64,000 bases of DNA from Pseudogemmobacter bohemicus (GTDB lineage: Bacteria; Pseudomonadota; Alphaproteobacteria; Rhodobacterales; Rhodobacteraceae). The stretch covers positions 725,964 to 789,963 of the forward strand of contig NZ_QNHG01000001.1 in NCBI RefSeq assembly GCF_003290025.1, in the 5' to 3' direction. Position 1 is the stretch's first letter, and each line of letters begins with the position of its first letter. Under the pieces are notes generated by a model. That model searched no databases and was not told the DNA's origin. It was given only the letters and a program-made list of their open reading frames with translations. Of this stretch, positions 1-64,000 are shown piece after piece. Made by a program: the position numbers and the translations under genes.

Positions 1-130
1 TCAAACCGACCTTGGCGTCACTCACTTGGCTGTAGCGAGGCTTCGGTTGCGCGCCGCGCGGCATGACGATCACGTCCATATTCAGCTTTAGGCGGTGTGG
101 GGCATGAGTTGCCCGAGGGGCAGAGGCCAT
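1..130 (-). CDS. Possible 5' end of a gene running off the left edge
   Basis: An open frame begins with ATG at 130 and stays open to the window edge, with a second in-frame ATG at 79. The 43 visible residues contain MDVIVMPRGAQPKPRYSQ and no family is recognised. It follows the rpoD terminator directly, and neither ATG has a clear ribosome-binding site, so it may be chance. Nothing else is seen in 1-177 apart from the terminator. Confidence 0.25.
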   Translation of the reverse strand, partial: MASAPRATHAPHRLKLNMDVIVMPRGAQPKPRYSQVSDAKVGL

Positions 131-154
131 AAAAAGGGGGCGAAAATCGCACCC
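131..154 (-). terminator. Intrinsic terminator after rpoD
   Basis: On the minus strand, GGGTGCGA and TCGCCCCC form an eight-base stem with one mismatch and a TTT loop, followed directly by five T residues. It lies 24-47 bases past the rpoD stop codon. Confidence 0.7.
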
Positions 155-177
155 TGGTCTGATTTCCGACGAGTTGC

Positions 178-2187
178 TTACTGGTCGAGGAAGCTGCGCA
201 GCTTGCGGGACCGGCTCGGATGTTTCAGCTTTCTCAGCGCCTTGGCTTCGATCTGACGGATCCGCTCGCGGGTGACCGAGAATTGCTGACCAACCTCTTC
301 CAGCGTGTGGTCGGTGTTCATGCCGATGCCGAAGCGCATCCTGAGAACCCGCTCTTCGCGCGGCGTCAGCGAGGCGAGAACCCGGGTCGTGGTCTCTTTC
401 AGGTTTTCCTGAATCGCCGAATCCAGCGGCAGGACCGCATTCTTATCCTCGATGAAATCGCCAAGCTGGCTGTCTTCCTCGTCGCCGATGGGCGTTTCAA
501 GGCTGATCGGCTCCTTGGCGATCTTCATCACCTTGCGGACCTTCTCAAGCGGCATTTGCAGCTTTTCGGCCAGCTCTTCCGGCGTCGGCTCGCGGCCGAT
601 TTCGTGCAGCATCTGGCGGCCGGTCCGGACCAGCTTGTTGATCGTCTCGATCATATGGACCGGGATCCGGATCGTGCGGGCCTGGTCGGCAATCGAGCGG
701 GTGATCGCCTGACGGATCCACCAGGTCGCATAGGTCGAGAATTTATAGCCACGGCGATATTCGAACTTATCGACCGCCTTCATCAGACCGATATTGCCTT
801 CCTGAATAAGATCAAGGAATTGCAGGCCCCGGTTGGTGTATTTCTTGGCAATCGAGATCACCAGGCGCAGGTTGGCCTCGACCATTTCCTTCTTGGCCTG
901 GCGGGCTTCTTTCTCGCCCTTCTGCACCTGGTTCACGATGCGGCGGAATTCGCCGATATCGACGCCGATATACTGGCCGACCTGGGCCATATCGGCGCGC
1001 AGCTCCTCGACCTTGTCGCGGCTCTTTTCGATCAGCGTCTGCCAGCCACGGCCGGCTTTTTCCGCCATCCGCTCGACCCAGGACGGGTCCAGCTCATAGC
1101 CCTGATATTCTGCGATGAATTCCTGGCGGTTGATCCGCGCGCCATCGGCCAGTTTCACCATGCCGGAATTGATCGACATGATGCGCTTGTTGATGCCGTA
1201 AAGCTGGTCGATCAGCGCTTCGATCCGGGAATTGTTCAGATGCAGCTCATTGACCAGCAGCACCATCTCGCCGCGCAGTTTCTGATAGGCACCCTCTTCC
1301 GAAGTGGTGAAGCGGGTCGAGGACGACATGGTTGCCGCCATCCGCTGTTCCTGCATCCCCGAAAGCTCGGCGTAATTGGCGGCGATCTGCTCAAGGATCT
1401 CCAGCACTTTGGGACGAAGCGTCGCCTCCATCGCGGCCAGCGACATATTCGAGCCGTCATCATCCTCGTCGTCATTGTCTTCACGCGAAAGCGGATTGCC
1501 ATCGGCATCCAGCTCGGGTTCGTTCGCCGAACGGCGCGGCGCGGCATCGGCCGAGACCACGCCCATCTCATCCAGCGGCGGGCCTTCGAGGTCCTCGTCG
1601 CCGTCGAGATTGCGCCCGAAGGTCGCCTCAAGGTCGATCACGTCGCGCAGGAGGATCTCTTCGGACAGAAGTTCGTCGCGCCAGATGGTGATCGCCTGGA
1701 AGGTCAGCGGGCTTTCGCAAAGCCCGGCGATCATCGTATTGCGGCCGGCCTCGATCCGTTTCGCGATGGCGATCTCGCCCTCGCGCGACAACAGCTCGAC
1801 CGAACCCATTTCACGCAGATACATCCGGACCGGGTCATCGGTGCGATCCAGCGTTTCCGTTGCCGGGCCGGCCAGGGCGACCTCGCGCGAGCCGGAGCCG
1901 GAATTCGGATCGACCAGCTCGGAGCCGGTGCCACCGTCCTCGCCTTCCTCGGCCTCGTCGTCTTCGACAACGTTGATGCCCATCTCCGAGAGCATCGACA
2001 TCACATCCTCGATCTGGTCGCCAGAGACCTGATCGGGGGGCATGACGGCGTTCAGCTGTTCCATCGTGATATAGCCGCGCTCACGAGCGTCGGCGATCAT
2101 CTTCTTGACGGCAGCCTGCGACATGTCGAGCGAGATATCGGCCTCGTCGCCATCCTGCTTAACGTCGTCTTGTTCCTTGAGGGCCAT
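178..2187 (-). CDS. rpoD: RNA polymerase sigma factor RpoD (sigma-70)
   Basis: Primary sigma factor that directs RNA polymerase to housekeeping promoters. The 669-residue protein shows region 1.1 near its N-terminus ([14 protein letters not shown]), an acidic non-conserved stretch, region 2 at about residues 430-510 ([20 protein letters not shown], then [13 protein letters not shown]) and region 4.2 near the end ([20 protein letters not shown]). The frame extends upstream to 2238, but ATG 2187 is preferred because AGGAG sits six bases before it. It lies 91 bases downstream of dnaG on the same strand, the usual dnaG-rpoD arrangement. Confidence 0.97.
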
Positions 2188-2278
2188 GGATGCTCCTGTG
2201 GGGATGGTGCGAATCGCGATTGTATCAGTTCGAATCAATAACGCGAATCACAGCGGGGGAAAGGGCGAATCATACGAA

Positions 2279-4285
2279 TCAACCGGGGCGGGCCTTACCG
2301 CCCGCACTGAAATCAATCGAATCGAACAATTTTCGGCGTCTTTCAAGTTCATCGCGGTCCAGTTCGACGCCATTGGGCGCAATGACCGATTCGGTTTTCT
2401 GGTCCTGCGGGCCCCGGCTGGCGCTGGCCTTTGCCTCGGCCGCTTTCGACAGCCGCCAGGTCAGACCCTCATCCACAAGGCCCGAGAGGTCCTCGACCGC
2501 CTCGGCAAGTTCGACCCGGTGACCGCGATCGGCCTGAAGACGCGCCAGCGCCTCCTCGACACAGGCGGCGGCGAAGTCCTCATCGGCTTTCGGCTGCAAT
2601 CCGGGATTGGAGCGGACATGGTTACTGCGGGTCAGTTCGTCAAGAAGGCCGGGGCTGTCGGTCTCGATCAGGTCGCGGCAATCGGGGGCGTGGAAATGCG
2701 TCAGGATCAGATTGCGCAGGCGGAAATGGGTCTCATTGCTCAGCTCAAGCCGTTCCAGATCATGTTCGAACCGGGCAATCAGGCCCGGAAACCGCATCAG
2801 GATCGCCAGCGCCACCGCTTCGCGGATCCCCTCCGAGACGCGGCTGGGGTAGAGCAGGTCGGCTTCCGTCCCGGCCAGCGCCGAGTTCTTGGCCGCATCG
2901 CTTGCCGGCAGCGGCGGCGGCACGAATTTGCCGTTCCGCATCTGCCCGCGCGGACCCGGCTGCCAGGGCCGGCCGGGAATACGGGTGGCCGGGCGGCGGC
3001 CCTGGCGGAACAGCTCCCAGCGAAGCTCCTTGATATCCTCGCCGTAATGCGCGCGGATCGAGGGATCCTGGATGCGTTTCAGTGCGGCGCGCAGTTTCTT
3101 GTCCAGCGCCGCCTTGCGCTCGGGGCTGTCGAAGACCTGGCCCTCGGTCTCGCGGTTCCACAACAGCCGCACCATCGGCTGCGCGGCATCAAGCACCTCC
3201 TGCACTGCGGGGGCGCCGCGCGCCCGGATCAGATCATCCGGGTCCATGCCCTCGGGCATCATGGCAAAGCGCAGCCCCTTGCCGGCCTCCAGCAAGGGCA
3301 GCGCGAGGTCGATCACCCGCAAAGCCGCCCTTACCCCCGCCTTGTCGCCATCCAGCGCGATCACCGGTTCATCCGCGATCCGCCACAGCAGCCGCAGCTG
3401 ATCCTCGGTGACGGCGGTGCCCAAAGGCGCCACGGCGGCCCCGAACCCGGCCTCGGACAGCGCGATCACATCCATATAGCCTTCGGCCACGATCAGGCGC
3501 TGACCCTTGCCGGCGGCCTCGCGCGCGGGGCCGTGATTGAAGAGGTTACGGCCCTTGTCGAACAGTTCGGTCTCGGGGCCGTTGAGATATTTTGCCTGGT
3601 CATTCGGGTCCATCGCCCGGCCACCAAGGCTGATCGCCCGGCCGCGCCCGTCGCGGATCGGGAAGATGATACGATTGCGGAACCGGTCATAGGGCTCTTT
3701 CCCCCTGGCCGAGGCCGCACAAAGCCCGGCATCGACCAGCAGCTCTTTCGCGATGCCCTTGCCGGTCATGGCGGTGAAAAGCGTTGACCAGCCATCTGGG
3801 GCGAAGCCGATCTCCCACCGCTCCTGCGCGGCTTCCGACAGGCCCCGTTTCGCGAGATAGGCGCGGGCATCCGATGCCGCCTGCGTCTTCAGCTGCAGGC
3901 GGAACCATTTCACCGCCTCTTCCACAATCTGGGTCAGTTCGGTGCGGCGATCGGCTTTTTCCGCCGCGCGCGGGTCGCGCTCGGGCATCTGCATCCCGGC
4001 CTCGGCGGCCAGCACCTGCACTGCCTCCATAAAGCCGAGATTCTCGCTTTCCTTGATAAAGGTCAGCGCGTCGCCCTTCGCATGGCAGCCGAAGCAATAG
4101 TAAAATCCCTTGCGGTCATCGACATGGAAGCTTGCGGATTTTTCCTGATGGAAGGGGCAGGGCGACCACCAGTCCCCTTTGGCCATATTGGATTTGCGTA
4201 AATCCCAGGTGACCTTCCGCCCGACAACGGCGGAAAGCGAGACGCGGTTGCGCAATTCATCAAGGAAACCGGGGGGCAGGCTCAT
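2279..4285 (-). CDS. dnaG: DNA primase DnaG
   Basis: Synthesises RNA primers for replication. The 668-residue protein has the CHC2 zinc finger with ligands C43, H46, C64 and C67 (CPFH ... YYCFGCHAKG). It is followed by the primase catalytic core with a TOPRIM signature (AEGYMDV near residue 265, then DGDKAG) and a C-terminal helicase-binding region of normal length. It lies upstream of rpoD on the same strand and is probably co-transcribed with it. The region between dnaG and the divergent gene at 4545 holds no recognised gene. Confidence 0.97.
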   Translation of the reverse strand: MSLPPGFLDELRNRVSLSAVVGRKVTWDLRKSNMAKGDWWSPCPFHQEKSASFHVDDRKGFYYCFGCHAKGDALTFIKESENLGFMEAVQVLAAEAGMQMPERDPRAAEKADRRTELTQIVEEAVKWFRLQLKTQAASDARAYLAKRGLSEAAQERWEIGFAPDGWSTLFTAMTGKGIAKELLVDAGLCAASARGKEPYDRFRNRIIFPIRDGRGRAISLGGRAMDPNDQAKYLNGPETELFDKGRNLFNHGPAREAAGKGQRLIVAEGYMDVIALSEAGFGAAVAPLGTAVTEDQLRLLWRIADEPVIALDGDKAGVRAALRVIDLALPLLEAGKGLRFAMMPEGMDPDDLIRARGAPAVQEVLDAAQPMVRLLWNRETEGQVFDSPERKAALDKKLRAALKRIQDPSIRAHYGEDIKELRWELFRQGRRPATRIPGRPWQPGPRGQMRNGKFVPPPLPASDAAKNSALAGTEADLLYPSRVSEGIREAVALAILMRFPGLIARFEHDLERLELSNETHFRLRNLILTHFHAPDCRDLIETDSPGLLDELTRSNHVRSNPGLQPKADEDFAAACVEEALARLQADRGHRVELAEAVEDLSGLVDEGLTWRLSKAAEAKASASRGPQDQKTESVIAPNGVELDRDELERRRKLFDSIDFSAGGKARPG

Positions 4286-4544
4286 GGATGCGAATATGGG
4301 ACGAGAGGCGTCCGGATGCCAGCCCCAACCGCAGGCGCGCGCGAGGCGGTAAGGTCTTGTTAATCACCCTGCACAGCAAGCGCCCGATCCTGCGGGATTT
4401 CCCTGTCGGGGCCGGAATGCGGGTTTCCCGCCGAGGGAGGTGCGCGCCCACCGTGCCGATGCGGGCTTCCCCTCAGCCGCGCATCCTGCGAAACCAGAGG
4501 GCCTCGCCCCTGATCCGGGCGGCGCAGGGGGACAGGGGGAGGCT

Positions 4545-4940
4545 ATGGCGGATCTGCCGGGGGCTGGTTTTACGATCGGCGACGTGATCCGCGACCGCGG
4601 CTCGCGTTATGCGGTTTCGGGCGGAGAGGTGGCGGATAAAGCCGCAGCGCTGGCCTTTCTTGCCGTGCTGAGACGCGACAAGAAATTCGCCAGAGCCACG
4701 CATAATTCCTGGGCCGCCGATACGGTCAGTGATGGGCCCTTGCGCAATGATGATGGTGAAAGCGGCGCGGCGGCGATCATCCTGAGGATGCTGGAACGCG
4801 AGGGGCTGAAGGATCATATCATCGTCGTCACCCGCTGGTATGGCGGCGTGCATCTGGGCGGCGACCGTTTTTCGCATGTCACCGCCTGTGTCCGCGCCTG
4901 GCTGGAGGCGCGGAGGGATCGGGGGCGGGATCAGGGCTGA
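4545..4940 (+). CDS. YigZ/IMPACT family (UPF0029) protein
   Basis: A 131-residue protein carrying the N-terminal domain of the YigZ/IMPACT family, recognised by FARATHNSWAA, DDGESGAAA and the hallmark VTRWYGGVHLGGDRF. Family members are linked to translation control, but the bacterial biochemical role is unsettled. The frame continues upstream to 4440, but ATG 4545 follows a purine-rich GGGGGAGG site. It lacks the C-terminal domain of longer YigZ proteins. Its 3' end overlaps the convergent gene at 4931 by 10 bases. Confidence 0.85.
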   Translation: MADLPGAGFTIGDVIRDRGSRYAVSGGEVADKAAALAFLAVLRRDKKFARATHNSWAADTVSDGPLRNDDGESGAAAIILRMLEREGLKDHIIVVTRWYGGVHLGGDRFSHVTACVRAWLEARRDRGRDQG

Positions 4941-5764
4941 TCCGGCGCCGGCCCGCTCTCTGCAACCTTATAGGCCACCACGCTCCAGACCACGCTTTGC
5001 AGGTCGATATTGTCGCGCGGACCCAGCTCTGCGAGATGGTCGCCAAGCTCGGCCATCATATCCAGCAGTGCCGCATAGCTGCCGGCATTCGGCTTTGGGT
5101 CATAGCTGTGCAGGAAGGAATGGCCCACCCGTTCGGCGAAAAGCTTCGAGACCTCGGGCTTGAGGAACATATGCTGCTCTGGCCGCCAGAAATAGGGCAG
5201 GTAGGTGACAGCCACCCAGGAGGCGCCGCCATCGCCGTGAAAGCCCGCATTCAGGCCGCGACAGGCGCCGTCGATATCGCCAAGCGCGAAATCGCGTATA
5301 TATTGCAGCCAGTCACCCGCCCGGGGGCCGCGCAACAGATCGGCAAGCCGGGCTTTGCTGTGCGGGTCGACGAGGTTGGTCTTCTGAAAGGCCTTCAGCG
5401 CAAGCTGGCCCTGACCCTCTGACCCATCCACCTGTTCAGGCGGCAATTCCCGGGCGAGGAAATCGCGGGCGATATCCTTATAGGCGCGCTCGCCGGTTTT
5501 CGTGTGGCCGATATAGGCGGGGTCAGCGAAGCCTTGCGGGAACAGCGTCAGAAAGCGGCTGCGGGCGCCGGCATAGCCGATAAAGCCGCTGTTGCTCCCG
5601 GCCAGTTTGCGGCGGAGCGCCGCCTCGACCTCGCCGGCGGTGGCGCCGCTGACCGGCTCGTTCGAGCGGCCGAGAATGATGCCGCGCCAGCTGCCATCCT
5701 TCTGCGCCAGGATGCGGAGCAGATGTTTGCCGACCTGGATCTCGCCCCGCAGCAGCCGGCTCAT
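4931..5764 (-). CDS. Hypothetical protein downstream of rimO
   Basis: A 277-residue soluble protein with no signal peptide or membrane segment. I do not recognise its family. Its aromatic-rich centre ([18 protein letters not shown]) and [17 protein letters not shown] look well conserved in style. Its ATG overlaps the rimO stop codon by four bases, so it is almost certainly co-transcribed and translationally coupled with rimO. Function unknown. Confidence 0.8.
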
Positions 5765-7140
5765 ACCAGCCGGCCCCAGAGGTCATATTCGCCGGCCTCG
5801 TCCACCTCGACCGTGACGATATCACCGGGGGCGAGGCTCTCGAAACCCTCGTCGATAAAGAGATTGCCGTCGATTTCCGGTGCATCGGCTTTGGTGCGGC
5901 AGGTGGCACCGTCTTCGTCGACCTCATCGACGATCACCTCGATGCGGCTGCCGATCTTTGCCGCCAGCTTCGCCTCGGAAATCGCCTGGGCTTTCTCCAT
6001 GAACCGCGCGAACCGCTCTTCCTTGACCTCATCGGGGACATGGTCAGGCAGGGCGTTCGAGCGCGCGCCGCTCACATTCTCATATTTAAACGCGCCCACC
6101 CGGTCGAGCTGCGCCTCATCCAGCCAGTCGAGCAGCGTCTGGAACTCTGCCTCGGTCTCGCCGGGATATCCCACGATAAAGGTCGAGCGCAGCACGATAT
6201 CAGGGCAGGCGGCCCGCCAGGCGGCGATTTCATCCAGCGTCCTTGATGCCGCCGCCGGCCGCGCCATGCGTTTCAGCACCTCGGGATGGGCATGCTGGAA
6301 GGGGATGTCGAGATAGGGCAGGATCAGGCCCCCCGAAGCGTCTGACTGGGCCACCATGGCGGGGATCAACTCGCGCACATGCGGATAGGGGTAGACGTAA
6401 TGCATCCGGACCCAGGCGCCCAAAGACCCAAGATCGCGCGCCAGCGACAGGATCGGGAATTTCTCATCACGCCCCTTCCAGTCGGTGCCGTAAGCCGAGG
6501 TGTCCTGGCTGATCACCAGCAGTTCCTTCACCCCGGCCTGAACCAGCTTTTCCGCCTCGCGCAAGACCGCTTTCGCCGGACGTGACTGCAGCTTTCCGCG
6601 CATGTCCGGGATAATGCAGAACTTGCACTTATGGTCACAACCCTCTGAAATCTTGAGATAAGAAAAGTGTCGGGGCGTCAGGCGGATGCCGCTTGCCGGC
6701 AGCAGGTCTATAAACGGATCGGGCGAGGGCGGCACCACGCCATGCACCGCATCCAGCACCTGCTCATATTGATGGGGGCCCGTCACCGCCATGACCTTGG
6801 GATGCGCGCCGGTGATGTAATCGGGCTCGGCTCCCAGGCAGCCGGTGACGATCACCCGGCCATTCTCGCGCAAAGCCTCGCCAATCGCATCGAGGCTTTC
6901 GGCCTTCGCGGAATCCAGAAAGCCGCAGGTATTGACGATCACCGCATCGGCGCCCTTGTAATCGGGCGAGATCGCATAGCCCTCGGCTCTGAGCCGCGTC
7001 AGGATCCGCTCGGAATCCACCAGCGCCTTGGGACAGCCAAGCGAGACCATGCCAATCGTGGGTTGCCCTTCGCGCCGCGCCATTTCAGGAACGGTTGCAC
7101 GGGCAAGATCAGGGCGGAGGAGGGGCGGATTTTGCGACAT
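5761..7140 (-). CDS. rimO: Ribosomal protein S12 methylthiotransferase RimO
   Basis: Radical-SAM enzyme that methylthiolates an aspartate of ribosomal protein S12. The 459 residues begin with the UPF0004 domain, with cluster cysteines in [25 protein letters not shown] and TGCLGAE. The radical-SAM C-x3-C-x2-C signature follows ([11 protein letters not shown]), and the protein ends in a TRAM-like domain ([11 protein letters not shown]). The [12 protein letters not shown] start distinguishes RimO from MiaB. It leads a two-gene operon with the hypothetical gene at 4931. Confidence 0.95.
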
Positions 7141-7459
7141 TCGCGCGCATATAGGCCATTCGCGCCCCTTCGGATAGAGGGATCAGAGACCTGCGGCCTG
7201 CAAAGCGACAAAGACCTGTGCCGGCTTCCTCCTGACAAAAATACTCCCGCCGGAGGCTCCCGCAGCCAGGCAGGCGCGCGTCCCGCCCCCCGGCCGCCCC
7301 GCCCCCCGGCCGCCCCGCCTCCCGCCCCGCCTCCCGCCCCGGCCGCTCCTGGCAATTTGATGCCAGAGCCATCCGCCGCCCTGTCGCGCGTCTTGCTCCG
7401 GGAACCGCTCCGCTCCTAAACTCGTTACCAGAGCATAAAAACAAAAGCTGGAGGCGGTG
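7141..7459. other. Divergent intergenic region, GC-rich repeats
   Basis: No gene is supported here. Around 7285-7345 the sequence is almost pure C and G with short tandem units (two copies of a CCCCGGCCGCCCCGCC-like block, then two of CCGCCTCCCG). Promoters for rimO and the AsmA gene should lie here, but no convincing hexamers are visible. GGAGG at 7450 serves the AsmA gene. Confidence 0.6.
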
Positions 7460-9514
7460 ATGCGGTGGATCTGGCGGGCGCTGGCGGGGCTGATGGTCCT
7501 CGTGGTGATCCTGGTGATCGGGGTGATGATGATCCCGGCAGAGCGGATTGCCCGGCTGGCTGCGGATCAGTTCGAGAAAGCGACCGGCCGCAGAATGCAG
7601 ATCGAGGGCGAGATTTCGCCGCGCTTCTGGCCGGTGCTTGGTGTGAAGACCGGCAAGGTCACCATTGCCAATGCCGCCTGGTCCGACAGCGGCACGCCGC
7701 TTTTTGCCGCCGACAGCGTGATGATCGAAATCAACACCTCGGCGCTTCTGGGGGGCGAGGTGAAGATCCTCGGCCTCGAATCCGAGCGCCCGCGCCTTTT
7801 GCTTGAACGCAGCAAAGAAGGGGCGGCGAACTGGGAATTCACCCCGCCGGCCCCCGCCGAAGCCGATGCCGTTCCGGGTGCCGGAGAAGCGGGCCCTGAT
7901 GCCCCCTCTGGCCCAACCGTCTTCTCGCTGGAAAACGGCATCATCACCGGCGCAACGCTGCGCTATATCGACCATGCCTCGGGTCAGGATCTTGTGCTGG
8001 ACGGGGTTGATGCCGAAATTGCCATTCCCGATTTCACCGGCCCCTTCACCCTGAATGCCAGTGCGGTAACCTCCGGTCAGAGGCTTTCTCTCAAGGCCGA
8101 AGGCGGCGTGTTTTCGGCTTTCTCCGAGGGGCGCGTGGTGCCGCTGAAGCTGGACCTTGCCATCGGGAACAGCCGGATCGGTTTTGACGGGCGCGGCGGC
8201 TGGGATCCTGCTGCGGCCGAGGGCGCGTTGACCGCCGATCTCTCGGATCTGGCCGCCATCGGCGCCGCTTTCGGGGCGACGGTCTCACCGCCTCCGGCGG
8301 GTTTCGGCGCGAAAACACTGACCATTGCCGGCCAGGTCGTGCTGGATGAAAGCGGTGCGCTCTATCTGCGCGGGGCCGAGATCACCGCCGACAGCAACCG
8401 GCTGCTTGGCGATCTCGACCTCAGCCCGGGCGGGCCGCGCCCGAAACTCTCGGGCAATCTGCGCGCCGATGCGCTTGATTTCCGGGGGTTGTCGGGGGGC
8501 GGCGCCGGTGAGCCATCGCTGGGCGGCGGCGCGGGCGGGGGCATGGAGGCCGCAGGCTGGCCCAAAGACCTTATCGACGTCTCCGCCCTTGGCCTGGCCG
8601 ATGCCAATATCAGCCTCGCCGCCAATTCGGTCGATCTGGGCGTGGTGAAATTCGGCGAGACCCGCTTCATGCTGACCATAGACCGCGCGCGCGCGGTGTT
8701 CGATCTGCGCCAGCTTGCGGCCTATGGCGGCGCGATCAGCGGAGAATTCGTGGTCAACGGGCGCGGCGGGCTGTCTGTCGGCGGCACGCTCGCGCTGGTC
8801 GGGCTCGATTCCGCGCCGCTGATGATGGATCTTGCCGGCTGGGACCGTCTGGTCACCAAAGCCAGCCTCAATCTGAAATTCCTCGGCATCGGCAATTCCA
8901 TCGACGAGATCATGCGCTCCCTGAAAGGCGATGGCAGTCTGACGCTGGGCAAGGGCGAGCTGCGGGGGCTGGACATTGCGGGGATGCTGCGCCGGCTCGA
9001 CACCTCTTATGTCGGCGAGGGGCAGAAGACGATTTTCGACGGTATCGCCGGCACCTTCACCATTCTGGACGGCGATCTGACCACCGGCGACCTGCGCCTC
9101 GTCGCCCCCTATCTGACCGCCAGCGGCGCCGGGCGGATCGGGCTTGGCGGTCGCGATCTTGACATGCGGCTGCGCCCGACCGCTTTCCCGGGCGACAGCG
9201 AGGGCACCGGTGGCGTGATGGTGCCTTTGCGGATCACCGGCTCCTGGGCCGATCCGACCTATCGGCTGGACCTTGAATCCATCGCCCGCGAGAAGATGGA
9301 GGCAGAGGCGAAGGCCGCCGAAGAGCGGCTGAAACAGGAGGCGAAAGAGGCCGAGGCCCGCGCAAAGGCCGAGCTGGAGGCAAAACTGAAATCCGAGCTG
9401 GGGGTAGAGGCGGCGACAGGCGAAAGCCTGGAAGACGCCGCCAAACGCCGCGCCCGCGAGGCGGTGTCGGAAGAGGCGGGGCGCTTGCTGGAGGGTATTC
9501 TCGGCGGCAACTGA
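7460..9514 (+). CDS. AsmA family protein
   Basis: A 684-residue envelope protein with one N-terminal membrane anchor (residues about 5-28, LAGLMVLVVILVIGVMMIP) and a long periplasmic region. The AsmA N-terminal domain follows (GRRMQIEGEISPRFWPVLG, then VMIEINTSALLGGEVKILGL), and the AsmA-2 C-terminal domain carries GDGSLTLGKGELRGLDI. The last 75 residues are charged alpha-helix (EAEAKAAEERLKQEAKEAEA), likely coiled coil. AsmA-like proteins are implicated in lipid transport or outer-membrane assembly. ATG 7460 is chosen over GTG 7457 because GGAGG lies five bases before it. Confidence 0.9.
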   Translation: MRWIWRALAGLMVLVVILVIGVMMIPAERIARLAADQFEKATGRRMQIEGEISPRFWPVLGVKTGKVTIANAAWSDSGTPLFAADSVMIEINTSALLGGEVKILGLESERPRLLLERSKEGAANWEFTPPAPAEADAVPGAGEAGPDAPSGPTVFSLENGIITGATLRYIDHASGQDLVLDGVDAEIAIPDFTGPFTLNASAVTSGQRLSLKAEGGVFSAFSEGRVVPLKLDLAIGNSRIGFDGRGGWDPAAAEGALTADLSDLAAIGAAFGATVSPPPAGFGAKTLTIAGQVVLDESGALYLRGAEITADSNRLLGDLDLSPGGPRPKLSGNLRADALDFRGLSGGGAGEPSLGGGAGGGMEAAGWPKDLIDVSALGLADANISLAANSVDLGVVKFGETRFMLTIDRARAVFDLRQLAAYGGAISGEFVVNGRGGLSVGGTLALVGLDSAPLMMDLAGWDRLVTKASLNLKFLGIGNSIDEIMRSLKGDGSLTLGKGELRGLDIAGMLRRLDTSYVGEGQKTIFDGIAGTFTILDGDLTTGDLRLVAPYLTASGAGRIGLGGRDLDMRLRPTAFPGDSEGTGGVMVPLRITGSWADPTYRLDLESIAREKMEAEAKAAEERLKQEAKEAEARAKAELEAKLKSELGVEAATGESLEDAAKRRAREAVSEEAGRLLEGILGGN

Positions 9515-9809
9515 GGCGCCATCCGCCCTGGGGCTGCCAGGGCGCGGCCCCGGTCGGGGGGGCGCCGGGGCGGGCCTTTCCCTGCCGGGAAATCAGCGGC
9601 CTGGCGACCAGGCGCCCGGTCAGGCACCCGGCTTGGCATTTTGCGCGAATGAACGGAAATCCTCTTATCTGGCTGAATTTCATGCGGTTTCGGAAACTGT
9701 TCGCAAAATGGGTCTCTGTTGGCCCGGTTCCTGCCAGCTCCCGGCCATGGTCCTGCCGCGCTCTGCCGGACACTCGATCCGGGGTGTTTTGTGGAGCGCG
9801 TGAAAGAGT

Positions 9810-10565
9810 ATGTGTGAGATTTGTGAGGAGCCGCCGAAGAAACGACTGGGCCGGCGCGAATTTTTTGGAGTAGCCGCGTTGCTGGCGGGCAGTGGTGCCT
9901 TTGCGATTGCCAGCAATGCCATGGATAACGGTGCGCGCCAATGTGCGCCCCTTCTGGCCGATGCCCGGAAAGCGATCAGTCCTGACCGGGCGATCTCGAT
10001 GCTGGCCGAGGGCAATGCCCGCTATATTGCCGGCAAGCCATTGAATTGCGACAATCTCGGCGCGATGCGCGCGACTGCCGAAAAGCAGACCCCCTTTGCC
10101 TGCGTGCTGGGCTGCATCGATTCCCGCGCCGCGCCCGAGCTGGTTTTCGACCAGAAGATCGGCGATGTCTTTGTCGGCCGCGTCGCCGGCAATATCGCAA
10201 CGCCCGAGATCATCGGCAGCCTGGAATTCGCCACGGCGGTTGCGGGGACAAAGGCGATTGTCGTCCTGGGCCATACCCATTGCGGTGCCATCAAAGGGGC
10301 GATCGACCAGGCCGATCTCAGCCCGAACCTGACCGCTTTGCTGGACGGGATCGAGCCGGCGGTACAGGCGACCCCGCGCGAGGGCGCGCGCTCCTCGGCC
10401 GATCAGGGCCTTGTCGAGGCGGTGGCGCTCACCAATATCCGGCTGACCGTCGCTGCGTTGACGCAACGCAGCGCGGTGCTGCAGGGGCTGGTATCCGAAG
10501 GGAAGCTGCGCATCATCGGCGCGCTTTATGATGTCGGGACCGGCCGGACTCATTTCCTGGCCTGA
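9810..10565 (+). CDS. Tat-exported beta-carbonic anhydrase
   Basis: Interconverts CO2 and bicarbonate. The 251-residue protein has beta-class zinc-site motifs CIDSRAAPE (Cys, Asp-Arg pair) and VLGHTHCGAIKGA (His, Cys), plus GRVAGNIATPE. The N-terminus carries a twin-arginine signal (KRLGRREFFGVAALLAGSG), so the folded enzyme is probably sent to the periplasm. The spacer before ATG 9810 has only a weak ribosome site. A bidirectional terminator follows at 10602. A periplasmic beta class is less usual than a cytoplasmic one. Confidence 0.92.
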   Translation: MCEICEEPPKKRLGRREFFGVAALLAGSGAFAIASNAMDNGARQCAPLLADARKAISPDRAISMLAEGNARYIAGKPLNCDNLGAMRATAEKQTPFACVLGCIDSRAAPELVFDQKIGDVFVGRVAGNIATPEIIGSLEFATAVAGTKAIVVLGHTHCGAIKGAIDQADLSPNLTALLDGIEPAVQATPREGARSSADQGLVEAVALTNIRLTVAALTQRSAVLQGLVSEGKLRIIGALYDVGTGRTHFLA

Positions 10566-10601
10566 TCCCGGGCAGACGTCACAAGGGCGGCGCTCAAATG
10601 A

Positions 10602-10628
10602 AAAGGGCCGGGAAAGACCCGGCCCTTT
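10602..10628. terminator. Bidirectional intrinsic terminator
   Basis: A perfect 11-base stem, AAAGGGCCGGG with CCCGGCCCTTT, closes a five-base loop (AAAGA). The A-run on one side and the T-run on the other let it serve both convergent genes, the carbonic anhydrase and the OmpA lipoprotein. Confidence 0.85.
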
Positions 10629-10644
10629 CGCGATCTTACCCGGC

Positions 10645-11295
10645 TCAGTTGGTCGGGCGGATATAGATCTCGACGCGGCGGTTCTGCGCGCGGCCTTCGG
10701 GGGTGAGGTTCGACGCCACCGGGACATCCTCGCCCCGGCCCATGGCCGAGATGCGGCCCGCCGGCACGCTGTTGTTGCGCAGCACTGCGGCGACCGAATT
10801 GGCGCGACGCTGCGACAGGTCGAGGTTATAGGCGGCGGCCCCGGTCGAATCGGTATGGCCGATGATCTGGATCTGGCTGTTCGGATAGCGGATCAGGCTT
10901 TGGGCGACGGCGCGCAGATCGCCTTGCAGCGAACCCGAAAGCGTCGCGCTGTCGGTTGCGAACAAGAGATCCTGCGGCATGTTCACCAGCAGGTAATCGC
11001 CGTAATTGGTGACATTGACGCCCGGGGACATCTGCGAACGCAGCTCTGCCGCCTGCTGATCCAGCGTCGCGCCAATGGCGCCGCCGGCCAGAGCGCCGAT
11101 CACGCCGCCAACTGCGGCCTTGGCCAGCCGGTTGTCGCCGCCCGAGCTTGCACCCGCCGCCGCGCCGACAAGACCGCCCATGATCGCGCCCTGCTGGGTG
11201 CGCGCATTGGGATTGTCGGGATAGGCATTCGGGTCGACGCAGCCCGAAAGGGCGATGGCGCAAACCGATGCGAGAAGAATGGAAATCCTGGTCAT
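10645..11295 (-). CDS. OmpA-family outer-membrane lipoprotein
   Basis: A 216-residue lipoprotein. The signal peptide ends in a lipobox (IALSGC, lipidated Cys near residue 19). A glycine-rich segment follows (IMGGLVGAAAGASSGG, VIGALAGGAIGATLD) that resembles a glycine-zipper domain. The C-terminal OmpA peptidoglycan-binding domain has IIGHTDSTGAAAYNLDLSQRRA and ends with QNRRVEIYI. It probably ties the outer membrane to the cell wall. The frame extends upstream to 11568, but ATG 11295 precedes the signal peptide directly. Confidence 0.92.
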   Translation of the reverse strand: MTRISILLASVCAIALSGCVDPNAYPDNPNARTQQGAIMGGLVGAAAGASSGGDNRLAKAAVGGVIGALAGGAIGATLDQQAAELRSQMSPGVNVTNYGDYLLVNMPQDLLFATDSATLSGSLQGDLRAVAQSLIRYPNSQIQIIGHTDSTGAAAYNLDLSQRRANSVAAVLRNNSVPAGRISAMGRGEDVPVASNLTPEGRAQNRRVEIYIRPTN

Positions 11296-11566
11296 GTTTC
11301 TGCTCTTGTCTGACAGAGGTGCGGCCCGCAAGTGCCGGGCTTGCGGTATCCTATACCACCTGGACCGGATGGGTGACAGTAGGGTGACGCTTATATGTCT
11401 GATGCGCGGCTCTGCGCCGATAGCCCGCGAAGAGCACCCGCTGCCGCTTTCATCCCGGCAATAATACGTCCGCGCGCGCGCATCCGCCGGCAGCCAGAAC
11501 CATTTACTTCGGCAGGGGGCGCAAAACGCTTGTTTCCCGCCCACGCCCCATGGCAAAGCGATCCGC

Positions 11567-12208
11567 ATGGTACGCCAGCTCGATTATACCGCGATGCAAG
11601 CCGTCTTCACCCGCTTTCGGGAAACCGAGGCCGAGCCGAAAGGCGAGCTTGACCACACCAACGCCTTCACGCTGCTGGTGGCGGTGGCGCTGTCGGCCCA
11701 GGCGACGGATAAGGGCGTGAACCGTGCGACCCAGGGTCTGTTCCCCATCGCCGATACGCCGGAAAAGATGCTGGCGCTTGGCGAAGAGCGCCTGATCGAC
11801 CATATCAAAACCATCGGGCTCTACCGCAACAAGGCGAAGAACGTGATCCGCCTCAGCCAGCGCCTGATCGAAGAATATGGCGGCGAGGTTCCGTCGTCGC
11901 GCGCCGCGCTGATGACGCTGCCGGGGGTGGGCCGCAAGACGGCCAATGTGGTGCTGAATATGTGGTTCCGCATTCCCGCCCAGGCGGTCGATACCCATAT
12001 CTTCCGCATCGGCAACCGCAGCGGCATCTGCCCGGGCCGTGACGAGGCCGCCGTCGAGCGCGCCATCGAGGATAATGTTCCCTCCGAATTCCAGCAACAC
12101 GCGCATCACTGGCTCATCCTGCACGGGCGGTATATCTGTGTCGCGCGAAAACCCAAATGCGGCATCTGCCCGATCAGCGAATGGTGCCTTTTCGAGGAGA
12201 AGACATGA
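11567..12208 (+). CDS. nth: Endonuclease III
   Basis: DNA glycosylase/AP lyase for oxidised pyrimidines. The 213-residue protein has the helix-hairpin-helix LPGVGRKTANVVL with the catalytic lysine, the catalytic aspartate in AVDTHIFRIGNR, and a C-terminal 4Fe-4S cluster motif C-x6-C-x2-C-x5-C (CVARKPKCGICPISEWC). Its stop overlaps the start of the next gene (ATGA at 12205), so the two are translationally coupled. Confidence 0.96.
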   Translation: MVRQLDYTAMQAVFTRFRETEAEPKGELDHTNAFTLLVAVALSAQATDKGVNRATQGLFPIADTPEKMLALGEERLIDHIKTIGLYRNKAKNVIRLSQRLIEEYGGEVPSSRAALMTLPGVGRKTANVVLNMWFRIPAQAVDTHIFRIGNRSGICPGRDEAAVERAIEDNVPSEFQQHAHHWLILHGRYICVARKPKCGICPISEWCLFEEKT

Positions 12209-13194
12209 AGAATTACCAGGTTGTGGGCATCGGCAATGCCATCGTGGATGTGCTTTCCACTGCCGATGACAGTTTTCTCACCCGCACCGGCATCGAGAAG
12301 GGCATCATGCAGCTTGTCGAGCGCGAGCGCGGCGAGTTTCTCTATGACGCGATGGACAATCGCCGCGAGGCGCCGGGCGGCTCGGTCGCCAATACCATCG
12401 CGGGGCTTGGAAGCCTCGGCCTCTCGACCGGTTTCATCGGCCGGGTGCGGGAGGACGAGCTGGGGCGCTTCTATGCGAAAAGCATGGCGGATGAGGGCAC
12501 CGATTTCGTGAACCCGCCGGTGGCGGGGGGCGAGCTTCCGACCTCGCGCTCGATGATCTTCGTCTCGCCCGATGGCGAGCGTTCGATGAACACCTATCTG
12601 GGGATCTCCTCGGAACTGGGGCCGGAGGATGTGTCGGATTCGGTGGCGGGCGGCGCCGGGATCCTGTTCCTCGAAGGGTATCTCTACGACAAGGACAAGG
12701 GCAAAGCCGCGTTCGAGCGCGCCGCGAAACTGACCCGCCAGGGCGGCGGCAAGGCCGGGATCGCGCTCTCGGACCCGTTCTGCGTGGATCGCCACCGTGA
12801 CAGCTTCCGCGGGCTGGTGAAGGATCTCGATTACGTCATCGGCAATGAACATGAATGGGCATCGCTTTATCAGACCGATCTGTCGGCGGCGCTGGAGCAG
12901 GCAGCGCAGGACGCCGGGCTGGTGGTCTGCACACGCTCGGGATCCGAAGTGATCCTGATCCGCGGTGATGAGCAGGCAGTGGTGCCAGTGACCCGGGTGG
13001 TGCCGGTGGATGCGACCGGGGCAGGGGACCAGTTCGCGGCAGGTTTCCTTTACGGGCTTGCGACCGGCGCCTCGCTGGAGGTTTCCGGCCGCATGGGCTG
13101 CGTTGCCGCCGCCGAGGTGATCAGCCATTTCGGCGCCCGCCCCGAGGCGGATGTTAAGGCGCTGTTCCGCGCAGCCGGTCTGATCGCCGGTTGA
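12205..13194 (+). CDS. PfkB-family carbohydrate/adenosine kinase
   Basis: A 329-residue ribokinase-fold kinase. The N-terminal sugar-binding motif is GGSVANTIAGLGSLGLSTGF, and the C-terminal PfkB signature DATGAGDQFAAGFLYGLATG contains the catalytic aspartate and anion hole. The sequence is typical of the alphaproteobacterial adenosine kinase group, but substrate choice cannot be proved by eye. ATG 12205 follows GAGGAG and overlaps the nth stop. Confidence 0.9.
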   Translation: MKNYQVVGIGNAIVDVLSTADDSFLTRTGIEKGIMQLVERERGEFLYDAMDNRREAPGGSVANTIAGLGSLGLSTGFIGRVREDELGRFYAKSMADEGTDFVNPPVAGGELPTSRSMIFVSPDGERSMNTYLGISSELGPEDVSDSVAGGAGILFLEGYLYDKDKGKAAFERAAKLTRQGGGKAGIALSDPFCVDRHRDSFRGLVKDLDYVIGNEHEWASLYQTDLSAALEQAAQDAGLVVCTRSGSEVILIRGDEQAVVPVTRVVPVDATGAGDQFAAGFLYGLATGASLEVSGRMGCVAAAEVISHFGARPEADVKALFRAAGLIAG

Positions 13195-13223
13195 GCAGAG
13201 CGGGATCGGGCGCGCCCTTGCGC

Positions 13224-13293
13224 CCGATTTCTGACCAGAAATCGGTCCGGAGCCTTGAAGGCTCCGTGCCGGAGTTTTGAGAAAAACTCCGGC
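13224..13293. repeat. Three consecutive intergenic palindromes
   Basis: Between the convergent kinase and znuA genes lie three perfect hairpins: arms 13224-13233/13236-13245 (CCGATTTCTG), 13248-13256/13258-13266 (CGGAGCCTT) and 13268-13278/13283-13293 (GCCGGAGTTTT). The outer two resemble the paired palindromes at 26117-26161 and 35202-35248. They may end transcription from both sides. Confidence 0.8.
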
Positions 13294-13302
13294 TGCCAGT
13301 GG

Positions 13303-14307
13303 TTACGGTTGCGGGACCGGGCCGGCTGAAAGGCAATCTGAGATGGTTTGCGCGGTCGAGATCAGCAGCAGCGGATAGAGGTCGGCACCCGGCTCCATTG
13401 CGGTGCCGACCGGATTCAGCGCCTTGCCGAGTCTGACGCCGGTATTCTCGGCCACGCGTTCCGCCAGGGCGGGGTCCTGGCCAGTCTCGGGGAAGAGGCA
13501 GACCACTTCTCCTGCCGCGACCTTCGCCCTGAGTTCCGTGAGATGTTTCGCACCTGGCGCGCTGGCATCGCCGGGCGAGATTGCTCCGACGGGGTTCAGG
13601 CCGTAATGCGCGGTGAAATAACCATAGGACTCGTGAAAACTCACAAAGGGCTGGTTGCTGACGGGCGCCAGCAGCATCCTGGCATCGCTATCGGCCTTGT
13701 GGATGGTTTCGGCTGCCGCATCCGCATTGGCCGCATAGGTCGCCGCGTTGTCCGGGTCCAGCCGCGCCAGCTCTGCTGCGATCAACTCCAGCCACAATGC
13801 GCCATTCGCCGGGTCGAGCCAGGCATGGGGATCGGTGCCCTCATGCGAATGGCCGTGTTCGTCCTGGTCGTCACCTTCTTCCTGCCCATGATCGGGTTCC
13901 TGCCCGTCCTCATGGGCTTGTTCATGGTCGTGCTCTTTGCCCTCGTCATGCCCCCCTTTGGGATAGGCCTGCAGATGGGTGCCCCTGGCCGCCAGCAGCC
14001 CCAGCACCGCCGCGCCTTCAGGCCGCATCGCCAGAGGCTGGTCAATCCAGGGCGTCAGTTCCGGCCCGATCATCACCACCAGATCGGCGGCAGACAGCGC
14101 CTGGGCCTGCGAGGGGCGCAGCTGGAAATGATGCTCGGACGCGCCCGGCTCCAGCAAAAGCTCCGGCGCCCCCAGATCGCCCATCACCATCGCCACCAGC
14201 GAATGTACCGGCGGTACATCGGTCACCACTGTCGGGACTTCGGCAAAGGCGGCAGAGCCCAGCAGCATGGCGGCGCTGGAAAGCGTTGTTGATATGATAT
14301 AACGCAT
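13303..14307 (-). CDS. znuA: Zinc ABC transporter substrate-binding protein ZnuA
   Basis: Periplasmic zinc-capturing protein of the ZnuABC importer. The 334 residues start with a Sec signal peptide (cleavage near AAFAEVP). Zinc-ligand histidines lie in DVPPVHSLVAMV, GASEHHFQLRPSQ and SFHESYGYF. A His/Asp/Glu-rich loop at about residues 118-160 (HDEGKEHDHEQAHEDG and DEHGHSHEG) is typical of zinc-specific members. It is divergent from zur-znuC-znuB and shares its control region. Confidence 0.95.
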   Translation of the reverse strand: MRYIISTTLSSAAMLLGSAAFAEVPTVVTDVPPVHSLVAMVMGDLGAPELLLEPGASEHHFQLRPSQAQALSAADLVVMIGPELTPWIDQPLAMRPEGAAVLGLLAARGTHLQAYPKGGHDEGKEHDHEQAHEDGQEPDHGQEEGDDQDEHGHSHEGTDPHAWLDPANGALWLELIAAELARLDPDNAATYAANADAAAETIHKADSDARMLLAPVSNQPFVSFHESYGYFTAHYGLNPVGAISPGDASAPGAKHLTELRAKVAAGEVVCLFPETGQDPALAERVAENTGVRLGKALNPVGTAMEPGADLYPLLLISTAQTISDCLSAGPVPQP

Positions 14308-14367
14308 GGATCAGGTCTTTCGCTTGAGGGGCGCATGATCTATGTATGTAATACCATAACACGTCAA
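14288..14367. promoter_or_regulatory. Candidate Zur operators and znuA promoter
   Basis: Two imperfect palindromes lie here: GTAATACCATAAC at 14348-14360, and GTTGATATGATATAAC at 14288-14303, which overlaps the znuA start. Both have the GTNAT/ATNAC style expected of Zur boxes. Reading towards znuA, TTGACG at 14367-14362 is a good -35, and the first palindrome lies between it and a weak -10 (CATAGA, 17-base spacing). Zinc-loaded Zur would then block both directions. The box assignment is inferred from context. Confidence 0.5.
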
Positions 14368-14376
14368 GGGGCCGAT

Positions 14377-14895
14377 ATGGCACATGATCATGCCTCGGAT
14401 TGTCCTTCCTGCCAGGAACCGGCAGCGGCGTTCTCCCGCCATGACCATGCCCATTGCGCCCAGGATGTGCTGGAGCGCGCCGATGGGCTGGTGGCGCAAA
14501 GCGGGGCGCGGCTGACGCCGGTGCGGCGGCGGGTGCTGGAGATCCTGCTGGAGGAACACCGCGCCATGGGGGCCTATGATGTGTTGAAACGTCTTGCGGC
14601 CGAGGGCTATGGCAATCAGCCCCCCGTTGCTTACCGCGCGCTGGAATTCCTTGTGGAACAGGGTCTTGCCCACCGCATTCGCCGGCTGAACGCATTCGCC
14701 GCCTGCATGCATCCGGGCGAGGCCCATGCGCCGGCCTTTCTGATCTGCCGCAATTGCAACATCGTGGCCGAGGCTCCGGCGGCAGCCGTGCGCAAGGCGC
14801 TGGATGCGGCGGCGGATATGCTTGGCTTCCTGGTCGAGCGCTCCACCGTCGAGGCGCTGGGCCTTTGCCCCGCCTGCCGGGATCAGGCAGCGTGA
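14377..14895 (+). CDS. zur: Zinc uptake regulator Zur (Fur family)
   Basis: Zinc-responsive repressor of 172 residues. It has the Fur winged helix (GARLTPVRRRVLEILLEEHRAMGAYDVL, then PPVAYRALEFLVEQGLAHRI). The structural zinc site is formed by the C-x2-C pairs ICRNC and LCPAC, and a His/Asp-rich N-terminus (MAHDHASDCPSC) may also bind zinc. ATG 14377 is preferred over 14335, which would begin inside the operator region. The stop overlaps the znuC start. Confidence 0.92.
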   Translation: MAHDHASDCPSCQEPAAAFSRHDHAHCAQDVLERADGLVAQSGARLTPVRRRVLEILLEEHRAMGAYDVLKRLAAEGYGNQPPVAYRALEFLVEQGLAHRIRRLNAFAACMHPGEAHAPAFLICRNCNIVAEAPAAAVRKALDAAADMLGFLVERSTVEALGLCPACRDQAA

Positions 14896-15713
14896 TGGCG
14901 CGGGCAAACGCGGGTGCGAAGGGGGATCCGGCCGTCCCCTTGCTGCGCGCCGTCGGCATCTGCATCCGCTTTGGCGGCGATGAGGTTTTGCATGACATCT
15001 CTCTGGCCATCGAGCCGGGCGAGATTGTCACCATTCTCGGCCCGAACGGCTCGGGGAAATCGACGCTGCTCAGGGCGTTGCTGGGGATCCTGCCGCTCAG
15101 CAAGGGCAGCATCGCGCGCGCGCCGGGGCTCAGCATCGGCTATGTGCCGCAACGGCTGGTGATCGAGCGGACGATGCCGATCAGCCTGCGCCGCTTCCTG
15201 TCGCTTCCCGCGCGGGTCAGCGACGGTCGCGCGGCGGCGGCGCTGCAGCGCGTCGGGCTTGAGGGCAAGGGCGGTCTGCAGATGGCAGCGCTGTCGGGTG
15301 GCCAGATGCAACGGGCGCTGCTGGCGCGGGCGCTCTTGTCCGGGCCGCAGCTTTTGATCCTTGACGAACCGACGCAAGGGCTGGACCAGCCCGGCGAGGC
15401 GGGTTTTTACCGGCTGATCGGGGAGGTCCGGTCAGAGACCGGCGCCGCGATCCTGATGGTCAGCCATGATCTGCATGTGGTGATGGCGGCAAGCGACCGG
15501 GTGATCTGCCTGAACGGTCATATCTGTTGCCAGGGCACCCCTCAGGTGGTCTCGACCGCGCCGGAATACCGGGCGCTTTTTGGCATGGGCACCAGCGGCG
15601 CGCTGGCGCTTTACCGCCATGACCATGATCACGACCATAACGGGTCGCAGGATCACCATTGCGGCCATGACCATGATCACCACCATCATCACGGAAATCC
15701 CCCGCATGTTTGA
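14895..15713 (+). CDS. znuC: Zinc ABC transporter ATP-binding protein ZnuC
   Basis: ATPase of the zinc importer, 272 residues. Walker A is GPNGSGKST, the Q-loop lies in GYVPQRL, the signature is LSGGQMQRALLARAL and Walker B is LLILDEPTQGLD with the switch histidine in SHDLH. The C-terminal tail, about 30 residues, is extremely histidine-rich (YRHDHDHDHNGS, HDHDHHHHHG), probably a zinc-binding extension. ATG 14895 overlaps the zur stop, and the 3' end overlaps znuB by eight bases. Confidence 0.95.
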   Translation: MARANAGAKGDPAVPLLRAVGICIRFGGDEVLHDISLAIEPGEIVTILGPNGSGKSTLLRALLGILPLSKGSIARAPGLSIGYVPQRLVIERTMPISLRRFLSLPARVSDGRAAAALQRVGLEGKGGLQMAALSGGQMQRALLARALLSGPQLLILDEPTQGLDQPGEAGFYRLIGEVRSETGAAILMVSHDLHVVMAASDRVICLNGHICCQGTPQVVSTAPEYRALFGMGTSGALALYRHDHDHDHNGSQDHHCGHDHDHHHHHGNPPHV

Positions 15714-16497
15714 CGATCTGGTAACCCGCGCCACGCTGGCGGGGGCGGGGCTTTCGCTGGCGACTGGCCCTTTGGGCTGTTTCGTGATCTGGCGGCGGAT
15801 GGCCTATTTCGGTGATGCCACCGCCCATGCGGCGATCCTTGGTGTCGCGCTGGCGCTTGCGACCGATCTGCCGGTGAGCCTTGGCACCCTCGTGGTGGCG
15901 CTGGCGATGGCGGTGACGGTTGCCGCGCTGGCTGCAAAGGGCTGGGCGATGGATACGGTGCTGGGGGTGCTGTCGCATTCGGCGCTGGCCTTTGGGCTTG
16001 TCGCGGTCAGCTATTTCCCGACGGTGCGCAGCGATCTGTCCTCCTGGCTCTTCGGCGATATCCTCGCGGTCGGGCGCGGTGATCTGACCTGGATCTGGCT
16101 GGGATCGGGGCTTGTGGCCGCGCTGATCGCCTGGCGCTGGCAGGCGCTTTTGACCGCCACGCTGAGCGAGGATCTTGCCCAAGCCTCGGGCCTGAACCCC
16201 GCGCGTGAGCGGCTGGTCCTCGTGGTCGCCCTGGCCGTGGTGGTGGCGGTGGCGCTGAAAGTGGTGGGTGCGCTTTTGATCGCCGCTATGCTGATCATCC
16301 CCGCCGCCAGCGCGCGCTGGCTGGCGCGCGGGCCCGAGCGGATGGCGGTGCTGGCGGTGGGGTTTGGCCTCGTGTCGGTGGTGCTTGGGCTACAGCTCTC
16401 GCTCTGGCAGGATACGCCGGCCGGGCCTTCGGTCATTGTGGCCGCTGCAGGGCTTTTCGCGCTGTCCGGGCTCTGGGCGGCATTGCGGGACCGCTGA
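15706..16497 (+). CDS. znuB: Zinc ABC transporter permease ZnuB
   Basis: Membrane permease of the zinc importer, 263 residues with about seven or eight hydrophobic segments. It belongs to the ABC-3 family, shown by RRMAYFGDATAHAAILGVAL near the N-terminus and KVVGALLIAAMLIIPAASAR near residue 190. ATG 15706 lies inside the znuC 3' end, giving an eight-base overlap, and completes the zur-znuC-znuB operon. The histidine-encoding repeats of znuC run just upstream. Confidence 0.95.
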   Translation: MFDDLVTRATLAGAGLSLATGPLGCFVIWRRMAYFGDATAHAAILGVALALATDLPVSLGTLVVALAMAVTVAALAAKGWAMDTVLGVLSHSALAFGLVAVSYFPTVRSDLSSWLFGDILAVGRGDLTWIWLGSGLVAALIAWRWQALLTATLSEDLAQASGLNPARERLVLVVALAVVVAVALKVVGALLIAAMLIIPAASARWLARGPERMAVLAVGFGLVSVVLGLQLSLWQDTPAGPSVIVAAAGLFALSGLWAALRDR

Positions 16498-16499
16498 GG

Positions 16500-16565
16500 G
16501 GCCACAGAAAGGAACACAGAAAGGACCACAGAAAAGGGTCACCAAAGGGCCAGCAAAGGGGCACT
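16500..16565 (+). repeat. Short imperfect tandem repeat after znuB
   Basis: The sequence repeats a GG(A/C)CACAGAAAGG-like unit of about 12-14 bases three times, then drifts into related GGGCCAGCAAAGGGGC units. An open frame crosses it, but its Gly-Pro-Gln-Lys repeats look like a by-product. The 16498-16709 spacer holds no other feature. Confidence 0.6.
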
Positions 16566-16709
16566 GACGGGCCACCTGGGGGGCACAGGCGGGGGCAACA
16601 GGGGCGAATGCGGCAGAAAACTGCCGCGCCTTCGCCCGAGACCTGCCCGATTCCTTCGGTAACAGCTGAACGGGCAAGGCGTTGTGCCGGACGGCTCTGA
16701 AGGTGTGGA

Positions 16710-17780
16710 ATGCGTTTTATCAATATATTGGTCGGGATCATCCTGCCGGCGGCGGCGCTGGCCGCCTGGCTCTGGTTCGGCTTTCAAAAGACCAACCAGG
16801 CCAATCTGGAAGAGGGGCTCGACCAGGTCACCTTTGATCAATATGTGATCGCCTGGGTATCGGATTTCGGCAAACCCGACACGTCGCATCTGCCCGGCGG
16901 TGGCGTGACCGATCTGGCCGAAATGCTGCCGGTGGCGCCCGAGGGCTGGACGCGGCGCGCGGTTGGCAAACCGGACAGCCGCGCGCTTGGTATCAAGGGG
17001 CTGGATGACCGGCGCCAGGCGCTTTTGCGCGATGCGGCCGTTGCAGACAGCGGCGAGGGGATCGAGCAGGGCAATGCGGCCTGGGATACGCCCGATGGCA
17101 CGCTGGTTGCAGAGCTTGTGCGCTATCCCGACACGCTTTTCGCCACCCCGGCCGGCGAGGAGTTGCGGGCAAGGAACAGCGCGCCCTTCGGCTCGGTCGG
17201 CAATGACCCTTTCCTGAACATCGCGGGGCTGGAAATCCGCGAGGCGCAGCTGGCGCCGCATATCCCGGCGCGGGTGCTGCGGGCGACGCTGGGAGATCAG
17301 ATCGTGCTGCGCGTCACGGCTCCGAAATCCATGTCGGATGAGGTGCTGCGCGGCTTCTTCTCGACGCTGAATGTCGCGGCGATGAATGGCCGCCTCGCGG
17401 CGCCGATCGCGGGCATGGGCGAGGTGAGGGTCGATAAAAAACGCCTTGCCGTGCTGGTGGATCAGATGACCGATTCCGAGCGCGCCCTGCTGGAAGAGGC
17501 CGGCGCCGGTTTCAGCAATGAACGTGCCCGGATCGAAGCGGGGCGCGAGGCACTCTGGGCCGGGCTGAGCAGCGAGGATCTCGCCGCAGGCGCCGCAGCG
17601 GCGGCGGCAACCGGCGGGGCCGTGGCCGCCGATCCGGTCGCGGTGCGGCGCGGGGTCGGAAAGACCGATCCGGGCCGCAGCAGTTTCAAGACCGGGGGCA
17701 AAGGAAACCGAATGCAGGATGACTGCAAGAAGGTCGACGGACGCAAGACCTGCGGCGTGGCGGCGCCCCAGGAGGAATAG
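16710..17780 (+). CDS. Hypothetical membrane-anchored protein
   Basis: A 356-residue protein with one N-terminal hydrophobic segment (residues about 5-24, ILVGIILPAAALAAWLWFGF), probably a signal anchor with the rest periplasmic. No family is recognised. The C-terminal part has an alanine-rich helix (EDLAAGAAAAAATGGA) and ends with a small two-cysteine motif (DDCKKVDGRKTCG). It stands alone between the znu operon and the flavoprotein gene at 18184. Confidence 0.8.
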   Translation: MRFINILVGIILPAAALAAWLWFGFQKTNQANLEEGLDQVTFDQYVIAWVSDFGKPDTSHLPGGGVTDLAEMLPVAPEGWTRRAVGKPDSRALGIKGLDDRRQALLRDAAVADSGEGIEQGNAAWDTPDGTLVAELVRYPDTLFATPAGEELRARNSAPFGSVGNDPFLNIAGLEIREAQLAPHIPARVLRATLGDQIVLRVTAPKSMSDEVLRGFFSTLNVAAMNGRLAAPIAGMGEVRVDKKRLAVLVDQMTDSERALLEEAGAGFSNERARIEAGREALWAGLSSEDLAAGAAAAAATGGAVAADPVAVRRGVGKTDPGRSSFKTGGKGNRMQDDCKKVDGRKTCGVAAPQEE

Positions 17781-18183
17781 CGCCCGTCGCCGCCGGCTGG
17801 CCCGGCAAGGCCCGCGCTTCCCGACCGGGGGGCAGCCGGGCGGGGCCGGCCGGCGGAACACTCAATCGTCCTGAACCCCGGGTTTCCTGATGCCAGGAAT
17901 TCCTGAGGACCCCGAATGGGAGGTCCCGGAGCGTGACGCCCCCGAACGAGAGACCCCCAACGAGAGACCCCCGAACGAGAGACCCCGGAGCGTGAGATCC
18001 AGGGCACGCGAGACCCGGGGCGGGGCGGATAACCCCCTGCTGCCCGCTGCGACCTCTTTCGCGCGAAGTGAGGCGATGTCGCTTTTTGACGCTATGGGTC
18101 GCGCGGTGCAGCCCTGTCCCCTGTCGCTCTGGCAGAAATGAACCTGTACTGACGCCAGGATCATCCCGCTGGAGACGCGCCCT
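17781..18183. repeat. Intergenic region with 15-bp tandem repeats
   Basis: No gene is supported. At about 17941-17986 a unit close to CCCGAACGAGAGACC occurs three times in a row, flanked by looser relatives (GGAGCGTGA at 17938 and 17988). A small open frame crosses the block with Pro-Glu-Arg repeats, but its composition looks artefactual. A promoter for the gene at 18184 is expected but not clear. Confidence 0.6.
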
Positions 18184-20685
18184 ATGAAAACCCATGTCAA
18201 AGCTCTCGTCGTCGGCGGCGGTGCCGTTGGCACTTCGATCGCCTATCACCTGCAAAAGGCCGGATGGGAGACGATGCTGGTTGAACGCGACGAGCTGACC
18301 TCCGGCTCGACCTGGCACGCTGCGGGGCTTTTGCCGCTGTTCAACATGGGCTATGCCACCACCCATATCCACAAATATTCGGTCGATTTCTATAAGGGGC
18401 TTGAGGCCGAGACGGGCCTCAATGCCGGCTTTTCCGTCTGCGGCAACCTGCGCATGGCGCAGACCGATGCGCGGATGGATGAGTATATGCTCTATTCCTC
18501 CGTGGCCGAAACCGCCAACGTCTATCACGAATTCCTGACGCCCGCGCAGATCAAAGAGCGCTGGCCGCTTTTGCGCACCGAGGATCTGAAAGGCGCGCTC
18601 TTCCACCCGCAGGATGGCTATATCAACCCCGCCGATGTGACCCAGGCCATGGCCAAGGGCGCGCGCCAGCTTGGCGTGACCATCGAGCGCAAGATCCAGG
18701 TCGACGGCTATCGCTGGACGGGCTCGGAATGGATCGTCTCGGTCACCCGCATGGCCGATGTCGGCGGCAACCTGGTGCCTACGGAGGAGAAATTCGAGAT
18801 CCATGCCGAACATGTCGTCACCGCGACCGGCAACCATTCGCAGCGCACCGCGAAGCTGCTGGGCATCAAAATCCCCGCGATCCCGGTGGAACACCAGTTC
18901 ATCGTGACCGAACCCGACCCTGCCCTGGTCGCCTACCGCGCGGCCGGCAACCCGGAACACCCGGTTCTGCGCGATGCCGATGCGAAATGGTATGTCCGCG
19001 AAGAACGCGGCGGCTGGATCCTTGGCCCCTATGAGCGCGGCGCGCCCGCGCGTTTCCCCTACGGCGTGCCCGACAGCTTCCGCGCCGACCTCTTCCCGCT
19101 GGATCTGGAGCGGATCGAGGCGGAATATATGTCGATGATCCACCGGATCCCGACCTCGGAAGTTGTTGGTCTGAAAGACGATTTCAACGGTCCGATCTGC
19201 TATACGCCCGACGGCAACCCGCTGGTCGGCCCGGCGCCGGGCCTGCGCAATATGTGGCTGGCGGAAGGCTTCAGCTTCGGCATCACTGCCGCTGGCGGCA
19301 CCGGCTATTACCTCGCCCAGATGATGGTGAATGGCGAGGCTGAGATCGACATGGCGTCCCTTGACCCGAAACGCTACGGCTCCTGGATGACGACCGAATA
19401 TGCGGTGAAGAAGAATGAGGAATGCTATGAGCATGTCTTCATCCTGCACCACCCGGATGAGGAACGCGAAGCGGCCCGCCCCTTGCGCACCGCGCCCGCC
19501 TATGACCGCCAGCTGGCGCTTGGCGCACAGATGGGCCAGGTGAATGGCTGGGAACGTCCGAACTATTACGGCCCGGTCGATGCGCCCGCTGATTTCGACC
19601 ACAACTCGCGCAGCTTCCGCCGTGGTGCCTGGTGGGATTATGCCGAACGCGAGGCGAAAGCCGTGCGCGAAACCTGCGGCATCATCGACGCCTCAGCCTT
19701 CACCAAGCACCGGGTAGCGGGGCCCGGCGCTACCGCTTTCCTGGACCATTTCACCTGCAACAAGCTGCCGAAGATCGGCCGCATCAACCTGACCTATGCC
19801 CTCACGGATGCTGGCACCACCCGCACCGAATATACCATCGTGCGGCTGGCCGAGAACGAATATTACCTGATCTCCGCTGGTGCCTGGACCGCCTATGACG
19901 CTGATTTCCTGCACAAAGCGGCGGAAGATTTCATCGCAGCCGGCGGCGGTCACCTCGACATCCATGACATCACCACGCAATGGGGGGTCTTTGCGCTTGC
20001 CGGCCCGACCGCACGGGCAATCCTGAATGAGATCGTCAAAGACGCGAACCCGGAAACGGTTTTGTCCAACAAGCGCTTCCCCTGGCTCTCTTACCGGGAC
20101 ATCGAACTGGGTATGTGTCCGGTCCGCGCGATCCGGGTTGCCTATACTGGCGAGCTTGGCTGGGAACTCCACTACCCGATCGAATTCGGCCGCTACCTCT
20201 GGGACCTGCTGATCGAAGCCGGAAGGAAACATGGCCTCGCCCCGGTCGGAGCCCGCGCGCAGAACTGGCTGCGGCAGGAGAAGAGCTACCGGGCCTTCGG
20301 CACCGAGCTTGGCCGCGACGCGACGCCGCTGGAGGCCGCGCTGGACCGCTTTGTCGATCTGGAGAAAGACTTCCTGGGCAAACAGGCAATGCTTGATACC
20401 GGCATCCGCGCGAAATGCGTGACCGTGCTGATTGACGGCCCGTCGGACACGGATCCCTGGGGCAAGGAGGCGCTGCTGCTGAACGGTGAAAAGATCGGGC
20501 GCCTGACCTCGGGCGGCTGGTCGGTGGTGTTCGGCAAACAGATCGGCATGGGCTATGTGCGCCCCGATCTGGCAGAGGTCGGCACGAAGCTGAAAGTAAA
20601 GATGCTCCTGAAAGAATGGGATGCGGTTGTGGTTGAGGACAGCCCGCATGATCCGACCAATATCCGTATTCGCGTCGACGGCTGA
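18184..20685 (+). CDS. FAD-dependent dimethylglycine/sarcosine dehydrogenase-like protein
   Basis: An 833-residue flavoprotein fused to a GcvT-like tetrahydrofolate domain. It opens with the FAD dinucleotide motif VVGGGAVGTSIAYHLQKAGW, then GSTWHAAG, whose histidine corresponds to the covalent flavin site of this family. The DAO domain spans about residues 5-370, an FAO-type linker follows, and the GcvT domain covers about 430-830 (GELGWELHYP, EKSYRAFGTELGRDATPLEA). Such enzymes demethylate dimethylglycine, sarcosine or related N-methyl compounds and pass the one-carbon unit to folate. The exact substrate is not determined. Confidence 0.9.
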   Translation: MKTHVKALVVGGGAVGTSIAYHLQKAGWETMLVERDELTSGSTWHAAGLLPLFNMGYATTHIHKYSVDFYKGLEAETGLNAGFSVCGNLRMAQTDARMDEYMLYSSVAETANVYHEFLTPAQIKERWPLLRTEDLKGALFHPQDGYINPADVTQAMAKGARQLGVTIERKIQVDGYRWTGSEWIVSVTRMADVGGNLVPTEEKFEIHAEHVVTATGNHSQRTAKLLGIKIPAIPVEHQFIVTEPDPALVAYRAAGNPEHPVLRDADAKWYVREERGGWILGPYERGAPARFPYGVPDSFRADLFPLDLERIEAEYMSMIHRIPTSEVVGLKDDFNGPICYTPDGNPLVGPAPGLRNMWLAEGFSFGITAAGGTGYYLAQMMVNGEAEIDMASLDPKRYGSWMTTEYAVKKNEECYEHVFILHHPDEEREAARPLRTAPAYDRQLALGAQMGQVNGWERPNYYGPVDAPADFDHNSRSFRRGAWWDYAEREAKAVRETCGIIDASAFTKHRVAGPGATAFLDHFTCNKLPKIGRINLTYALTDAGTTRTEYTIVRLAENEYYLISAGAWTAYDADFLHKAAEDFIAAGGGHLDIHDITTQWGVFALAGPTARAILNEIVKDANPETVLSNKRFPWLSYRDIELGMCPVRAIRVAYTGELGWELHYPIEFGRYLWDLLIEAGRKHGLAPVGARAQNWLRQEKSYRAFGTELGRDATPLEAALDRFVDLEKDFLGKQAMLDTGIRAKCVTVLIDGPSDTDPWGKEALLLNGEKIGRLTSGGWSVVFGKQIGMGYVRPDLAEVGTKLKVKMLLKEWDAVVVEDSPHDPTNIRIRVDG

Positions 20686-20733
20686 GCCCTCTGCGCGCCG
20701 GGTCCTGCGGAATTTGGGTCCGGAGGAAGTATT

Positions 20734-20764
20734 AAGGCCGGTATCCGCTGCGGATACCGGCCTT
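20734..20764 (+). terminator. Intrinsic terminator
   Basis: A perfect 14-base stem (AAGGCCGGTATCCG and its complement) encloses a three-base loop and is followed by TCTCTTTT. It lies 49 bases past the dehydrogenase stop. Confidence 0.85.
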
Positions 20765-20830
20765 CTCTTTTGGTTTCCTCTTGATGCAAATACTCCGGGG
20801 GCGCGGGGGCTGGCCCCCGCCTGCCGGTGC

Positions 20831-21640
20831 TTAAGGCGCGCGCGCCGCCAGCCAGGCGTTCCACTGCGCGGCATTGCCTTCATAGACGTTGATATCGACC
20901 TGGCCTTTGATGCCGGGGATCAGCCCGGTTGAAGTATATTGCCAGAACAGCCAGCGATGCCCGTCATAGAGGTCTTGCGGATGTTTCGCGACCGCACGCA
21001 GCCAGAAATCGGCGCCGGTGACTTTCCACATCTGATTGTCCTCGAAGAAATCAATCGAGGTATAGAGGATCGGCTTTTGCCCGTAATGGCGGGCGATGAT
21101 GTCGATGAAGATGCGGGCATCCTCGCGGATCACCGATGCCTCTCGCCGGATGGTGCAGGTCGGAGAGAACGGCGTCCATTCCATATCGAGCACCGGCGGC
21201 AGCCCGCCTGCCACTTTCGGCACATTGCGGATGAACCAGCGCGCCTGTTCTTCGGCCGAGCGGCAGTGATAGTAGAAGTGATAAGCACCGCGCCGCACTC
21301 CTGCGCGACCGGCGCCGCGCCAGTGTTCCTCAAACATCGGATCAACGCGGTCGGCGCCCTCGGTCGCTTTGATGAAGGCGAAATTCACCCCATTCGCCCG
21401 CGCGGTCTCCCAGTCCACATCGGTCTGGTAGCGGGCAAGGTCGATCCCGTGCACCGCGTAATTCTGCGGCGGCTTGCCGCCCCAGCCAGTGACCGGCTTC
21501 GCATCGCCGAAATTCGGCGCGGTCACGACGGTGGGCGCCACGGGGCCGGCCGGTCGGGCATCGGGTTTCTCTCGCGACCCGCCGCCCCCACAGGCGGCGA
21601 GGGTCAGGCTCAGGGCGATGGCGGTCAGGATACGATTCAT
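20831..21640 (-). CDS. GH25 family lysozyme lipoprotein
   Basis: A predicted muramidase of 269 residues. The signal peptide ends in the lipobox LTLAAC, so the protein is probably lipid-anchored in the envelope. The GH25 fold is shown by GIDLARYQTDVDWETARANG, FAFIKATEGADRVD, the acidic pair in PPVLDMEWT and the C-terminal WQYTSTGLIPGIKGQVDINVY. ATG 21640 begins the signal peptide; a longer frame to 21676 is less likely. Its stop lies opposite the terminator-bounded dehydrogenase. Confidence 0.92.
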   Translation of the reverse strand: MNRILTAIALSLTLAACGGGGSREKPDARPAGPVAPTVVTAPNFGDAKPVTGWGGKPPQNYAVHGIDLARYQTDVDWETARANGVNFAFIKATEGADRVDPMFEEHWRGAGRAGVRRGAYHFYYHCRSAEEQARWFIRNVPKVAGGLPPVLDMEWTPFSPTCTIRREASVIREDARIFIDIIARHYGQKPILYTSIDFFEDNQMWKVTGADFWLRAVAKHPQDLYDGHRWLFWQYTSTGLIPGIKGQVDINVYEGNAAQWNAWLAARAP

Positions 21641-21672
21641 GGTGCGGATCGTCGCCGATCCGGGCCTGGCTG

Positions 21673-22830
21673 TCACGGGCTGATTTTGGCTCCACCGAGC
21701 CGCGCCGGGGCAAGCGCCGCGACAAGGTCGGCGGAAAGCGCCGGCGCCTCGCCGAGGATCAGGCTTGCGGCCAGCCGGCTTGCAGCGGGGCAGGTCTGGA
21801 ACCCATAGCCGCCCTGGCCCGCCAGCCAGAAGAACCCTTCCGCGCCGGTGTCAAAGCCGATCACCGGCTGGCGGTCTGGCGAGAAGGTGCGCAGGCCCGC
21901 CCAGTTCGACAACAGCCGCGTAACCGGCTCGGTCACGCATTCCTCATAGCGCGCGAGGCCCTCGGCCAGCACCATATCATCGGCCCAGGCGTCATGCGGG
22001 CCATCGACCGGGTCCTCCTCGGCCGGCGAGACGATCAGCGCGCCGGCATCGGGTTTCATATACCAGGCCTCATCAGGGCCGAAGACCATCGGCCAACCCG
22101 CCACATCCATGCCGGCGGGTGCCGGGATTCGCGCCATCGAGCGGCGCAGCGGGGTGAAACCGAGACGGGGGAGGCCGGCCAGCGCGGCCACCTCATCCAC
22201 CCAGGCCCCGGCGGCATTCACCAGAACACCCGCCCGGGCCTCATTCCCGGCCCATGTGACGCGCCAGCCGGTGCCGTCGCGATGGATTGCCTCCACCCGC
22301 GATCTGACGCGGATATCAGCCCCTCCCGCCCGCGCCTCGCGCGCGAAATGCTGCAGCAGCAGATCGGTGTCGATATCTTCGGCCGAGGGCGAAAAACCCG
22401 CGAGGGTGATCCGGTCGGGACGCAGGATAGGCACCCTTTGCCGCGCCTCGTCCGGAGAGATCAGCGCCAGCTCCATGGCGGCGGCATCAGTCGCGAAGGT
22501 CTCTTCCTCGCCAGGACCCGCCACCAGCAGCAGGCCGCGCGGGCTGAGGATACCGGGCGTGGCGCGGAACTCCGCCTCCGAGGCTTTCGAGAGCGCCACC
22601 ACCGCCGGGGGGCCGTAATTCGGCTCATAAAGCGCGGCTGACCGGCCAGAGGCGTGATGGGCCAGATGTTCCTCGGCTTCGAGCACCAGAACCCGTCCCG
22701 CCGGAGCAAGCCGTGCTGCAAGCGAAATACCCGCAATACCGCCCCCGATGATGATGAAATCGTGATCCAGCGCCGCCTCCCATGCTTTGCCTGCCTGCGG
22801 GATATGCCCATTGTTTCGGCTGCGTCGCAA
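21673..22830 (-). CDS. FAD-dependent amine/amino-acid oxidoreductase (DadA/DauA-like)
   Basis: A 385-residue DAO-family flavoprotein with the FAD motif FIIIGGGIAGISLAARLAP at about residues 25-43, HHASGRSAALYEPNYGP, and the C-terminal FWLAGQGGYGFQTCPA. It resembles D-arginine/D-amino-acid dehydrogenases, but the substrate is uncertain. The only ATG start (22830) gives about 20 extra residues before the usual N-terminus. A GGGAGG site five bases before a CTG codon at about 22764 is a possible alternative start. It lies just upstream of the lysozyme gene on the same strand. Confidence 0.85.
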   Translation of the reverse strand: MRRSRNNGHIPQAGKAWEAALDHDFIIIGGGIAGISLAARLAPAGRVLVLEAEEHLAHHASGRSAALYEPNYGPPAVVALSKASEAEFRATPGILSPRGLLLVAGPGEEETFATDAAAMELALISPDEARQRVPILRPDRITLAGFSPSAEDIDTDLLLQHFAREARAGGADIRVRSRVEAIHRDGTGWRVTWAGNEARAGVLVNAAGAWVDEVAALAGLPRLGFTPLRRSMARIPAPAGMDVAGWPMVFGPDEAWYMKPDAGALIVSPAEEDPVDGPHDAWADDMVLAEGLARYEECVTEPVTRLLSNWAGLRTFSPDRQPVIGFDTGAEGFFWLAGQGGYGFQTCPAASRLAASLILGEAPALSADLVAALAPARLGGAKISP

Positions 22831-23019
22831 GTGGCCGGGGGCTGAGGGCTCTGTAGCACAGCCAGTGGGGAAATTAACCAGCCCTGCAATCAGGAGTCAG
22901 CACGGCGCCCGGATTGCGTTAATCTTTTGTTAACCTTTGCGATTCGCCGAGGGGTTTTATGCGTCCTGTTCCGTGGCGGTTTTCTCCCGCTGTACCCCGT
23001 AACCAGTTCCGCTCCTGTT

Positions 23020-24645
23020 GTGAGTATCGTGCCAGCATCGCCCGCATCTGCCGCGCAATCCGCGCTGATCATCCATATAGGCCCGCATAAGACCGGATCC
23101 ACTGCGATCCAGAATATGCTGACGCAAAACACCGGGCTGCTGCTTTCAGCCGGGGTTTCCTCGGTTACCGGGCCGCTACCCTCGAAAGCCGCAATGGCGC
23201 TTGCCGGGAAGGATTTCGACCAGGCAAAGGCGCTTCTGACCCGGCTGGAGCATGAAATCAGCCGCAGCCCGACGCCGGTGACCATCCTCTCGCAAGAGGA
23301 TTTCTGCGGCGAATTGCCGGGCCGGCGCAATACGGCGCAGATCTACCCCACCCTGGTCAAGAATATCCGCATCATGTCGCGCATCTTCGCGCGCCACCGC
23401 CCGATCTTTGTCCTTTTCCGCCGCGACGAAGAGGAATGGCTGCGCAGTTGCTATGCCCAGAACCTGCGCTATCGGCCGAAATTCTGGCGTTTCGAGGATT
23501 TCAGCGACGGGCTGCTGGATTTCCGCTGGGAGGATCTGACCGACAAGCTGCGCGAGACCTTTCCCGATACGGTCTTTGTCGAGGATTATCGCCGCGAGCC
23601 GGAACATGGGGTGACGCGGCTGTTATCCTATGCGGGGTTTCAGGCGCTGCCGCAGGGTTTCGACTGTTCCGCCATGGTGCAGAATGTCTCGCTGCCCGCC
23701 GATATGCTGCGCCGGCTGGAGCGGCTGAATCGCTTTGCCGATAATCCCAAGCTGTTGCCGGTCTATAAGGACAGGCTGCTGGCCGCACCGCGCGATCCCG
23801 TGCCCGAAGGCCGTGATCCGGCCTGGCCGCCCGCGCCGCAGCCCGATGTTCCCGGGCTTTCGGCGCTGGCCCGCCGCGCGGCAGAGCGGGTGGGGGAGCC
23901 CTCGGTCGTTGCCGATATCCTGCCCGATCCGGATGTCGATCTGGCTGGCTTAGGCGCGCGGATGATGCCGGCCGATGCCGAGATGCCCGAGGCCAGCCGG
24001 GTCGATATGCGCAACCAGGCCGATATTCTGCGCTATCACTTCCGGGGCCGCAGCGAGCTGGCCTGGACGCTGGGTCTGGTGATCTCCTGCTTGCGCCGCG
24101 ACACGCAGCTGACCGAAAAGGCGCGCAACCTCTTTCACCGCATCTGGCGCGAAGAGGGGCAAAACCTCGTGGCGGAACTCAGCACACGCTGGCTGATCTC
24201 GACCCTGCAAACCTTCCTTGATCACGGAAGGGGCGAGGCGCAGCGGCTGATCGGCGGTATCGGCTATTTCTACGCCAATATGATGAAGATCTATGAGGGC
24301 GAACGCGCCATTGAAGGGCTGGAGACTGATGCGGTCTATCCCGGCAGCGAGGCGCAGACGAAGAACGGCTTTCGCGGCATGGACCGCTATACCCTTGGCG
24401 GCACGGATCTTTTGCTCAACACCAATGCGCTGGCGCTGAGCTATGCGGCGGCCGATCCGGTGGCGGGGCTGATCCTCGAAGAGCTGCTTTTGCGGGTGAA
24501 GCACAGCCATTCGGTCTTTTCCCGCAATGACCTGAGCCGCGCCGGGCTGGGGGTGTCGCAGCCCGGGTTCAGCAATACCTGGACCTTTTTCGAGGAAGTG
24601 GCGCCAGGGGGCGATGACGCGGCGCGGGTGCCGGGTCAGGCATAG
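23020..24645 (+). CDS. Sulfotransferase-like protein
   Basis: About 541 residues. A 5'-phosphosulfate-loop-like motif near the start (IIHIGPHKTGSTAIQ) and FVLFRRDEEEWLRSCY are typical of sulfotransferase-family proteins that move sulfate from PAPS. The C-terminal 300 residues match no domain I know. The frame opens at TTG 22927, but the first 31 codons look non-coding; GTG 23020 or 23029 is preferred, though neither has a good ribosome site. The acceptor is unknown; a surface glycan is possible. Confidence 0.75.
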   Translation: MSIVPASPASAAQSALIIHIGPHKTGSTAIQNMLTQNTGLLLSAGVSSVTGPLPSKAAMALAGKDFDQAKALLTRLEHEISRSPTPVTILSQEDFCGELPGRRNTAQIYPTLVKNIRIMSRIFARHRPIFVLFRRDEEEWLRSCYAQNLRYRPKFWRFEDFSDGLLDFRWEDLTDKLRETFPDTVFVEDYRREPEHGVTRLLSYAGFQALPQGFDCSAMVQNVSLPADMLRRLERLNRFADNPKLLPVYKDRLLAAPRDPVPEGRDPAWPPAPQPDVPGLSALARRAAERVGEPSVVADILPDPDVDLAGLGARMMPADAEMPEASRVDMRNQADILRYHFRGRSELAWTLGLVISCLRRDTQLTEKARNLFHRIWREEGQNLVAELSTRWLISTLQTFLDHGRGEAQRLIGGIGYFYANMMKIYEGERAIEGLETDAVYPGSEAQTKNGFRGMDRYTLGGTDLLLNTNALALSYAAADPVAGLILEELLLRVKHSHSVFSRNDLSRAGLGVSQPGFSNTWTFFEEVAPGGDDAARVPGQA

Positions 24646-24713
24646 GCCTCCCCCGGTGACAGGGGGCGCTCAGGCGCTATACTCCGGCACAGGATTTGCA
24701 GGAGCATGCAAGG

Positions 24714-24812
24714 ATGAGATGGGGATTTTCCTCGACCCCGCTGCGCTGGATCATCGTCTGGGTCTTTGTGGCGCTGATCATTATCGGGGCGGCCATGGGC
24801 TGGCTGAGCTGA
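24714..24812 (+). CDS. Small single-span membrane protein (32 residues)
   Basis: ATG 24714 follows AGGAG by nine bases and opens a 32-codon frame. Its product has a basic, tryptophan-containing start (MRWGFSSTPLRW), then one hydrophobic segment (IIVWVFVALIIIGAAMGWL), and ends at TGA 24810. No homologue is recalled. The site spacing and the clean membrane span make it a credible small gene. Confidence 0.55.
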   Translation: MRWGFSSTPLRWIIVWVFVALIIIGAAMGWLS

Positions 24813-24970
24813 GGGCCGGCTGAGCTGGCAGGCTGCGGGGCTGCAAGCCGGCTTGCTGCCGGTCCGGGCCATTGCTAACAACGGCGCGTCCTGACGGGAG
24901 AGCCCTGATGCCGCTATCCGACCCGATTTCCGCAACCGCCGCGCGCTTGCGCGCCGCAGCCGGCTGAGCG

Positions 24971-26113
24971 ATGTTCGCCGCCGCCCTTGTCGCCGCGCTG
25001 ATCGGCTTTGGCTCCAGCATCGCGATCGTGTTGTCGGCTGCGGCTGCGGTGGGCGCAAGCCCGGCCCAGACCACCAGCTGGATCCTGGCTTTGTGTCTGG
25101 CGAAAGCGGCGGGATCTGCCTTCCTGTCCTGGCGCTACCGGGTGCCGGTGGTGCTGGCCTGGTCAACACCGGGCGCGGCACTGATTGCGGCCAGCGCGGG
25201 TGTGGGCATGGCCGAGGCTGCGGGGGCCTTCATCGTCGCGGGGCTTCTGGTGGCGCTGACCGGGGTGATCGGGCCGCTGGGAAGGCTGGTCCGCGCGATA
25301 CCCGACGGCATCGCCGGTGCCATGCTGGCGGGGGTTTTGCTGCCCTTTTCGATGGCGGGGGCAAAAAGTGCCGGGCAGGATCCCGGGCTGGTTCTGCCGA
25401 TGGTCGCGGTCTTTGCGCTGGTCAGGCTGGTCAATGCGCCGATGGCTGTGCTGGCGGCGCTGCTTACAGGGCTGATTGCAGCATTCGTGACCGGCGCGGC
25501 GGGCTGGCCGGGCCTGACCCTCACTCTGCCGGGCCTGGTCCTCGTCGCGCCGGAGTTTTCGCCCGGGGTGATGATCGGCCTCGCCGTGCCCTTATATCTG
25601 GTGAATATGGCGTCGCAGAACCTGCCGGGCTTCGCGACGATGCGGGCGGCGGGCTATGAGCCGCCGGTCTCGCCGGCGCTTGGGGTGACCGGGGGGCTTT
25701 CGGTGCTGTCGGGGGTCTTCGGCGCGCATAGCACAACGATGGCAGCGATCACGGCGGCGATCTGTATGGGGCCGGATGTGCATCCCGATCCGGCGCAGCG
25801 CTGGAAGGTCGGGTTCTTCTATGCGGCGATCTGGGTGTGCCTTGGGCTGGCAAGCCCGGTCATCCTTGTGTTGCTGACCGCTTTGCCGCCTGCGGTGATG
25901 GTGACCCTGGTGGCGCTGGCGCTGCTTGGCCCGCTGACCGGGGCGCTGACAACCGCCTGCGCAGCACCCGACCAGCGTTTTGCGGCGACGCTGACCCTTA
26001 CGGTCAGTGCCTCCGGAATGGTGGCTTTCGGAATCGGCGCGGCGTTCTGGGGGCTGATGGCGGGCATTGCCGTCTTTACGCTGGAAAGGCTGTACGCCAC
26101 CCGCCAGAGGTGA
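24971..26113 (+). CDS. BenE-family transporter (benzoate/H+ symporter type)
   Basis: A 380-residue membrane protein with about 11-12 hydrophobic segments. It is recognised as BenE-like by LVAALIGFGSSIAIVLSAAAAVGAS, WSTPGAALIA, GALIGVIGP-type loops, and NLPGFATMRAAGYEPPVSPALGVTGG followed by GAHSTTMAAITAAICMG. ATG 24971 has no ribosome site. The only good site (GGGAG before ATG 24908) starts a 19-codon frame that ends in TGA at 24965-24967 in the same reading frame as BenE. Translation may re-initiate, or the N-terminus may be interrupted by a nonsense change. The substrate is not certain. Confidence 0.85.
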   Translation: MFAAALVAALIGFGSSIAIVLSAAAAVGASPAQTTSWILALCLAKAAGSAFLSWRYRVPVVLAWSTPGAALIAASAGVGMAEAAGAFIVAGLLVALTGVIGPLGRLVRAIPDGIAGAMLAGVLLPFSMAGAKSAGQDPGLVLPMVAVFALVRLVNAPMAVLAALLTGLIAAFVTGAAGWPGLTLTLPGLVLVAPEFSPGVMIGLAVPLYLVNMASQNLPGFATMRAAGYEPPVSPALGVTGGLSVLSGVFGAHSTTMAAITAAICMGPDVHPDPAQRWKVGFFYAAIWVCLGLASPVILVLLTALPPAVMVTLVALALLGPLTGALTTACAAPDQRFAATLTLTVSASGMVAFGIGAAFWGLMAGIAVFTLERLYATRQR

Positions 26114-26116
26114 GCA

Positions 26117-26161
26117 CCGATTTCTTCAAAGAAATCGGGCCAGAATTTTGAAAAATTCTGG
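26117..26161. repeat. Paired intergenic palindromes
   Basis: Two perfect hairpins lie almost back to back: arms 26117-26126/26129-26138 (CCGATTTCTT) and 26140-26149/26152-26161 (CCAGAATTTT). They separate the convergent BenE and uvrD genes and share their layout with the copies at 13224 and 35202. Confidence 0.85.
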
Positions 26162-26183
26162 TTCCGTCTCTGGTCAGGGGCGC

Positions 26184-28613
26184 TCAGAAGGGGATTTCGT
26201 CATCCGCTTTGGCGGGGGTCACGAAACCGGCTTTCACATGTTTCACCCCGGCCTTCTCAAAGGCGATCTCGACCGTATCCACCTCTATATCAATGATCCG
26301 GCCATAGCCGAATTTCTGATTGAACACCCGGTCCCCGATCTCGAAACCGGCGCCGGCCTCCGGATCAATCGTCATCGTCCGGCGCGGGGTTGCCGGGCGC
26401 GGACCGGCATTGTTCTGCAGCCGCCGCCAGCCTGGTGAGTTATAGACATCGGCCTTTGTCGCCCGCGCCTCGATATCCGAGCCAAAGCTGCCCATGGCCG
26501 CCCCATAGCCACCGCCCATCAGACCCGGTGGTGTCAGGATCTCGACATCCGCCACCGGCAGTTCATCAACGAAACGCGAGGCCATCTGGCTTTGCCATTG
26601 CCCGTAAACCCGGCGGTTCGAGGCGAAAGAGATGTAGCAAAGCTCCTCGGCCCGGGTGATGCCGACATAGGCGAGGCGGCGTTCCTCCTCGATGCCCTTT
26701 TGCCCGGCCTCATCCATGGCTCTTTGACTGGGGAATAGCCCTTCCTCCCATCCCGGCAGGAAGACCGCCGGGAATTCCAGCCCTTTGGCGGCATGCAGCG
26801 TCATAATCGAGACCTTCTCGGCGGCCTCTTCGCTGTCATTCTCCATCACAAGCGCGACATGTTCCAGAAAGCCCTGGAGGCTGTCGAACTGCTCCAGCGC
26901 CTTCACCAGTTCCTTGAGGTTTTCCAGCCGGCCCTCGGCCTCAGGGTTTTTGTCCTTTTCGGCATTCTGCCACATCGAGACATAGCCGGATTCTTCAAGG
27001 ATGGTTTCGGCGAGCCGGACATGGCCCGATTGCGTCGCGGGTGGCGTGTCGGGCAAAAGCGGCTCGATCAGCTGATCGGCGGTATCGGGACGCGCGCCCA
27101 GCACGGCCGCATGCCAGCGGTCGATCCCCTCGACGAATTGCCGCAGCTGTCCCGCCCCCTTGCCGCCGATGCCGCCGGTTGCAACAAGGCTCCTCGCGCC
27201 CTCATGCTGGCTCATCGAAATCCGCCGCGCCTCGGTCCGGATCGACGCGGTCGCCCTGTCGCCAAGCCCGCGTTTGGGCAGGTTCACCACCCGTTCAAAC
27301 GCCAGATCGTCATCGGGCGAGACCGCCAGCCGGAAATAGGCCATGGCGTCGCGGATCTCTTGTCGCTCGTAGAAACGCGGGCCGCCGATCACGCGGTAAG
27401 GCAGGCCGATGGTCAGGAAGCGGTCCTCAAAGGCGCGCATCTGATGCGAGGCGCGGACAAGGATCGCCTGCGCGTTCAGCCCGACCGGCAACCGGCCGCG
27501 GGTTCCGCGCGCGAGCGATTCGATCTCTTCGCCAATGGCGCGCGCCTCTTCCTCACCATCCCAATAGCCGGTGAGGCGGACCTTCTCGCCCTCTTCCACA
27601 TCGGTCCAGAGCGTCTTGCCCAGCCGGTCCGCATTGCCCCGGATCACCCCGGAGGCCGCCGCCAGAATATGCGGGGTGGAGCGGTAATTCTGTTCAAGCC
27701 GGATCACCTTCGCGCCGGGGAAATCCTTCTCGAATTTGAGGATGTTCCCGACCTCGGCGCCGCGCCAGCCATAGATCGACTGGTCGTCATCGCCGACGCA
27801 GCAGATATTCTGATGACCCTGGGCCAAAAGCCGCAGCCAGAGATACTGGCAGACATTGGTATCCTGATATTCATCGACCAGGATATACTTGAACCAGCGC
27901 TGATACTGCGCCAGCACATCCGGGTGTGCGCGGAAGATCGTCACGCAATGCAACAGGAGATCGCCGAAATCGCAGGCGTTCAGCGCACGCAGCCGCTCCT
28001 GATACTGCGCGTAAAGCTCGGTCCCTTTGTTGTCATAGGCGCCGGCCTCGGAAGAGGGCACCTTTTCAGGCGTCCAGGCGCGGTTTTTCCAGGTGTCGAT
28101 CAGCCCGGCCAGCATCCGGGGCGGCCAGCGCTTGTCATCCATATTCGCGGCCTGGATCAGCTGTTTCAGAAGCCGGAGCTGATCATCGGTGTCGAGAATG
28201 GTGAATGAGGGCTTCAGCCCCGCAAGTTCGGCATGACGGCGCAGGATCCTGACGCTCAGCGAATGGAACGTGCCCATCCAGGGCATGCCGCCCTCAGAGC
28301 CGCTCATGGCCTCGACCCGCGACTTCATCTCGCGCGCGGCCTTATTGGTGAAGGTCACCGCAAGGATCTCATTCGCCCGCGCGCGCCCCTCGCGCATCAG
28401 ATGCACGATTCGCGCGGTCAAAGCCTTGGTCTTGCCGGTGCCGGCCCCTGCCAGCATCAGCACAGGCCCCTCCAGCGTCAGCACCGCCTCCAGCTGCGCG
28501 GGGTTCAGCCCATCCAGATAGGGCTTCGGCCGCGCTGCCAGCGCGCGCTGCGAAAGCGGCACCGGAGCAGAGGCGGCGGCCTCGAAAGCGTCATTTTCAT
28601 CCCAGGGATCCAT
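26184..28613 (-). CDS. uvrD: ATP-dependent DNA helicase UvrD/PcrA
   Basis: SF1A 3'-5' helicase for nucleotide excision and mismatch repair. The 809 residues carry the Q motif (LNPAQLEAVLT), Walker A (LAGAGTGKTKALTARI), motif II (ILVDEYQDTN), motif III (GDDDQSIYGWRGAE), motif IV (LEQNYRST) and motif VI (YVGITRAEE). The C-terminal tail has a small beta-rich module (RVFNQKFGYGRIIDIEVDTVEI) as in RNA-polymerase-binding UvrD/PcrA proteins. Confidence 0.95.
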   Translation of the reverse strand: MDPWDENDAFEAAASAPVPLSQRALAARPKPYLDGLNPAQLEAVLTLEGPVLMLAGAGTGKTKALTARIVHLMREGRARANEILAVTFTNKAAREMKSRVEAMSGSEGGMPWMGTFHSLSVRILRRHAELAGLKPSFTILDTDDQLRLLKQLIQAANMDDKRWPPRMLAGLIDTWKNRAWTPEKVPSSEAGAYDNKGTELYAQYQERLRALNACDFGDLLLHCVTIFRAHPDVLAQYQRWFKYILVDEYQDTNVCQYLWLRLLAQGHQNICCVGDDDQSIYGWRGAEVGNILKFEKDFPGAKVIRLEQNYRSTPHILAAASGVIRGNADRLGKTLWTDVEEGEKVRLTGYWDGEEEARAIGEEIESLARGTRGRLPVGLNAQAILVRASHQMRAFEDRFLTIGLPYRVIGGPRFYERQEIRDAMAYFRLAVSPDDDLAFERVVNLPKRGLGDRATASIRTEARRISMSQHEGARSLVATGGIGGKGAGQLRQFVEGIDRWHAAVLGARPDTADQLIEPLLPDTPPATQSGHVRLAETILEESGYVSMWQNAEKDKNPEAEGRLENLKELVKALEQFDSLQGFLEHVALVMENDSEEAAEKVSIMTLHAAKGLEFPAVFLPGWEEGLFPSQRAMDEAGQKGIEEERRLAYVGITRAEELCYISFASNRRVYGQWQSQMASRFVDELPVADVEILTPPGLMGGGYGAAMGSFGSDIEARATKADVYNSPGWRRLQNNAGPRPATPRRTMTIDPEAGAGFEIGDRVFNQKFGYGRIIDIEVDTVEIAFEKAGVKHVKAGFVTPAKADDEIPF

Positions 28614-28932
28614 GGCCGGAACTTAGCGTGACCTGTAGCCGTGTTCAAGGAATGTTCCTGCCTTTTGCGCCATATTGCCCGTCATCCTGGCGAAAATACT
28701 CCGGGGCGAACCAATAGGGAGGTGCAACACCTGCGGTATTGCACCGGGGGCGGGGGCCCCGGTTTTGTGACGCTTATTTCACAACTGCCTGCAATCCGAC
28801 GTAACGAATTTGCAACTGCAAAGCCCTGTTGAATATTTCGCAAAATTTGCAGGTTTTCCCGGATGCGGCCTTGCGCTGCAGTGCAGCGCCCATAGAGTGC
28901 CCGCAAAAGCAACAGTTCCGGGGAGGTCTGCC
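28614..28932. promoter_or_regulatory. uvrD-pyc divergent region with candidate acyl-CoA regulator sites
   Basis: No gene is seen. Upstream of pyc are TTTGC-AACT-GCAAA (28809-28822), GCAAA-A-TTTGC (28840-28850) and a 17-base palindrome GCGCTGCA-G-TGCAGCGC (28873-28889). The first two resemble operators of the short-chain acyl-CoA regulator (ScfR/RamB/PccR) family, whose sites are built from TTTGCAAA halves. That pyc is controlled by such a regulator is inference. GGGAGG at 28921 is the ribosome site. Confidence 0.45.
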
Positions 28933-31900
28933 ATGCCCGAATTCCGCAAAATCCTGATAGCCAACCGGGGTGAGATCGCCATCCGGGCGATGCGTGCCGC
29001 CAATGAAATGGGCAAGAAGACGGTCGCCGTCTATGCCGAGGAAGACAAGCTCTCGCTGCACCGGTTCAAGGCGGATGAGGCCTATCTGATCGGCCAGGGG
29101 CTCTCGCCGGTCGGTGCCTATCTCTCGATCCCGGAAATCATCCGCGTGGCGCGGCTTTCGGGTGCGGATGCGATCCATCCGGGCTATGGGCTGCTCTCTG
29201 AGAACCCCGATTTCGTCGAGGCCTGCGACGCCGCCGGCATTACCTTCATCGGCCCGCGCGCTGAAACCATGCGCGCGCTTGGCGACAAGGCCTCGGCCCG
29301 CAAGGTCGCGATTGAGGCGGGCGTTCCCGTCATCCCGGCGACCGAGGTGCTGGGCGATGACATGGCAGTGATCCGCAAACAGGCGAAAGAAGTCGGCTAT
29401 CCGCTGATGCTGAAAGCCTCCTGGGGCGGCGGCGGTCGCGGCATGCGGCCGATCAATTCCGAGGACGAGCTGGAAGCCAAGGTGCTGGAAGGCCGCCGCG
29501 AGGCCGAGGCCGCTTTCGGCAATGGCGAGGGCTATCTGGAGAAGATGATTCTCCGCGCCCGCCATGTCGAGGTGCAGATCCTTGGCGATAAAGAAGGCAA
29601 TGTCTGGCATCTGTGGGAGCGGGACTGCACCGTGCAGCGCCGCAACCAGAAAGTGGTCGAGCGCGCGCCGGCGCCGTATCTGTCGCAGGAACAGCGCGAA
29701 GCGGTCTGCGAAATGGCCCGCCGCATCTGCGCCCATGTGAATTACGAATGCGCCGGCACTGTCGAATTCCTGATGGATATGGACAGCCAGGACTTCTACT
29801 TCATCGAAGTGAATCCCCGCGTCCAGGTCGAACATACCGTCACCGAGGAAGTCACCGGCATCGACATCGTTCAGGCACAGATCCTGATCGAAGAGGGCAA
29901 GAGCCTGCCTGAGGCGACCGGCGTGGCCTCCCAGGCCGAGGTCAAACTCAACGGCCATGCGCTGCAATGCCGGGTGACGACCGAAGACCCGCTGAACAAC
30001 TTCATCCCCGATTATGGCCGCCTGACCGCTTACCGCTCGGCGACCGGCAACGGCATCCGTCTCGATGGCGGCACGGCTTACGCGGGCGGCGTGATCACGC
30101 GCTATTATGACAGCTTGCTGGTCAAGGTCACCGCCCATGCGCAGACGCCGGAAAAGGCGCTGTCCAGGATGGACCGGGCTTTGCGGGAATTCCGGATCCG
30201 GGGGCTTGCGACGAATATCGAATTCGTCATCAACCTGCTGAAACACCCGACCTTCCTCGACTATTCCTATACGACCAAATTCATCGACACGACGCCGGAT
30301 CTGTTCAGCTTCAAAAAGCGCCAGGACCGGGCGACCAAGATCCTGACCTATCTGGCGGATATCTCGGTCAATGGTCACCCCGAGACCAATGGCCGCGCCA
30401 AACCGGCCGAGGCAAAGGCGCCGAAAGCCCCGGTCGCGCAGCCCGGTCAGCCCGCTTACGGCACCCGCAATTTGCTGGAGCAAAAGGGCCCGCAGGCGGT
30501 TGCCGACTGGATGAAGGCGCAGACCCGGGTTCTGATCACCGATACCACCATGCGCGACGGCCACCAGTCGCTGCTCGCGACGCGGATGCGCTCGATCGAC
30601 ATGATCAAGGCGGCACCGGCCTATGCCGCCAACCTGCCGCAGCTTTTCTCGGTTGAATGCTGGGGTGGGGCTACCTTCGATGTGGCCTACCGCTTCTTGC
30701 AGGAATGCCCCTGGCAGCGGCTGCGCGACCTGAGGGCGGCGATGCCGAACCTGATGACGCAGATGCTGCTCAGGGCGTCGAACGGCGTCGGCTATACCAA
30801 TTATCCCGATAATGTCGTGCAGGCCTTTGTGAAGCGGGCGGCCCTGACCGGGGTGGATGTGTTCCGCGTGTTCGACAGCCTCAACTGGGTTGAGAATATG
30901 CGCGTCGCGATGGATGCGGTGCTGGAGGCGAACAAGCTTTGCGAAGGCACCATCTGCTATACCGGCGATATGCTCGACCCGGATCGCTCGAAATACGATC
31001 TGAAATACTATGTCGAGCGCGCGAATGAACTGAAGGCGGCCGGCGCGCATGTGCTGGGGCTGAAGGACATGGCGGGGCTGCTGAAGCCCGCAGCGGCCCG
31101 GGTGCTGATCAAAACGCTGAAGCAGGAAATCGGCCTGCCGGTGCATTTCCACACCCATGACACCTCCGGCGCTTCGGCGGCGACGGTGCTGGCGGCCTGC
31201 GACGCGGGCGTCGATGCGGTCGATGCGGCGATGGATGCGTTTTCGGGCGGCACCTCGCAGCCCTGCCTCGGTTCCATCGTCGAGGCGCTGCGCCACACCG
31301 ACCGCGATACCGGTCTCGATATTGGTGCCGTGCGCGAGATGTCGAATTACTGGGAGCATGTCCGCGCGCAATATGCGGCCTTTGAATCCGGCACCGCCGC
31401 GCCGGCCTCCGAGGTCTGGCTGCATGAAATGCCGGGGGGCCAGTTCACCAATCTCAAGGCCCAGGCCCGCAGCCTTGGCCTCGAAGAGCGCTGGCCCGAG
31501 GTCGCCCAGGCCTATGCCGATGCGAACCGGATGTTCGGCGATATCGTCAAGGTGACGCCGTCCTCCAAGGTCGTCGGTGACATGGCGCTGATGATGGTGG
31601 CCCAGGGGCTGAGCCGCGCCCAGGTCGAGGACCCCGCAACCGATGTGGCCTTCCCCGACTCGGTCGTCGATATGCTCAGGGGCAATCTGGGGCAGCCCTA
31701 TCAGGGCTGGCCGCAAGGTATCCTGAAAAAGGTCCTGAAAGGCGACAAGCCGAATTCCGAGCGCCCCGGCGCCCATCTGCCCCCCGTCGATCTGGAAGAG
31801 ACCCGCGCGAAAGTCTCGGCAGAACTCGGCGGCATGAGGATCGACGATGAAGACCTGAACGGCTACCTGATGTATCCCAAGGTCTTCCTTGATTACATGG

Positions 31901-32373
31901 GCCGCCACCGGGTTTACGGCCCCGTCCGCACCCTGCCGACCCGCGCGTTTTTCTACGGGATGGAAGCCGGCGAAGAGATTGCGGTCGAAATCGACCCGGG
32001 CAAGACGCTGGAGATCCGCTTCCTGACGCTGGGCGAGGTGGATGATGCGGGCGAGGTCAAGGTCTTCTTTGAGCTGAACGGCCAGCCCCGGACCATCCGG
32101 GTGCCAAACCGCGCGGTGAAGGCCAAGACGGCCGCACGGCCCAAGGCCGTTGACGGCAACCCCGCCCATATCGGGGCGCCGATGCCGGGCTCTGTCGCGA
32201 GCCTCGCGGTGACGGTCGGGCAGATGGTCAGGGCAGGGGATCTCCTGCTGACGATCGAGGCGATGAAGATGGAAACCGGGCTTCACGCTGACCGCGAGGC
32301 GGTGGTGAAAGGGGTCCATGTCAGCCCCGGCTCGCAGATCGAGGCCAAGGATCTCCTGATCGAGCTGGAGTGA
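28933..32373 (+). CDS. pyc: Pyruvate carboxylase
   Basis: Carboxylates pyruvate to oxaloacetate to refill the TCA cycle. The 1,146 residues are ordered as biotin carboxylase (about 1-450; start FRKILIANRGEIAIR, ATP grasp SWGGGGRGMRPI, FIEVNPRVQVEHTVTEE), carboxyltransferase (about 530-810; TDTTMRDGHQSLLATRMR, metal-binding HFHTHDTSG), the allosteric/tetramerisation region, and a C-terminal biotinyl domain (TIEAMKMETG, biotinylated lysine). ATG 28933 follows GGGAGG; the frame upstream to 28810 is through the promoter. The length is full and no damage is seen. Confidence 0.97.
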   Translation: MPEFRKILIANRGEIAIRAMRAANEMGKKTVAVYAEEDKLSLHRFKADEAYLIGQGLSPVGAYLSIPEIIRVARLSGADAIHPGYGLLSENPDFVEACDAAGITFIGPRAETMRALGDKASARKVAIEAGVPVIPATEVLGDDMAVIRKQAKEVGYPLMLKASWGGGGRGMRPINSEDELEAKVLEGRREAEAAFGNGEGYLEKMILRARHVEVQILGDKEGNVWHLWERDCTVQRRNQKVVERAPAPYLSQEQREAVCEMARRICAHVNYECAGTVEFLMDMDSQDFYFIEVNPRVQVEHTVTEEVTGIDIVQAQILIEEGKSLPEATGVASQAEVKLNGHALQCRVTTEDPLNNFIPDYGRLTAYRSATGNGIRLDGGTAYAGGVITRYYDSLLVKVTAHAQTPEKALSRMDRALREFRIRGLATNIEFVINLLKHPTFLDYSYTTKFIDTTPDLFSFKKRQDRATKILTYLADISVNGHPETNGRAKPAEAKAPKAPVAQPGQPAYGTRNLLEQKGPQAVADWMKAQTRVLITDTTMRDGHQSLLATRMRSIDMIKAAPAYAANLPQLFSVECWGGATFDVAYRFLQECPWQRLRDLRAAMPNLMTQMLLRASNGVGYTNYPDNVVQAFVKRAALTGVDVFRVFDSLNWVENMRVAMDAVLEANKLCEGTICYTGDMLDPDRSKYDLKYYVERANELKAAGAHVLGLKDMAGLLKPAAARVLIKTLKQEIGLPVHFHTHDTSGASAATVLAACDAGVDAVDAAMDAFSGGTSQPCLGSIVEALRHTDRDTGLDIGAVREMSNYWEHVRAQYAAFESGTAAPASEVWLHEMPGGQFTNLKAQARSLGLEERWPEVAQAYADANRMFGDIVKVTPSSKVVGDMALMMVAQGLSRAQVEDPATDVAFPDSVVDMLRGNLGQPYQGWPQGILKKVLKGDKPNSERPGAHLPPVDLEETRAKVSAELGGMRIDDEDLNGYLMYPKVFLDYMGRHRVYGPVRTLPTRAFFYGMEAGEEIAVEIDPGKTLEIRFLTLGEVDDAGEVKVFFELNGQPRTIRVPNRAVKAKTAARPKAVDGNPAHIGAPMPGSVASLAVTVGQMVRAGDLLLTIEAMKMETGLHADREAVVKGVHVSPGSQIEAKDLLIELE

Positions 32374-32377
32374 GGCA

Positions 32378-32671
32378 ATGGCCCATGCTGAGGGGGATGG
32401 GCGAGCGGCAATCAAGGGCGTGATGACCGCGCGCTACACGCTGGAAAACCGGAAGTTCGAAAGCACGATCCGGGTGCGGCGCGAGGATATCGAGGATGAT
32501 CGGCTTGGCGTCTATTCGCCCCAGATCAGCATGATGGCACATGCCGCGGCCTCGCATCCAGACGAGCTGGTCTTCGAGGTGCTGAAGAAGGGCTTCACTG
32601 CCGAGAGCTATGACGGTCACGGCGAAGGAAATGGCGTCCAGCTAAATGAAGCTGCTGACCGAGCTTCATGA
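32378..32671 (+). pseudogene. Fragment of Mu-like major head protein (gpT)
   Basis: The 97-codon frame contains YTLENRKFESTIRVRREDIE, DDRLGVYSPQISMMAHAAAS and HPDELVFEVLKKGFTAESYDG. These line up with the middle of the phage Mu major head subunit T (FEGTVGISRDDFEDDNLGIY, then PDELIFKLLKDGF and CYDGQ), from memory. Only about 75 of roughly 300 residues remain; the N-terminal and C-terminal parts are absent. It begins five bases after the pyc stop, which looks like an insertion or deletion junction. Confidence 0.65.
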
Positions 32672-32951
32672 CGACAAGGTGGAATCCGCCCTTGAGCGCG
32701 CCCGCGCATCGGGCAAACTCATTCCTGCTATGGAGGGCTGGGCGCAGGAACTGGCTTCCAGCAACCTTGCCTCCTTCGAGGCATGGGCGGATTGCGCCCG
32801 CCCTGCCGTCCATCTTGGCCCGCCCTTGCTGGCGGGCCGGACACCGCCGCCCGAATTGCTGGAACGCGGGCGCTTCCGGGGCAGCAATGAGCGGATGGCA
32901 ATCTGTTCGCAACTCGGTCTCGACCCCGACCAGATCGAGGACAAGGAATGA
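32646..32951 (+). pseudogene. Possible fragment of Mu-like protease/scaffold protein (gpI)
   Basis: A 101-codon frame with ERARASGKLIPAMEGWAQEL, ASFEAWADCARPAVHL and the ending NERMAICSQLGLDPDQIEDKE. The tail matches the C-terminal pattern of Mu-like I proteins, which end near a 'vCk-LGLdpe' motif. The protease core is missing. It overlaps the gpT fragment in a different frame and follows it, whereas in Mu I precedes T, so the remnant is rearranged. Assignment is moderate. Confidence 0.45.
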
Positions 32952-33045
32952 GGCGCGCGGTTCTGGCGAGTTGACGCGCAGCCTCCGGCCCATGGCGGTG
33001 TTTGACGGCGCTGCCATGGGCCACCCCATCGGAAAGAAGGCAACC

Positions 33046-33420
33046 ATGGCACCCGGCACCGGCGATCACCTTATCCAGGCACTGGCCGAAATGCGCGCCA
33101 GCCATGCCGCGCAGGGCCGGGCAATCACGGCCCTTGAAACCGCCATTGAAGCCAGCCTTCAACGGGGCTTGAACGCGCTGCCGCTGCCCTCCGCGCCGAT
33201 CAGCGCTCACCGCCGTGAACACCGATTAGGCCCGCCGCCCAAGATTGCAGGGGATGCCGAACTTCAAGCATTCATCATGGCGCGCCTTGACCGGCTGACC
33301 TTCGAAGGAATCGCTGCCGAAGTCGCGCAGCACTTCCCGGCCAACCGCCGCGTTGGCAAGACAGCCATCTGGGAATGGTGGCGCAAAAGCCATGGTTCTG
33401 ATCGCCGGAAACGGCGTTGA
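33046..33420 (+). CDS. Hypothetical protein, prophage-associated, HTH-like C-terminus
   Basis: A 124-residue protein starting at ATG 33046 with AGAAGG eight bases upstream. The N-terminal half is helical (HLIQALAEMRASHAAQG...ALETAIEASLQRGL). The C-terminal half (AFIMARLDRLTFEGIAAEVA, then RRVGKTAIWEWWRKSHG) looks like a helix-turn-helix that could bind DNA. It follows the Mu-like fragments and is probably part of the same remnant. A role as a phage regulator or small terminase is possible but unproven. Confidence 0.5.
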   Translation: MAPGTGDHLIQALAEMRASHAAQGRAITALETAIEASLQRGLNALPLPSAPISAHRREHRLGPPPKIAGDAELQAFIMARLDRLTFEGIAAEVAQHFPANRRVGKTAIWEWWRKSHGSDRRKRR

Positions 33421-34409
33421 CGCCGGACCATACGGGATAGCCTGCGGACCCACGTCCTCTTCCGTCATTGCGGCCCAATTGGTGACATTGCGGTATAATT
33501 AGTTACACAACAACACGCAGCGAAATCCGGCGCCTTCCGGGAAAAGATCCGGGGGCGCTGTCTGATTTACCTGTCACTGTCTCCCCTGGTGGCGGGGGGC
33601 AGAGCTGGCCGCGCTGCGGCTTGCAGGCAACCCATTGATTTTGTCCGGAGCCATTGTTCCGGTGAAAGCTGCTTCAAAACCTCTGCGGCCTCTCTGCCGG
33701 GGTTCTTTCTCCGGGAATGGGGCGATCCCGACCTGCCGGATCGCGGCTTCCGGCTGCGAAGCCTGTCCCGGTACGTCACTTTCCACAGGGACTTGTTCCC
33801 GGGCCAATGCCACAGACAGCGCTTCGGTTCTTTAGGGCCGATCCGTCAGATTGAACGGCGGATCGGGAGGGGACTGGCTTCACCAGCGAGCGGAATCGCG
33901 CCGGCCTGAGGCCGGCAAGGGAAACAAACGGCATTCGCGGGCGGGCGGATCATCGACATCCTTGCCGGGAATGATCGGGCATATCCGCGACAGGGATCAC
34001 TGCGGCGAGATGCAACATTTTCCCCGGCCAGCTTCTCTGGCCAGTGGCTTTCTCTGGCCCGCCTCACGGCGTGTGACGAGGGCTTTGCGCGTCGGACGAT
34101 TGTTTATCCCGGTAGCGGGCACGGCAACAGACCGGCCGGGATCAGGTCGTCACGACATAAACAATGGCAGATCCCCCAGAGCTTCACTCAGCCGGCAGAG
34201 GCGGCGTTTGGACGGCTCCGGGCGGCGCAGCCTGACCGGCTGATCCAGGAAACAGCCGCAGATTTCCGGCCGCCAACGGCAAAAATTCCGGGCGACGGAG
34301 AAACTGGTTACACGACATCAGGATGAAATGAGAACCCGGAGCGGCGGGCGCGGATTTTTCGCTTGCGGTGACCGGGCGCCTGGACTAAATCCGCGCTCAC
34401 CGAAACGGT
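33421..34409. other. 990-bp region without a supported gene
   Basis: Several short frames cross this stretch in all directions, but none has a ribosome site or believable composition. Visible features are a TATAAT-like hexamer at about 33492, a hairpin at about 33838-33867 (CCGATCCG ... GCGGATCGG), and a 10-base inverted repeat GCGCGGATTT (34348-34357)/AAATCCGCGC (34387-34396) just before tRNA-Gly. It may be decayed prophage DNA. Confidence 0.5.
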
Positions 34410-34484
34410 GCGGGCGTAGCTCAGGGGTAGAGCATAACCTTGCCAAGGTTAGGGTCGGGCGTTCGAATCGCCTCGCCCGCTCCA
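34410..34484 (+). tRNA. tRNA-Gly (anticodon GCC)
   Basis: A 75-base cloverleaf. Acceptor arms GCGGGCG (34410-34416) and CGCCCGC (34474-34480) pair perfectly, the D arm has GCTCAGGGGTAGAGC, the anticodon loop TTGCCAA places GCC at 34442-34444, the T loop is TTCGAAT and CCA is encoded (34482-34484). A terminator follows 13 bases later. Confidence 0.97.
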
Positions 34485-34496
34485 GATCGGATCCGC

Positions 34497-34522
34497 AAAG
34501 GGCGCCACCACGGCGCCCTTTT
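34497..34522 (+). terminator. Terminator after tRNA-Gly
   Basis: A perfect 10-base stem, AAAGGGCGCC with GGCGCCCTTT, closes an ACCAC loop and ends in TTTT. Confidence 0.85.
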
Positions 34523-34593
34523 GCATTTCACACCCTTGCCGCGCGGGGGAGGGGCGTTTAATGCCTCGCCCTGCAAGTCCGGAGGCAGATGAG

Positions 34594-35181
34594 ATGCGCA
34601 AAGCCACAGTAAGCCGCAAGACGGCAGAGACGGGGATCGAGGTTGAGATCGGTCTCGACGGCAGCGGTCGCTATGACTGCCAGACCGGGATTGGCTTTTT
34701 TGATCATATGCTGGACCAGCTGGCACGCCATTCGCTGATTGATATTACGGTGCGCGCTGCGGGCGATCTGCATGTCGACGACCATCACACGGTCGAGGAT
34801 ACCGGCATAGCACTTGGTCAGGCGCTGGTGCAGGCGCTTGGCGACAAGAAGGGGATCCGGCGCTACGGCCATTTCCGGCTCGCGATGGATGACACCCAGG
34901 TGGCGGCGGCGCTGGACCTGTCGGCGCGACCATATCTTGTCTGGAATGTGGACTTCCCGAGCGCGAAGATCGGCACTTTCGACACCGAACTGGTGCGCGA
35001 GTTTTTCCAGGCGCTTTCGACCCATGGCGGCATCACGCTGCATGTGGACCGCATCCATGGCATCAACAGCCATCATATCGCCGAAGCGAGCTTCAAGGCG
35101 GTTGCCCGGGCCCTGCGCGAGGCGGTCGAGCCCGATCCCCGCATGGCAGGGGTGCTGCCATCGACCAAGGGTGCCCTGTGA
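34594..35181 (+). CDS. hisB: Imidazoleglycerol-phosphate dehydratase HisB
   Basis: Sixth step of histidine synthesis. The 195-residue monofunctional enzyme shows [19 protein letters not shown], the metal-binding [17 protein letters not shown] and the second metal motif [24 protein letters not shown] 34594 has GGAGG eight bases upstream and gives the usual length; ATG 34561 is less likely. hisH follows after the palindromes at 35202. Confidence 0.95.
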
Positions 35182-35201
35182 AGGAGCGCTCCGTAAACGC
35201 C

Positions 35202-35248
35202 GCAAATTTCTTGCAAGAAATTTGCCCGGAATTTTCGAAAATTCCGGG
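35202..35248. repeat. Two touching 24-bp perfect palindromes
   Basis: 35202-35225 (half GCAAATTTCTTG) and 35225-35248 (half CCCGGAATTTTC) are each perfect 24-base palindromes and share base 35225. They lie between hisB and hisH. The layout matches the copies at 26117 and 13224 with compensating base changes in the arms. Confidence 0.9.
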
Positions 35249-35277
35249 TTGGCGCCTGTGACAAAGGGAATGCCCCG

Positions 35278-35919
35278 ATGAGCCTGACAGTCCTTGTGGA
35301 TTACGACAGCGGCAATCTTCATTCCGCCGCCAAGGCTTTTCAGCGCATGGCCGATGAGACCGGAGCGGGTGAGGTGATTGTCTCGGCGCGACCGGAAGAT
35401 GTCGCGCGGGCCTCGCGCATCGTTTTGCCGGGGGATGGCGCCTTCCCCGCCTGCCGCAGGGCGCTGGCTGACCGCGAGGGTCTCTGTGATGCGATTGAAG
35501 AGGCGGTCATCCGCAAGGCGCGCCCCTTTTTTGGCATCTGTATCGGGATGCAGATGCTGGCGTCGCGCGGGCTGGAACATGGCGATACACCCGGTTTCGG
35601 CTGGATCCCGGGCGAGGTTGACCGTATTTCCCCGGCTGATCCGGTGCTGAAAGTTCCGCATATGGGGTGGAATGATCTGCAGATCGGGTGCAGCCATCCG
35701 GTGCTGTCCGGGGTGAAATCCGGTGATCACGCCTATTTCGTGCATTCCTACCATTTCCGCACGGCATCCGCTGAGACCCGTATCGCCTGGGTCGATTACT
35801 CGGGTGAGGTGACGGCGATCGTCGGGCGCGACACTATTTTCGGGACACAGTTTCATCCCGAGAAAAGTGCGGCGACCGGGCTCAGGATCATTGCGAATTT
35901 CCTCAGCTGGAAACCCTGA
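35278..35919 (+). CDS. hisH: Imidazole glycerol phosphate synthase glutaminase subunit HisH
   Basis: Class I glutamine amidotransferase that feeds ammonia to HisF. The 213 residues show the nucleophile elbow FFGICIGMQML with the catalytic Cys, HMGWNDLQ, FVHSYHF and the catalytic His/Glu in TQFHPEKSAATG. hisA and hisF, often next in related genomes, are not in the following sequence. No other his gene is in the window. Confidence 0.95.
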   Translation: MSLTVLVDYDSGNLHSAAKAFQRMADETGAGEVIVSARPEDVARASRIVLPGDGAFPACRRALADREGLCDAIEEAVIRKARPFFGICIGMQMLASRGLEHGDTPGFGWIPGEVDRISPADPVLKVPHMGWNDLQIGCSHPVLSGVKSGDHAYFVHSYHFRTASAETRIAWVDYSGEVTAIVGRDTIFGTQFHPEKSAATGLRIIANFLSWKP

Positions 35920-36400
35920 TCCGCAGCCCCTTCGGGTCTCTGCTGCGATGGTGGAATTTTCCGTCCGCCGTTTCGCGATGAGCATCGTATTGCCGCAAAA
36001 ACTTCTCCCCGGCCCGAAAGCCCCCGGCCTGATACAGAGTTTCCCGAACGGCCCAGCACTGTGTTGCCTGGCGGTGATCGGTCACGGCATTGCTGCCAAC
36101 GGGCCGCTTCAACACCCGCGCCGCAAAGCTTGTGCCGTTGATCCCGCCGCCCCGGCAGCTTAGCCCTGACCTCCGATCCGGGCGCTGCTGCTGCCGCGCG
36201 GTGTATTCCCTTCCGGTTCTCCGATCCGGTGTCAACACCCCCCCATTTGCGCCTTGCCGGGGCGCCACCGGCGCAACCGGGCTGCCTTTGCCCCGTCAAG
36301 CGGCAGGGGCATGCTCTGCAACGGATAACGGGACTTGCATGCTCCCGCCCCCTGGGGTCTGGTTCGTGCCGGGCGCGGAAGGCGCGGGGAGAATGTCCGG
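35920..36400. other. 480-bp region without a recognised gene
   Basis: Short frames exist on both strands but none looks coding. A minimal frame, ATG 36393 to TGA 36404, overlaps the start of the next gene. Nothing else stands out. Confidence 0.5.
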
Positions 36401-38092
36401 ATGAAGATTCTCATCCTTGGCGGTTATGGGGTTTTCGGGGGCAGGCTGGCGGAGTTGCTGGCGGATTGCCCGGGACTGGAGCTGCTGATCTGCGGTCGCG
36501 ATGCTGCGAAGGCCCGGCAATTCTGCGCCCGGCAGCGGGGCGGCACGGTGATGACGCCACTGGCGCTGGATCGCAGCCGGATTGCGGAGGCTTTGCGCAT
36601 GCAGGCGCCAGACATGGTGGTCGATGCCTCGGGCCCGTTCCAGAGCTACGCTGCACAAAATGCCGGCCACGATCCCTGGCTGGTGATCCGCGCCTGTATC
36701 GCGGCGCGGATCGACTATATGGATTTCGCCGACAGCGCCGATTTCGTCTTTGCTGTGCCCGAATTCGACCAGGCCGCGCGTGAGGCGGGCATCTTCGTGC
36801 TGGCCGGGGTCAGCAGCTTTCCCGTCCTGACCGCCGCCGTGCTGCGGCGCCTGTCGCAGGGGATGGAGCTGCGCAGCGTCGAAGGCGGCATAGCGCCTTC
36901 ACCCTATGCCGGGATCGGGCTCAATGTCATGCGCGCGGTGGTGAGTTACGCTGGCGCGCCGGTAAAGCTGACCCGGGGCGGGCAGGCGGTCACGGCCCGG
37001 GGCCTGACCGAAAGCCGGCGCTACACGATCACGGTGCCGGGGCGGGTGCCTTTGCGCAATCTGCGCTTTTCGCTGGTGGATGTGCCGGATCTGCAGGTGC
37101 TGCCGCCGGAATTCCCCGGGCTGCAAGAGATCTGGATGGGCGCCGGGCCGGTGCCTGAAAGCCTGCACCGCATCCTCAATCTGCTGGCAAAGCTGCGCGC
37201 GGCGCTGTCGTTGCCCTCGCTGGTGCCGCTGGCGGGGCTGTTTTACCGCGTGCTGAACCTGATGAAATTCGGAGAGCATCGCGGCGGCATGTATGTCGCG
37301 GTGACGGGACGCGCAGACGGGCGGGAGGTCAGCCGCTCCTGGCATCTGCTGGCCGAGGGGGATGACGGCCCCTATATCCCCTCGATGGCGATCGAGGCAC
37401 TGGTGCGGCGGCTCTTGCAGGGAGAGCGGCCGGCGCCGGGCGCCCGGGCGGCGACGGCAGAGCTGGAGCTGGAGGATTACGACCGGCTCTTTGCCGGGCG
37501 CACCATCTATACCGGCCTGCGCGACAGGCCAGGCCCTGAGGCACCGCTTTACGAGCGTATCCTTGGCCCGGCGCTGGCCGGATTGCCGGACCCGATCCGC
37601 CGGCTGCATGACCTGCACCGCCCGGCCAGCTGGTCGGGAGAGGCCAGTGTCCGGCGCGGCCGGGGGCTGATTGCGCGGCTTTTATGCCGGGTTTTCGGTT
37701 TTCCGCCCGAGACCGCGCAGGTGCCGGTCACCGTGCGCTTCACCCCCGGCCCGGAGGGCGAGGTCTGGGAACGCGACTTCGGCGGGCGGCGGTTCCGCTC
37801 GCATCAATCCGAGGGCAGGGGGCGCAATTCCCGCCTTATCGTCGAGCGCTTTGGCCCGTTCTCATTCGGAATTGCGCTGGTGGTGGAAAAGGGGCAGCTT
37901 ATTCTGCGCCCGCGCCGCTGGTCGTTTCTGGGAATTCCGATGCCGAAATTCCTGTTGCCCAATGGGCATACATTCGAACAGGAAAGCGACGGGCAATTCC
38001 AGTTCAATGTGGAAATTGCCGCGCCGCTGATTGGTCTGATTGTCGCCTATAAAGGCCATCTGCAACCCGGTCAGGGATCAGATCCGGGCTGA
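36401..38092 (+). CDS. Saccharopine dehydrogenase-like protein with DUF4166 domain
   Basis: A 563-residue two-domain protein. The N-terminal half has a Rossmann start (MKILILGGYGVFGGRLAELL) and the saccharopine-dehydrogenase-like pattern DMVVDASGPFQSYA and IDYMDFADSADFV. The C-terminal 180 residues match DUF4166 (LPDPIRRLHDLHRPASWSG, VRFTPGPEGEVWERDFGG, PKFLLPNGHTFEQE). The N-terminal domain likely binds NAD(P), but the reaction is unknown. ATG 36401 has only a weak ribosome site. Confidence 0.88.
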   Translation: MKILILGGYGVFGGRLAELLADCPGLELLICGRDAAKARQFCARQRGGTVMTPLALDRSRIAEALRMQAPDMVVDASGPFQSYAAQNAGHDPWLVIRACIAARIDYMDFADSADFVFAVPEFDQAAREAGIFVLAGVSSFPVLTAAVLRRLSQGMELRSVEGGIAPSPYAGIGLNVMRAVVSYAGAPVKLTRGGQAVTARGLTESRRYTITVPGRVPLRNLRFSLVDVPDLQVLPPEFPGLQEIWMGAGPVPESLHRILNLLAKLRAALSLPSLVPLAGLFYRVLNLMKFGEHRGGMYVAVTGRADGREVSRSWHLLAEGDDGPYIPSMAIEALVRRLLQGERPAPGARAATAELELEDYDRLFAGRTIYTGLRDRPGPEAPLYERILGPALAGLPDPIRRLHDLHRPASWSGEASVRRGRGLIARLLCRVFGFPPETAQVPVTVRFTPGPEGEVWERDFGGRRFRSHQSEGRGRNSRLIVERFGPFSFGIALVVEKGQLILRPRRWSFLGIPMPKFLLPNGHTFEQESDGQFQFNVEIAAPLIGLIVAYKGHLQPGQGSDPG

Positions 38093-38114
38093 CCGGGGTG
38101 CAGTTTTTATCGGA

Positions 38115-38651
38115 TCAGAACCGGAAACCGGCCAGCAGCTGAGTGCTTTCGCCAGTGGCCCTGACGCCAAGAGACAACCGGTCGAACGAGAAATTCACCA
38201 CGGCGCCGATATTGGCCTTATATTCTGTATCCGGATCGGTATTGGCATAGCACTGGTAACCAAGATAAGAGGCGGGGCAATCGCTGGTATTCTCACGCAC
38301 CCCCAGCAGAAGGGCGGCATCTGTCCGGAAACGCTCGGATTCAACGATATTCGCCCCGACCAGAAGATTATACGAGGTCGCCTGTTTCACCGCCTGGTTC
38401 TGGCCCCAGGTCGAATCCAGCAGCGTGCCCTCGCGACCGATATCGGCGCCGAGGATCAGCTTGCGGCCCTGCAGCTGATGCATAAGGCCAATAGAAAATG
38501 GCGTACGGTCGGATTCATTCGGACCATCGGCATCACCCGATCCGATTCCAATATAAAATGTGGTTCGCGCCAGGCTGACGGATTGATCCTGTGCCAATGC
38601 GGGGAGGCCGGCAATACAAAACGAAGCGGCAAGAAGCGCTGTTTTAAACAT
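38115..38651 (-). CDS. Small exported beta-barrel-like protein
   Basis: A 178-residue protein with a signal peptide (MFKTALLAASFCIAGLPALAQ) and a mature part of alternating polar and hydrophobic strands (TTFYIGIGSGDADG, KLILGADIGREGTLL, SYNLLVGANIVES, LSLGVRATGESTQLLAGFRF). It ends in Phe, as many outer-membrane barrels do. This suggests a small opacity-like porin. The promoter region at 38652-38900 is AT-rich. No precise family. Confidence 0.75.
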   Translation of the reverse strand: MFKTALLAASFCIAGLPALAQDQSVSLARTTFYIGIGSGDADGPNESDRTPFSIGLMHQLQGRKLILGADIGREGTLLDSTWGQNQAVKQATSYNLLVGANIVESERFRTDAALLLGVRENTSDCPASYLGYQCYANTDPDTEYKANIGAVVNFSFDRLSLGVRATGESTQLLAGFRF

Positions 38652-38900
38652 GATTATATTACTTTCCAAATTACTGCTCTTCTCCGGACTATAATCTTCC
38701 CGTGAATGCGACAAGCCAATGGGATGCAACGCCCGGATTGTTGTTGCAGCAAAGTGACAGGGATTGTCGGGATATCGCAGACCGCTACAGTTTCCCGGAT
38801 TGTAGCCTGGCATTCGGCATCGGAAATCCTTTGAGCAAGTTACAACTTTGCGAAACCGCCCATTCCGCCTTAGCCTTCCTGTGTCTGGAGGGAGGACGGG

Positions 38901-39779
38901 ATGACAGCAACCAGTGAGACCGGAGCTGAGGCCGGAGTTGAGACCGGGGCTGAAACCGGGGCCGGGATGGCGGCAAAGGGGGCAAGGCGCCCCGGTGGCA
39001 GGCCCGAAATCCTGCGGCTTGACCAGAGCGATCTGCGTTATGCGCTGGCAAAGGGCTGGCAGGATTTCCGTCATGCGCCGGCCTGGGGGCTGTTCTTTGC
39101 GCTGATCTATGTGCTGGGCGGCTGGCTTGTCTTCTGGGCGCTGACCACCCAGGGGCAATTCTGGTGGACCTTGCCCGCCGCCGCCGGCTTTCCGATCCTT
39201 GGCCCCTTTATCGTCTGCGGCCTTTACGAGGTCAGCCGCCGGCTGGAAACCGGTGAGCCGTTGCGGGGAGGCGCGATTCTGGGTGTTATCTTCGCGCAAA
39301 AGGACGGGCAGATCCCGTCAATGGCGGCGATGATCGTCTTTTATTTCCTGTTCTGGAACTTCTTTGCCCATATGACTTTCGCGCTGTTCATGGGCAATGT
39401 GACCATGACCAATGTGTCGCAATCGCTGGCGATCTTTGCGACGCCTGCCGGCATTGCGCTGCTGGTTTTCGGCACGATCACCGGGGCGGCGATTGCGGCG
39501 CTTCTCTTCGCGCTGACGGTGGTGAGCCTGCCGATGCTGCTGGACCGCGATATCGACTATGTCACCGCCATGCTGACAAGCCTCGGGCTGGTGCGCGAGA
39601 ACCCGGTGCTGATGCTGGGTTGGGGGGCGTTTATCGCGCTTGTGCTGTTTCTGGCGATGCTGCCGGGGTTTCTGGGTCTGTTTCTTGTGCTGCCTCTTTT
39701 TGGGCATGCAAGCTGGCATCTCTATCGCCGGGCCATCGACTGGCCGGACGAGGCCGCAGCCGGTGTCACAGCGGCGTGA
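38901..39779 (+). CDS. DUF2189 domain membrane protein
   Basis: A 292-residue inner-membrane protein with about six hydrophobic segments. DUF2189 features include DLRYALAKGWQDFRHAPAWG near residue 48, then GGWLVFWAL, FPILGPFIVCGLYEVSRRLE and PMLLDRDIDYVTAMLTS. The first 30 residues are a low-complexity stretch of Glu-Thr-Gly-Ala repeats. Function unknown. Confidence 0.85.
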   Translation: MTATSETGAEAGVETGAETGAGMAAKGARRPGGRPEILRLDQSDLRYALAKGWQDFRHAPAWGLFFALIYVLGGWLVFWALTTQGQFWWTLPAAAGFPILGPFIVCGLYEVSRRLETGEPLRGGAILGVIFAQKDGQIPSMAAMIVFYFLFWNFFAHMTFALFMGNVTMTNVSQSLAIFATPAGIALLVFGTITGAAIAALLFALTVVSLPMLLDRDIDYVTAMLTSLGLVRENPVLMLGWGAFIALVLFLAMLPGFLGLFLVLPLFGHASWHLYRRAIDWPDEAAAGVTAA

Positions 39780-39866
39780 CCGGCAACGGCCGGTTGCGCG
39801 CCAATGTTGCCGCCCGCCCGATCAGTCTGTAGAGACGGGGGGCAGACCCGGAGAGAGGACAGCCCC

Positions 39867-40559
39867 ATGCGCATGATCGACACTTTCGTCAAGCCGATGC
39901 ATCGCGAAGGGATCCCCTTCGTGGCGATTTTCGCGCTGATTACCGCAGGCCTGTTCTTCCTGTGGGAGCCGCTGGGCTGGCTGGGGGTGGGCCTCACCAT
40001 CTGGTGCTATTATTTCTTCCGCGACCCGAAACGGGCGGTGCCGGAAAACAAGGGGCTGCTGGTCAGCCCCGCTGATGGCGTCGTCTCGATGATCACCCCG
40101 GCCGTGCCGCCGGTGGAGCTTGGGCTGGGGAATGAGCCCCTGACCCGGGTGTCGGTCTTCATGTCGGTGTTCAACTGCCATGTGAACCGCACGCCGATCA
40201 CCGGCAAGGTCACCGCCGTGGCCTATCGGCCGGGGAAATTCTTCAACGCCTCGCTGGACAAGGCCTCGGTCGATAATGAGCGCAATGCGCTGGCGATCCG
40301 GCTGGAGGATGGCCGCCATATCGCGGTGGTGCAGATCGCGGGGCTTGTGGCGCGCCGCATCGTCTGCTGGACGAAGCCGGGCGATACGCTGCGCACCGGC
40401 GAGCGGTTCGGCCTGATCCGCTTTGGCTCGCGCCTTGATGTCTATCTGCCCGAAGGGGTAGAGCCGCAGGTCACCCTTGGCCAGACCGCCGTGGCCGGCG
40501 AGACGGTGATCGCGCTGATCGGAACCGACGCCCCCGCGCGCCATGCCCGGATCGAATGA
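39867..40559 (+). CDS. psd: Phosphatidylserine decarboxylase proenzyme
   Basis: Converts phosphatidylserine to phosphatidylethanolamine at the membrane. The 230-residue short-type proenzyme has [32 protein letters not shown] and, near residue 188, the [10 protein letters not shown] self-cleavage site where the Gly-Ser bond yields the pyruvoyl group. ATG 39867 follows GAGAGAGGA. Its stop overlaps the pssA start, so the two enzymes of one pathway are coupled. Confidence 0.95.
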
Positions 40560-41338
40560 TGGGCGAGGATGACCACGACCCGCTGTCTGAAGAGGGCGCG
40601 CCCGAAGCGCGCCGCAGCAGGGGAGAGCGCGGGCTGCTTTTGCTGCGGCTGTTGCCGAACCTGGTCTCGATCCTCGGTCTCTGTGCCGGGCTGACCGCGA
40701 TCCGCTTCGCGATCACCGGCAATGTGAATATCGCGGTGCTGCTGATCGTGCTGGCGGCGTTTCTGGACGGGCTTGACGGGCGGCTGGCGCGGATGCTGCG
40801 TTCGGAAAGCGCCATCGGCGCCGAGCTGGACAGCCTGTGCGATTTCGTCAATTTCGGCGTGGTGCCGGCGATGGTTCTGTGGATCTGGGGCCTCAGGGCC
40901 GAGGCCTCGATGGGCTGGATCGCGGTGCTGATCTATGCGGTCTGCTGCATGCTGCGGCTTGCGCGGTTCAATGTCGGCAATCGCGAGGAAGTGCCGAAGG
41001 AGAAAACCGGTTTCATCGGCGTGCCGTCCCCCGCCGGTGCCATGCTGGCGCTGACGCCGATTTATGTCGCGCATGTGACCGGCTACCGGCTGCATGAGGC
41101 GGTGATCACCTTCTGGATGGTGGTGGTGGGAGCGATGATGATTTCGCGCCTGCCAACGCCGAGTCTCAAACGCGTGCGCATCCCGGCCTCTTCGGCGCCT
41201 TTCGCGCTGGTGGCCGCAGTGGCGGCGGTGGCGCTGGTGCTGACCTATCCCTGGGTGATGCTGCTCTTGTTTTCCATCTTCTACGCCACGGCTCTGGCCT
41301 GGCACGCGCTGCGGCATCTGCGCCGGCGTGAGGTCTGA
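40556..41338 (+). CDS. pssA: CDP-diacylglycerol-serine O-phosphatidyltransferase
   Basis: Makes phosphatidylserine, the substrate of Psd. The 260-residue membrane protein holds the CDP-alcohol phosphotransferase signature DG-x2-AR-x8-G-x3-D-x3-D ([15 protein letters not shown], then GAELDSLCD). About seven hydrophobic segments and a charged N-terminus follow the pattern of the family. ATG 40556 overlaps the psd stop. It is the last clear core gene before the accessory region. Confidence 0.95.
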
Positions 41339-41434
41339 GCAAGACGGGCAACTTTGCGGGACGGAGCGGACATAAAAACGCCTGAGTGCCGCAATAAGCT
41401 CTGCGCGTTAAGCGTCACCAAGAGACATACTGCC

Positions 41435-41929
41435 ATGCACCTAACTAGTGCCTACCCTCATATTGTCGGGATTCCGAGAGTCGTGGTCTTGATCCTAGTT
41501 GGGCTCGGCGTTGCCAACTATGCAATAAGGCTTGGCGGGGCATATTTTCCAGACATTTCAGCATCGCTTTCGCCCGAGAGAGGGGACATCGTCATCCCGG
41601 AACTTTACCCGTGGATAGAGTTCAGACTGTTCAACTATGCCCTTTCAGCAGCAGCATTTTTCCTGTGGAGTACCATAATGCTGCGCGAAATCGGGAGGTT
41701 CTTCCGTTACGGGAAAACAGGCTGGCGGCTACGGGGCAGCCGCTGCGCTTGTCTGGGCCAGAAGCTCGCAGACGATGCGGTGCAGCGCAGCACCTCTGTT
41801 GCGCTCCTGATCCCAACCGGCATCGGGGAACGACCGGCCAACCGCGCCGCGAAGTCGCTCGAAAACCTCGCCTATCGGCAGGATGAGGCCATGCGCCGGA
41901 TGGTCAATTGGGCTGACAGTCTGGGCTAG
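41435..41929 (+). pseudogene. Truncated membrane protein with foreign 3' part
   Basis: The first ~95 codons from ATG 41435 encode a believable two-span membrane protein (GIPRVVVLILVGLGVANYAIR and LFNYALSAAAFFLWSTIML). Beyond about 41720 the frame reads the antisense of another gene fragment, so the natural 3' end is lost. Base use is more AT-rich than the preceding psd-pssA genes. No family recognised. Confidence 0.45.
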
Positions 41930-42145
41930 GTTCGCTCCTGCCCGGGTGTGGGGGCGGAGGGTGTCGGTGTCTTCCGGGGAGATCAGCTCAACGCTTGCTG
42001 CACCGGGAATCAGCCGAGCCTGATACTTCTGTGTCAGTGTTCCCGTGGTGTCGAGTTGGGCCAGTTCTTCACCGTTGACCACCTTGATCCGCGCGATCTG
42101 GTCTGCCTCATCCACGCGCAGGATGACATAGCGCCGCGTCGGGGA
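41729..42145 (-). pseudogene. Gene fragment lacking its 5' end
   Basis: On the minus strand the frame reads SPTRRYVILRVDEADQIARI, VVNGEELAQLDTTGTLTQKY and, near the end, EVFERLRGAVGRSFPDAGWD followed by QERNRGAALHRIVCELL, which looks natural. There is no plausible start; a GTG at 42115 is internal to the conserved-looking part. The left end is a real stop at 41729-41731. The family is not recognised. The right boundary is approximate. Confidence 0.4.
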
Positions 42146-42355
42146 AAGCTCCTCATTACAGACTTGGAGGTTGTTGGCTTCGCGGAATCGGAACGGTTCG
42201 CCCTGAATCGTTTGGCATGGCTGCTGCCGAAGCTGGTGCAGATGGAAGCCAGCCCGAAGAAGCTGCCACCGATACTGGGAAAGCCGACCCTTCCGACCCC
42301 TGAGGATATGGAACTGCTGCGGAGGGTGACGCGGTTACTCAATCCCGAGGGATAG
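42145..42355 (+). pseudogene. Gene fragment, C-terminal part only
   Basis: On the plus strand the last ~70 codons of a frame read LLITDLEVVGFAESERFALN, RLAWLLPKLVQMEASPKKLP and PTPEDMELLRRVTRLLNPEG, with natural coding style. Upstream of about 42145 the same frame is only the shadow of the minus-strand fragment, so the 5' part is missing. Family unknown. The left boundary is approximate. Confidence 0.4.
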
Positions 42356-42385
42356 ATGACTCTGCGCCGATAGCCTGCTACTGGT

Positions 42386-43027
42386 ATGGATCAATTTATA
42401 TCAGAAGGAACTCCCATGCCTTCCCCATTCAGGCTGACATTTTTGGACAACGGAGGAACAGGGTTTCTCGTCACGAATGATACCGATACTTGGCTCTTAA
42501 CCTGTCTGCACCTCGTAACTGAACTTATCGACACACCGCTTACCCATCCGATGCCCCTTCAAGGCGTATTCGGCATTCCAGATTTGGGATTGTCCATCAC
42601 CGTCAACTTTGAGGTCGGACGAGTTCTGCTCGTCCCAAGGGGCGATGACCTCCATGATATTCTAAGGATTACGCTCACCGAAGCCGAACGAGCAGCCTTC
42701 GCGCCGTTCGGAGCTTACAGGGTTGCGGATATTTCGCTCGCCCAAGTCGGTGAAAGCTTGGAGATGCGAGGCTTCCCGATCATTGCTGGGCACCAAGGCG
42801 CTATGAGAACTGCACCTGTCACTGTTGAGCAAATCGAGGGGGTCAGCATTAAGATGCACCAACCTGCTGTCGGCGGCGGCATGTCCGGCGGTCCATTGGT
42901 GAGGGGGAATGCTCTGATCGGCATTGTGCATGGTTCAGTTGGACCGGCACCCGGATACGAGAATGCACTTGCAAACTCGTTTGCAGTCCTCGGGCCAACG
43001 CTCTTTGGTCAGCCTGCGGATAACTGA
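42386..43027 (+). CDS. Trypsin-like serine protease domain protein
   Basis: A 213-residue cytoplasmic protein with trypsin-fold signs: GTGFLVTNDTDTWLLTCLHLVTE holds the catalytic His, and GGGMSGGPLVRGNALIGIVHG the nucleophile serine in a GMSGGP loop. The third residue may be the Asp in VADISLAQVG. No signal peptide is seen. It resembles stand-alone proteases of accessory islands; the target is unknown. Codon use is less GC-rich than the core genes. Confidence 0.65.
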   Translation: MDQFISEGTPMPSPFRLTFLDNGGTGFLVTNDTDTWLLTCLHLVTELIDTPLTHPMPLQGVFGIPDLGLSITVNFEVGRVLLVPRGDDLHDILRITLTEAERAAFAPFGAYRVADISLAQVGESLEMRGFPIIAGHQGAMRTAPVTVEQIEGVSIKMHQPAVGGGMSGGPLVRGNALIGIVHGSVGPAPGYENALANSFAVLGPTLFGQPADN

Positions 43028-43150
43028 TGCCCATGAACAATGGTGTGGCTGGATGGCCAGATACGATTCCAGCCGCCCCGTCCTGCTTGCGCAGTGCTTA
43101 CACCGCAAAAGAAGAAGGGGTCAGCTTTTCAGCTAACCCCTTGATCTTAT

Positions 43151-43183
43151 TGGCTCCGGCGGTAGGGGGCGCAGCCGGAGCCA
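43151..43183. repeat. tRNA-Asn 3'-end-like sequence in a hairpin
   Basis: 43151-43167 (TGGCTCCGGCGGTAGGG) is identical to the first 17 bases of the 48-bp attachment repeat at 45766 and 55921. Here it is followed by GCCGGAGCCA (43174-43183), the exact complement of its first ten bases, making a hairpin. It may be an older, degraded attachment site, or a terminator built by chance. Confidence 0.4.
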
Positions 43184-43312
43184 AATTCAAGCGCAAGTTA
43201 TTGATAGTAAACGTGAATCCGATATGCGTCCCTGCGCTTTGTATGGCAGTTTTGTATGGCACTTGTATGGCAGTAGTTTCGGCGGGTTAGATGTCTCCTG
43301 TCTCCTATTACG

Positions 43313-43414
43313 ATGGCTTCTGCTCCACGGGATCGTCAAGCCGTTCCGTGGCGAGACATTCGTTGGCACAGCACCCCCAACGGCCTATGGTTCCGCTACG
43401 AGCATGGGAGATAG
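43313..43414 (+). pseudogene. 33-codon frame, probable C-terminal gene fragment
   Basis: ATG 43313 opens MASAPRDRQAVPWRDIRWHS, then TPNGLWFRYEHGR and TAG at 43412. The tryptophan-rich text looks like the tail of a real protein. There is no ribosome site. It ends five bases before the next gene start, so it may be what remains of an upstream operon partner. Confidence 0.3.
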
Positions 43415-43418
43415 GCGG

Positions 43419-44030
43419 ATGGCCAGCGAGCTGCGTGACACCGATGGGTTTTCCGAGCTGAAGAAGGTCTTGGCTGACTTTCCGCTCCGCAACGGCGAAC
43501 AGGAGTTCGCGTGTGTCGCCGCCGCGTTCCTGAGGCGCCATGGCGACCGCTTCCGGCTGCTGGCCGTCCCCGAGCCGCTGTCGGGGGCCGAGGCCGAAGC
43601 GCTCCGTTCTGTGGGGGTCGCGCCTAACTTGGGGAGTGCGGAAGCGGCACCACTGCTCCAGTCCAAGGCCAATCATGCGGCCCTGGTCGTCACCGCCCTA
43701 CCTATCGCCGAGGTTGCCGGGCGGCTCGGGGTGACGGAAGCCCACCTGCGTCGACGGATTGGCGAGCGCACGCTGTTGGCCGTTCGCGGACCTGACGGGC
43801 GCGGCCTGCGCGTGCCGGCGTTCCAGCTGACCGGGACCGGGGAACTGCCTGGCCTCAGGGTGGTTCTGCGCGCAATCCGGCCCGGCCTGCGTCCATTGCA
43901 GGTGACCGCTTTTTTCGCCACACCGCAGCCCGATCTCGAGGATGCCCAAGGAAAACCGATGGCGCCGGTCACTTGGCTTCTGGCCGGGCATGATCCAGAA
44001 TCCGTGCGGGATCTGGCTAGGGACCTTTGA
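43419..44030 (+). CDS. Putative regulator/antitoxin with HTH and ParS/Xre-like C-terminus
   Basis: A 203-residue protein from ATG 43419, with GGGAG eight bases upstream. A central helix-turn-helix is suggested by PIAEVAGRLGVTEAHLRRRI. The last 35 residues (FFATPQPDLEDAQGKPMAPV, then WLLAGHDPESVRDLARDL) resemble the toxin-binding end of MbcA/ParS/Xre antitoxins. No RES-type toxin lies beside it, so it is either an orphan antitoxin or a regulator. The remaining N-terminal part is unrecognised. Confidence 0.5.
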   Translation: MASELRDTDGFSELKKVLADFPLRNGEQEFACVAAAFLRRHGDRFRLLAVPEPLSGAEAEALRSVGVAPNLGSAEAAPLLQSKANHAALVVTALPIAEVAGRLGVTEAHLRRRIGERTLLAVRGPDGRGLRVPAFQLTGTGELPGLRVVLRAIRPGLRPLQVTAFFATPQPDLEDAQGKPMAPVTWLLAGHDPESVRDLARDL

Positions 44031-44115
44031 CGGCCAAGCACCCGAACCAGCATCGGTCGCCGCCTGCGGGCGGGTCTGGCAGCGGAGACGCTCCTGTAGA
44101 ATAAGGTATCATATT

Positions 44116-44152
44116 TTATCCCTATATTGTCAGATGAGCATATAAGGGATAA
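44116..44152. promoter_or_regulatory. Probable HipB-type operator
   Basis: An AT-rich inverted repeat, TTATCCCTATAT (44116-44127) and ATATAAGGGATAA (44140-44152), lies 30 bases before the HipB-like gene. HipB of E. coli binds TATCC-N8-GGATA; the same half-sites occur here with wider spacing. Autoregulation is inferred. Confidence 0.55.
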
Positions 44153-44182
44153 TATGTGATCCGCATTTAATTTGGACAGCCG

Positions 44183-44491
44183 ATGATCCCCGTTCTCGAC
44201 ACCGCGCCCGATCTCCGCGAACACGTCCGGCAGGCCGCCCGCAACCGGCGCATCGCGCTCGGTCTCACGCAGGCCGATCTGGCGGGACGTTCGGGCGTTC
44301 CGCTCGGCAGTCTCAAGCGGTTTGAGAGGCTCGGCGAGGTCTCGCTGTCCGCGCTTCTGGCCATCGCCGAGGCGCTGGACGCGTTTGAGGGGTTCCGCGC
44401 GTTGTTTCCGCTCCCTGAGGCGCGCAGCCTCGATGAGGTGGAACATCAGGCCAGCCTGCCGAAGCGGGCCCGGCGGAGGGCGCGTGGATGA
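44183..44491 (+). CDS. HipB-like Xre-family antitoxin/regulator
   Basis: A 102-residue DNA-binding protein with one Xre helix-turn-helix at about residues 20-75 (RRIALGLTQADLAGRSGVPL, then GSLKRFERLGEVSLSALLAI). The basic tail ends KRARRRARG. It precedes and overlaps the hipA-like gene by four bases (ATGA), the usual hipBA order with the antitoxin first. The start at ATG 44183 has only a weak ribosome site. Because the partner toxin is truncated, its present role is probably self-repression only. Confidence 0.8.
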   Translation: MIPVLDTAPDLREHVRQAARNRRIALGLTQADLAGRSGVPLGSLKRFERLGEVSLSALLAIAEALDAFEGFRALFPLPEARSLDEVEHQASLPKRARRRARG

Positions 44492-44937
44492 CGGTGCGGC
44501 GGCTCCATGTCTCGCTCGATTTCGGCAATGGCGAAGAAGTGCCGGTCGCGCGGCTCGGCTGGGACGGGGCTGCGCGCCAGGCGGTGGCCGAATGGGATCC
44601 CGGCTTTGCGGCGGCTCCGCTGCCGGTCAGTCCGCTGCTGATCAGGCAACCGGTCGGCCTGCTGCGGGCCAAAGCACGGGCCTTCGGCGATCTTCCTGGA
44701 TTGTTCGGCGACAGCCTGCCCGATGGCTGGGGCCGGTTGCTGATCGACCGCGAACTGGCAGCGCGCGGGCGCGCGGTTATCGACATCACCGATCTCGACC
44801 GGCTCGCCATGGTCGGGCGCGATGGCATGGGCGCGCTGACCTATCGCCCCGAGGACGGCGGTGGCACAGCTTCAGTTGATGGGGGAGGCGCGGACAAAGG
44901 TGTCGTCGCAACAGTCGCCGGCGGAAACGCGCCCTGA
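44488..44937 (+). pseudogene. HipA-like toxin kinase, truncated after N-terminal domain
   Basis: The first ~122 residues match the HipA N-terminal domain (GLFGDSLPDGWGRLLIDREL and LDRLAMVGRDGMGALTYRPE). Full HipA kinases run to about 400-440 residues, with the ATP-binding and catalytic region after this point. Here the frame passes at about 44855-44870 into the antisense of an integrase fragment and stops at 44937. No kinase motif remains, so it should be catalytically dead. Confidence 0.75.
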
Positions 44938-45644
44938 GTGGCATGTGCCGAGTCCGGCTGGTCCTGCAGGAACTCCTCGAAGATGGCGGCGGCCAGCGCA
45001 TCCGCCTCGTCCATGTCGGTGCTGGCACGGTCTGCCATGAGGTGGTGGGCCGCACCTCGCGCGCGAAGCATGATCTGTCGGGCCTGGATCAGGTCTGTCG
45101 CGGAGGGCGATGCCAAAGAGAACTGATCGCGCAACACCCCGGCGATGCGCCGCATCCGCGTGTCGGACCAATAGTCCTGCCGGAAGAGCTCAAGAAAATT
45201 GTCTAGGCGGGCGAGGTCCGTATCTGTCAGATCTGCGGCCCTCATCGCTTCAAGCTCGGCTGCGGACAGGCTGGCTGACCGGCCACGTTCGGCAAGCAAG
45301 CGGTAGGCCTTTGCCGCCATCTGATCGCGGCTCTGGTTGGCGGCCCAGGCATTTTCTTCCCGGTCGTCGCTCTCAACGACTCTGCGGCGCTGGATTCGCT
45401 CAATCTCGTCCCGGATCACCTGATCGAGCAGTTTGCGGGCATTTTCACGTGTAAGGCCGGTATTGATCATGTGTTCGAACAGGTTGTTGCTTGCAACGGT
45501 GACCTTCGCCGCAATGCTGCGCGCGAGCAACGGCTCATTGGTGCGAAGGCTTACCTGCAGGAGGGCACCGCCCAAAGCGGTGGGGAGCCGACGACGCCAG
45601 ACATATGTGGCACCGCGTCTGAATACGAAGTCTGTGATACCCAT
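44841..45644 (-). pseudogene. Integrase remnant, N-terminal half only
   Basis: From ATG 45644 the protein begins MGITDFVFRRGATYVWRRRL, the DUF6538-type N-terminus of a tyrosine recombinase group. It continues through the helical core-binding region (ASNNLFEHMINTGLTRENAR, RLDNFLELFRQDYWSDTR). The catalytic domain with R-H-R-H-Y is missing because the frame runs into hipA. It points away from the attachment repeat at 45766, as expected for the integrase of an earlier element at the same tRNA. Confidence 0.65.
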
Positions 45645-45765
45645 TTGCTTCCGATTTCCGGAACGCGGGGATTTCACTCCGGTGCATCGTGTATGGCACC
45701 TTGGTATGTCACTTCCAGAAATTATCTGGAAAATGCCAATCCTATCAATGACTTGATGTAGGATT

Positions 45766-45813
45766 TGGCTCCGGCGGTAGGGATCGAACCTACGACCAAT
45801 TGATTAACAGTCA
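45766..45813. repeat. Left attachment site, 48-bp direct repeat of tRNA-Asn 3' half
   Basis: These 48 bases are identical to 55921-55968. They cover CCA through the anticodon region of tRNA-Asn but lack the 5' half, so this is not a working tRNA. The flanking TAGGATTT is also shared after one base of offset. It marks the left end of the 10.2 kb element. The 45678-45999 interval holds no gene; TTGCGAGG is repeated at about 45827 and 45838. Confidence 0.9.
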
Positions 45814-45955
45814 CAAAATCCGATATTTGCGAGGCGTTGCGAGGGGTGCCGAGGGTATCCATCTAGTATATTGAAAACACGCTATTTTCATTGTCTGACA
45901 CATTGCATTGCGTTATCGTACGTTGCAAGCGAAAGCGATGCGTGAGACGTAAAAT

Positions 45956-45974
45956 TGTCTGCTATATGTCTGAC
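45956..45974. repeat. 19-bp repeat near left end (possible integrase arm site)
   Basis: TGTCTGCTATATGTCTGAC occurs here and identically at 55834-55852, near the two ends of the element. It holds two TGTCTG units itself. Placement just inside both attachment sites suggests integrase or AlpA binding sites. It also lies directly before the integrase start. Confidence 0.6.
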
Positions 45975-45999
45975 GGCAGACACCGGAGCGAGGTGGCCC

Positions 46000-47178
46000 A
46001 TGTCGCGTGTGAGATTGACGGATAGAGCGGTGGCGGCATTGCAGCCGCAGGAGAAGCGGTATGATGTGTCCGACGCCTTGCGGGTCGGGCTGCGGGTCCG
46101 TGTCGCGCCGACAGGGATCAAGACATGGGTGTTCGAGAAGCGCATCCGGGGCGAAAGCAAGCTGCGTAGCCACACGCTCGGGCGGTTTCCGGCCATCACC
46201 TTGTCCGAGGCGCGGGAGAAGGCCCTGACCCTCGAAAAGGAGGCGATTGAGGGCGTGGACCGCAAGGCCGAGGTCAAGAACCTGCAAACGGTGCGGGCGA
46301 TCCTCGACCGCTACGACGAAATGCACCTAGCCCAGCTTCGGACGGGCCGGCAGCGCCGGAAGCAGATCGAGGTCGCCTTTGGCAACCGGCTGGACGACCC
46401 CTTGAACAAGGTCGAGCGGCGACACCTGCAAGAGTTTATCGACAAGGTGGCAGGCAAAGGGACCAAGGTTCTGGCGAACCGCTACAAGGCGGCAATCAGT
46501 GCGTTCACCGCCTTCGCATGGAAGCGCGGTTACATCGACCACAATATCGGCGCGGGTCTTGCCAAGGCCCCCGGCAAGGAAAAGCCCCGCGACCGATTGC
46601 TGACCCTGAGCGAGGTTCGCGCAATCTATGACGCCGCCGCGCTTCTATCCCCCCTGTGGACGCCGATCATCCGTCTCCTGATCCTGACAGCGCAACGTCG
46701 GGGGGACATCGTGGGGCTGCGTCATTCGGAGATCGACTTTGACAAGCAGCGCATTGACCTGCCGGGGGCGCGGACCAAGAACGGCAAGGCGCACATCGTC
46801 CACCTGTCAGAACCCGCCCTTGAAGTCGTCAACGGCGTGACCCCGAAGAATGACCTGATGTTCACGACCACAGGCACGACCCCGGTTTCAGGCTTCTCCA
46901 AGGTCAAGGTAGAGATCGACAAGCTGCTGCCCGACGATATGGAGCCTTGGACGTTCCACGACTTCCGCACCGCCTTCGCCACGATCATGGCCGAGGGCGG
47001 CGCAGATGAGGGGATCGTTGACCGCATCCTGAACCATTCGGCGAGCGCATCCGCAGCCAGCGCCGTTGCCCGCGTTTACAACCTGTCGGCCCAACTCGAC
47101 AAAAGGGCCATCGTCCTTGATCGCTGGGCCGAGTTGGTGACGAAACGCACCGCCAAGGTGGTGAGCATCGCATCGTGA
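46000..47178 (+). CDS. Tyrosine recombinase/integrase
   Basis: A 392-residue P4-type integrase. The N-terminal arm-binding domain (LTDRAVAALQPQEKRYDVSD, then GLRVRVAPTGIKTWVFEKRI) is followed by a core-binding domain and the catalytic domain with Arg in TAQRRGDIVGLRHSEID, H-x-x-R in FHDFRTAFATIMAEGG, His in ILNHSASAS and the nucleophile Tyr in VARVYNLS. ATG 46000 has GAGG six bases upstream; the frame upstream starts with TTG inside the 19-bp repeat. It lies 187 bases from the left attachment site and probably catalyses integration at tRNA-Asn. Confidence 0.95.
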   Translation: MSRVRLTDRAVAALQPQEKRYDVSDALRVGLRVRVAPTGIKTWVFEKRIRGESKLRSHTLGRFPAITLSEAREKALTLEKEAIEGVDRKAEVKNLQTVRAILDRYDEMHLAQLRTGRQRRKQIEVAFGNRLDDPLNKVERRHLQEFIDKVAGKGTKVLANRYKAAISAFTAFAWKRGYIDHNIGAGLAKAPGKEKPRDRLLTLSEVRAIYDAAALLSPLWTPIIRLLILTAQRRGDIVGLRHSEIDFDKQRIDLPGARTKNGKAHIVHLSEPALEVVNGVTPKNDLMFTTTGTTPVSGFSKVKVEIDKLLPDDMEPWTFHDFRTAFATIMAEGGADEGIVDRILNHSASASAASAVARVYNLSAQLDKRAIVLDRWAELVTKRTAKVVSIAS

Positions 47179-47966
47179 CGCGCCCGTGCCTCCCCCCTGT
47201 GGAAATTATGAAGCAGCGCGTCCGCGAGCGGCTGGCTGAACTTGCTGGCCAGCGCGACGAAGCGCAAATCCCCTTTGATCAACGCCAGCCTCTTGGGCGT
47301 TTTTTCGACCTTGATCCGTTTATGCAGGAAACGGCGCAGATCATTGGCGCGGCGAGCGAAGGCGGTCCGCAAGGAGAGTGGGGGGCAAAGCGGCTATTTC
47401 AGAAATTCTTGTATGGTTATGAGGCAGACATTGAACCCCATTATGGGGTGGGCAACGATCAGGATGCCGCTGAAATCGACGCTCAAAGAGAACGTCTGCG
47501 GGTCGCCCATGTCGGTTATCAACTTTTGGCTATCGCGCAGTTTTCCGAAGGTGCGCAAAACTATCCCTTTATCTATGACCTTGTGGTTCGCTATCTTAAC
47601 GAAATTGACGATTCCGAGTTCCAGATTGATCCTAAGGTAAGGTCCGCGTTTCGGAAGATTGTTCAGTTGCCGCGCCCACAGGGAGCAAGCGGTGCGAAGA
47701 AGGCGACGAATGTAATTCGTGACCTGATTATTATTGATCTGGTTTCAGACCTGATAAAAACTTTTGAAGGTTTGCCAGTCACATTCAGCCGAGCTAAGCT
47801 CGGCAACGAAAACGCTTGTGATATTGTCACGGCGGTTTGGGATGAAGAGTTTAAGTACATTAAGCGGCGTCATGGTACTTCTGTCGTGGTAATAGATCAT
47901 AGGCTAAACGCTGAAAGCGCGGTGCGTAATGTGTGGGAAAAACGTAACAAGAAATCTTCTGTTTAA
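47175..47966 (+). CDS. Hypothetical protein in integrase operon
   Basis: A 263-residue soluble protein. GTG 47175 overlaps the integrase stop (GTGA); ATG 47208 is an alternative start. No family is recognised. It is mostly helical, with FFDLDPFMQETAQIIGAASE, FLYGYEADIEPHYGVGNDQD, NVIRDLIIIDLVSDLIKTFE and FKYIKRRHGTSVVVIDHRLN. Coding moves to AT-richer codons towards its 3' end. Coupling to the integrase suggests a role in the element's life cycle or an accessory trait. Confidence 0.75.
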   Translation: MTRPCLPPVEIMKQRVRERLAELAGQRDEAQIPFDQRQPLGRFFDLDPFMQETAQIIGAASEGGPQGEWGAKRLFQKFLYGYEADIEPHYGVGNDQDAAEIDAQRERLRVAHVGYQLLAIAQFSEGAQNYPFIYDLVVRYLNEIDDSEFQIDPKVRSAFRKIVQLPRPQGASGAKKATNVIRDLIIIDLVSDLIKTFEGLPVTFSRAKLGNENACDIVTAVWDEEFKYIKRRHGTSVVVIDHRLNAESAVRNVWEKRNKKSSV

Positions 47967-48067
47967 GCAGGCTTAGATTTCGTCCCTAAAGTCGTTGTTG
48001 TCGTTATGTGCGACATATGTTTCGGGGCGCTGCATATTGATTTCCATGAGACGCACAAAGGTGTGAC

Positions 48068-48265
48068 ATGGAACAGAATGACCCCCATAGACTAATTCGC
48101 GCCAAGCAAGTTGCAGAAATGACTGGGCTTTCGGTCAGCACCTTCTACGCCCAAATCCGGCGCGGCGTATTCCCCAAACCCTTGCAAACCGGCCCGAACA
48201 CCGTGGCATGGCGCTACAGTGATATTGTCGGCTGGATCAATTCCCTTCAAGAGGTGGCCCGATGA
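48068..48265 (+). CDS. AlpA family regulator/excisionase
   Basis: A 65-residue winged-helix protein (RLIRAKQVAEMTGLSVSTFY, then RRGVFPKPLQTGPNTVAWRY and DIVGWINSL), typical of AlpA. Such proteins activate integrase genes or act as excisionases in P4-like elements and Gram-negative phage-inducible islands. A short inverted repeat, TGTCG-N7-CGACA (47999-48015), lies upstream. Its stop overlaps the next gene start (ATGA at 48262). Confidence 0.93.
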   Translation: MEQNDPHRLIRAKQVAEMTGLSVSTFYAQIRRGVFPKPLQTGPNTVAWRYSDIVGWINSLQEVAR

Positions 48266-49230
48266 ACAACGAAATCCTTCAACGTGTTCGGGTGGTCCTA
48301 CAGGGCAGCACTTCCCTAACGATGGAAAACATCGTTTACCTGATCGGCGAGGCCGAGGGTGAAAGAGATCGCCTCACGCGCGAAATCGCAGCGGACGGTA
48401 AGTTGCTCATCGAGCATACTACCTTGGAAGATCAGTATCCCGAAATCCGTCAACGGATGGAAGGCAACACCGAAAACCGCGACCGTCTCACCCTGTGGCT
48501 GCCCAAGCTGCATGACCTGCAAGCAGAAATGGCGAAGGCCGAACTGGCTGCGTGGCAGGATGGGCGCCATAAAAATACGGGCAAGCGTGCCAAGAACTTC
48601 GACAAGGTGATGGATCAGTATTTCGAGCTTCTGCCGTCCCTGATCGCCGTTCTTCTCGACTACCCTGCGCTGCGGCAGGAGATCAATGTGTTCAACAACC
48701 CGGCCCAGCCGCATACGCTGGTCAATCCGAAAGATCGTCTGGTCAACAGGTATCCGCGTATCAGCATCTCGACGCCCGATGCGGTTATCAGGGGCTTGAA
48801 GCTCGTTGATCGCGCTGGCACCACCGTTTACTCGAATCCTGACCCGTTTGATCGTGGTCCGGTCACGATGGTCGGCCCCATGCAAGCAGCCGCGCAACCT
48901 GTGGTCGCCGGACACTTTGCCTCGGTCGTCGCGGACTACGAGCGGGAAAAGGATCAGTTTGACGCCGCACAGTACCAGTATGGCGAGTGGGAGCGCGAGG
49001 CAGCGCACACCGGCCTGACCGTCGAGAAGGTGGCGATGCAAAACGGCCTTACGGACGGTCAGTTCAAGACTGTGTTGGAGCGTGCGACTGGCAAGCCGCT
49101 GGAGCAGGCTAAGTCGGCGGTTGTTTCGAGGATCAATACCGTTGTCGCCGCTTGCCCAGCGAGCGGCCCCGATGCCGCAATCAAAGCTCAGATCGAAAAT
49201 GCAAAAGCGGCCATCGGTGCGACCTCCTGA
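48262..49230 (+). CDS. Hypothetical protein between alpA and the primase gene
   Basis: A 322-residue protein, translationally coupled to the AlpA gene. Family not recognised. The first 130 residues are helical and charged (YLIGEAEGERDRLTREIAAD, LHDLQAEMAKAELAAWQDG). A central part holds DPFDRGPVTMVGPMQAAAQP, and the C-terminal part has YEREKDQFDAAQYQYGEWER. It may act in replication or regulation, judging only by position. Confidence 0.75.
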   Translation: MNNEILQRVRVVLQGSTSLTMENIVYLIGEAEGERDRLTREIAADGKLLIEHTTLEDQYPEIRQRMEGNTENRDRLTLWLPKLHDLQAEMAKAELAAWQDGRHKNTGKRAKNFDKVMDQYFELLPSLIAVLLDYPALRQEINVFNNPAQPHTLVNPKDRLVNRYPRISISTPDAVIRGLKLVDRAGTTVYSNPDPFDRGPVTMVGPMQAAAQPVVAGHFASVVADYEREKDQFDAAQYQYGEWEREAAHTGLTVEKVAMQNGLTDGQFKTVLERATGKPLEQAKSAVVSRINTVVAACPASGPDAAIKAQIENAKAAIGATS

Positions 49231-49350
49231 CATAGAGGCACCGAGTCGATCTAAAATTTACCTTCGGACAGAATGGGTTATGTTCCGGCGGGTGTCTCGC
49301 GCAGACATATGCTGGACATTCTCCCATTCTGCCGGGCTTTCGAGGCAGCA

Positions 49351-52110
49351 ATGACCGATCTGAATTTCCACGCGGGTGACGTGTCTCCATCCTCCGCAGC
49401 GCCCACGGGTGTCCCTGATCGTTACAGGCGCATCCCGCCCGAAATGCGAGACATCCCCTGCTGGATGGTCGCGCGGGACAAGAAGCCGTATAGCGTCACG
49501 CCCAACACGCTGATGCAGGGCAAGGTCGTCGTCTCCGACTTCCATGTCAATGCGCACAACCCGGCCAATCACTGCACGTTCGATATGGCCGTGCAGGCGA
49601 TTGCGGCAGACGCGACCCTTGCACTCGGCTTTATGATGGGCGTTGGCAATGACCTTGTCTGTGTTGATAATGACGACCCTGCGAAGGCCCGCCCTGAGCA
49701 TCAGGATGAAGCGCGCGAACAGCAACGACTTATCCGGGGCCATTTCGGCCCGATGACCTATAGCGAGGTTTCGCAGTCGGGAAACGGCCATCACTTCATT
49801 GGCCGGTGGCCCAATGCCCCGGCAGGCTTGAAAAGAAAGAAGCAGGCCAAATTCCAAGTCGAACTGCTCGTGCAGCAATTTGTGGTCATCACGGGTACAC
49901 AGCCCTATGGTGAAAGCACGACGACCGGGATTGGCGATATTTCGAGCGACTGCGCGGCCATGTATCGAAAGATGATGGCGGATGAAAGTCCAGATGGGCA
50001 GCCCCACACCGCCCCACCTGTGGTCGCCTCAATCACCCCTGCCCAATGCAGCGAGAAACGCCTTCTTTCTCGTCTGGGAGGGGAATGGGAACTGGGGCCA
50101 GCCTTCCATGATGGCAACAAGGCGCATAATTGGTCTGATACCCTATTCGGCTTCTGCTGCTCTGCTGCGGCGATCACCACAGACGGCGAAATGGTCTATC
50201 GTGTCATTGCCAAAAGCGGGTTTGCGCTTCGGGCTGACGATAAGGGTGGGGAGGTTCGGCTTGATAAGCTGGCTCGGACCTTCAAGGATACTTGGCAAAA
50301 GGCTCTGGTGGAGAAGGAACCGGAGCGTCAGAAGGCAGCATTCGCGTCCGACGATGAGATCGACTTTGATCGGCAATATACGCGGGCCGATCTCTGGCAG
50401 GACGAGCATAAAGCCGTCTTGAACCAGTATGTCATTCATCTGGTCCGCAAAGAAGCAGAACGAATGATCCGTGATGAGTTGCATAGCAATTCATCCGCCG
50501 AAGTCATCGCTCCGCTTTTCCTTTATATCTCCGAAAGGGAGCGGGGAACGCTCGCCAATCACTATGCCAAGGTTGAGCAGCATGAATTGGCATCGGCTTG
50601 CACTGACGCGCAAATCAAATCCCTTCACTTGGGTGAAGACATTTCCGTGCCGCAACTCGACCAGTACATCAGCCAAGCGGTTCAGTGGGTTCACCGGGAT
50701 CGGAGTTTCGGCTACCTTAAAGATTGGTTCGATGCCCGGTTCTACATCGTCAAGAACCACTTTGGAAAGCCAGTTGTGTTTCAGGTAGATGATCCAGATG
50801 CACCTGAACAACTGCTTAGCGACTTCCAGAAAGCCTTTTCTGAGCATGTCTATTACGGTGAAATAGACCACAAGAAAGATGAGATCGAGAAGAAACCTTT
50901 CGTTGGCGCGTGGATCACAACAGCGGGCGACCATCAGTATATCGGCGCTCGTATGATGTATGAAACGACCGAAACCACTGTGAACACCTCGACCGGAAGG
51001 ATCAAGAACATATTTACGGGATTTGCCACCGATGCGGCCACGAGTCTGATTGAAGCCGACAATGATTGGCCACTCATATCCGCGCACCTTTGGCATGTCA
51101 TATGCTCCGAGGATGGGCCGAAGGCGGATTATCTAATCAGGTATTTGGCGCATCTCGTGCAGCGTCCTTGGGAGCTTCCAAAAGCTGCAATCGCAATCTA
51201 TTCTTCGGAGCAAGGTTCGGGTAAGTCGCTGCTTTACAACGTGGTCAAGGAGTTGGTTGGTGCGAAGTACTGCTTTGAGACAAGTGACCCAAGACATATC
51301 TTTGGGCGTTTCACCGATGGCATGATGGAAAAGCTAGTTATTCACGGGGCGGAGATGCTGGCCGCGGCGGATGACGCCTCCAATGCGAGGGCAAAGAACA
51401 TCATCACTGATCCAAGCATTTCCATTGAGGGGAAGAACAAGAAAGTAATCACCGCAAAGAATTACACCCGGCTCTTTTTGACGACAAACAAGCCCCACGC
51501 AGTTCAAGTGGAAGCGAGTGACCGCCGATTTCTTGTCCTGCGGGCATCGCCGATCTATGGCCCAACTCATGAGTTCTGGAGCCGATACTGGCCTAATGAT
51601 CAGACTGGGTATAGTGGCTATCGCGGTGAACTCCCCGCGTTCATGCGCTTTCTTCTCGGGCTGGACATTTCGACTTTCAATCCTCGGGATATTCCGCAGA
51701 CGGTCGAAAAGGGAGAGCAAAAGCTGCTCTCGCTGGCTGGCGCGGACCAAATCCTGTTTGCGATCCTGTCAGAAGGGCAGTTGCCCATTTGGTCGGAGCG
51801 TCAGGCGCACAGCACCCACGGTGATGTTTGGGTCACGCCGATTTCGGAATGGAAGCGGTGGCTCAAACTGCAACCGACGATAAAGGCTGTCCCGGCGCAG
51901 GTCGGGACGATCTTCAAGTCGATCCTAGTCGTAGCAAACAACACTATGCGTATGAGCATCGGCGGGATCGAGAAGGGGCAGATTCCTGCGTCCTATCACT
52001 GCACTTGCCTGCCGCCCTTGGCTGATGCCCGCCGCCGCTTCTTGGAACACCTGAACATCGAGCACTACAACTGGGGCGACGGCCCGGAAGTCGAATGGGT
52101 GCGGGGCTGA
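49351..52110 (+). CDS. Primase-polymerase with C-terminal SF3-type helicase domain
   Basis: A 919-residue replication protein. The N-terminal region carries archaeo-eukaryotic primase signs: the catalytic acidic motif NDLVCVDNDDPAKARPE near residue 100 and SQSGNGHHFIGRW near 143. The C-terminal part is a DUF5906/D5-like helicase with Walker A SSEQGSGKSLLYNVVKEL near 620, then GRFTDGMMEKLVIHGAEML and a sensor-like NYTRLFLTTNKPHAVQV. ATG 49351 has GAGG five bases upstream; ATG 49273 is possible. It probably starts replication of the excised element, perhaps at the sites near 55.0 kb. Confidence 0.88.
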   Translation: MTDLNFHAGDVSPSSAAPTGVPDRYRRIPPEMRDIPCWMVARDKKPYSVTPNTLMQGKVVVSDFHVNAHNPANHCTFDMAVQAIAADATLALGFMMGVGNDLVCVDNDDPAKARPEHQDEAREQQRLIRGHFGPMTYSEVSQSGNGHHFIGRWPNAPAGLKRKKQAKFQVELLVQQFVVITGTQPYGESTTTGIGDISSDCAAMYRKMMADESPDGQPHTAPPVVASITPAQCSEKRLLSRLGGEWELGPAFHDGNKAHNWSDTLFGFCCSAAAITTDGEMVYRVIAKSGFALRADDKGGEVRLDKLARTFKDTWQKALVEKEPERQKAAFASDDEIDFDRQYTRADLWQDEHKAVLNQYVIHLVRKEAERMIRDELHSNSSAEVIAPLFLYISERERGTLANHYAKVEQHELASACTDAQIKSLHLGEDISVPQLDQYISQAVQWVHRDRSFGYLKDWFDARFYIVKNHFGKPVVFQVDDPDAPEQLLSDFQKAFSEHVYYGEIDHKKDEIEKKPFVGAWITTAGDHQYIGARMMYETTETTVNTSTGRIKNIFTGFATDAATSLIEADNDWPLISAHLWHVICSEDGPKADYLIRYLAHLVQRPWELPKAAIAIYSSEQGSGKSLLYNVVKELVGAKYCFETSDPRHIFGRFTDGMMEKLVIHGAEMLAAADDASNARAKNIITDPSISIEGKNKKVITAKNYTRLFLTTNKPHAVQVEASDRRFLVLRASPIYGPTHEFWSRYWPNDQTGYSGYRGELPAFMRFLLGLDISTFNPRDIPQTVEKGEQKLLSLAGADQILFAILSEGQLPIWSERQAHSTHGDVWVTPISEWKRWLKLQPTIKAVPAQVGTIFKSILVVANNTMRMSIGGIEKGQIPASYHCTCLPPLADARRRFLEHLNIEHYNWGDGPEVEWVRG

Positions 52111-52236
52111 CCCTGCACATCCCCGAAGACGCGCTGTGGGGCGGTTGCAGAGCGTCCATGCTTCGCAGCGCCCCCGCCTGTCTCACATGGCCTCCCGCGC
52201 TGTAGCGACCCCCGTCACGCCAAGCCGCCCCGCACA

Positions 52237-52262
52237 CGCGCTGTAACCTGTATTACAGCGCG
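52237..52262. terminator. Strong hairpin after the primase gene
   Basis: A perfect 10-base stem, CGCGCTGTAA with TTACAGCGCG, closes a six-base loop in the 237-base gap between convergent genes. There is no T-run, so it may act as a Rho-assisted or processing element. The surrounding DNA is rich in GCGC. Confidence 0.5.
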
Positions 52263-52347
52263 TTCTGCGTTCGCTGCGCAGTGGGCGCGTCGATGCGAGA
52301 CAGCGCGTATGGGGCGGTATTTTTGGGGCTGCGAGCGGCGTCGATGC

Positions 52348-53169
52348 TCACTCACATTTTTGGTCAGAATAGCCTTCTGGCCGACCGATGTATCTGGTGT
52401 TTGTGTCCAGCAAGGGAAGCTCTACGGCGTCGAAGGCGTTAATCATTCGGGTTTCGACAAAGGTTTTTCCGGCCTCACCCATTGGCCCGTGATAATAATA
52501 CGATAACGACTTTGTCTCTCCGGGTTCAATGCCGCCGGAAACAGAAAAAGAACCGTCATCTTTATTGATTGGAACCGATCTTCCTTCTTGCTTCACGACA
52601 TACTCAAACTGAACCCCGCTGATAGCAAAGGCGAGATTGTTTTTAATATCGAATTCCAGATTGTTCGAGTAGTCACCCTTCTCTACTCGAATATTGGAGA
52701 CCACAATCCTATCATTCAAGCAATTCTGCTGATCCAAGAGATTGTCTTTGTTTTCTTGGTTTTCTATTTCAGCGATTTCGTCTGCTATAGCTTTTGATAC
52801 TTCTTGAGAGGAAATCAGAGTTGCCTTCGCCTTCACCTCTTCGATTGTGACGCCGGACATCCATACGCTCATGCCATCATAGAATTTATCGCCAAGCTGG
52901 CCCATAGCCATGAATTGGGGCAACCCCGGCTCGGCGGCACCAGTCACAGGGTGTCTCTCCATAAGGATTGCCAGCAGGGCTTTCCCAAATGCTTCCTTGT
53001 CAGCCTGAGGCATGTCGCTTGTTGCGTCCTTCACTGACTCCTGCATCGCTTCTATGGATGAAAAGTCCAGGTCGCCGCTGCCGCCCCACAGCCAAGCCAT
53101 TGCAGGGCTGGAAAAAATCAATGATGCAACGAGTGTAATTGCGGCGGATTTCTTGGAAAATATCGACAT
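52348..53169 (-). CDS. Exported protein of the element, unknown function
   Basis: A 273-residue protein with a clear Sec signal peptide (SIFSKKSAAITLVASLIFSS, then PAMAW). The mature part begins WLWGGSGDLDFSSIEAMQES, contains a helical hairpin (SSQEVSKAIADEIAEIENQE) and a C-terminal immunoglobulin-like strand region (VVSNIRVEKGDYSNNLEFDI, FSVSGGIEPGETKSLSYYYH). That layout resembles DUF6694-type envelope proteins, but this is a weak recollection. An envelope protein on such an element could alter phage entry or host fitness. Confidence 0.75.
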   Translation of the reverse strand: MSIFSKKSAAITLVASLIFSSPAMAWLWGGSGDLDFSSIEAMQESVKDATSDMPQADKEAFGKALLAILMERHPVTGAAEPGLPQFMAMGQLGDKFYDGMSVWMSGVTIEEVKAKATLISSQEVSKAIADEIAEIENQENKDNLLDQQNCLNDRIVVSNIRVEKGDYSNNLEFDIKNNLAFAISGVQFEYVVKQEGRSVPINKDDGSFSVSGGIEPGETKSLSYYYHGPMGEAGKTFVETRMINAFDAVELPLLDTNTRYIGRPEGYSDQKCE

Positions 53170-53271
53170 GCTTATGCGTCCCGGCTGTTATCTTGCCATG
53201 GTGCGTTCGCATGGGATTGTGGCATTTGCGGGCAGAAAGGGTGGCGCGTCTCGGGATTGTTTCCTAGGTTG

Positions 53272-53586
53272 TCACGCCATCAGGGCGACCACCGGGTTGC
53301 GGGGGTTTTCCTCGCCCGCGACCGGGAGCGAATAGAACTGCTCAACGCTGCTGAGGATGACCCGCATGTGTTCCTCGCTGACGGGCTGCGGGACGGTGCG
53401 GCACATGCGCTTCACGCCGTTGACGCGATAGGTCAGCTCCCCCGCCCATGTCCAGCAGCTTGCCTGACGGCAGTGGTGGGCCATGTCGTCATAGAGCGCC
53501 CGCCACTTGTCGAAAGCGGCTTGAGCTTCGGGGGTCAGCTTCGGCTCGTAGGCCGCGAAGTCGAGTTTGATCACTTGGAGAGCCAT
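53272..53586 (-). CDS. Hypothetical protein (104 residues)
   Basis: A small soluble protein beginning MALQVIKLDFAAYEPKLTPE and holding DDMAHHCRQASCWTWAGELT and QPVSEEHMRVILSSVEQFYS. No family is recognised. Its start lies inside the 3' end of the upstream gene (16-base overlap), so the pair is coupled. A Cys-Trp-rich patch is notable. Confidence 0.65.
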   Translation of the reverse strand: MALQVIKLDFAAYEPKLTPEAQAAFDKWRALYDDMAHHCRQASCWTWAGELTYRVNGVKRMCRTVPQPVSEEHMRVILSSVEQFYSLPVAGEENPRNPVVALMA

Positions 53587-54224
53587 GTCGCGTCCTTGTC
53601 ATAGATGCCGAGGTGTTCGACCATCGTGAAACGGCCAGTCGGGGAATAGTTGGAGGGATCGTCCCGAGAAAAGATCAGCGGTTCGGTCTGCATCATCGTC
53701 TTGAGAGCGTTATGGAGCAGCACCGTGTGGGTCTCGTCGCTGGCTCCGGCCCCAAACCGCTTCACGGCCAAGGGGAGCGCCCGCTTCACCACTGTGGACG
53801 CCTTCACGGCCTTATTCTGCGCAAGCAGGGCGTCAAGGATGCAGCCCGGATACGAATTGTACCGATCAAGGGGATCGACAGCGCGGCCGTAATCAAGCGG
53901 CTGCATCGTGTCGCCTGTCTCTGGCTTCCACAGGTAGGCATGAAACTTGATCGTTCCGGCCCGACCGTCAAAGGCATAGATCAGCGCATGATCCAGCCCG
54001 TGGGTGTCAGGGTGTTCTTGGCAGTATCGCCACATGCTGCCCAAGGCATCGTGAAACTCTTCGGTGGAGTACCAAAGCCGCCCGTCGAGCAGGTTAGATT
54101 GCGGCATATTTTCAATCGCGGATGGGCCATACCATTGTATGCCGCCCATCAATCGAAAGTGCGCGGCGGAATGGTCGAGCGTAACCCGGAACTGGTGTTC
54201 TTCAATTTTGACGCCGCTTGCCAT
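53571..54224 (-). CDS. Hypothetical protein (217 residues)
   Basis: ATG 54224 has AGGGGA eight bases upstream; a GTG start at 54263 would add 13 residues. The protein contains HFRLMGGIQWYGPSAIENMP, LIYAFDGRAGTIKFHAYLWK and FSRDDPSNYSPTGRFTMVEH. It has no membrane segments and no recognised domain. It heads a two-gene unit with the 53272 gene and is divergent from the gene at 54374. Confidence 0.68.
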   Translation of the reverse strand: MASGVKIEEHQFRVTLDHSAAHFRLMGGIQWYGPSAIENMPQSNLLDGRLWYSTEEFHDALGSMWRYCQEHPDTHGLDHALIYAFDGRAGTIKFHAYLWKPETGDTMQPLDYGRAVDPLDRYNSYPGCILDALLAQNKAVKASTVVKRALPLAVKRFGAGASDETHTVLLHNALKTMMQTEPLIFSRDDPSNYSPTGRFTMVEHLGIYDKDATWLSK

Positions 54225-54373
54225 ATTCAATTCCCCTGATTGCGACGATGTTAATTGACCCACCCATATCGTTCAAACGGTAATTTCGACATATCCTGGT
54301 GATTAAGATTGTGGGAGATTGTGCAAATGTCGACTTTGCGTATAATCGGGTGAATTACGATTGCGAGGGCGAT

Positions 54374-54766
54374 ATGAACGATCAGGACGAGGAGCGGATT
54401 ATTGCTGGCCTGACGCTTCGGGCTAAAGGCGGTGACGTTGACGCCGCCAAGCTGCTGTTTGTCGAAAAGGGCAAACGTATCCGACCTATCAGGTTTCAGG
54501 AGTGCCAGACACTCGACGAACTCAAGAATGAGTTTGAAAGCTATATGGGCATGGAGAATGTGACCCATGCTGAATCCGATCACGCGACCAAAGCGTTTGA
54601 TCGGCTTTTCAAGTTGATCACCGCTCGGGACACATCTCGCAAGCAGGCCGAGGCGGCATTGATCAATACTTCCGGCCTGTTGCTCGTTCCGATGGCTGAT
54701 CCGCTCAATTGGGAGGTCATGGCCGAGAAATCTCAGGCCGCGCTCAAGGAGCACGCTCGGACGTAG
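54374..54766 (+). CDS. Hypothetical helical protein (130 residues)
   Basis: ATG 54374 has GAGGG four bases upstream; the frame upstream to 54299 is less likely. The product is charged and helical (MNDQDEERIIAGLTLRAKGG, ELKNEFESYMGMENVTHAES, AFDRLFKLITARDTSRKQAE). It carries no known motif. It is divergent from the 53571 gene and is the last gene before the non-coding end, so it could be a regulator or an origin-binding partner. Confidence 0.65.
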   Translation: MNDQDEERIIAGLTLRAKGGDVDAAKLLFVEKGKRIRPIRFQECQTLDELKNEFESYMGMENVTHAESDHATKAFDRLFKLITARDTSRKQAEAALINTSGLLLVPMADPLNWEVMAEKSQAALKEHART

Positions 54767-54971
54767 CGCGAAGCGTTAATGGCATCCACAGTGTGGATGG
54801 CGCAAAGATCAGGGGGCTTCGGCCTCCTTTTTCATGGCAGATCGGGCTTAACGAGAAAATGGTTCATGGGCAAGATGGCGCGGAATTGAGGTAGTGTTGC
54901 GCAACGCATAACGAATAAAGCCGTATCACGAAGATAACGAATAAGTGCCCAGATGCCCTATGTGCCGACCC

Positions 54972-55184
54972 TGTTAGAGATTCCATAATGTCAAAATCTA
55001 ACACAGAACCCATTGATTTTAATGATCGAATTAGTGGTTTTTCGATTTGTTAGACTTTGTTCGGAACCCTATTTTATTTTTTCACCACCTCTATTTTTCC
55101 TATATTTAATAATTCCAATCTAACAATCTTACAGAATTGATTATATTGAGATATTTTCGATAGGATTATTATGGGATTGTTAGA
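54972..55184. promoter_or_regulatory. Candidate replication origin with five alternating 7-mers
   Basis: TGTTAGA lies at 54972, 55048 and 55178, and its complement TCTAACA at 54997 and 55119, so the orientation alternates strictly. Most copies share the wider context GATTGTTAGA. The AT-rich setting, beside a primase-helicase element end, fits a replication origin with protein-binding iterons. Function is inferred. Confidence 0.55.
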
Positions 55185-55833
55185 AAGGTGCAAGAGGGCT
55201 GGTTTCAAGGCTGGTTTTGCTGTTAGCCCTATGCGGGTCCGACCTGACTTCCCTGTATCGCTCAAGGCCCGATCAGCCGCACGGCCCGCATGTGGGCGCT
55301 GAGGGGGTGGGCGTGATGCGATGCGCGGGGGCATGCTTGATCGTCGTCGGCGTGGGAGAGGTGCGGTGCTGCCGTGCGTCTCGATGCAGGGCGAGGGACG
55401 CGCGTTCGCGCGTGAGGGCCGTGCGCTGTGTGTCGTGCATCGTCGTCGCGCTGTGACGCGGATTTGCGCGCGTGTCGTGGGGCGTCGCATGTCGTGCGTC
55501 ATGCGAACGTCAACGCCGCTGCAATCCAGGTATCACGTCATATCTGATTCTGGCGGTCGGCTGTCTGCTTGACTGTCCGCTGTGCCGAATCCGATTGTTT
55601 CGACCTTTGGTGGTGCGGGGCGCTCGGTGGTCGTGTATGATCGAGGCAGGCTGATGCGACCCGAGGCCCCCCCTAGGTAGGTGGGGGCGGGGGCAGGCCC
55701 TCCCCGGATACTCGACTTACATATGCGGCGGTTTTTCGTCCGGGTTTTCTGCTGGTTCAGGATTTTCGTAGACAGAACAGCGTCTTACGGGGTGTCTGAC
55801 CGGGCCGTGCCGCCACCTGTGGCCGCTCCCGAA

Positions 55834-55852
55834 TGTCTGCTATATGTCTGAC
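55834..55852. repeat. 19-bp repeat near right end (possible integrase arm site)
   Basis: TGTCTGCTATATGTCTGAC, identical to 45956-45974, lies 69 bases inside the right attachment site. Confidence 0.6.
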
Positions 55853-55869
55853 TGACCTTGAAATGATAC

Positions 55870-55891
55870 GGGGTGGCGTTTCCGCCACCCC
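55870..55891 (-). terminator. Hairpin downstream of tRNA-Asn
   Basis: A perfect nine-base stem, GGGGTGGCG with CGCCACCCC, and a TTTC loop. It lies 30 bases past the 3' end of the minus-strand tRNA-Asn and may end its transcript, although there is no T-run. It belongs to the element and would replace the original chromosomal terminator. Confidence 0.5.
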
Positions 55892-55920
55892 TGTAACTCT
55901 TTGAAATCTTTTAGGATTTC

Positions 55921-55995
55921 TGGCTCCGGCGGTAGGGATCGAACCTACGACCAATTGATTAACAGTCAACTGCTCTACCGCTGAGCTACGCCGGA
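55921..55995 (-). tRNA. tRNA-Asn (anticodon GTT), integration target
   Basis: A 75-base cloverleaf on the minus strand. Acceptor TCCGGCG pairs with CGCCGGA, the D arm has GCTCAGCGGTAGAGC, the anticodon loop CTGTTAA gives GTT at 55963-55961, the T loop is TTCGATC and CCA is encoded. Its 3' 48 bases (55921-55968) are the right attachment site, so the element restores the gene on insertion. Confidence 0.97.
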
Positions 55996-56075
55996 ACACG
56001 GGGCGGTGTATAGCCAGAGGATATCGGGGCGGCAAGAGGCAAAACCGGCAAAAGGGGGGAAATTGTTACCTGGCT

Positions 56076-56984
56076 TCATCGCGCCGTTACCAGGGGGGTG
56101 GGGCCGGGCCATTGCGTGGTTCGCACCATGTCGCGGCTGGTCAGATCTGCGATATGGGCCAGAAGATTGCGTCTTGCGGCGGGCCAGAGGGCTTCATTCG
56201 TATCGGCATAGACGATGGGCAGCAGGTCGTCGGGGCTCATCCCGGGGGCGGTCAGCGCGGCGAGGATTTTCGCCTCACGCTGACGGCGGTGGTTGATCAG
56301 GGCGTCGATTCTGGCGGTGGAATCGGTGATCACCGCGCCATGAGCGGGGATGAGGCAGGTCCAGGCCTCATCCCGCAGCCGATAGAGCGAATCCATATAG
56401 GCCCCCATATCGCCATCGGGCAGGGAAACGAGGCTCGGGGCCCAGGCCATGACCTGATCGCCGCAGAAAAGCGCACCGCGCCAGGCGAAGCTCAGATGTT
56501 CGGCGCTGTGGCCGGGCGTGTACAGCGCGCGAAACTCTTCCTGGCCAACCTGGAAGACCTCGCCATCCCGGCGGCGGATATCCGGGGCGAAGGCGCGGTC
56601 GAGCCCTTCGCCTCCCGTGAAACCCGCTTCCGCCAGCGCCTGCATCGCCTCTGAGCGACCCGATCCGGCGGGGCCAAAGCCGATGACCGGGGCGCCGGTG
56701 GCCGCAGCCAGCGCCGGCACCAGGGCCGAGTGATCAAGATGGGGATGGGTCACGAGGATCGCCTCGATTCGCTCGCCCGGGGCGAGGGCGGCGAGAACAG
56801 CCTCCAGATGCGCGGGCAAAGCCGGGCCGGGGTCGATCACGGTGACAGCGCCCTGACCCACCAGCCAGGTCGTGGTGCCCGGGCCGGTGAGTGGCCCGGG
56901 ATTATCGGCCAGAACCCGGCGCAGCGGCAGCGAGGTCAGGTGTTCCGGCAGCTCAGGCTCCGGCTTTTCTTCCGGGACGGACAT
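56076..56984 (-). CDS. Metallo-beta-lactamase fold hydrolase (LACTB2-like)
   Basis: A 302-residue hydrolase with metal-binding HPHLDHSALVP (H-x-H-x-D-H), the following His in YTPGHSAEHLSF, FCGDQVM and the late PAHGAVI. The C-terminal winged-helix-like tail (RQREAKILAALTAPGMSPDD) is typical of the LACTB2/glyoxalase-II-like group. The substrate is unknown. ATG 56984 has AGAGG six bases upstream and is divergent from the histidine kinase gene. Confidence 0.88.
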   Translation of the reverse strand: MSVPEEKPEPELPEHLTSLPLRRVLADNPGPLTGPGTTTWLVGQGAVTVIDPGPALPAHLEAVLAALAPGERIEAILVTHPHLDHSALVPALAAATGAPVIGFGPAGSGRSEAMQALAEAGFTGGEGLDRAFAPDIRRRDGEVFQVGQEEFRALYTPGHSAEHLSFAWRGALFCGDQVMAWAPSLVSLPDGDMGAYMDSLYRLRDEAWTCLIPAHGAVITDSTARIDALINHRRQREAKILAALTAPGMSPDDLLPIVYADTNEALWPAARRNLLAHIADLTSRDMVRTTQWPGPTPLVTAR

Positions 56985-57000
56985 GTCTAGCCTCTTTCGC

Positions 57001-58323
57001 ATGATCACATTGAAACATCTGCTTCCGCGCGGGATCTATGGCAGGGCCGCCCTGATCCTGGTGCTGCCCATCGTCATCATTCAGCTTGTGGTGTCCATGG
57101 CTTTCATCCAGCGCCATTATGAGGGGGTGACGCGGCAGATGACCGGCGGTGTGGCGCTGGATCTGGCCTTTCTGTTGCGCGAATTCGAGGCCGGAACCAC
57201 GCCGGAGGCGGCGCTGGCGCGGGCTGAGGCGGTGGGTGGGCCGCTGCAGATCACCGTGAGTTTTCCGCCGGGGCCTCAGGCGCCGGTCAGCGATACGGTC
57301 TCGATGCTGGATTTCTCGGGGCGGGCGATTGTCGAGACGCTGCATGCCGATATCCCGGCGATGCGCGCCGCCGATGCCTCGGGCGATGACCGGATCGTGC
57401 GCACAAGGATCACGACCGCATTCGGGGATATCCAGGCCGATATCGCGCGGCGGCGGATGTCGGCGACCAATCCGCATCAGCTTTTGGTGCTGATGGTGCT
57501 GACCTCGGTGCTGATGACGGTGATCGCGTTCTTCTTCCTGCGCCGGCAGCTCAGGCCGATCGCGAAACTCGCCGAGGCGGCCGAGGCATTCGGACGGGGG
57601 GAGCGGGTCGCCTACCGGCCGCGTGGCGCGCTTGAGGTGCGGGCGGCGGGTCGCGCTTTTCTGGAAATGCGCGACCGGATCGAGCGGCAGATCGAACAGC
57701 GGATGCTGATGCTGTCGGGGGTCAGCCATGATCTGCGCACGCCGCTGACCCGGATGCGGCTGGCGCTGTCACTGATGCCTGAGGATGAGGACAGCCGCGA
57801 TCTCCAGGCCGATGTGATCCAGATGGAGCGGCTGGTCGATGAGTTCCTCGCTTTCGTGCGCGGCGATGCGACCGAGGGCGAAGAGGACTGCGACCCTGCG
57901 GAAATCGCGGCCGAGGTGATCCAGGCGGCAAGGCGCGGTGGCGGCGCCGTGGCGGATCTTGTGGTGACCGGATCGCGCCGGCGGGCGAAGCTGCGCGTCC
58001 AGGGGGTGCATCGTGCGCTGGAAAACCTGGTGGCCAACGCGTTGCGCCATGGATCGCAGGCCCGGGTCAGTGTGAATTTCGCCCCGCAAAACCTTGTTTT
58101 CGCGGTGGAAGACAATGGGCCGGGAATCCCCGAGGCCGAGCGCGAGAAAGCGGTGCAGCCCTTTACCCGGCTGGGGAGCGAGCGCGACCCGAACCGGGGG
58201 GGCGGTGTGGGGCTCGGCCTGTCGATCACCGCCGATATTGCTGCAAGCCATGGCGGCGCGCTCTGGCTGGGGACCAGCCGGGAGCTGGGCGGGCTGCGTG
58301 CCGAGATGCGGCTCCGGCGCTGA
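57001..58323 (+). CDS. EnvZ-like sensor histidine kinase
   Basis: A 440-residue membrane kinase. A first membrane span (AALILVLPIVIIQLVVSMAF) precedes a periplasmic sensor of about 130 residues and a second span (LLVLMVLTSVLMTVIAFFFL). HAMP follows, then the H-box LSGVSHDLRTPLTRMRLALS with the phospho-accepting His, the N-box LENLVANALRHG and the ATP lid motifs DNGPGIPE and GVGLGLSI. It resembles EnvZ, but no response regulator lies beside it. An alternative ATG at 56983 overlaps the start of the divergent hydrolase. Confidence 0.88.
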   Translation: MITLKHLLPRGIYGRAALILVLPIVIIQLVVSMAFIQRHYEGVTRQMTGGVALDLAFLLREFEAGTTPEAALARAEAVGGPLQITVSFPPGPQAPVSDTVSMLDFSGRAIVETLHADIPAMRAADASGDDRIVRTRITTAFGDIQADIARRRMSATNPHQLLVLMVLTSVLMTVIAFFFLRRQLRPIAKLAEAAEAFGRGERVAYRPRGALEVRAAGRAFLEMRDRIERQIEQRMLMLSGVSHDLRTPLTRMRLALSLMPEDEDSRDLQADVIQMERLVDEFLAFVRGDATEGEEDCDPAEIAAEVIQAARRGGGAVADLVVTGSRRRAKLRVQGVHRALENLVANALRHGSQARVSVNFAPQNLVFAVEDNGPGIPEAEREKAVQPFTRLGSERDPNRGGGVGLGLSITADIAASHGGALWLGTSRELGGLRAEMRLRR

Positions 58324-58445
58324 GCGGGCAGGCTCCGGCGGGGGGAAACTGGGCGGCCTCCCTTGCAGCCCCTCTTTCGCATGACTAAGATTCCGGAAAC
58401 TTTCCGGCAGTAACACAGATTTCGAACCGAAGAGGCAGGCCCCCG

Positions 58446-59078
58446 ATGCGCGATCCCGTTGAGCACTATATGAACACGCTGGTCCCCATGGTCGTCGAAC
58501 AGACGAGCCGGGGCGAGCGCGCCTATGACATCTATTCGCGCATGCTGAAGGAGCGGATCATCTTCCTCTCCGGCCCGGTGCATGACGGCATGTCCTCGCT
58601 GATCTGCGCGCAGCTTCTGTTCCTTGAGGCGGAGAACCCGACCAAGGAAATCTCGATGTATATCAACAGCCCCGGCGGCGTGGTGACCTCGGGTCTCTCG
58701 ATCTATGACACGATGCAATATATTCGCCCCAAGGTCTCGACGCTGGTGATCGGTCAGGCGGCCTCGATGGGGTCCCTGCTGTTGCAGGCGGGTGAAAAGG
58801 GCATGCGTTTCAGCCTGCCGAATTCCTCGGTGATGGTGCACCAGCCTTCGGGCGGCTACCAGGGCCAGGCGACCGATATCCTGATTCACGCCCGCAACAC
58901 CGAGCGGCTGAAACGGCGCCTGAACGAGATCTATGTCAAACATACCGGCAATGACCTCGCCACCGTCGAGGCTGCGCTGGAGCGCGACAACTTTATGACC
59001 GCCGAAGAGGCCAAGGCCTGGGGGCTGATCGACGAGATCGTCTCCGAGCGTGGCAAGGCCGACGATCTGAGCAAGTGA
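58446..59078 (+). CDS. clpP: ATP-dependent Clp protease proteolytic subunit ClpP
   Basis: Serine protease that forms the degradation chamber of ClpXP and ClpAP. The 210 residues show the catalytic triad Ser107 (GQAASMGS), His132 (VMVHQPSGG) and Asp181 (ERDNFM), with [11 protein letters not shown]. The length is normal. A purine-rich AGAGGCAGG stretch precedes ATG 58446. clpX follows after a 185-base gap that contains a hairpin. Confidence 0.97.
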
Positions 59079-59098
59079 GAATCGGGCACTGTCCGTGG

Positions 59099-59123
59099 CA
59101 CGGCAGGGTCATGCCCTGCCGTG
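59099..59123 (+). terminator. Hairpin between clpP and clpX
   Basis: A perfect 10-base stem, CACGGCAGGG with CCCTGCCGTG, and a five-base loop, without a T-run. It may be a partial terminator that separates clpP and clpX levels. Confidence 0.5.
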
Positions 59124-59263
59124 ACCGCAGAATGACAGTGTTGTGAAGATTGGCCCCGGCGCGGGCAATCCTCGGGCGATTTGGCGTTGTGGAGGTTTCG
59201 GACCTGTCCTAGACTTCCGGGGAAATGGCCGTGATCATTCGCGGCGACTGCAAAGGGTTACGC

Positions 59264-60529
59264 ATGGCCACCAATTCGGGCGACAGCAAGAACACGCTTT
59301 ACTGCTCGTTCTGCGGCAAAAGCCAGCATGAGGTCCGCAAGCTGATCGCCGGGCCCACCGTGTTCATCTGCGATGAATGCGTCGAGCTTTGCATGGATAT
59401 CATCCGCGAAGAGACCAAGACTTCGGGGCTGAAAACGGGCGAGGGCGTGCCGACGCCGCGCGAGATCTGTAAGGTTCTGGACGATTATGTCGTCGGCCAG
59501 GCCCATGCGAAACGCGTGCTCTCGGTCGCGGTCCACAACCATTACAAGCGGCTGAATCACTCGTCGAAACAGGATATCGAACTCTCGAAATCCAACATCC
59601 TGCTGATCGGCCCGACCGGCACCGGCAAGACGTTGCTGGCGCAGACGCTGGCACGGATTCTGGATGTGCCGTTTACGATGGCGGATGCGACCACGCTGAC
59701 CGAGGCCGGCTATGTTGGTGAGGATGTCGAGAATATCATCCTGAAACTGTTGCAGGCGTCGGAATACAATGTCGAGCGCGCGCAGCGCGGCATCGTCTAT
59801 ATCGACGAGGTCGATAAAATTACGCGTAAATCGGATAATCCCTCGATCACCCGCGACGTCTCGGGCGAGGGGGTGCAGCAGGCGCTCCTGAAGATCATGG
59901 AGGGCACCGTGGCTTCGGTGCCGCCGCAGGGCGGACGCAAGCATCCGCAGCAGGAATTCCTGCAGGTGGATACGACCAATATTCTCTTCATCTGCGGCGG
60001 CGCTTTCGCCGGGCTGGACCGGATCATTGCGCAGCGCGGCAAAGGCTCGGGCATTGGTTTTGGGGCTGCGGTGAAAGGGCCGGATGAGCGGGGCGTCGGG
60101 GAGCTTTTCAAAGAGCTGGAGCCGGAAGACCTGCTGAAATTCGGTCTGATCCCGGAATTTGTCGGCCGTCTGCCGGTGGTGGCGACGCTGGAAGATCTGG
60201 ACGAGTCGGCGCTGATCACCATTCTGACCGAGCCGAAAAACGCGCTGGTGAAACAGTATCAGCGCCTGTTCGAGATCGAGAATGTGAAGCTGACCTTCAC
60301 CACCGAGGCGCTTTCGGCGATTGCGCAGCGGGCGATCAAGCGCAAGACCGGTGCGCGTGGTCTGCGTTCGATCATGGAGGATATCCTGCTTGATACCATG
60401 TTCGAGCTTCCTGGCATGGAAGGCGTGCAGGAGGTTGTGGTAAATGAGGAGGTCGTGGGCGGCAAGGCGGTGCCTTTGCTGGTCCATACCGAGGCGCCCA
60501 GCAAGAAGAAACAGGCCGCCAGCGCCTGA
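59264..60529 (+). CDS. clpX: ATP-dependent Clp protease ATPase subunit ClpX
   Basis: Hexameric unfoldase that feeds ClpP. The 421 residues start with the zinc-binding domain (CSFCGKSQ, then [10 protein letters not shown]), followed by the AAA+ module with Walker [16 protein letters not shown], Walker [11 protein letters not shown], the pore loop GYVGEDVE and the IGF-like ClpP loop region ([11 protein letters not shown]). ATG 59264 gives the normal N-terminus; a 13-residue longer form from 59225 is unlikely. Confidence 0.97.
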
Positions 60530-60548
60530 GGCACTGGTCGGTGATTTT

Positions 60549-60581
60549 AAAGGGGCGTGCCGGGGACGGCGCGCCCTTTTT
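60549..60581 (+). terminator. Terminator after clpX
   Basis: AAAGGGGCGTGCC pairs with GGCGCGCCCTTTT (one bulge, one G-T pair) around a GGGGAC loop and ends in five T residues. Confidence 0.75.
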
Positions 60582-60744
60582 CTATGCTGCGGCTGTCGCA
60601 GCTGCGGAAGCCTCCGGCGGGGATATTTAAAGACAGATGAAAGGCGGAACAGTGCAGCTGAGGGGGAGGACGGCGCGCTGGCTCTGGACCTTTGGCTTTG
60701 GCTGGGTCATATGGGGAAGCGAAGATATGCCCGGAGAAACAGGT

Positions 60745-61122
60745 ATGAAGAAGTTCCTGCTCAGCTTTCTGACCTGGTGGAACAGCGAGACGCTGAACAC
60801 GCGGTTCTTTACCTGGAGAAACGGGGTGAAGGTGGGCGAAGACGATCAGGGTAACGTGTTCTACCAGTCGAAAGACGGCAAGAAACGCTGGGTCATCTTC
60901 AACGGTGAGATGGAGGCGAGCCGGGTTTCGCCCGACTGGCATGGCTGGCTGCATCACACCTGGGAAAAGCCGCCGACCGAGGCGCCGCTGGCCCATAAAT
61001 CCTGGGAGAAGCCGCATCACGAGAATCTCTCTGGCTCGGATCTGGCCTATGCGCCGCCCGGCTCGATCCGGCGGGGCGTGCCGGCAGAGCGCAAGGATTA
61101 CGAGGCATGGGCGCCCGAATGA
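60745..61122 (+). CDS. NDUFA12 family NADH:ubiquinone oxidoreductase subunit
   Basis: A 125-residue accessory subunit of respiratory complex I, the bacterial counterpart of mitochondrial NDUFA12 (B17.2). It is recognised by [40 protein letters not shown] and [10 protein letters not shown]. It is expected at the membrane-facing peripheral arm. ATG 60745 follows GGAGA and removes an unlikely 36-residue extension. It precedes mlaD, as in many alphaproteobacteria. Confidence 0.93.
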
Positions 61123-61162
61123 GCGGCTTCGGAATGAGCGGCGCTGAAACGAGGTCTGCGGC

Positions 61163-61654
61163 ATGAGTCATTCTGTTGCCGAAGTGCTGACCGGCGCGGC
61201 TGTGCTGGTCGTAGGGATCGGTTTCGCCGTCTGGGCCGCCGACAGCGCCGGGCGCGGGTTCGGCACGACGAAGACCTATCCGCTGACGGCCTCCTTCCGC
61301 GCGGTCGACGGGATCCAGGTCGGATCGGATGTGCGGCTTGCCGGGCTGAAGGTCGGCACCATCACCAAGCTTGAGCTGAACCCGACCACCTTCTTTGCAG
61401 ATGCCACCATCGCGATGCAGGAGGGAATCCAGCTGCCCAGCGATTCCGCTATCCTGATCTCGCAGGACGGTCTTCTTGGCGGCAATTATGTCGAGATTCA
61501 GCCCGGTGGCATGGATGATGTGCTGGGGCCGGGCGATGAGATCGAGGATACCCAGGGCTCGGTCTCGCTGATCTCTCTGCTGATGAAATTCGTGGGCGGC
61601 TCGTCTTCGGACAGTTCTTCTGCGGGCGCCGCCGCTCCGGTGGATGGCGGCTGA
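61163..61654 (+). CDS. mlaD: MlaD-type lipid transport protein
   Basis: A 163-residue MCE-domain protein of the outer-membrane lipid asymmetry system. One N-terminal span (VLTGAAVLVVGIGFAVWAA) anchors it in the inner membrane. The MCE domain shows LTASFRAVDGIQVGSDVRLA and GLKVGTITKLEL, and LISQDGLLGGNYVEIQPGG is a typical end. The last 20 residues are Ser/Ala-rich. The remaining mla genes are not adjacent. The stop overlaps the next start. Confidence 0.9.
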   Translation: MSHSVAEVLTGAAVLVVGIGFAVWAADSAGRGFGTTKTYPLTASFRAVDGIQVGSDVRLAGLKVGTITKLELNPTTFFADATIAMQEGIQLPSDSAILISQDGLLGGNYVEIQPGGMDDVLGPGDEIEDTQGSVSLISLLMKFVGGSSSDSSSAGAAAPVDGG

Positions 61655-62073
61655 TGCTGCGGCCGGCGCTGATCGCGGTCTCGCTTTGCCTTTCCGGCGC
61701 AGCCGGGGCCCAGGGATTTTCCGAGGGTGAGGGGGCCGAGATCCGCTGGCTCGATACGCTGACCGGGCGCAGCGGCGATCTGGAACTGTCGCGCGGCCAG
61801 GCGGCGACCAATGGCCGGCTGACCATCCAGCTGAACCAGTGCCGCTATCCAAGTGACAACCCGGCTGCAGAGGCCGAGGCGCATCTGACCATTCTCGATT
61901 CCAGTCGTCAGGACCCGGTTTTCTCGGGCTGGATGCTGGCGTCGAGCCCGGCGCTTTCGGCGATGGATCACCCTCGTTACGATGTCTGGGTGCTGCGCTG
62001 CATCGTGCCGGGTTACAAGCCGCCGGAAACCGTCGATACGCCGGAAGAAACCGAAAGCGGCGAGGCCGAATAG
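61654..62073 (+). CDS. DUF2155 domain exported protein
   Basis: A 139-residue periplasmic protein with a signal peptide (MLRPALIAVSLCLSGAAGAQ). The DUF2155 domain shows IRWLDTLTGRSGDLELSRGQ, QLNQCRYPSDNPAAEAEAHL, FSGWMLASSPALSAMDHPRY and VLRCIVPG, with two conserved cysteines. The tail is acidic. ATG 61654 overlaps the mlaD stop. Its last 61 bases overlap the convergent aat gene. Confidence 0.9.
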   Translation: MLRPALIAVSLCLSGAAGAQGFSEGEGAEIRWLDTLTGRSGDLELSRGQAATNGRLTIQLNQCRYPSDNPAAEAEAHLTILDSSRQDPVFSGWMLASSPALSAMDHPRYDVWVLRCIVPGYKPPETVDTPEETESGEAE

Positions 62074-62660
62074 CCTTCGGGGGAAAAGCTGGCCTCGACC
62101 GCCAGCGCCGCGCGCAGGCGCGTGTGGTAGGCTGCCCTCGCGATCTCGATACCGCCAAGGCTTGCCAGATGTGGCGTGATGAATTGCGTATCCAGCAGCT
62201 GATAGCCGCCCGCCCGCAGGCGGTGAACCAGATAGGCCAGCGCCAGTTTCGATGCATCGGTCCGGCGCGAGAACATGCTTTCGCCGAAAAACGCGGCCCC
62301 GATGCTGACGCCGTAAACACCGCCGATCAGCGTCTCACCGTCACGCACCTCAAGGCTATGGGCGAAACCCATGCCATGCAGCGCTTCGTATAGGGCGAGG
62401 ATCTGCGGGTTGATCCAGGTTTCCTCGCGATCGGCGCAGGCGAGGACGGTGGCGCGGAAATCCTCATTCACCGAGACCCGCCAGGGCGCGCGGCGGATGC
62501 TCCGCGAGAGGCTGCGCGAGATATGGAACCCATCCAGCGGCAGGATCCCGCGGCGGCGTGGATCGACCCAGTGGATCTGGGGATCGTCGCGCGACTCCGC
62601 CATGGGAAAAACTCCCGCCGCATAGGCGTGCAGCAGGAGTTCCGGGGTAATCGCCGACAT
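62013..62660 (-). CDS. aat: Leucyl/phenylalanyl-tRNA-protein transferase
   Basis: Attaches Leu or Phe to N-terminal Lys/Arg of proteins and so marks them for the ClpS/ClpAP N-degron pathway. The 215 residues carry ELLLHAYAAGVFPMAESRDD, IHWVDPRRRGILPLDGFHIS, the core GGVYGVSIGAAFFGESMFSR and LLDTQFITPHLASLGGIEIA. It lies six bases downstream of accC on the same strand. The 3' end reads 61 bases into the convergent DUF2155 gene, so the last 20 codons of both share DNA. Confidence 0.95.
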   Translation of the reverse strand: MSAITPELLLHAYAAGVFPMAESRDDPQIHWVDPRRRGILPLDGFHISRSLSRSIRRAPWRVSVNEDFRATVLACADREETWINPQILALYEALHGMGFAHSLEVRDGETLIGGVYGVSIGAAFFGESMFSRRTDASKLALAYLVHRLRAGGYQLLDTQFITPHLASLGGIEIARAAYHTRLRAALAVEASFSPEGYSASPLSVSSGVSTVSGGL

Positions 62661-62666
62661 CGGGGA

Positions 62667-64000
62667 TCAGTCGCGTGGGGCCAACTGGGCCGCGAGCCAT
62701 TTCTCCAGCCAGTGGATGTTGTAATCCCCGCTCTGGATATCGGGCTCGTTGAGCAGCGCCTCGAACAGCGGCACCGTGGTCTCGATCCCGTCTACGACCA
62801 GCTCACCCAGAGCGCGGCGCAGACGGGCCAGCGCTTCGGGACGGTCGCGGCCATGCACGATCAGCTTGCCGATCAGGCTGTCGTAATAGGGCGGGATCGA
62901 ATAGCCGCCATACAGTGCCGAATCCATCCGCACGCCAAGGCCACCCGGCGCGTGGAAGGTCTTTACCCGACCGGGAGAAGGGGTGAAATTCGGCAGTTTC
63001 TCGGCATTGATCCGCACCTCGATGGCGTGGCCGTTCACTTCCAGATCCTGCTGGCGGAAGCTCATCGGCAGGCCGGCGGCGACGCGGATCTGTTCGCGGA
63101 CAAGATCGACGCCATAGATGAATTCGGTCACCGGGTGCTCGACCTGGAGGCGGGTATTCATCTCGATGAAGTAGAATTTGCCATCCTCATAGAGGAACTC
63201 GATGGTGCCGGCGCCGATATAGTTGATCTTTGCCACCGCATCGGCGCAGACCTTGCCGATCTCGGCGCGCAGTTTCGGCGTGATCACCGGGCCGGGCGCT
63301 TCTTCGAACACCTTCTGGTGGCGGCGTTGCAGCGAGCAGTCGCGCTCCCCCAGATGGACCGCATTCCCCTTGCCGTCACCGAAGACCTGGATCTCGATAT
63401 GACGCGGTTTTTGCAGATATTTCTCGATATAAACCTCATCATTCCCGAAGGCGGCTTTTGCCTCCGAGCGCGCGGTGCGGAAGGCGATCTCAAGATCGGC
63501 CTCGGAGAGGGCGGTCTTCATACCGCGCCCGCCGCCGCCGGCCGTGGCCTTGATGATCACCGGATAGCCGATCTCTTTCGCCACGCGCTGCGCGGTTTCA
63601 TAATCCGGCACGCCGCCATCCGAGCCGGGAACCACCGGGATCCCCAGTTCTTTCGCGGTCTCTTTCGCGGTGATCTTGTCGCCCATGATGCGGATATGCT
63701 GGGCGGTCGGACCGATAAAGGTGATGCCGTGATCTTCCAGCGCCTGGGCGAAATCGGCATTTTCCGACAGGAACCCATAGCCAGGATGCACGGCCTGGGC
63801 GCCGGAAATCTCGCAGGCCGAGATCACCGCCGCCTTGTTCAGATACGAGCCCGAAGAGGCCGCCGGCCCGATACAGACGGATTCGTCCGCCAGCCGCACA
63901 TGCATCGCATCGGTATCGGCGGTGGAATGCACCGCGACCGAGCGGATGCCCATTTCGCGACAGGCCCGGATCACGCGCAGCGCAATCTCGCCCCGGTTGG
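62667..64000 (-). CDS. accC: Acetyl-CoA carboxylase biotin carboxylase subunit, 5' end beyond window
   Basis: Carboxylates biotin on AccB for malonyl-CoA and fatty-acid synthesis. The frame stays open to the right edge, where it reads [20 protein letters not shown], so only a few N-terminal residues are missing. The ATP-grasp domain shows [34 protein letters not shown] and [20 protein letters not shown]. The C-terminus ends LAAQLAPRD. About 440 residues are visible, near full length. aat follows directly. Confidence 0.96.

Follow-up and report, generated by a model that had tools for sequence, protein, structure and literature searches.

We describe an integrative element of 10.2 kb inserted at a tRNA-Asn gene in the window (the whole 64-kb stretch of DNA analyzed) and regard it as probably a phage-satellite-like element of Rhodobacterales that belongs to a PICMI-like lineage. 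The presence of sister elements at this site in two further species, attachment repeats, a compact set of excision and replication genes, and a gene order resembling that of an established satellite point to this reading.

An integrative element at tRNA-Asn and its relatives

The element is bounded by 48-bp direct repeats of perfect identity, whose starts are 10,155 bp apart. The left copy lies at positions 45766 to 45813 (plus strand) and the right copy at 55921 to 55968 (plus strand), the latter being the 3' 48 nt of an intact tRNA-Asn(gtt) on the minus strand (55921 to 55995). These repeats had been proposed in a first-pass annotation made from the letters alone and were confirmed by repeat comparison, a tRNA call, and shuffling: a 45-bp part of the repeat, with 3 mismatches allowed, occurs in the window only at the two att places and in none of 100 shuffles. 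At seven loci of the genus inspected, the 48 bp at tRNA-Asn is 100% identical in six, the att region of the seventh (L121) is 96% identical over a slightly longer stretch, and the empty-site junction is present at three.

The gene order that the first-pass annotation had suggested looking for at tRNA-Asn in related genomes was found in Fertoeibacter niger (L054; 13.8 kb) and Gemmobacter caeni (spanning two contigs, L089 and L074). Both sister elements retain the 48-bp att sequence unchanged and the core order int-B-alpA-D-primase ... G-H-I, with different cargo; a third, partial relative is found in an uncultured alphaproteobacterium (L072). Putative integrase arm sites, left (TGTCTGCTATATGTCTGAC; 45956 to 45974, plus strand) and right (55834 to 55852, plus strand), agree with each other in all three elements, each sister element carrying one variant of the site at both ends. 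Genes B, D, and F were each found only in their own genome among 146 genomes, and gene H only in its own genome and in G526 among 390 genomes of the order. Of the genome contigs, an alignment scan returned 3 relatives of gene I, and a single-protein scan with specific peptides, which is weak on distant relatives, returned none of the primase. No description of this tRNA-Asn lineage was found in the portions of the literature available to us.

Core genes, putative origin, and cargo

The core opens with int (46000 to 47178, plus strand), encoding a P4-type tyrosine integrase (392 aa; Arm-DNA-bind_3 and Phage_integrase) that is 92% identical to the F. niger protein and 91% identical to that of G. 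caeni. The ATG at 46000 is more likely to be its start than the TTG at 45955, because the 392-aa form aligns end to end with the F. niger integrase. Gene B (47175 to 47966, plus strand; 263 aa) shares 4 nt with the end of int and takes the position of iolg in PICMI115. It is followed by alpA (48068 to 48265, plus strand; 65 aa; PF05930, 1.2e-13), a predicted excisionase or regulator gene whose product is 85% and 86% identical in the two relatives; the domain matches thus bear out the P4-type integrase and AlpA recognized earlier. Gene D (48262 to 49230, plus strand; 322 aa) overlaps alpA by 4 nt and, in the order alpA-D-primase, takes the position of up1 in PICMI115. The primase-helicase (49273 to 52110, plus strand; DUF5906, 8.8e-19) is 37% identical to its F. 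niger counterpart and 35% identical to that of G. caeni; its earlier identification stands, with the length corrected from 919 residues, which correspond to an inner start, to the 945 aa of the open reading frame beginning at 49273.

A putative replication origin, AT-rich and with five TGTTAGA iterons in both orientations, lies at 54972 to 55184 (unstranded). The five copies of TGTTAGA/TCTAACA fall within 213 bp and are the only ones in the window; at least 5 copies arose in 2 of 100 whole-window shuffles, a count that ignores clustering, and none of 20,000 first-order simulations of the 300-bp iteron stretch reached 5 TGTTAGA copies. Since some 7-mer was equally frequent in 114 of 3,000 simulations of this stretch, the motif draws its weight mainly from the comparison of relatives. 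This iteron cluster is what we find in the origin-like noncoding end noted earlier. The F. niger and G. caeni elements each carry five copies of TGTTACG; primase identity is 68% between the two and 34 to 37% between either of them and the window. When the window was compared with G. caeni in bins, the primase body (49366 to 51965) was 50 to 66% identical and the iteron region (54976 to 55275) only 49 to 67% identical, as against 74 to 94% in the remaining bins; the few exceptions were two gene B bins (67 and 68%) and the bins covering the end of the primase and the beginning of the cargo slot (70 and 73%, with 0% over the last 55 bp). The primase body and the ~300-bp AT-rich iteron block have both been replaced between the two elements, and this joint replacement points to the primase as the initiator and the block as its putative origin.

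The slot between the primase and the G-H-I block holds gene F in the window (52348 to 53169, minus strand; 273 aa) and, in F. niger, genes for restriction-modification together with DUF4238 genes; the cargo of the G. caeni element is a DUF4145 gene. Gene F matches phrog_7468 (4.7e-15), is weakly DUF6694-like, and has a start that by eye resembles a signal peptide; tblastn searches of L054, L072, and L089 gave no match to it. Its relatives lie inside phage structural gene clusters in both of the two phages looked at. Gene G (53272 to 53586, minus strand; 104 aa) is common to both sister elements (95% identity in G. caeni, 63% in F. niger), and genes H (53571 to 54224, minus strand; 217 aa) and I (54374 to 54766, plus strand; 130 aa) are shared with three relatives at identities of 83, 64, and 32% and of 90, 72, and 52%, respectively. 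The start of gene I is most likely 54374, because the F. niger frame upstream of that codon has stops.

Searches of Pfam, PHROGs, NCBIfam, and PADLOC yielded no convincing family for genes B, D, G, H, and I, in keeping with the five unrecognized genes counted earlier; the sixth, F, falls outside that count by its PHROG match. In the same four databases, with E values up to 1, the nine element proteins (gene I in its longer-start version) gave no match to structural, large-terminase, or conjugation families, and for these classes the earlier remark that none was recognizable holds, gene I alone being weakly terminase-small-subunit-like. Beyond the putative origin lies a conserved noncoding segment (55443 to 55816, unstranded), a candidate packaging or regulatory site that shares 92% identity with a stretch of a remnant in G008; it has no match in the phage collection, and 37 bp of it has no exact match in IMG/VR. 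The idea that it acts as an RNA was dropped, as 3 of 118 predicted pairs were changed on both sides across 3 sequences.

Gene I and the search for a phage link

Gene I is a candidate terminase-small-subunit-like protein. Its ortholog in L072 matches phrog_5334 (terminase small subunit) with E=5e-6, and three of four gene I C-terminal fragments match the same region of the profile, the likeness being confined to the last ~70 residues. The window protein itself matches weakly (E 0.15 as a whole, 0.059 as a fragment), the similarity is absent from the F. niger protein, and the terminase-small-subunit model has no match anywhere in the element's own genome. The apparent resemblance of gene I is thus to the final part of a terminase small subunit and comes mostly from one ortholog; it suggests a role in packaging. 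A gene I profile found no match among reading frames near Terminase_6N genes in this host, G412, and G715 (best E 0.81). For I, H, and D, sequence-profile comparison with the PDB turned up chance-level matches only (best E 0.15, 0.16, and 0.064, respectively), and structure predictions were too poor for a fold comparison (mean pLDDT 58.8 for I and 49.0 for H). A C-terminal likeness of gene I to a 203-aa protein of G129 (L094; 1.4e-4, three sequences only) was set aside as too short, and nine further weak matches (E 0.009 to 0.08) were regarded as chance. A likeness to DUF5681 was our guess, for which nothing was found in the literature.

Among IMG/VR viral contigs, the primase, D, and B had no relative in single-protein scans with specific peptides (weak on distant relatives), H and I had none in alignment scans, and int recovered only 4 loci at 28 to 41% identity. 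In the phage collection, the primase was 24 to 29% identical to the best 25 of 150 matches, and D, H, and I had no match. One large-terminase model found no helper phage, and neither a virion-borne copy nor an excised form of the element was found. The host genome has a strong Terminase_6N match, present at about the same length in two relatives, which we take to be possibly part of a gene transfer agent.

Competing readings and known systems

The sister elements, the empty sites, and the exchange of primase and iterons uphold the earlier picture of a mobile rhodobacterial element with its own replication genes, one that probably excises and copies itself, and indicate that its cargo is swappable; that it is a phage satellite is plausible, favored by PICMI gene order, the 4-nt int overlap, and the weak similarity of gene I, with the helper and the packaged or excised form still not found. 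On this satellite reading, the integrase would act on the 48-bp core with its paired arm sites, and AlpA, helped by B, would serve as directionality factor in releasing a 10,155-bp circle, as the protein families and PICMI115 suggest. The primase-helicase would then start replication at the TGTTAGA iterons, and the copies would most likely be packaged by a helper phage; gene I could be a terminase-small-subunit mimic, the conserved noncoding segment a packaging site, and the slot a place for exchangeable cargo. More tentatively, the lineage may be a distinct Rhodobacterales satellite family in which a PICMI-like core for excision and replication is joined by a primase and origin exchanged as a set, a shared G-H-I block whose gene I product, as a short terminase-small-subunit mimic, would direct the packaging motor of a helper to the conserved segment, and a slot for defense cargo.

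Our main rival reading, appreciably less likely than the satellite, is a plasmid-like integrative element that excises and uses its own primase to replicate, spread by transformation, mobilization through other elements, or gene transfer agents, for which a phage is not needed. The lack of any packaging gene beyond doubt and of a helper or virion-borne relative agrees with it, as does the Terminase_6N match of the host. DUF5906 genes related to the element primase also occur on small non-mobilizable plasmids, among which pMNOD07 (NC_011890; circular, 9.8 kb) carries an HTH gene, a 306-aa gene, and a DUF5906 gene in the order of alpA-D-primase; however, no integrase is annotated on it and only the element's primase finds a match there (28%). 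Against the plasmid-like reading stand the int/4-nt overlap/alpA/gene/primase plan, which is that of the proven satellite PICMI115, the phage setting of gene F relatives, and the weak terminase-small-subunit signal of gene I. Descent from a prophage that lost its structural genes is very improbable: integrase, AlpA, primase, and F belong to phage-like families, but the core frames are intact, this compact gene set is found with different cargo at the tRNA-Asn site of two further species, and family scans recognized no structural remnant.

We judge strict membership of the P4 or PICI family improbable, if less so than prophage decay. P4-like satellites share the P4-type integrase, AlpA-type regulator, and primase-helicase, and the tRNA integration site and origin type of P4 are like those of the element. 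However, these satellites carry the capsid-size and transactivation genes sid, psu, and delta, for which the element has no PHROG or Pfam match at E values up to 1, and the element primase falls well short of the TIGR01613 model of P4-type primases, scoring 31.1 bits where the cut-off is 108.7. PICIs share int, a primase/replication module, an ori, and sometimes terS, with alpA in those of Escherichia coli, and Gram-negative PICIs are recognized by terS or phage pac/cos sites for packaging and by helper-phage induction and transfer (PMC6092414). The element likewise has int, alpA, a primase/replication module, and a putative origin and no recognized structural genes; its terS is doubtful, and the likeness is one of gene content alone.

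If the satellite reading is correct, the minimal PICMI plan recurs beyond Vibrio. The Rhodobacterales lineage, one member of which has restriction-modification cargo, would serve for studying helper choice, and the joint primase and iteron replacement offers a ready test of the sequence that the primase recognizes.

The closest counterpart is PICMI115 of Vibrio chagasii, an experimentally proven phage satellite (PMC10803314). The PICMI model requires int, alpA (PF05930/PF12728), and primase (DUF3987/DUF5906) together, with integration next to fis as a hallmark and an int-overlapping gene in 21 of 35 subfamilies (ATGA in 14); PICMIs are phage induced and packaged as a concatemer in helper capsids, and the authors of the model reported no complete one outside Vibrio genomes (PMC10803314). 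The element has all three genes (PF05930 and DUF5906) and the overlapping gene (47175 to 47178). In mechanically called reading frames, the 4-nt overlap occurs in five of eight int-primase loci (the window, L089, L054, L015, and L061), the others having 22 nt (L056) or none (L063 and L065); L017 and L018, both without overlap, were left out of this count. Both systems thus follow the plan of int, a gene overlapping it by 4 nt, alpA, one gene, and primase, then a cargo slot, with capsid genes absent. They differ in that PICMIs are elements of Vibrionaceae that sit at fis and average 6.7 kb, whereas the element described here sits at tRNA-Asn in Rhodobacterales, measures 10.2 kb, and adds the shared G-H-I block.

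The tRNA-Asn element and its relatives

The element (45766-55968) is present in a single copy in the 5.6-Mb Pseudogemmobacter bohemicus genome (G000; window, C1:725964-789963). Its ends are a perfect 48-bp repeat with the same sequence as the 3' part of tRNA-Asn, bearing out the attachment repeats described in the first-pass annotation. The G+C content per 2-kb bin is 0.53 to 0.58 inside and mostly 0.60 to 0.68 outside, where two left-hand bins have 0.58 to 0.59. The genes int, B, alpA, D, and primase (plus strand) are followed by F, G, and H (minus strand) and by I (plus strand), beyond which 1.15 kb lacks any recognized gene; the functions of int, AlpA, and the primase-helicase rest on family matches.

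A search for related elements, which had been named beforehand as a test, recovered two relatives, in Fertoeibacter niger and Gemmobacter caeni, and a third, partial one. Primase matches at 1e-10 occur in 28 of the 394 family genomes (own genome counted), among which the only near full-length match (31-942) besides our own is in F. niger RG-N-1a (element at L054, 3142-16985). Scanning the genome collection with gene I yielded three loci: F. niger, G. caeni DSM 21823, and an uncultured alphaproteobacterium (L072, same contig as in genome G526). The G. caeni element is split over two contigs (L089, left; L074, right), with the middle missing; we infer that they represent one single element. Identities to the window element are given here for G. 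caeni (G, 95%; int, 91%; I, 90%; alpA, 86%; H, 83%; D, 80%; B, 63%), F. niger (int, 92%; alpA, 85%; I, 72%; H, 63 to 64%; G, 63%, with lower values for primase, 37%, B, 33%, and D, 29%), and L072 (I, 52%; H, 32%), whose integrase end falls outside the contig. A 19-bp repeat, a putative integrase arm site, is found near each end of the element, on the inner side of the att copy and at a distance of 0.14 kb on the left and 0.07 kb on the right; the same 19-mer is found at both ends in F. niger and TGTTTGCCATATGTTTGC at both ends in G. caeni (one per contig). The left and right putative arm sites match in 3/3 elements, in one of them with an altered sequence. Our literature search, which covered few subscription papers and is hence no proof of novelty, found no report of this lineage.

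Linked change of primase and putative origin

Among solved sequences, the primase profile has matches to three distinct ones that carry the name primase (7e-20 for two of them and 1e-7 for the third), and pair alignment with F. niger shows conservation of G648, G650, K651, and S652 and of D132, D134, and H174, which we take to be the Walker A and primase motifs. The window primase is only 34 to 35% identical to that of G. caeni, which shares 68% identity with that of F. niger; the primase end at L072 is 58% identical to the latter. In a global alignment of the window with G. caeni, where a bin identity of about 50% therefore means unrelated sequence, the primase body (49366-51965) has 50 to 66% and the AT-rich iteron block (54976-55275) 49 to 67% identity per bin. 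The other bins have 74 to 94%, apart from two in gene B (67 and 68%) and the bins that cover the end of the primase and the cargo slot start (70 and 73%, and 0% for the last 55 bp). Counts in the window, G. caeni, and F. niger are, respectively, 5, 0, and 0 for TGTTAGA; 0, 5, and 5 for TGTTACG; and 1, 5, and 4 for GTTATG. None of 5,000 simulations each reached the observed counts of TGTTAGA (window) or GTTACG (both relatives), the motifs having been picked post hoc. Judging from these alignments, the primase and the putative origin block change together between the window element and G. caeni, and the simplest reading is that the iterons would be recognized by the primase.

Cargo and candidate packaging features

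Gene F belongs to phrog_7468. TBLASTN searches with it recovered four phage records (22 to 27% identity), all annotated as lipoprotein, and both of the two inspected lie inside capsid/tail gene clusters; it also matches 12 plasmid records, 7 of them annotated as DUF6694 family lipoprotein. Our guess is that such genes block superinfection. The corresponding position in F. niger holds two DNA methyltransferases, a PLD protein that carries an NgoFVII-type domain, and a DUF4238 protein; the cargo seen in G. caeni is a DUF4145 protein. L072 encodes a NucS_C protein between the primase end and H and, on the other side of I, methylase/restriction-type genes and then a tRNA-Thr.

PHROGs scans of twenty different proteins, mostly from these elements, and four fragments matched the L072 ortholog of gene I (residues 58-129) to the terminase small subunit profile phrog_5334 (E = 5e-6); matches were weak for the window (0.15, whole; 0.059, C-terminal 73 aa) and G. 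caeni (0.049, fragment) proteins and absent for that of F. niger. The same profile had no match in the own genome and matched 2 of 120 relatives in the family. The noncoding segment 55443-55816 is 92% identical to 375 bp of noncoding DNA in a remnant at tRNA-Thr in genome G008 (L014, 7482-11544), which carries a different type of integrase-like ORF (by reading) and the end of a related primase; window int had no TBLASTN match at that locus, and no phage record matched the segment. We regard both the gene I likeness and this segment only as leads to packaging-related features. Separately, an island at L094 (4561-9867, genome G129) has two ORFs that we read as integrase-like and primase-like, together with a 203-aa protein in which one stretch is like the tail of gene I. 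Among other Rhodobacterales loci, L017 and L018 have an integrase-like ORF with a DUF5906-matching primase and, by likeness, terminase-like genes, which also occur at L116 (naming partly by reading); these are possibly another satellite or prophage type.

Site history and comparison with known satellites

Nine tRNA-Asn loci of the genus were retrieved besides the own copy, of which seven were inspected (L122 and L124 being left out). In three (L125, L126, and L127), the sequence of window 43103-43167 directly adjoins tRNA-Asn, its last 17 bp (from 43151) being the att core start; in the other four, homology starts at the tRNA edge (55902-55921), with no left-flank match. Together, these configurations make two or more insertions at the site probable: that of an older insert, of which 43151-45765 is left, and that of the present element. 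Besides the 17-bp partial att copy, this remnant holds a hipB/hipA-like pair truncated at 44937 (named by reading) and a short DUF6538 protein (44841-45677, minus strand), which may represent the N-terminal part of an integrase. Beside the same flank, G008 has a tandem pair of tRNA-Asn copies (L123). An additional att core copy in G. caeni (L117; G714:C3:400014-400066), where a tRNA gene was not found, is possibly a trace of another insertion.

In the PICMI description (PMC10803314), fis integration is a hallmark of these Vibrio satellites; since our element lies at tRNA-Asn, we do not class it as a PICMI. Their order is int, iolg, alpA, up1, and prim, with a cargo hotspot after prim, and iolg, which overlaps int by 4 nt, is required for excision. 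In our element, gene B and int also have a 4-nt overlap, D takes the position of up1, with alpA before it and the primase after it, and the cargo slot comes next; B is likened to iolg, and D to up1, by position and gene order only.
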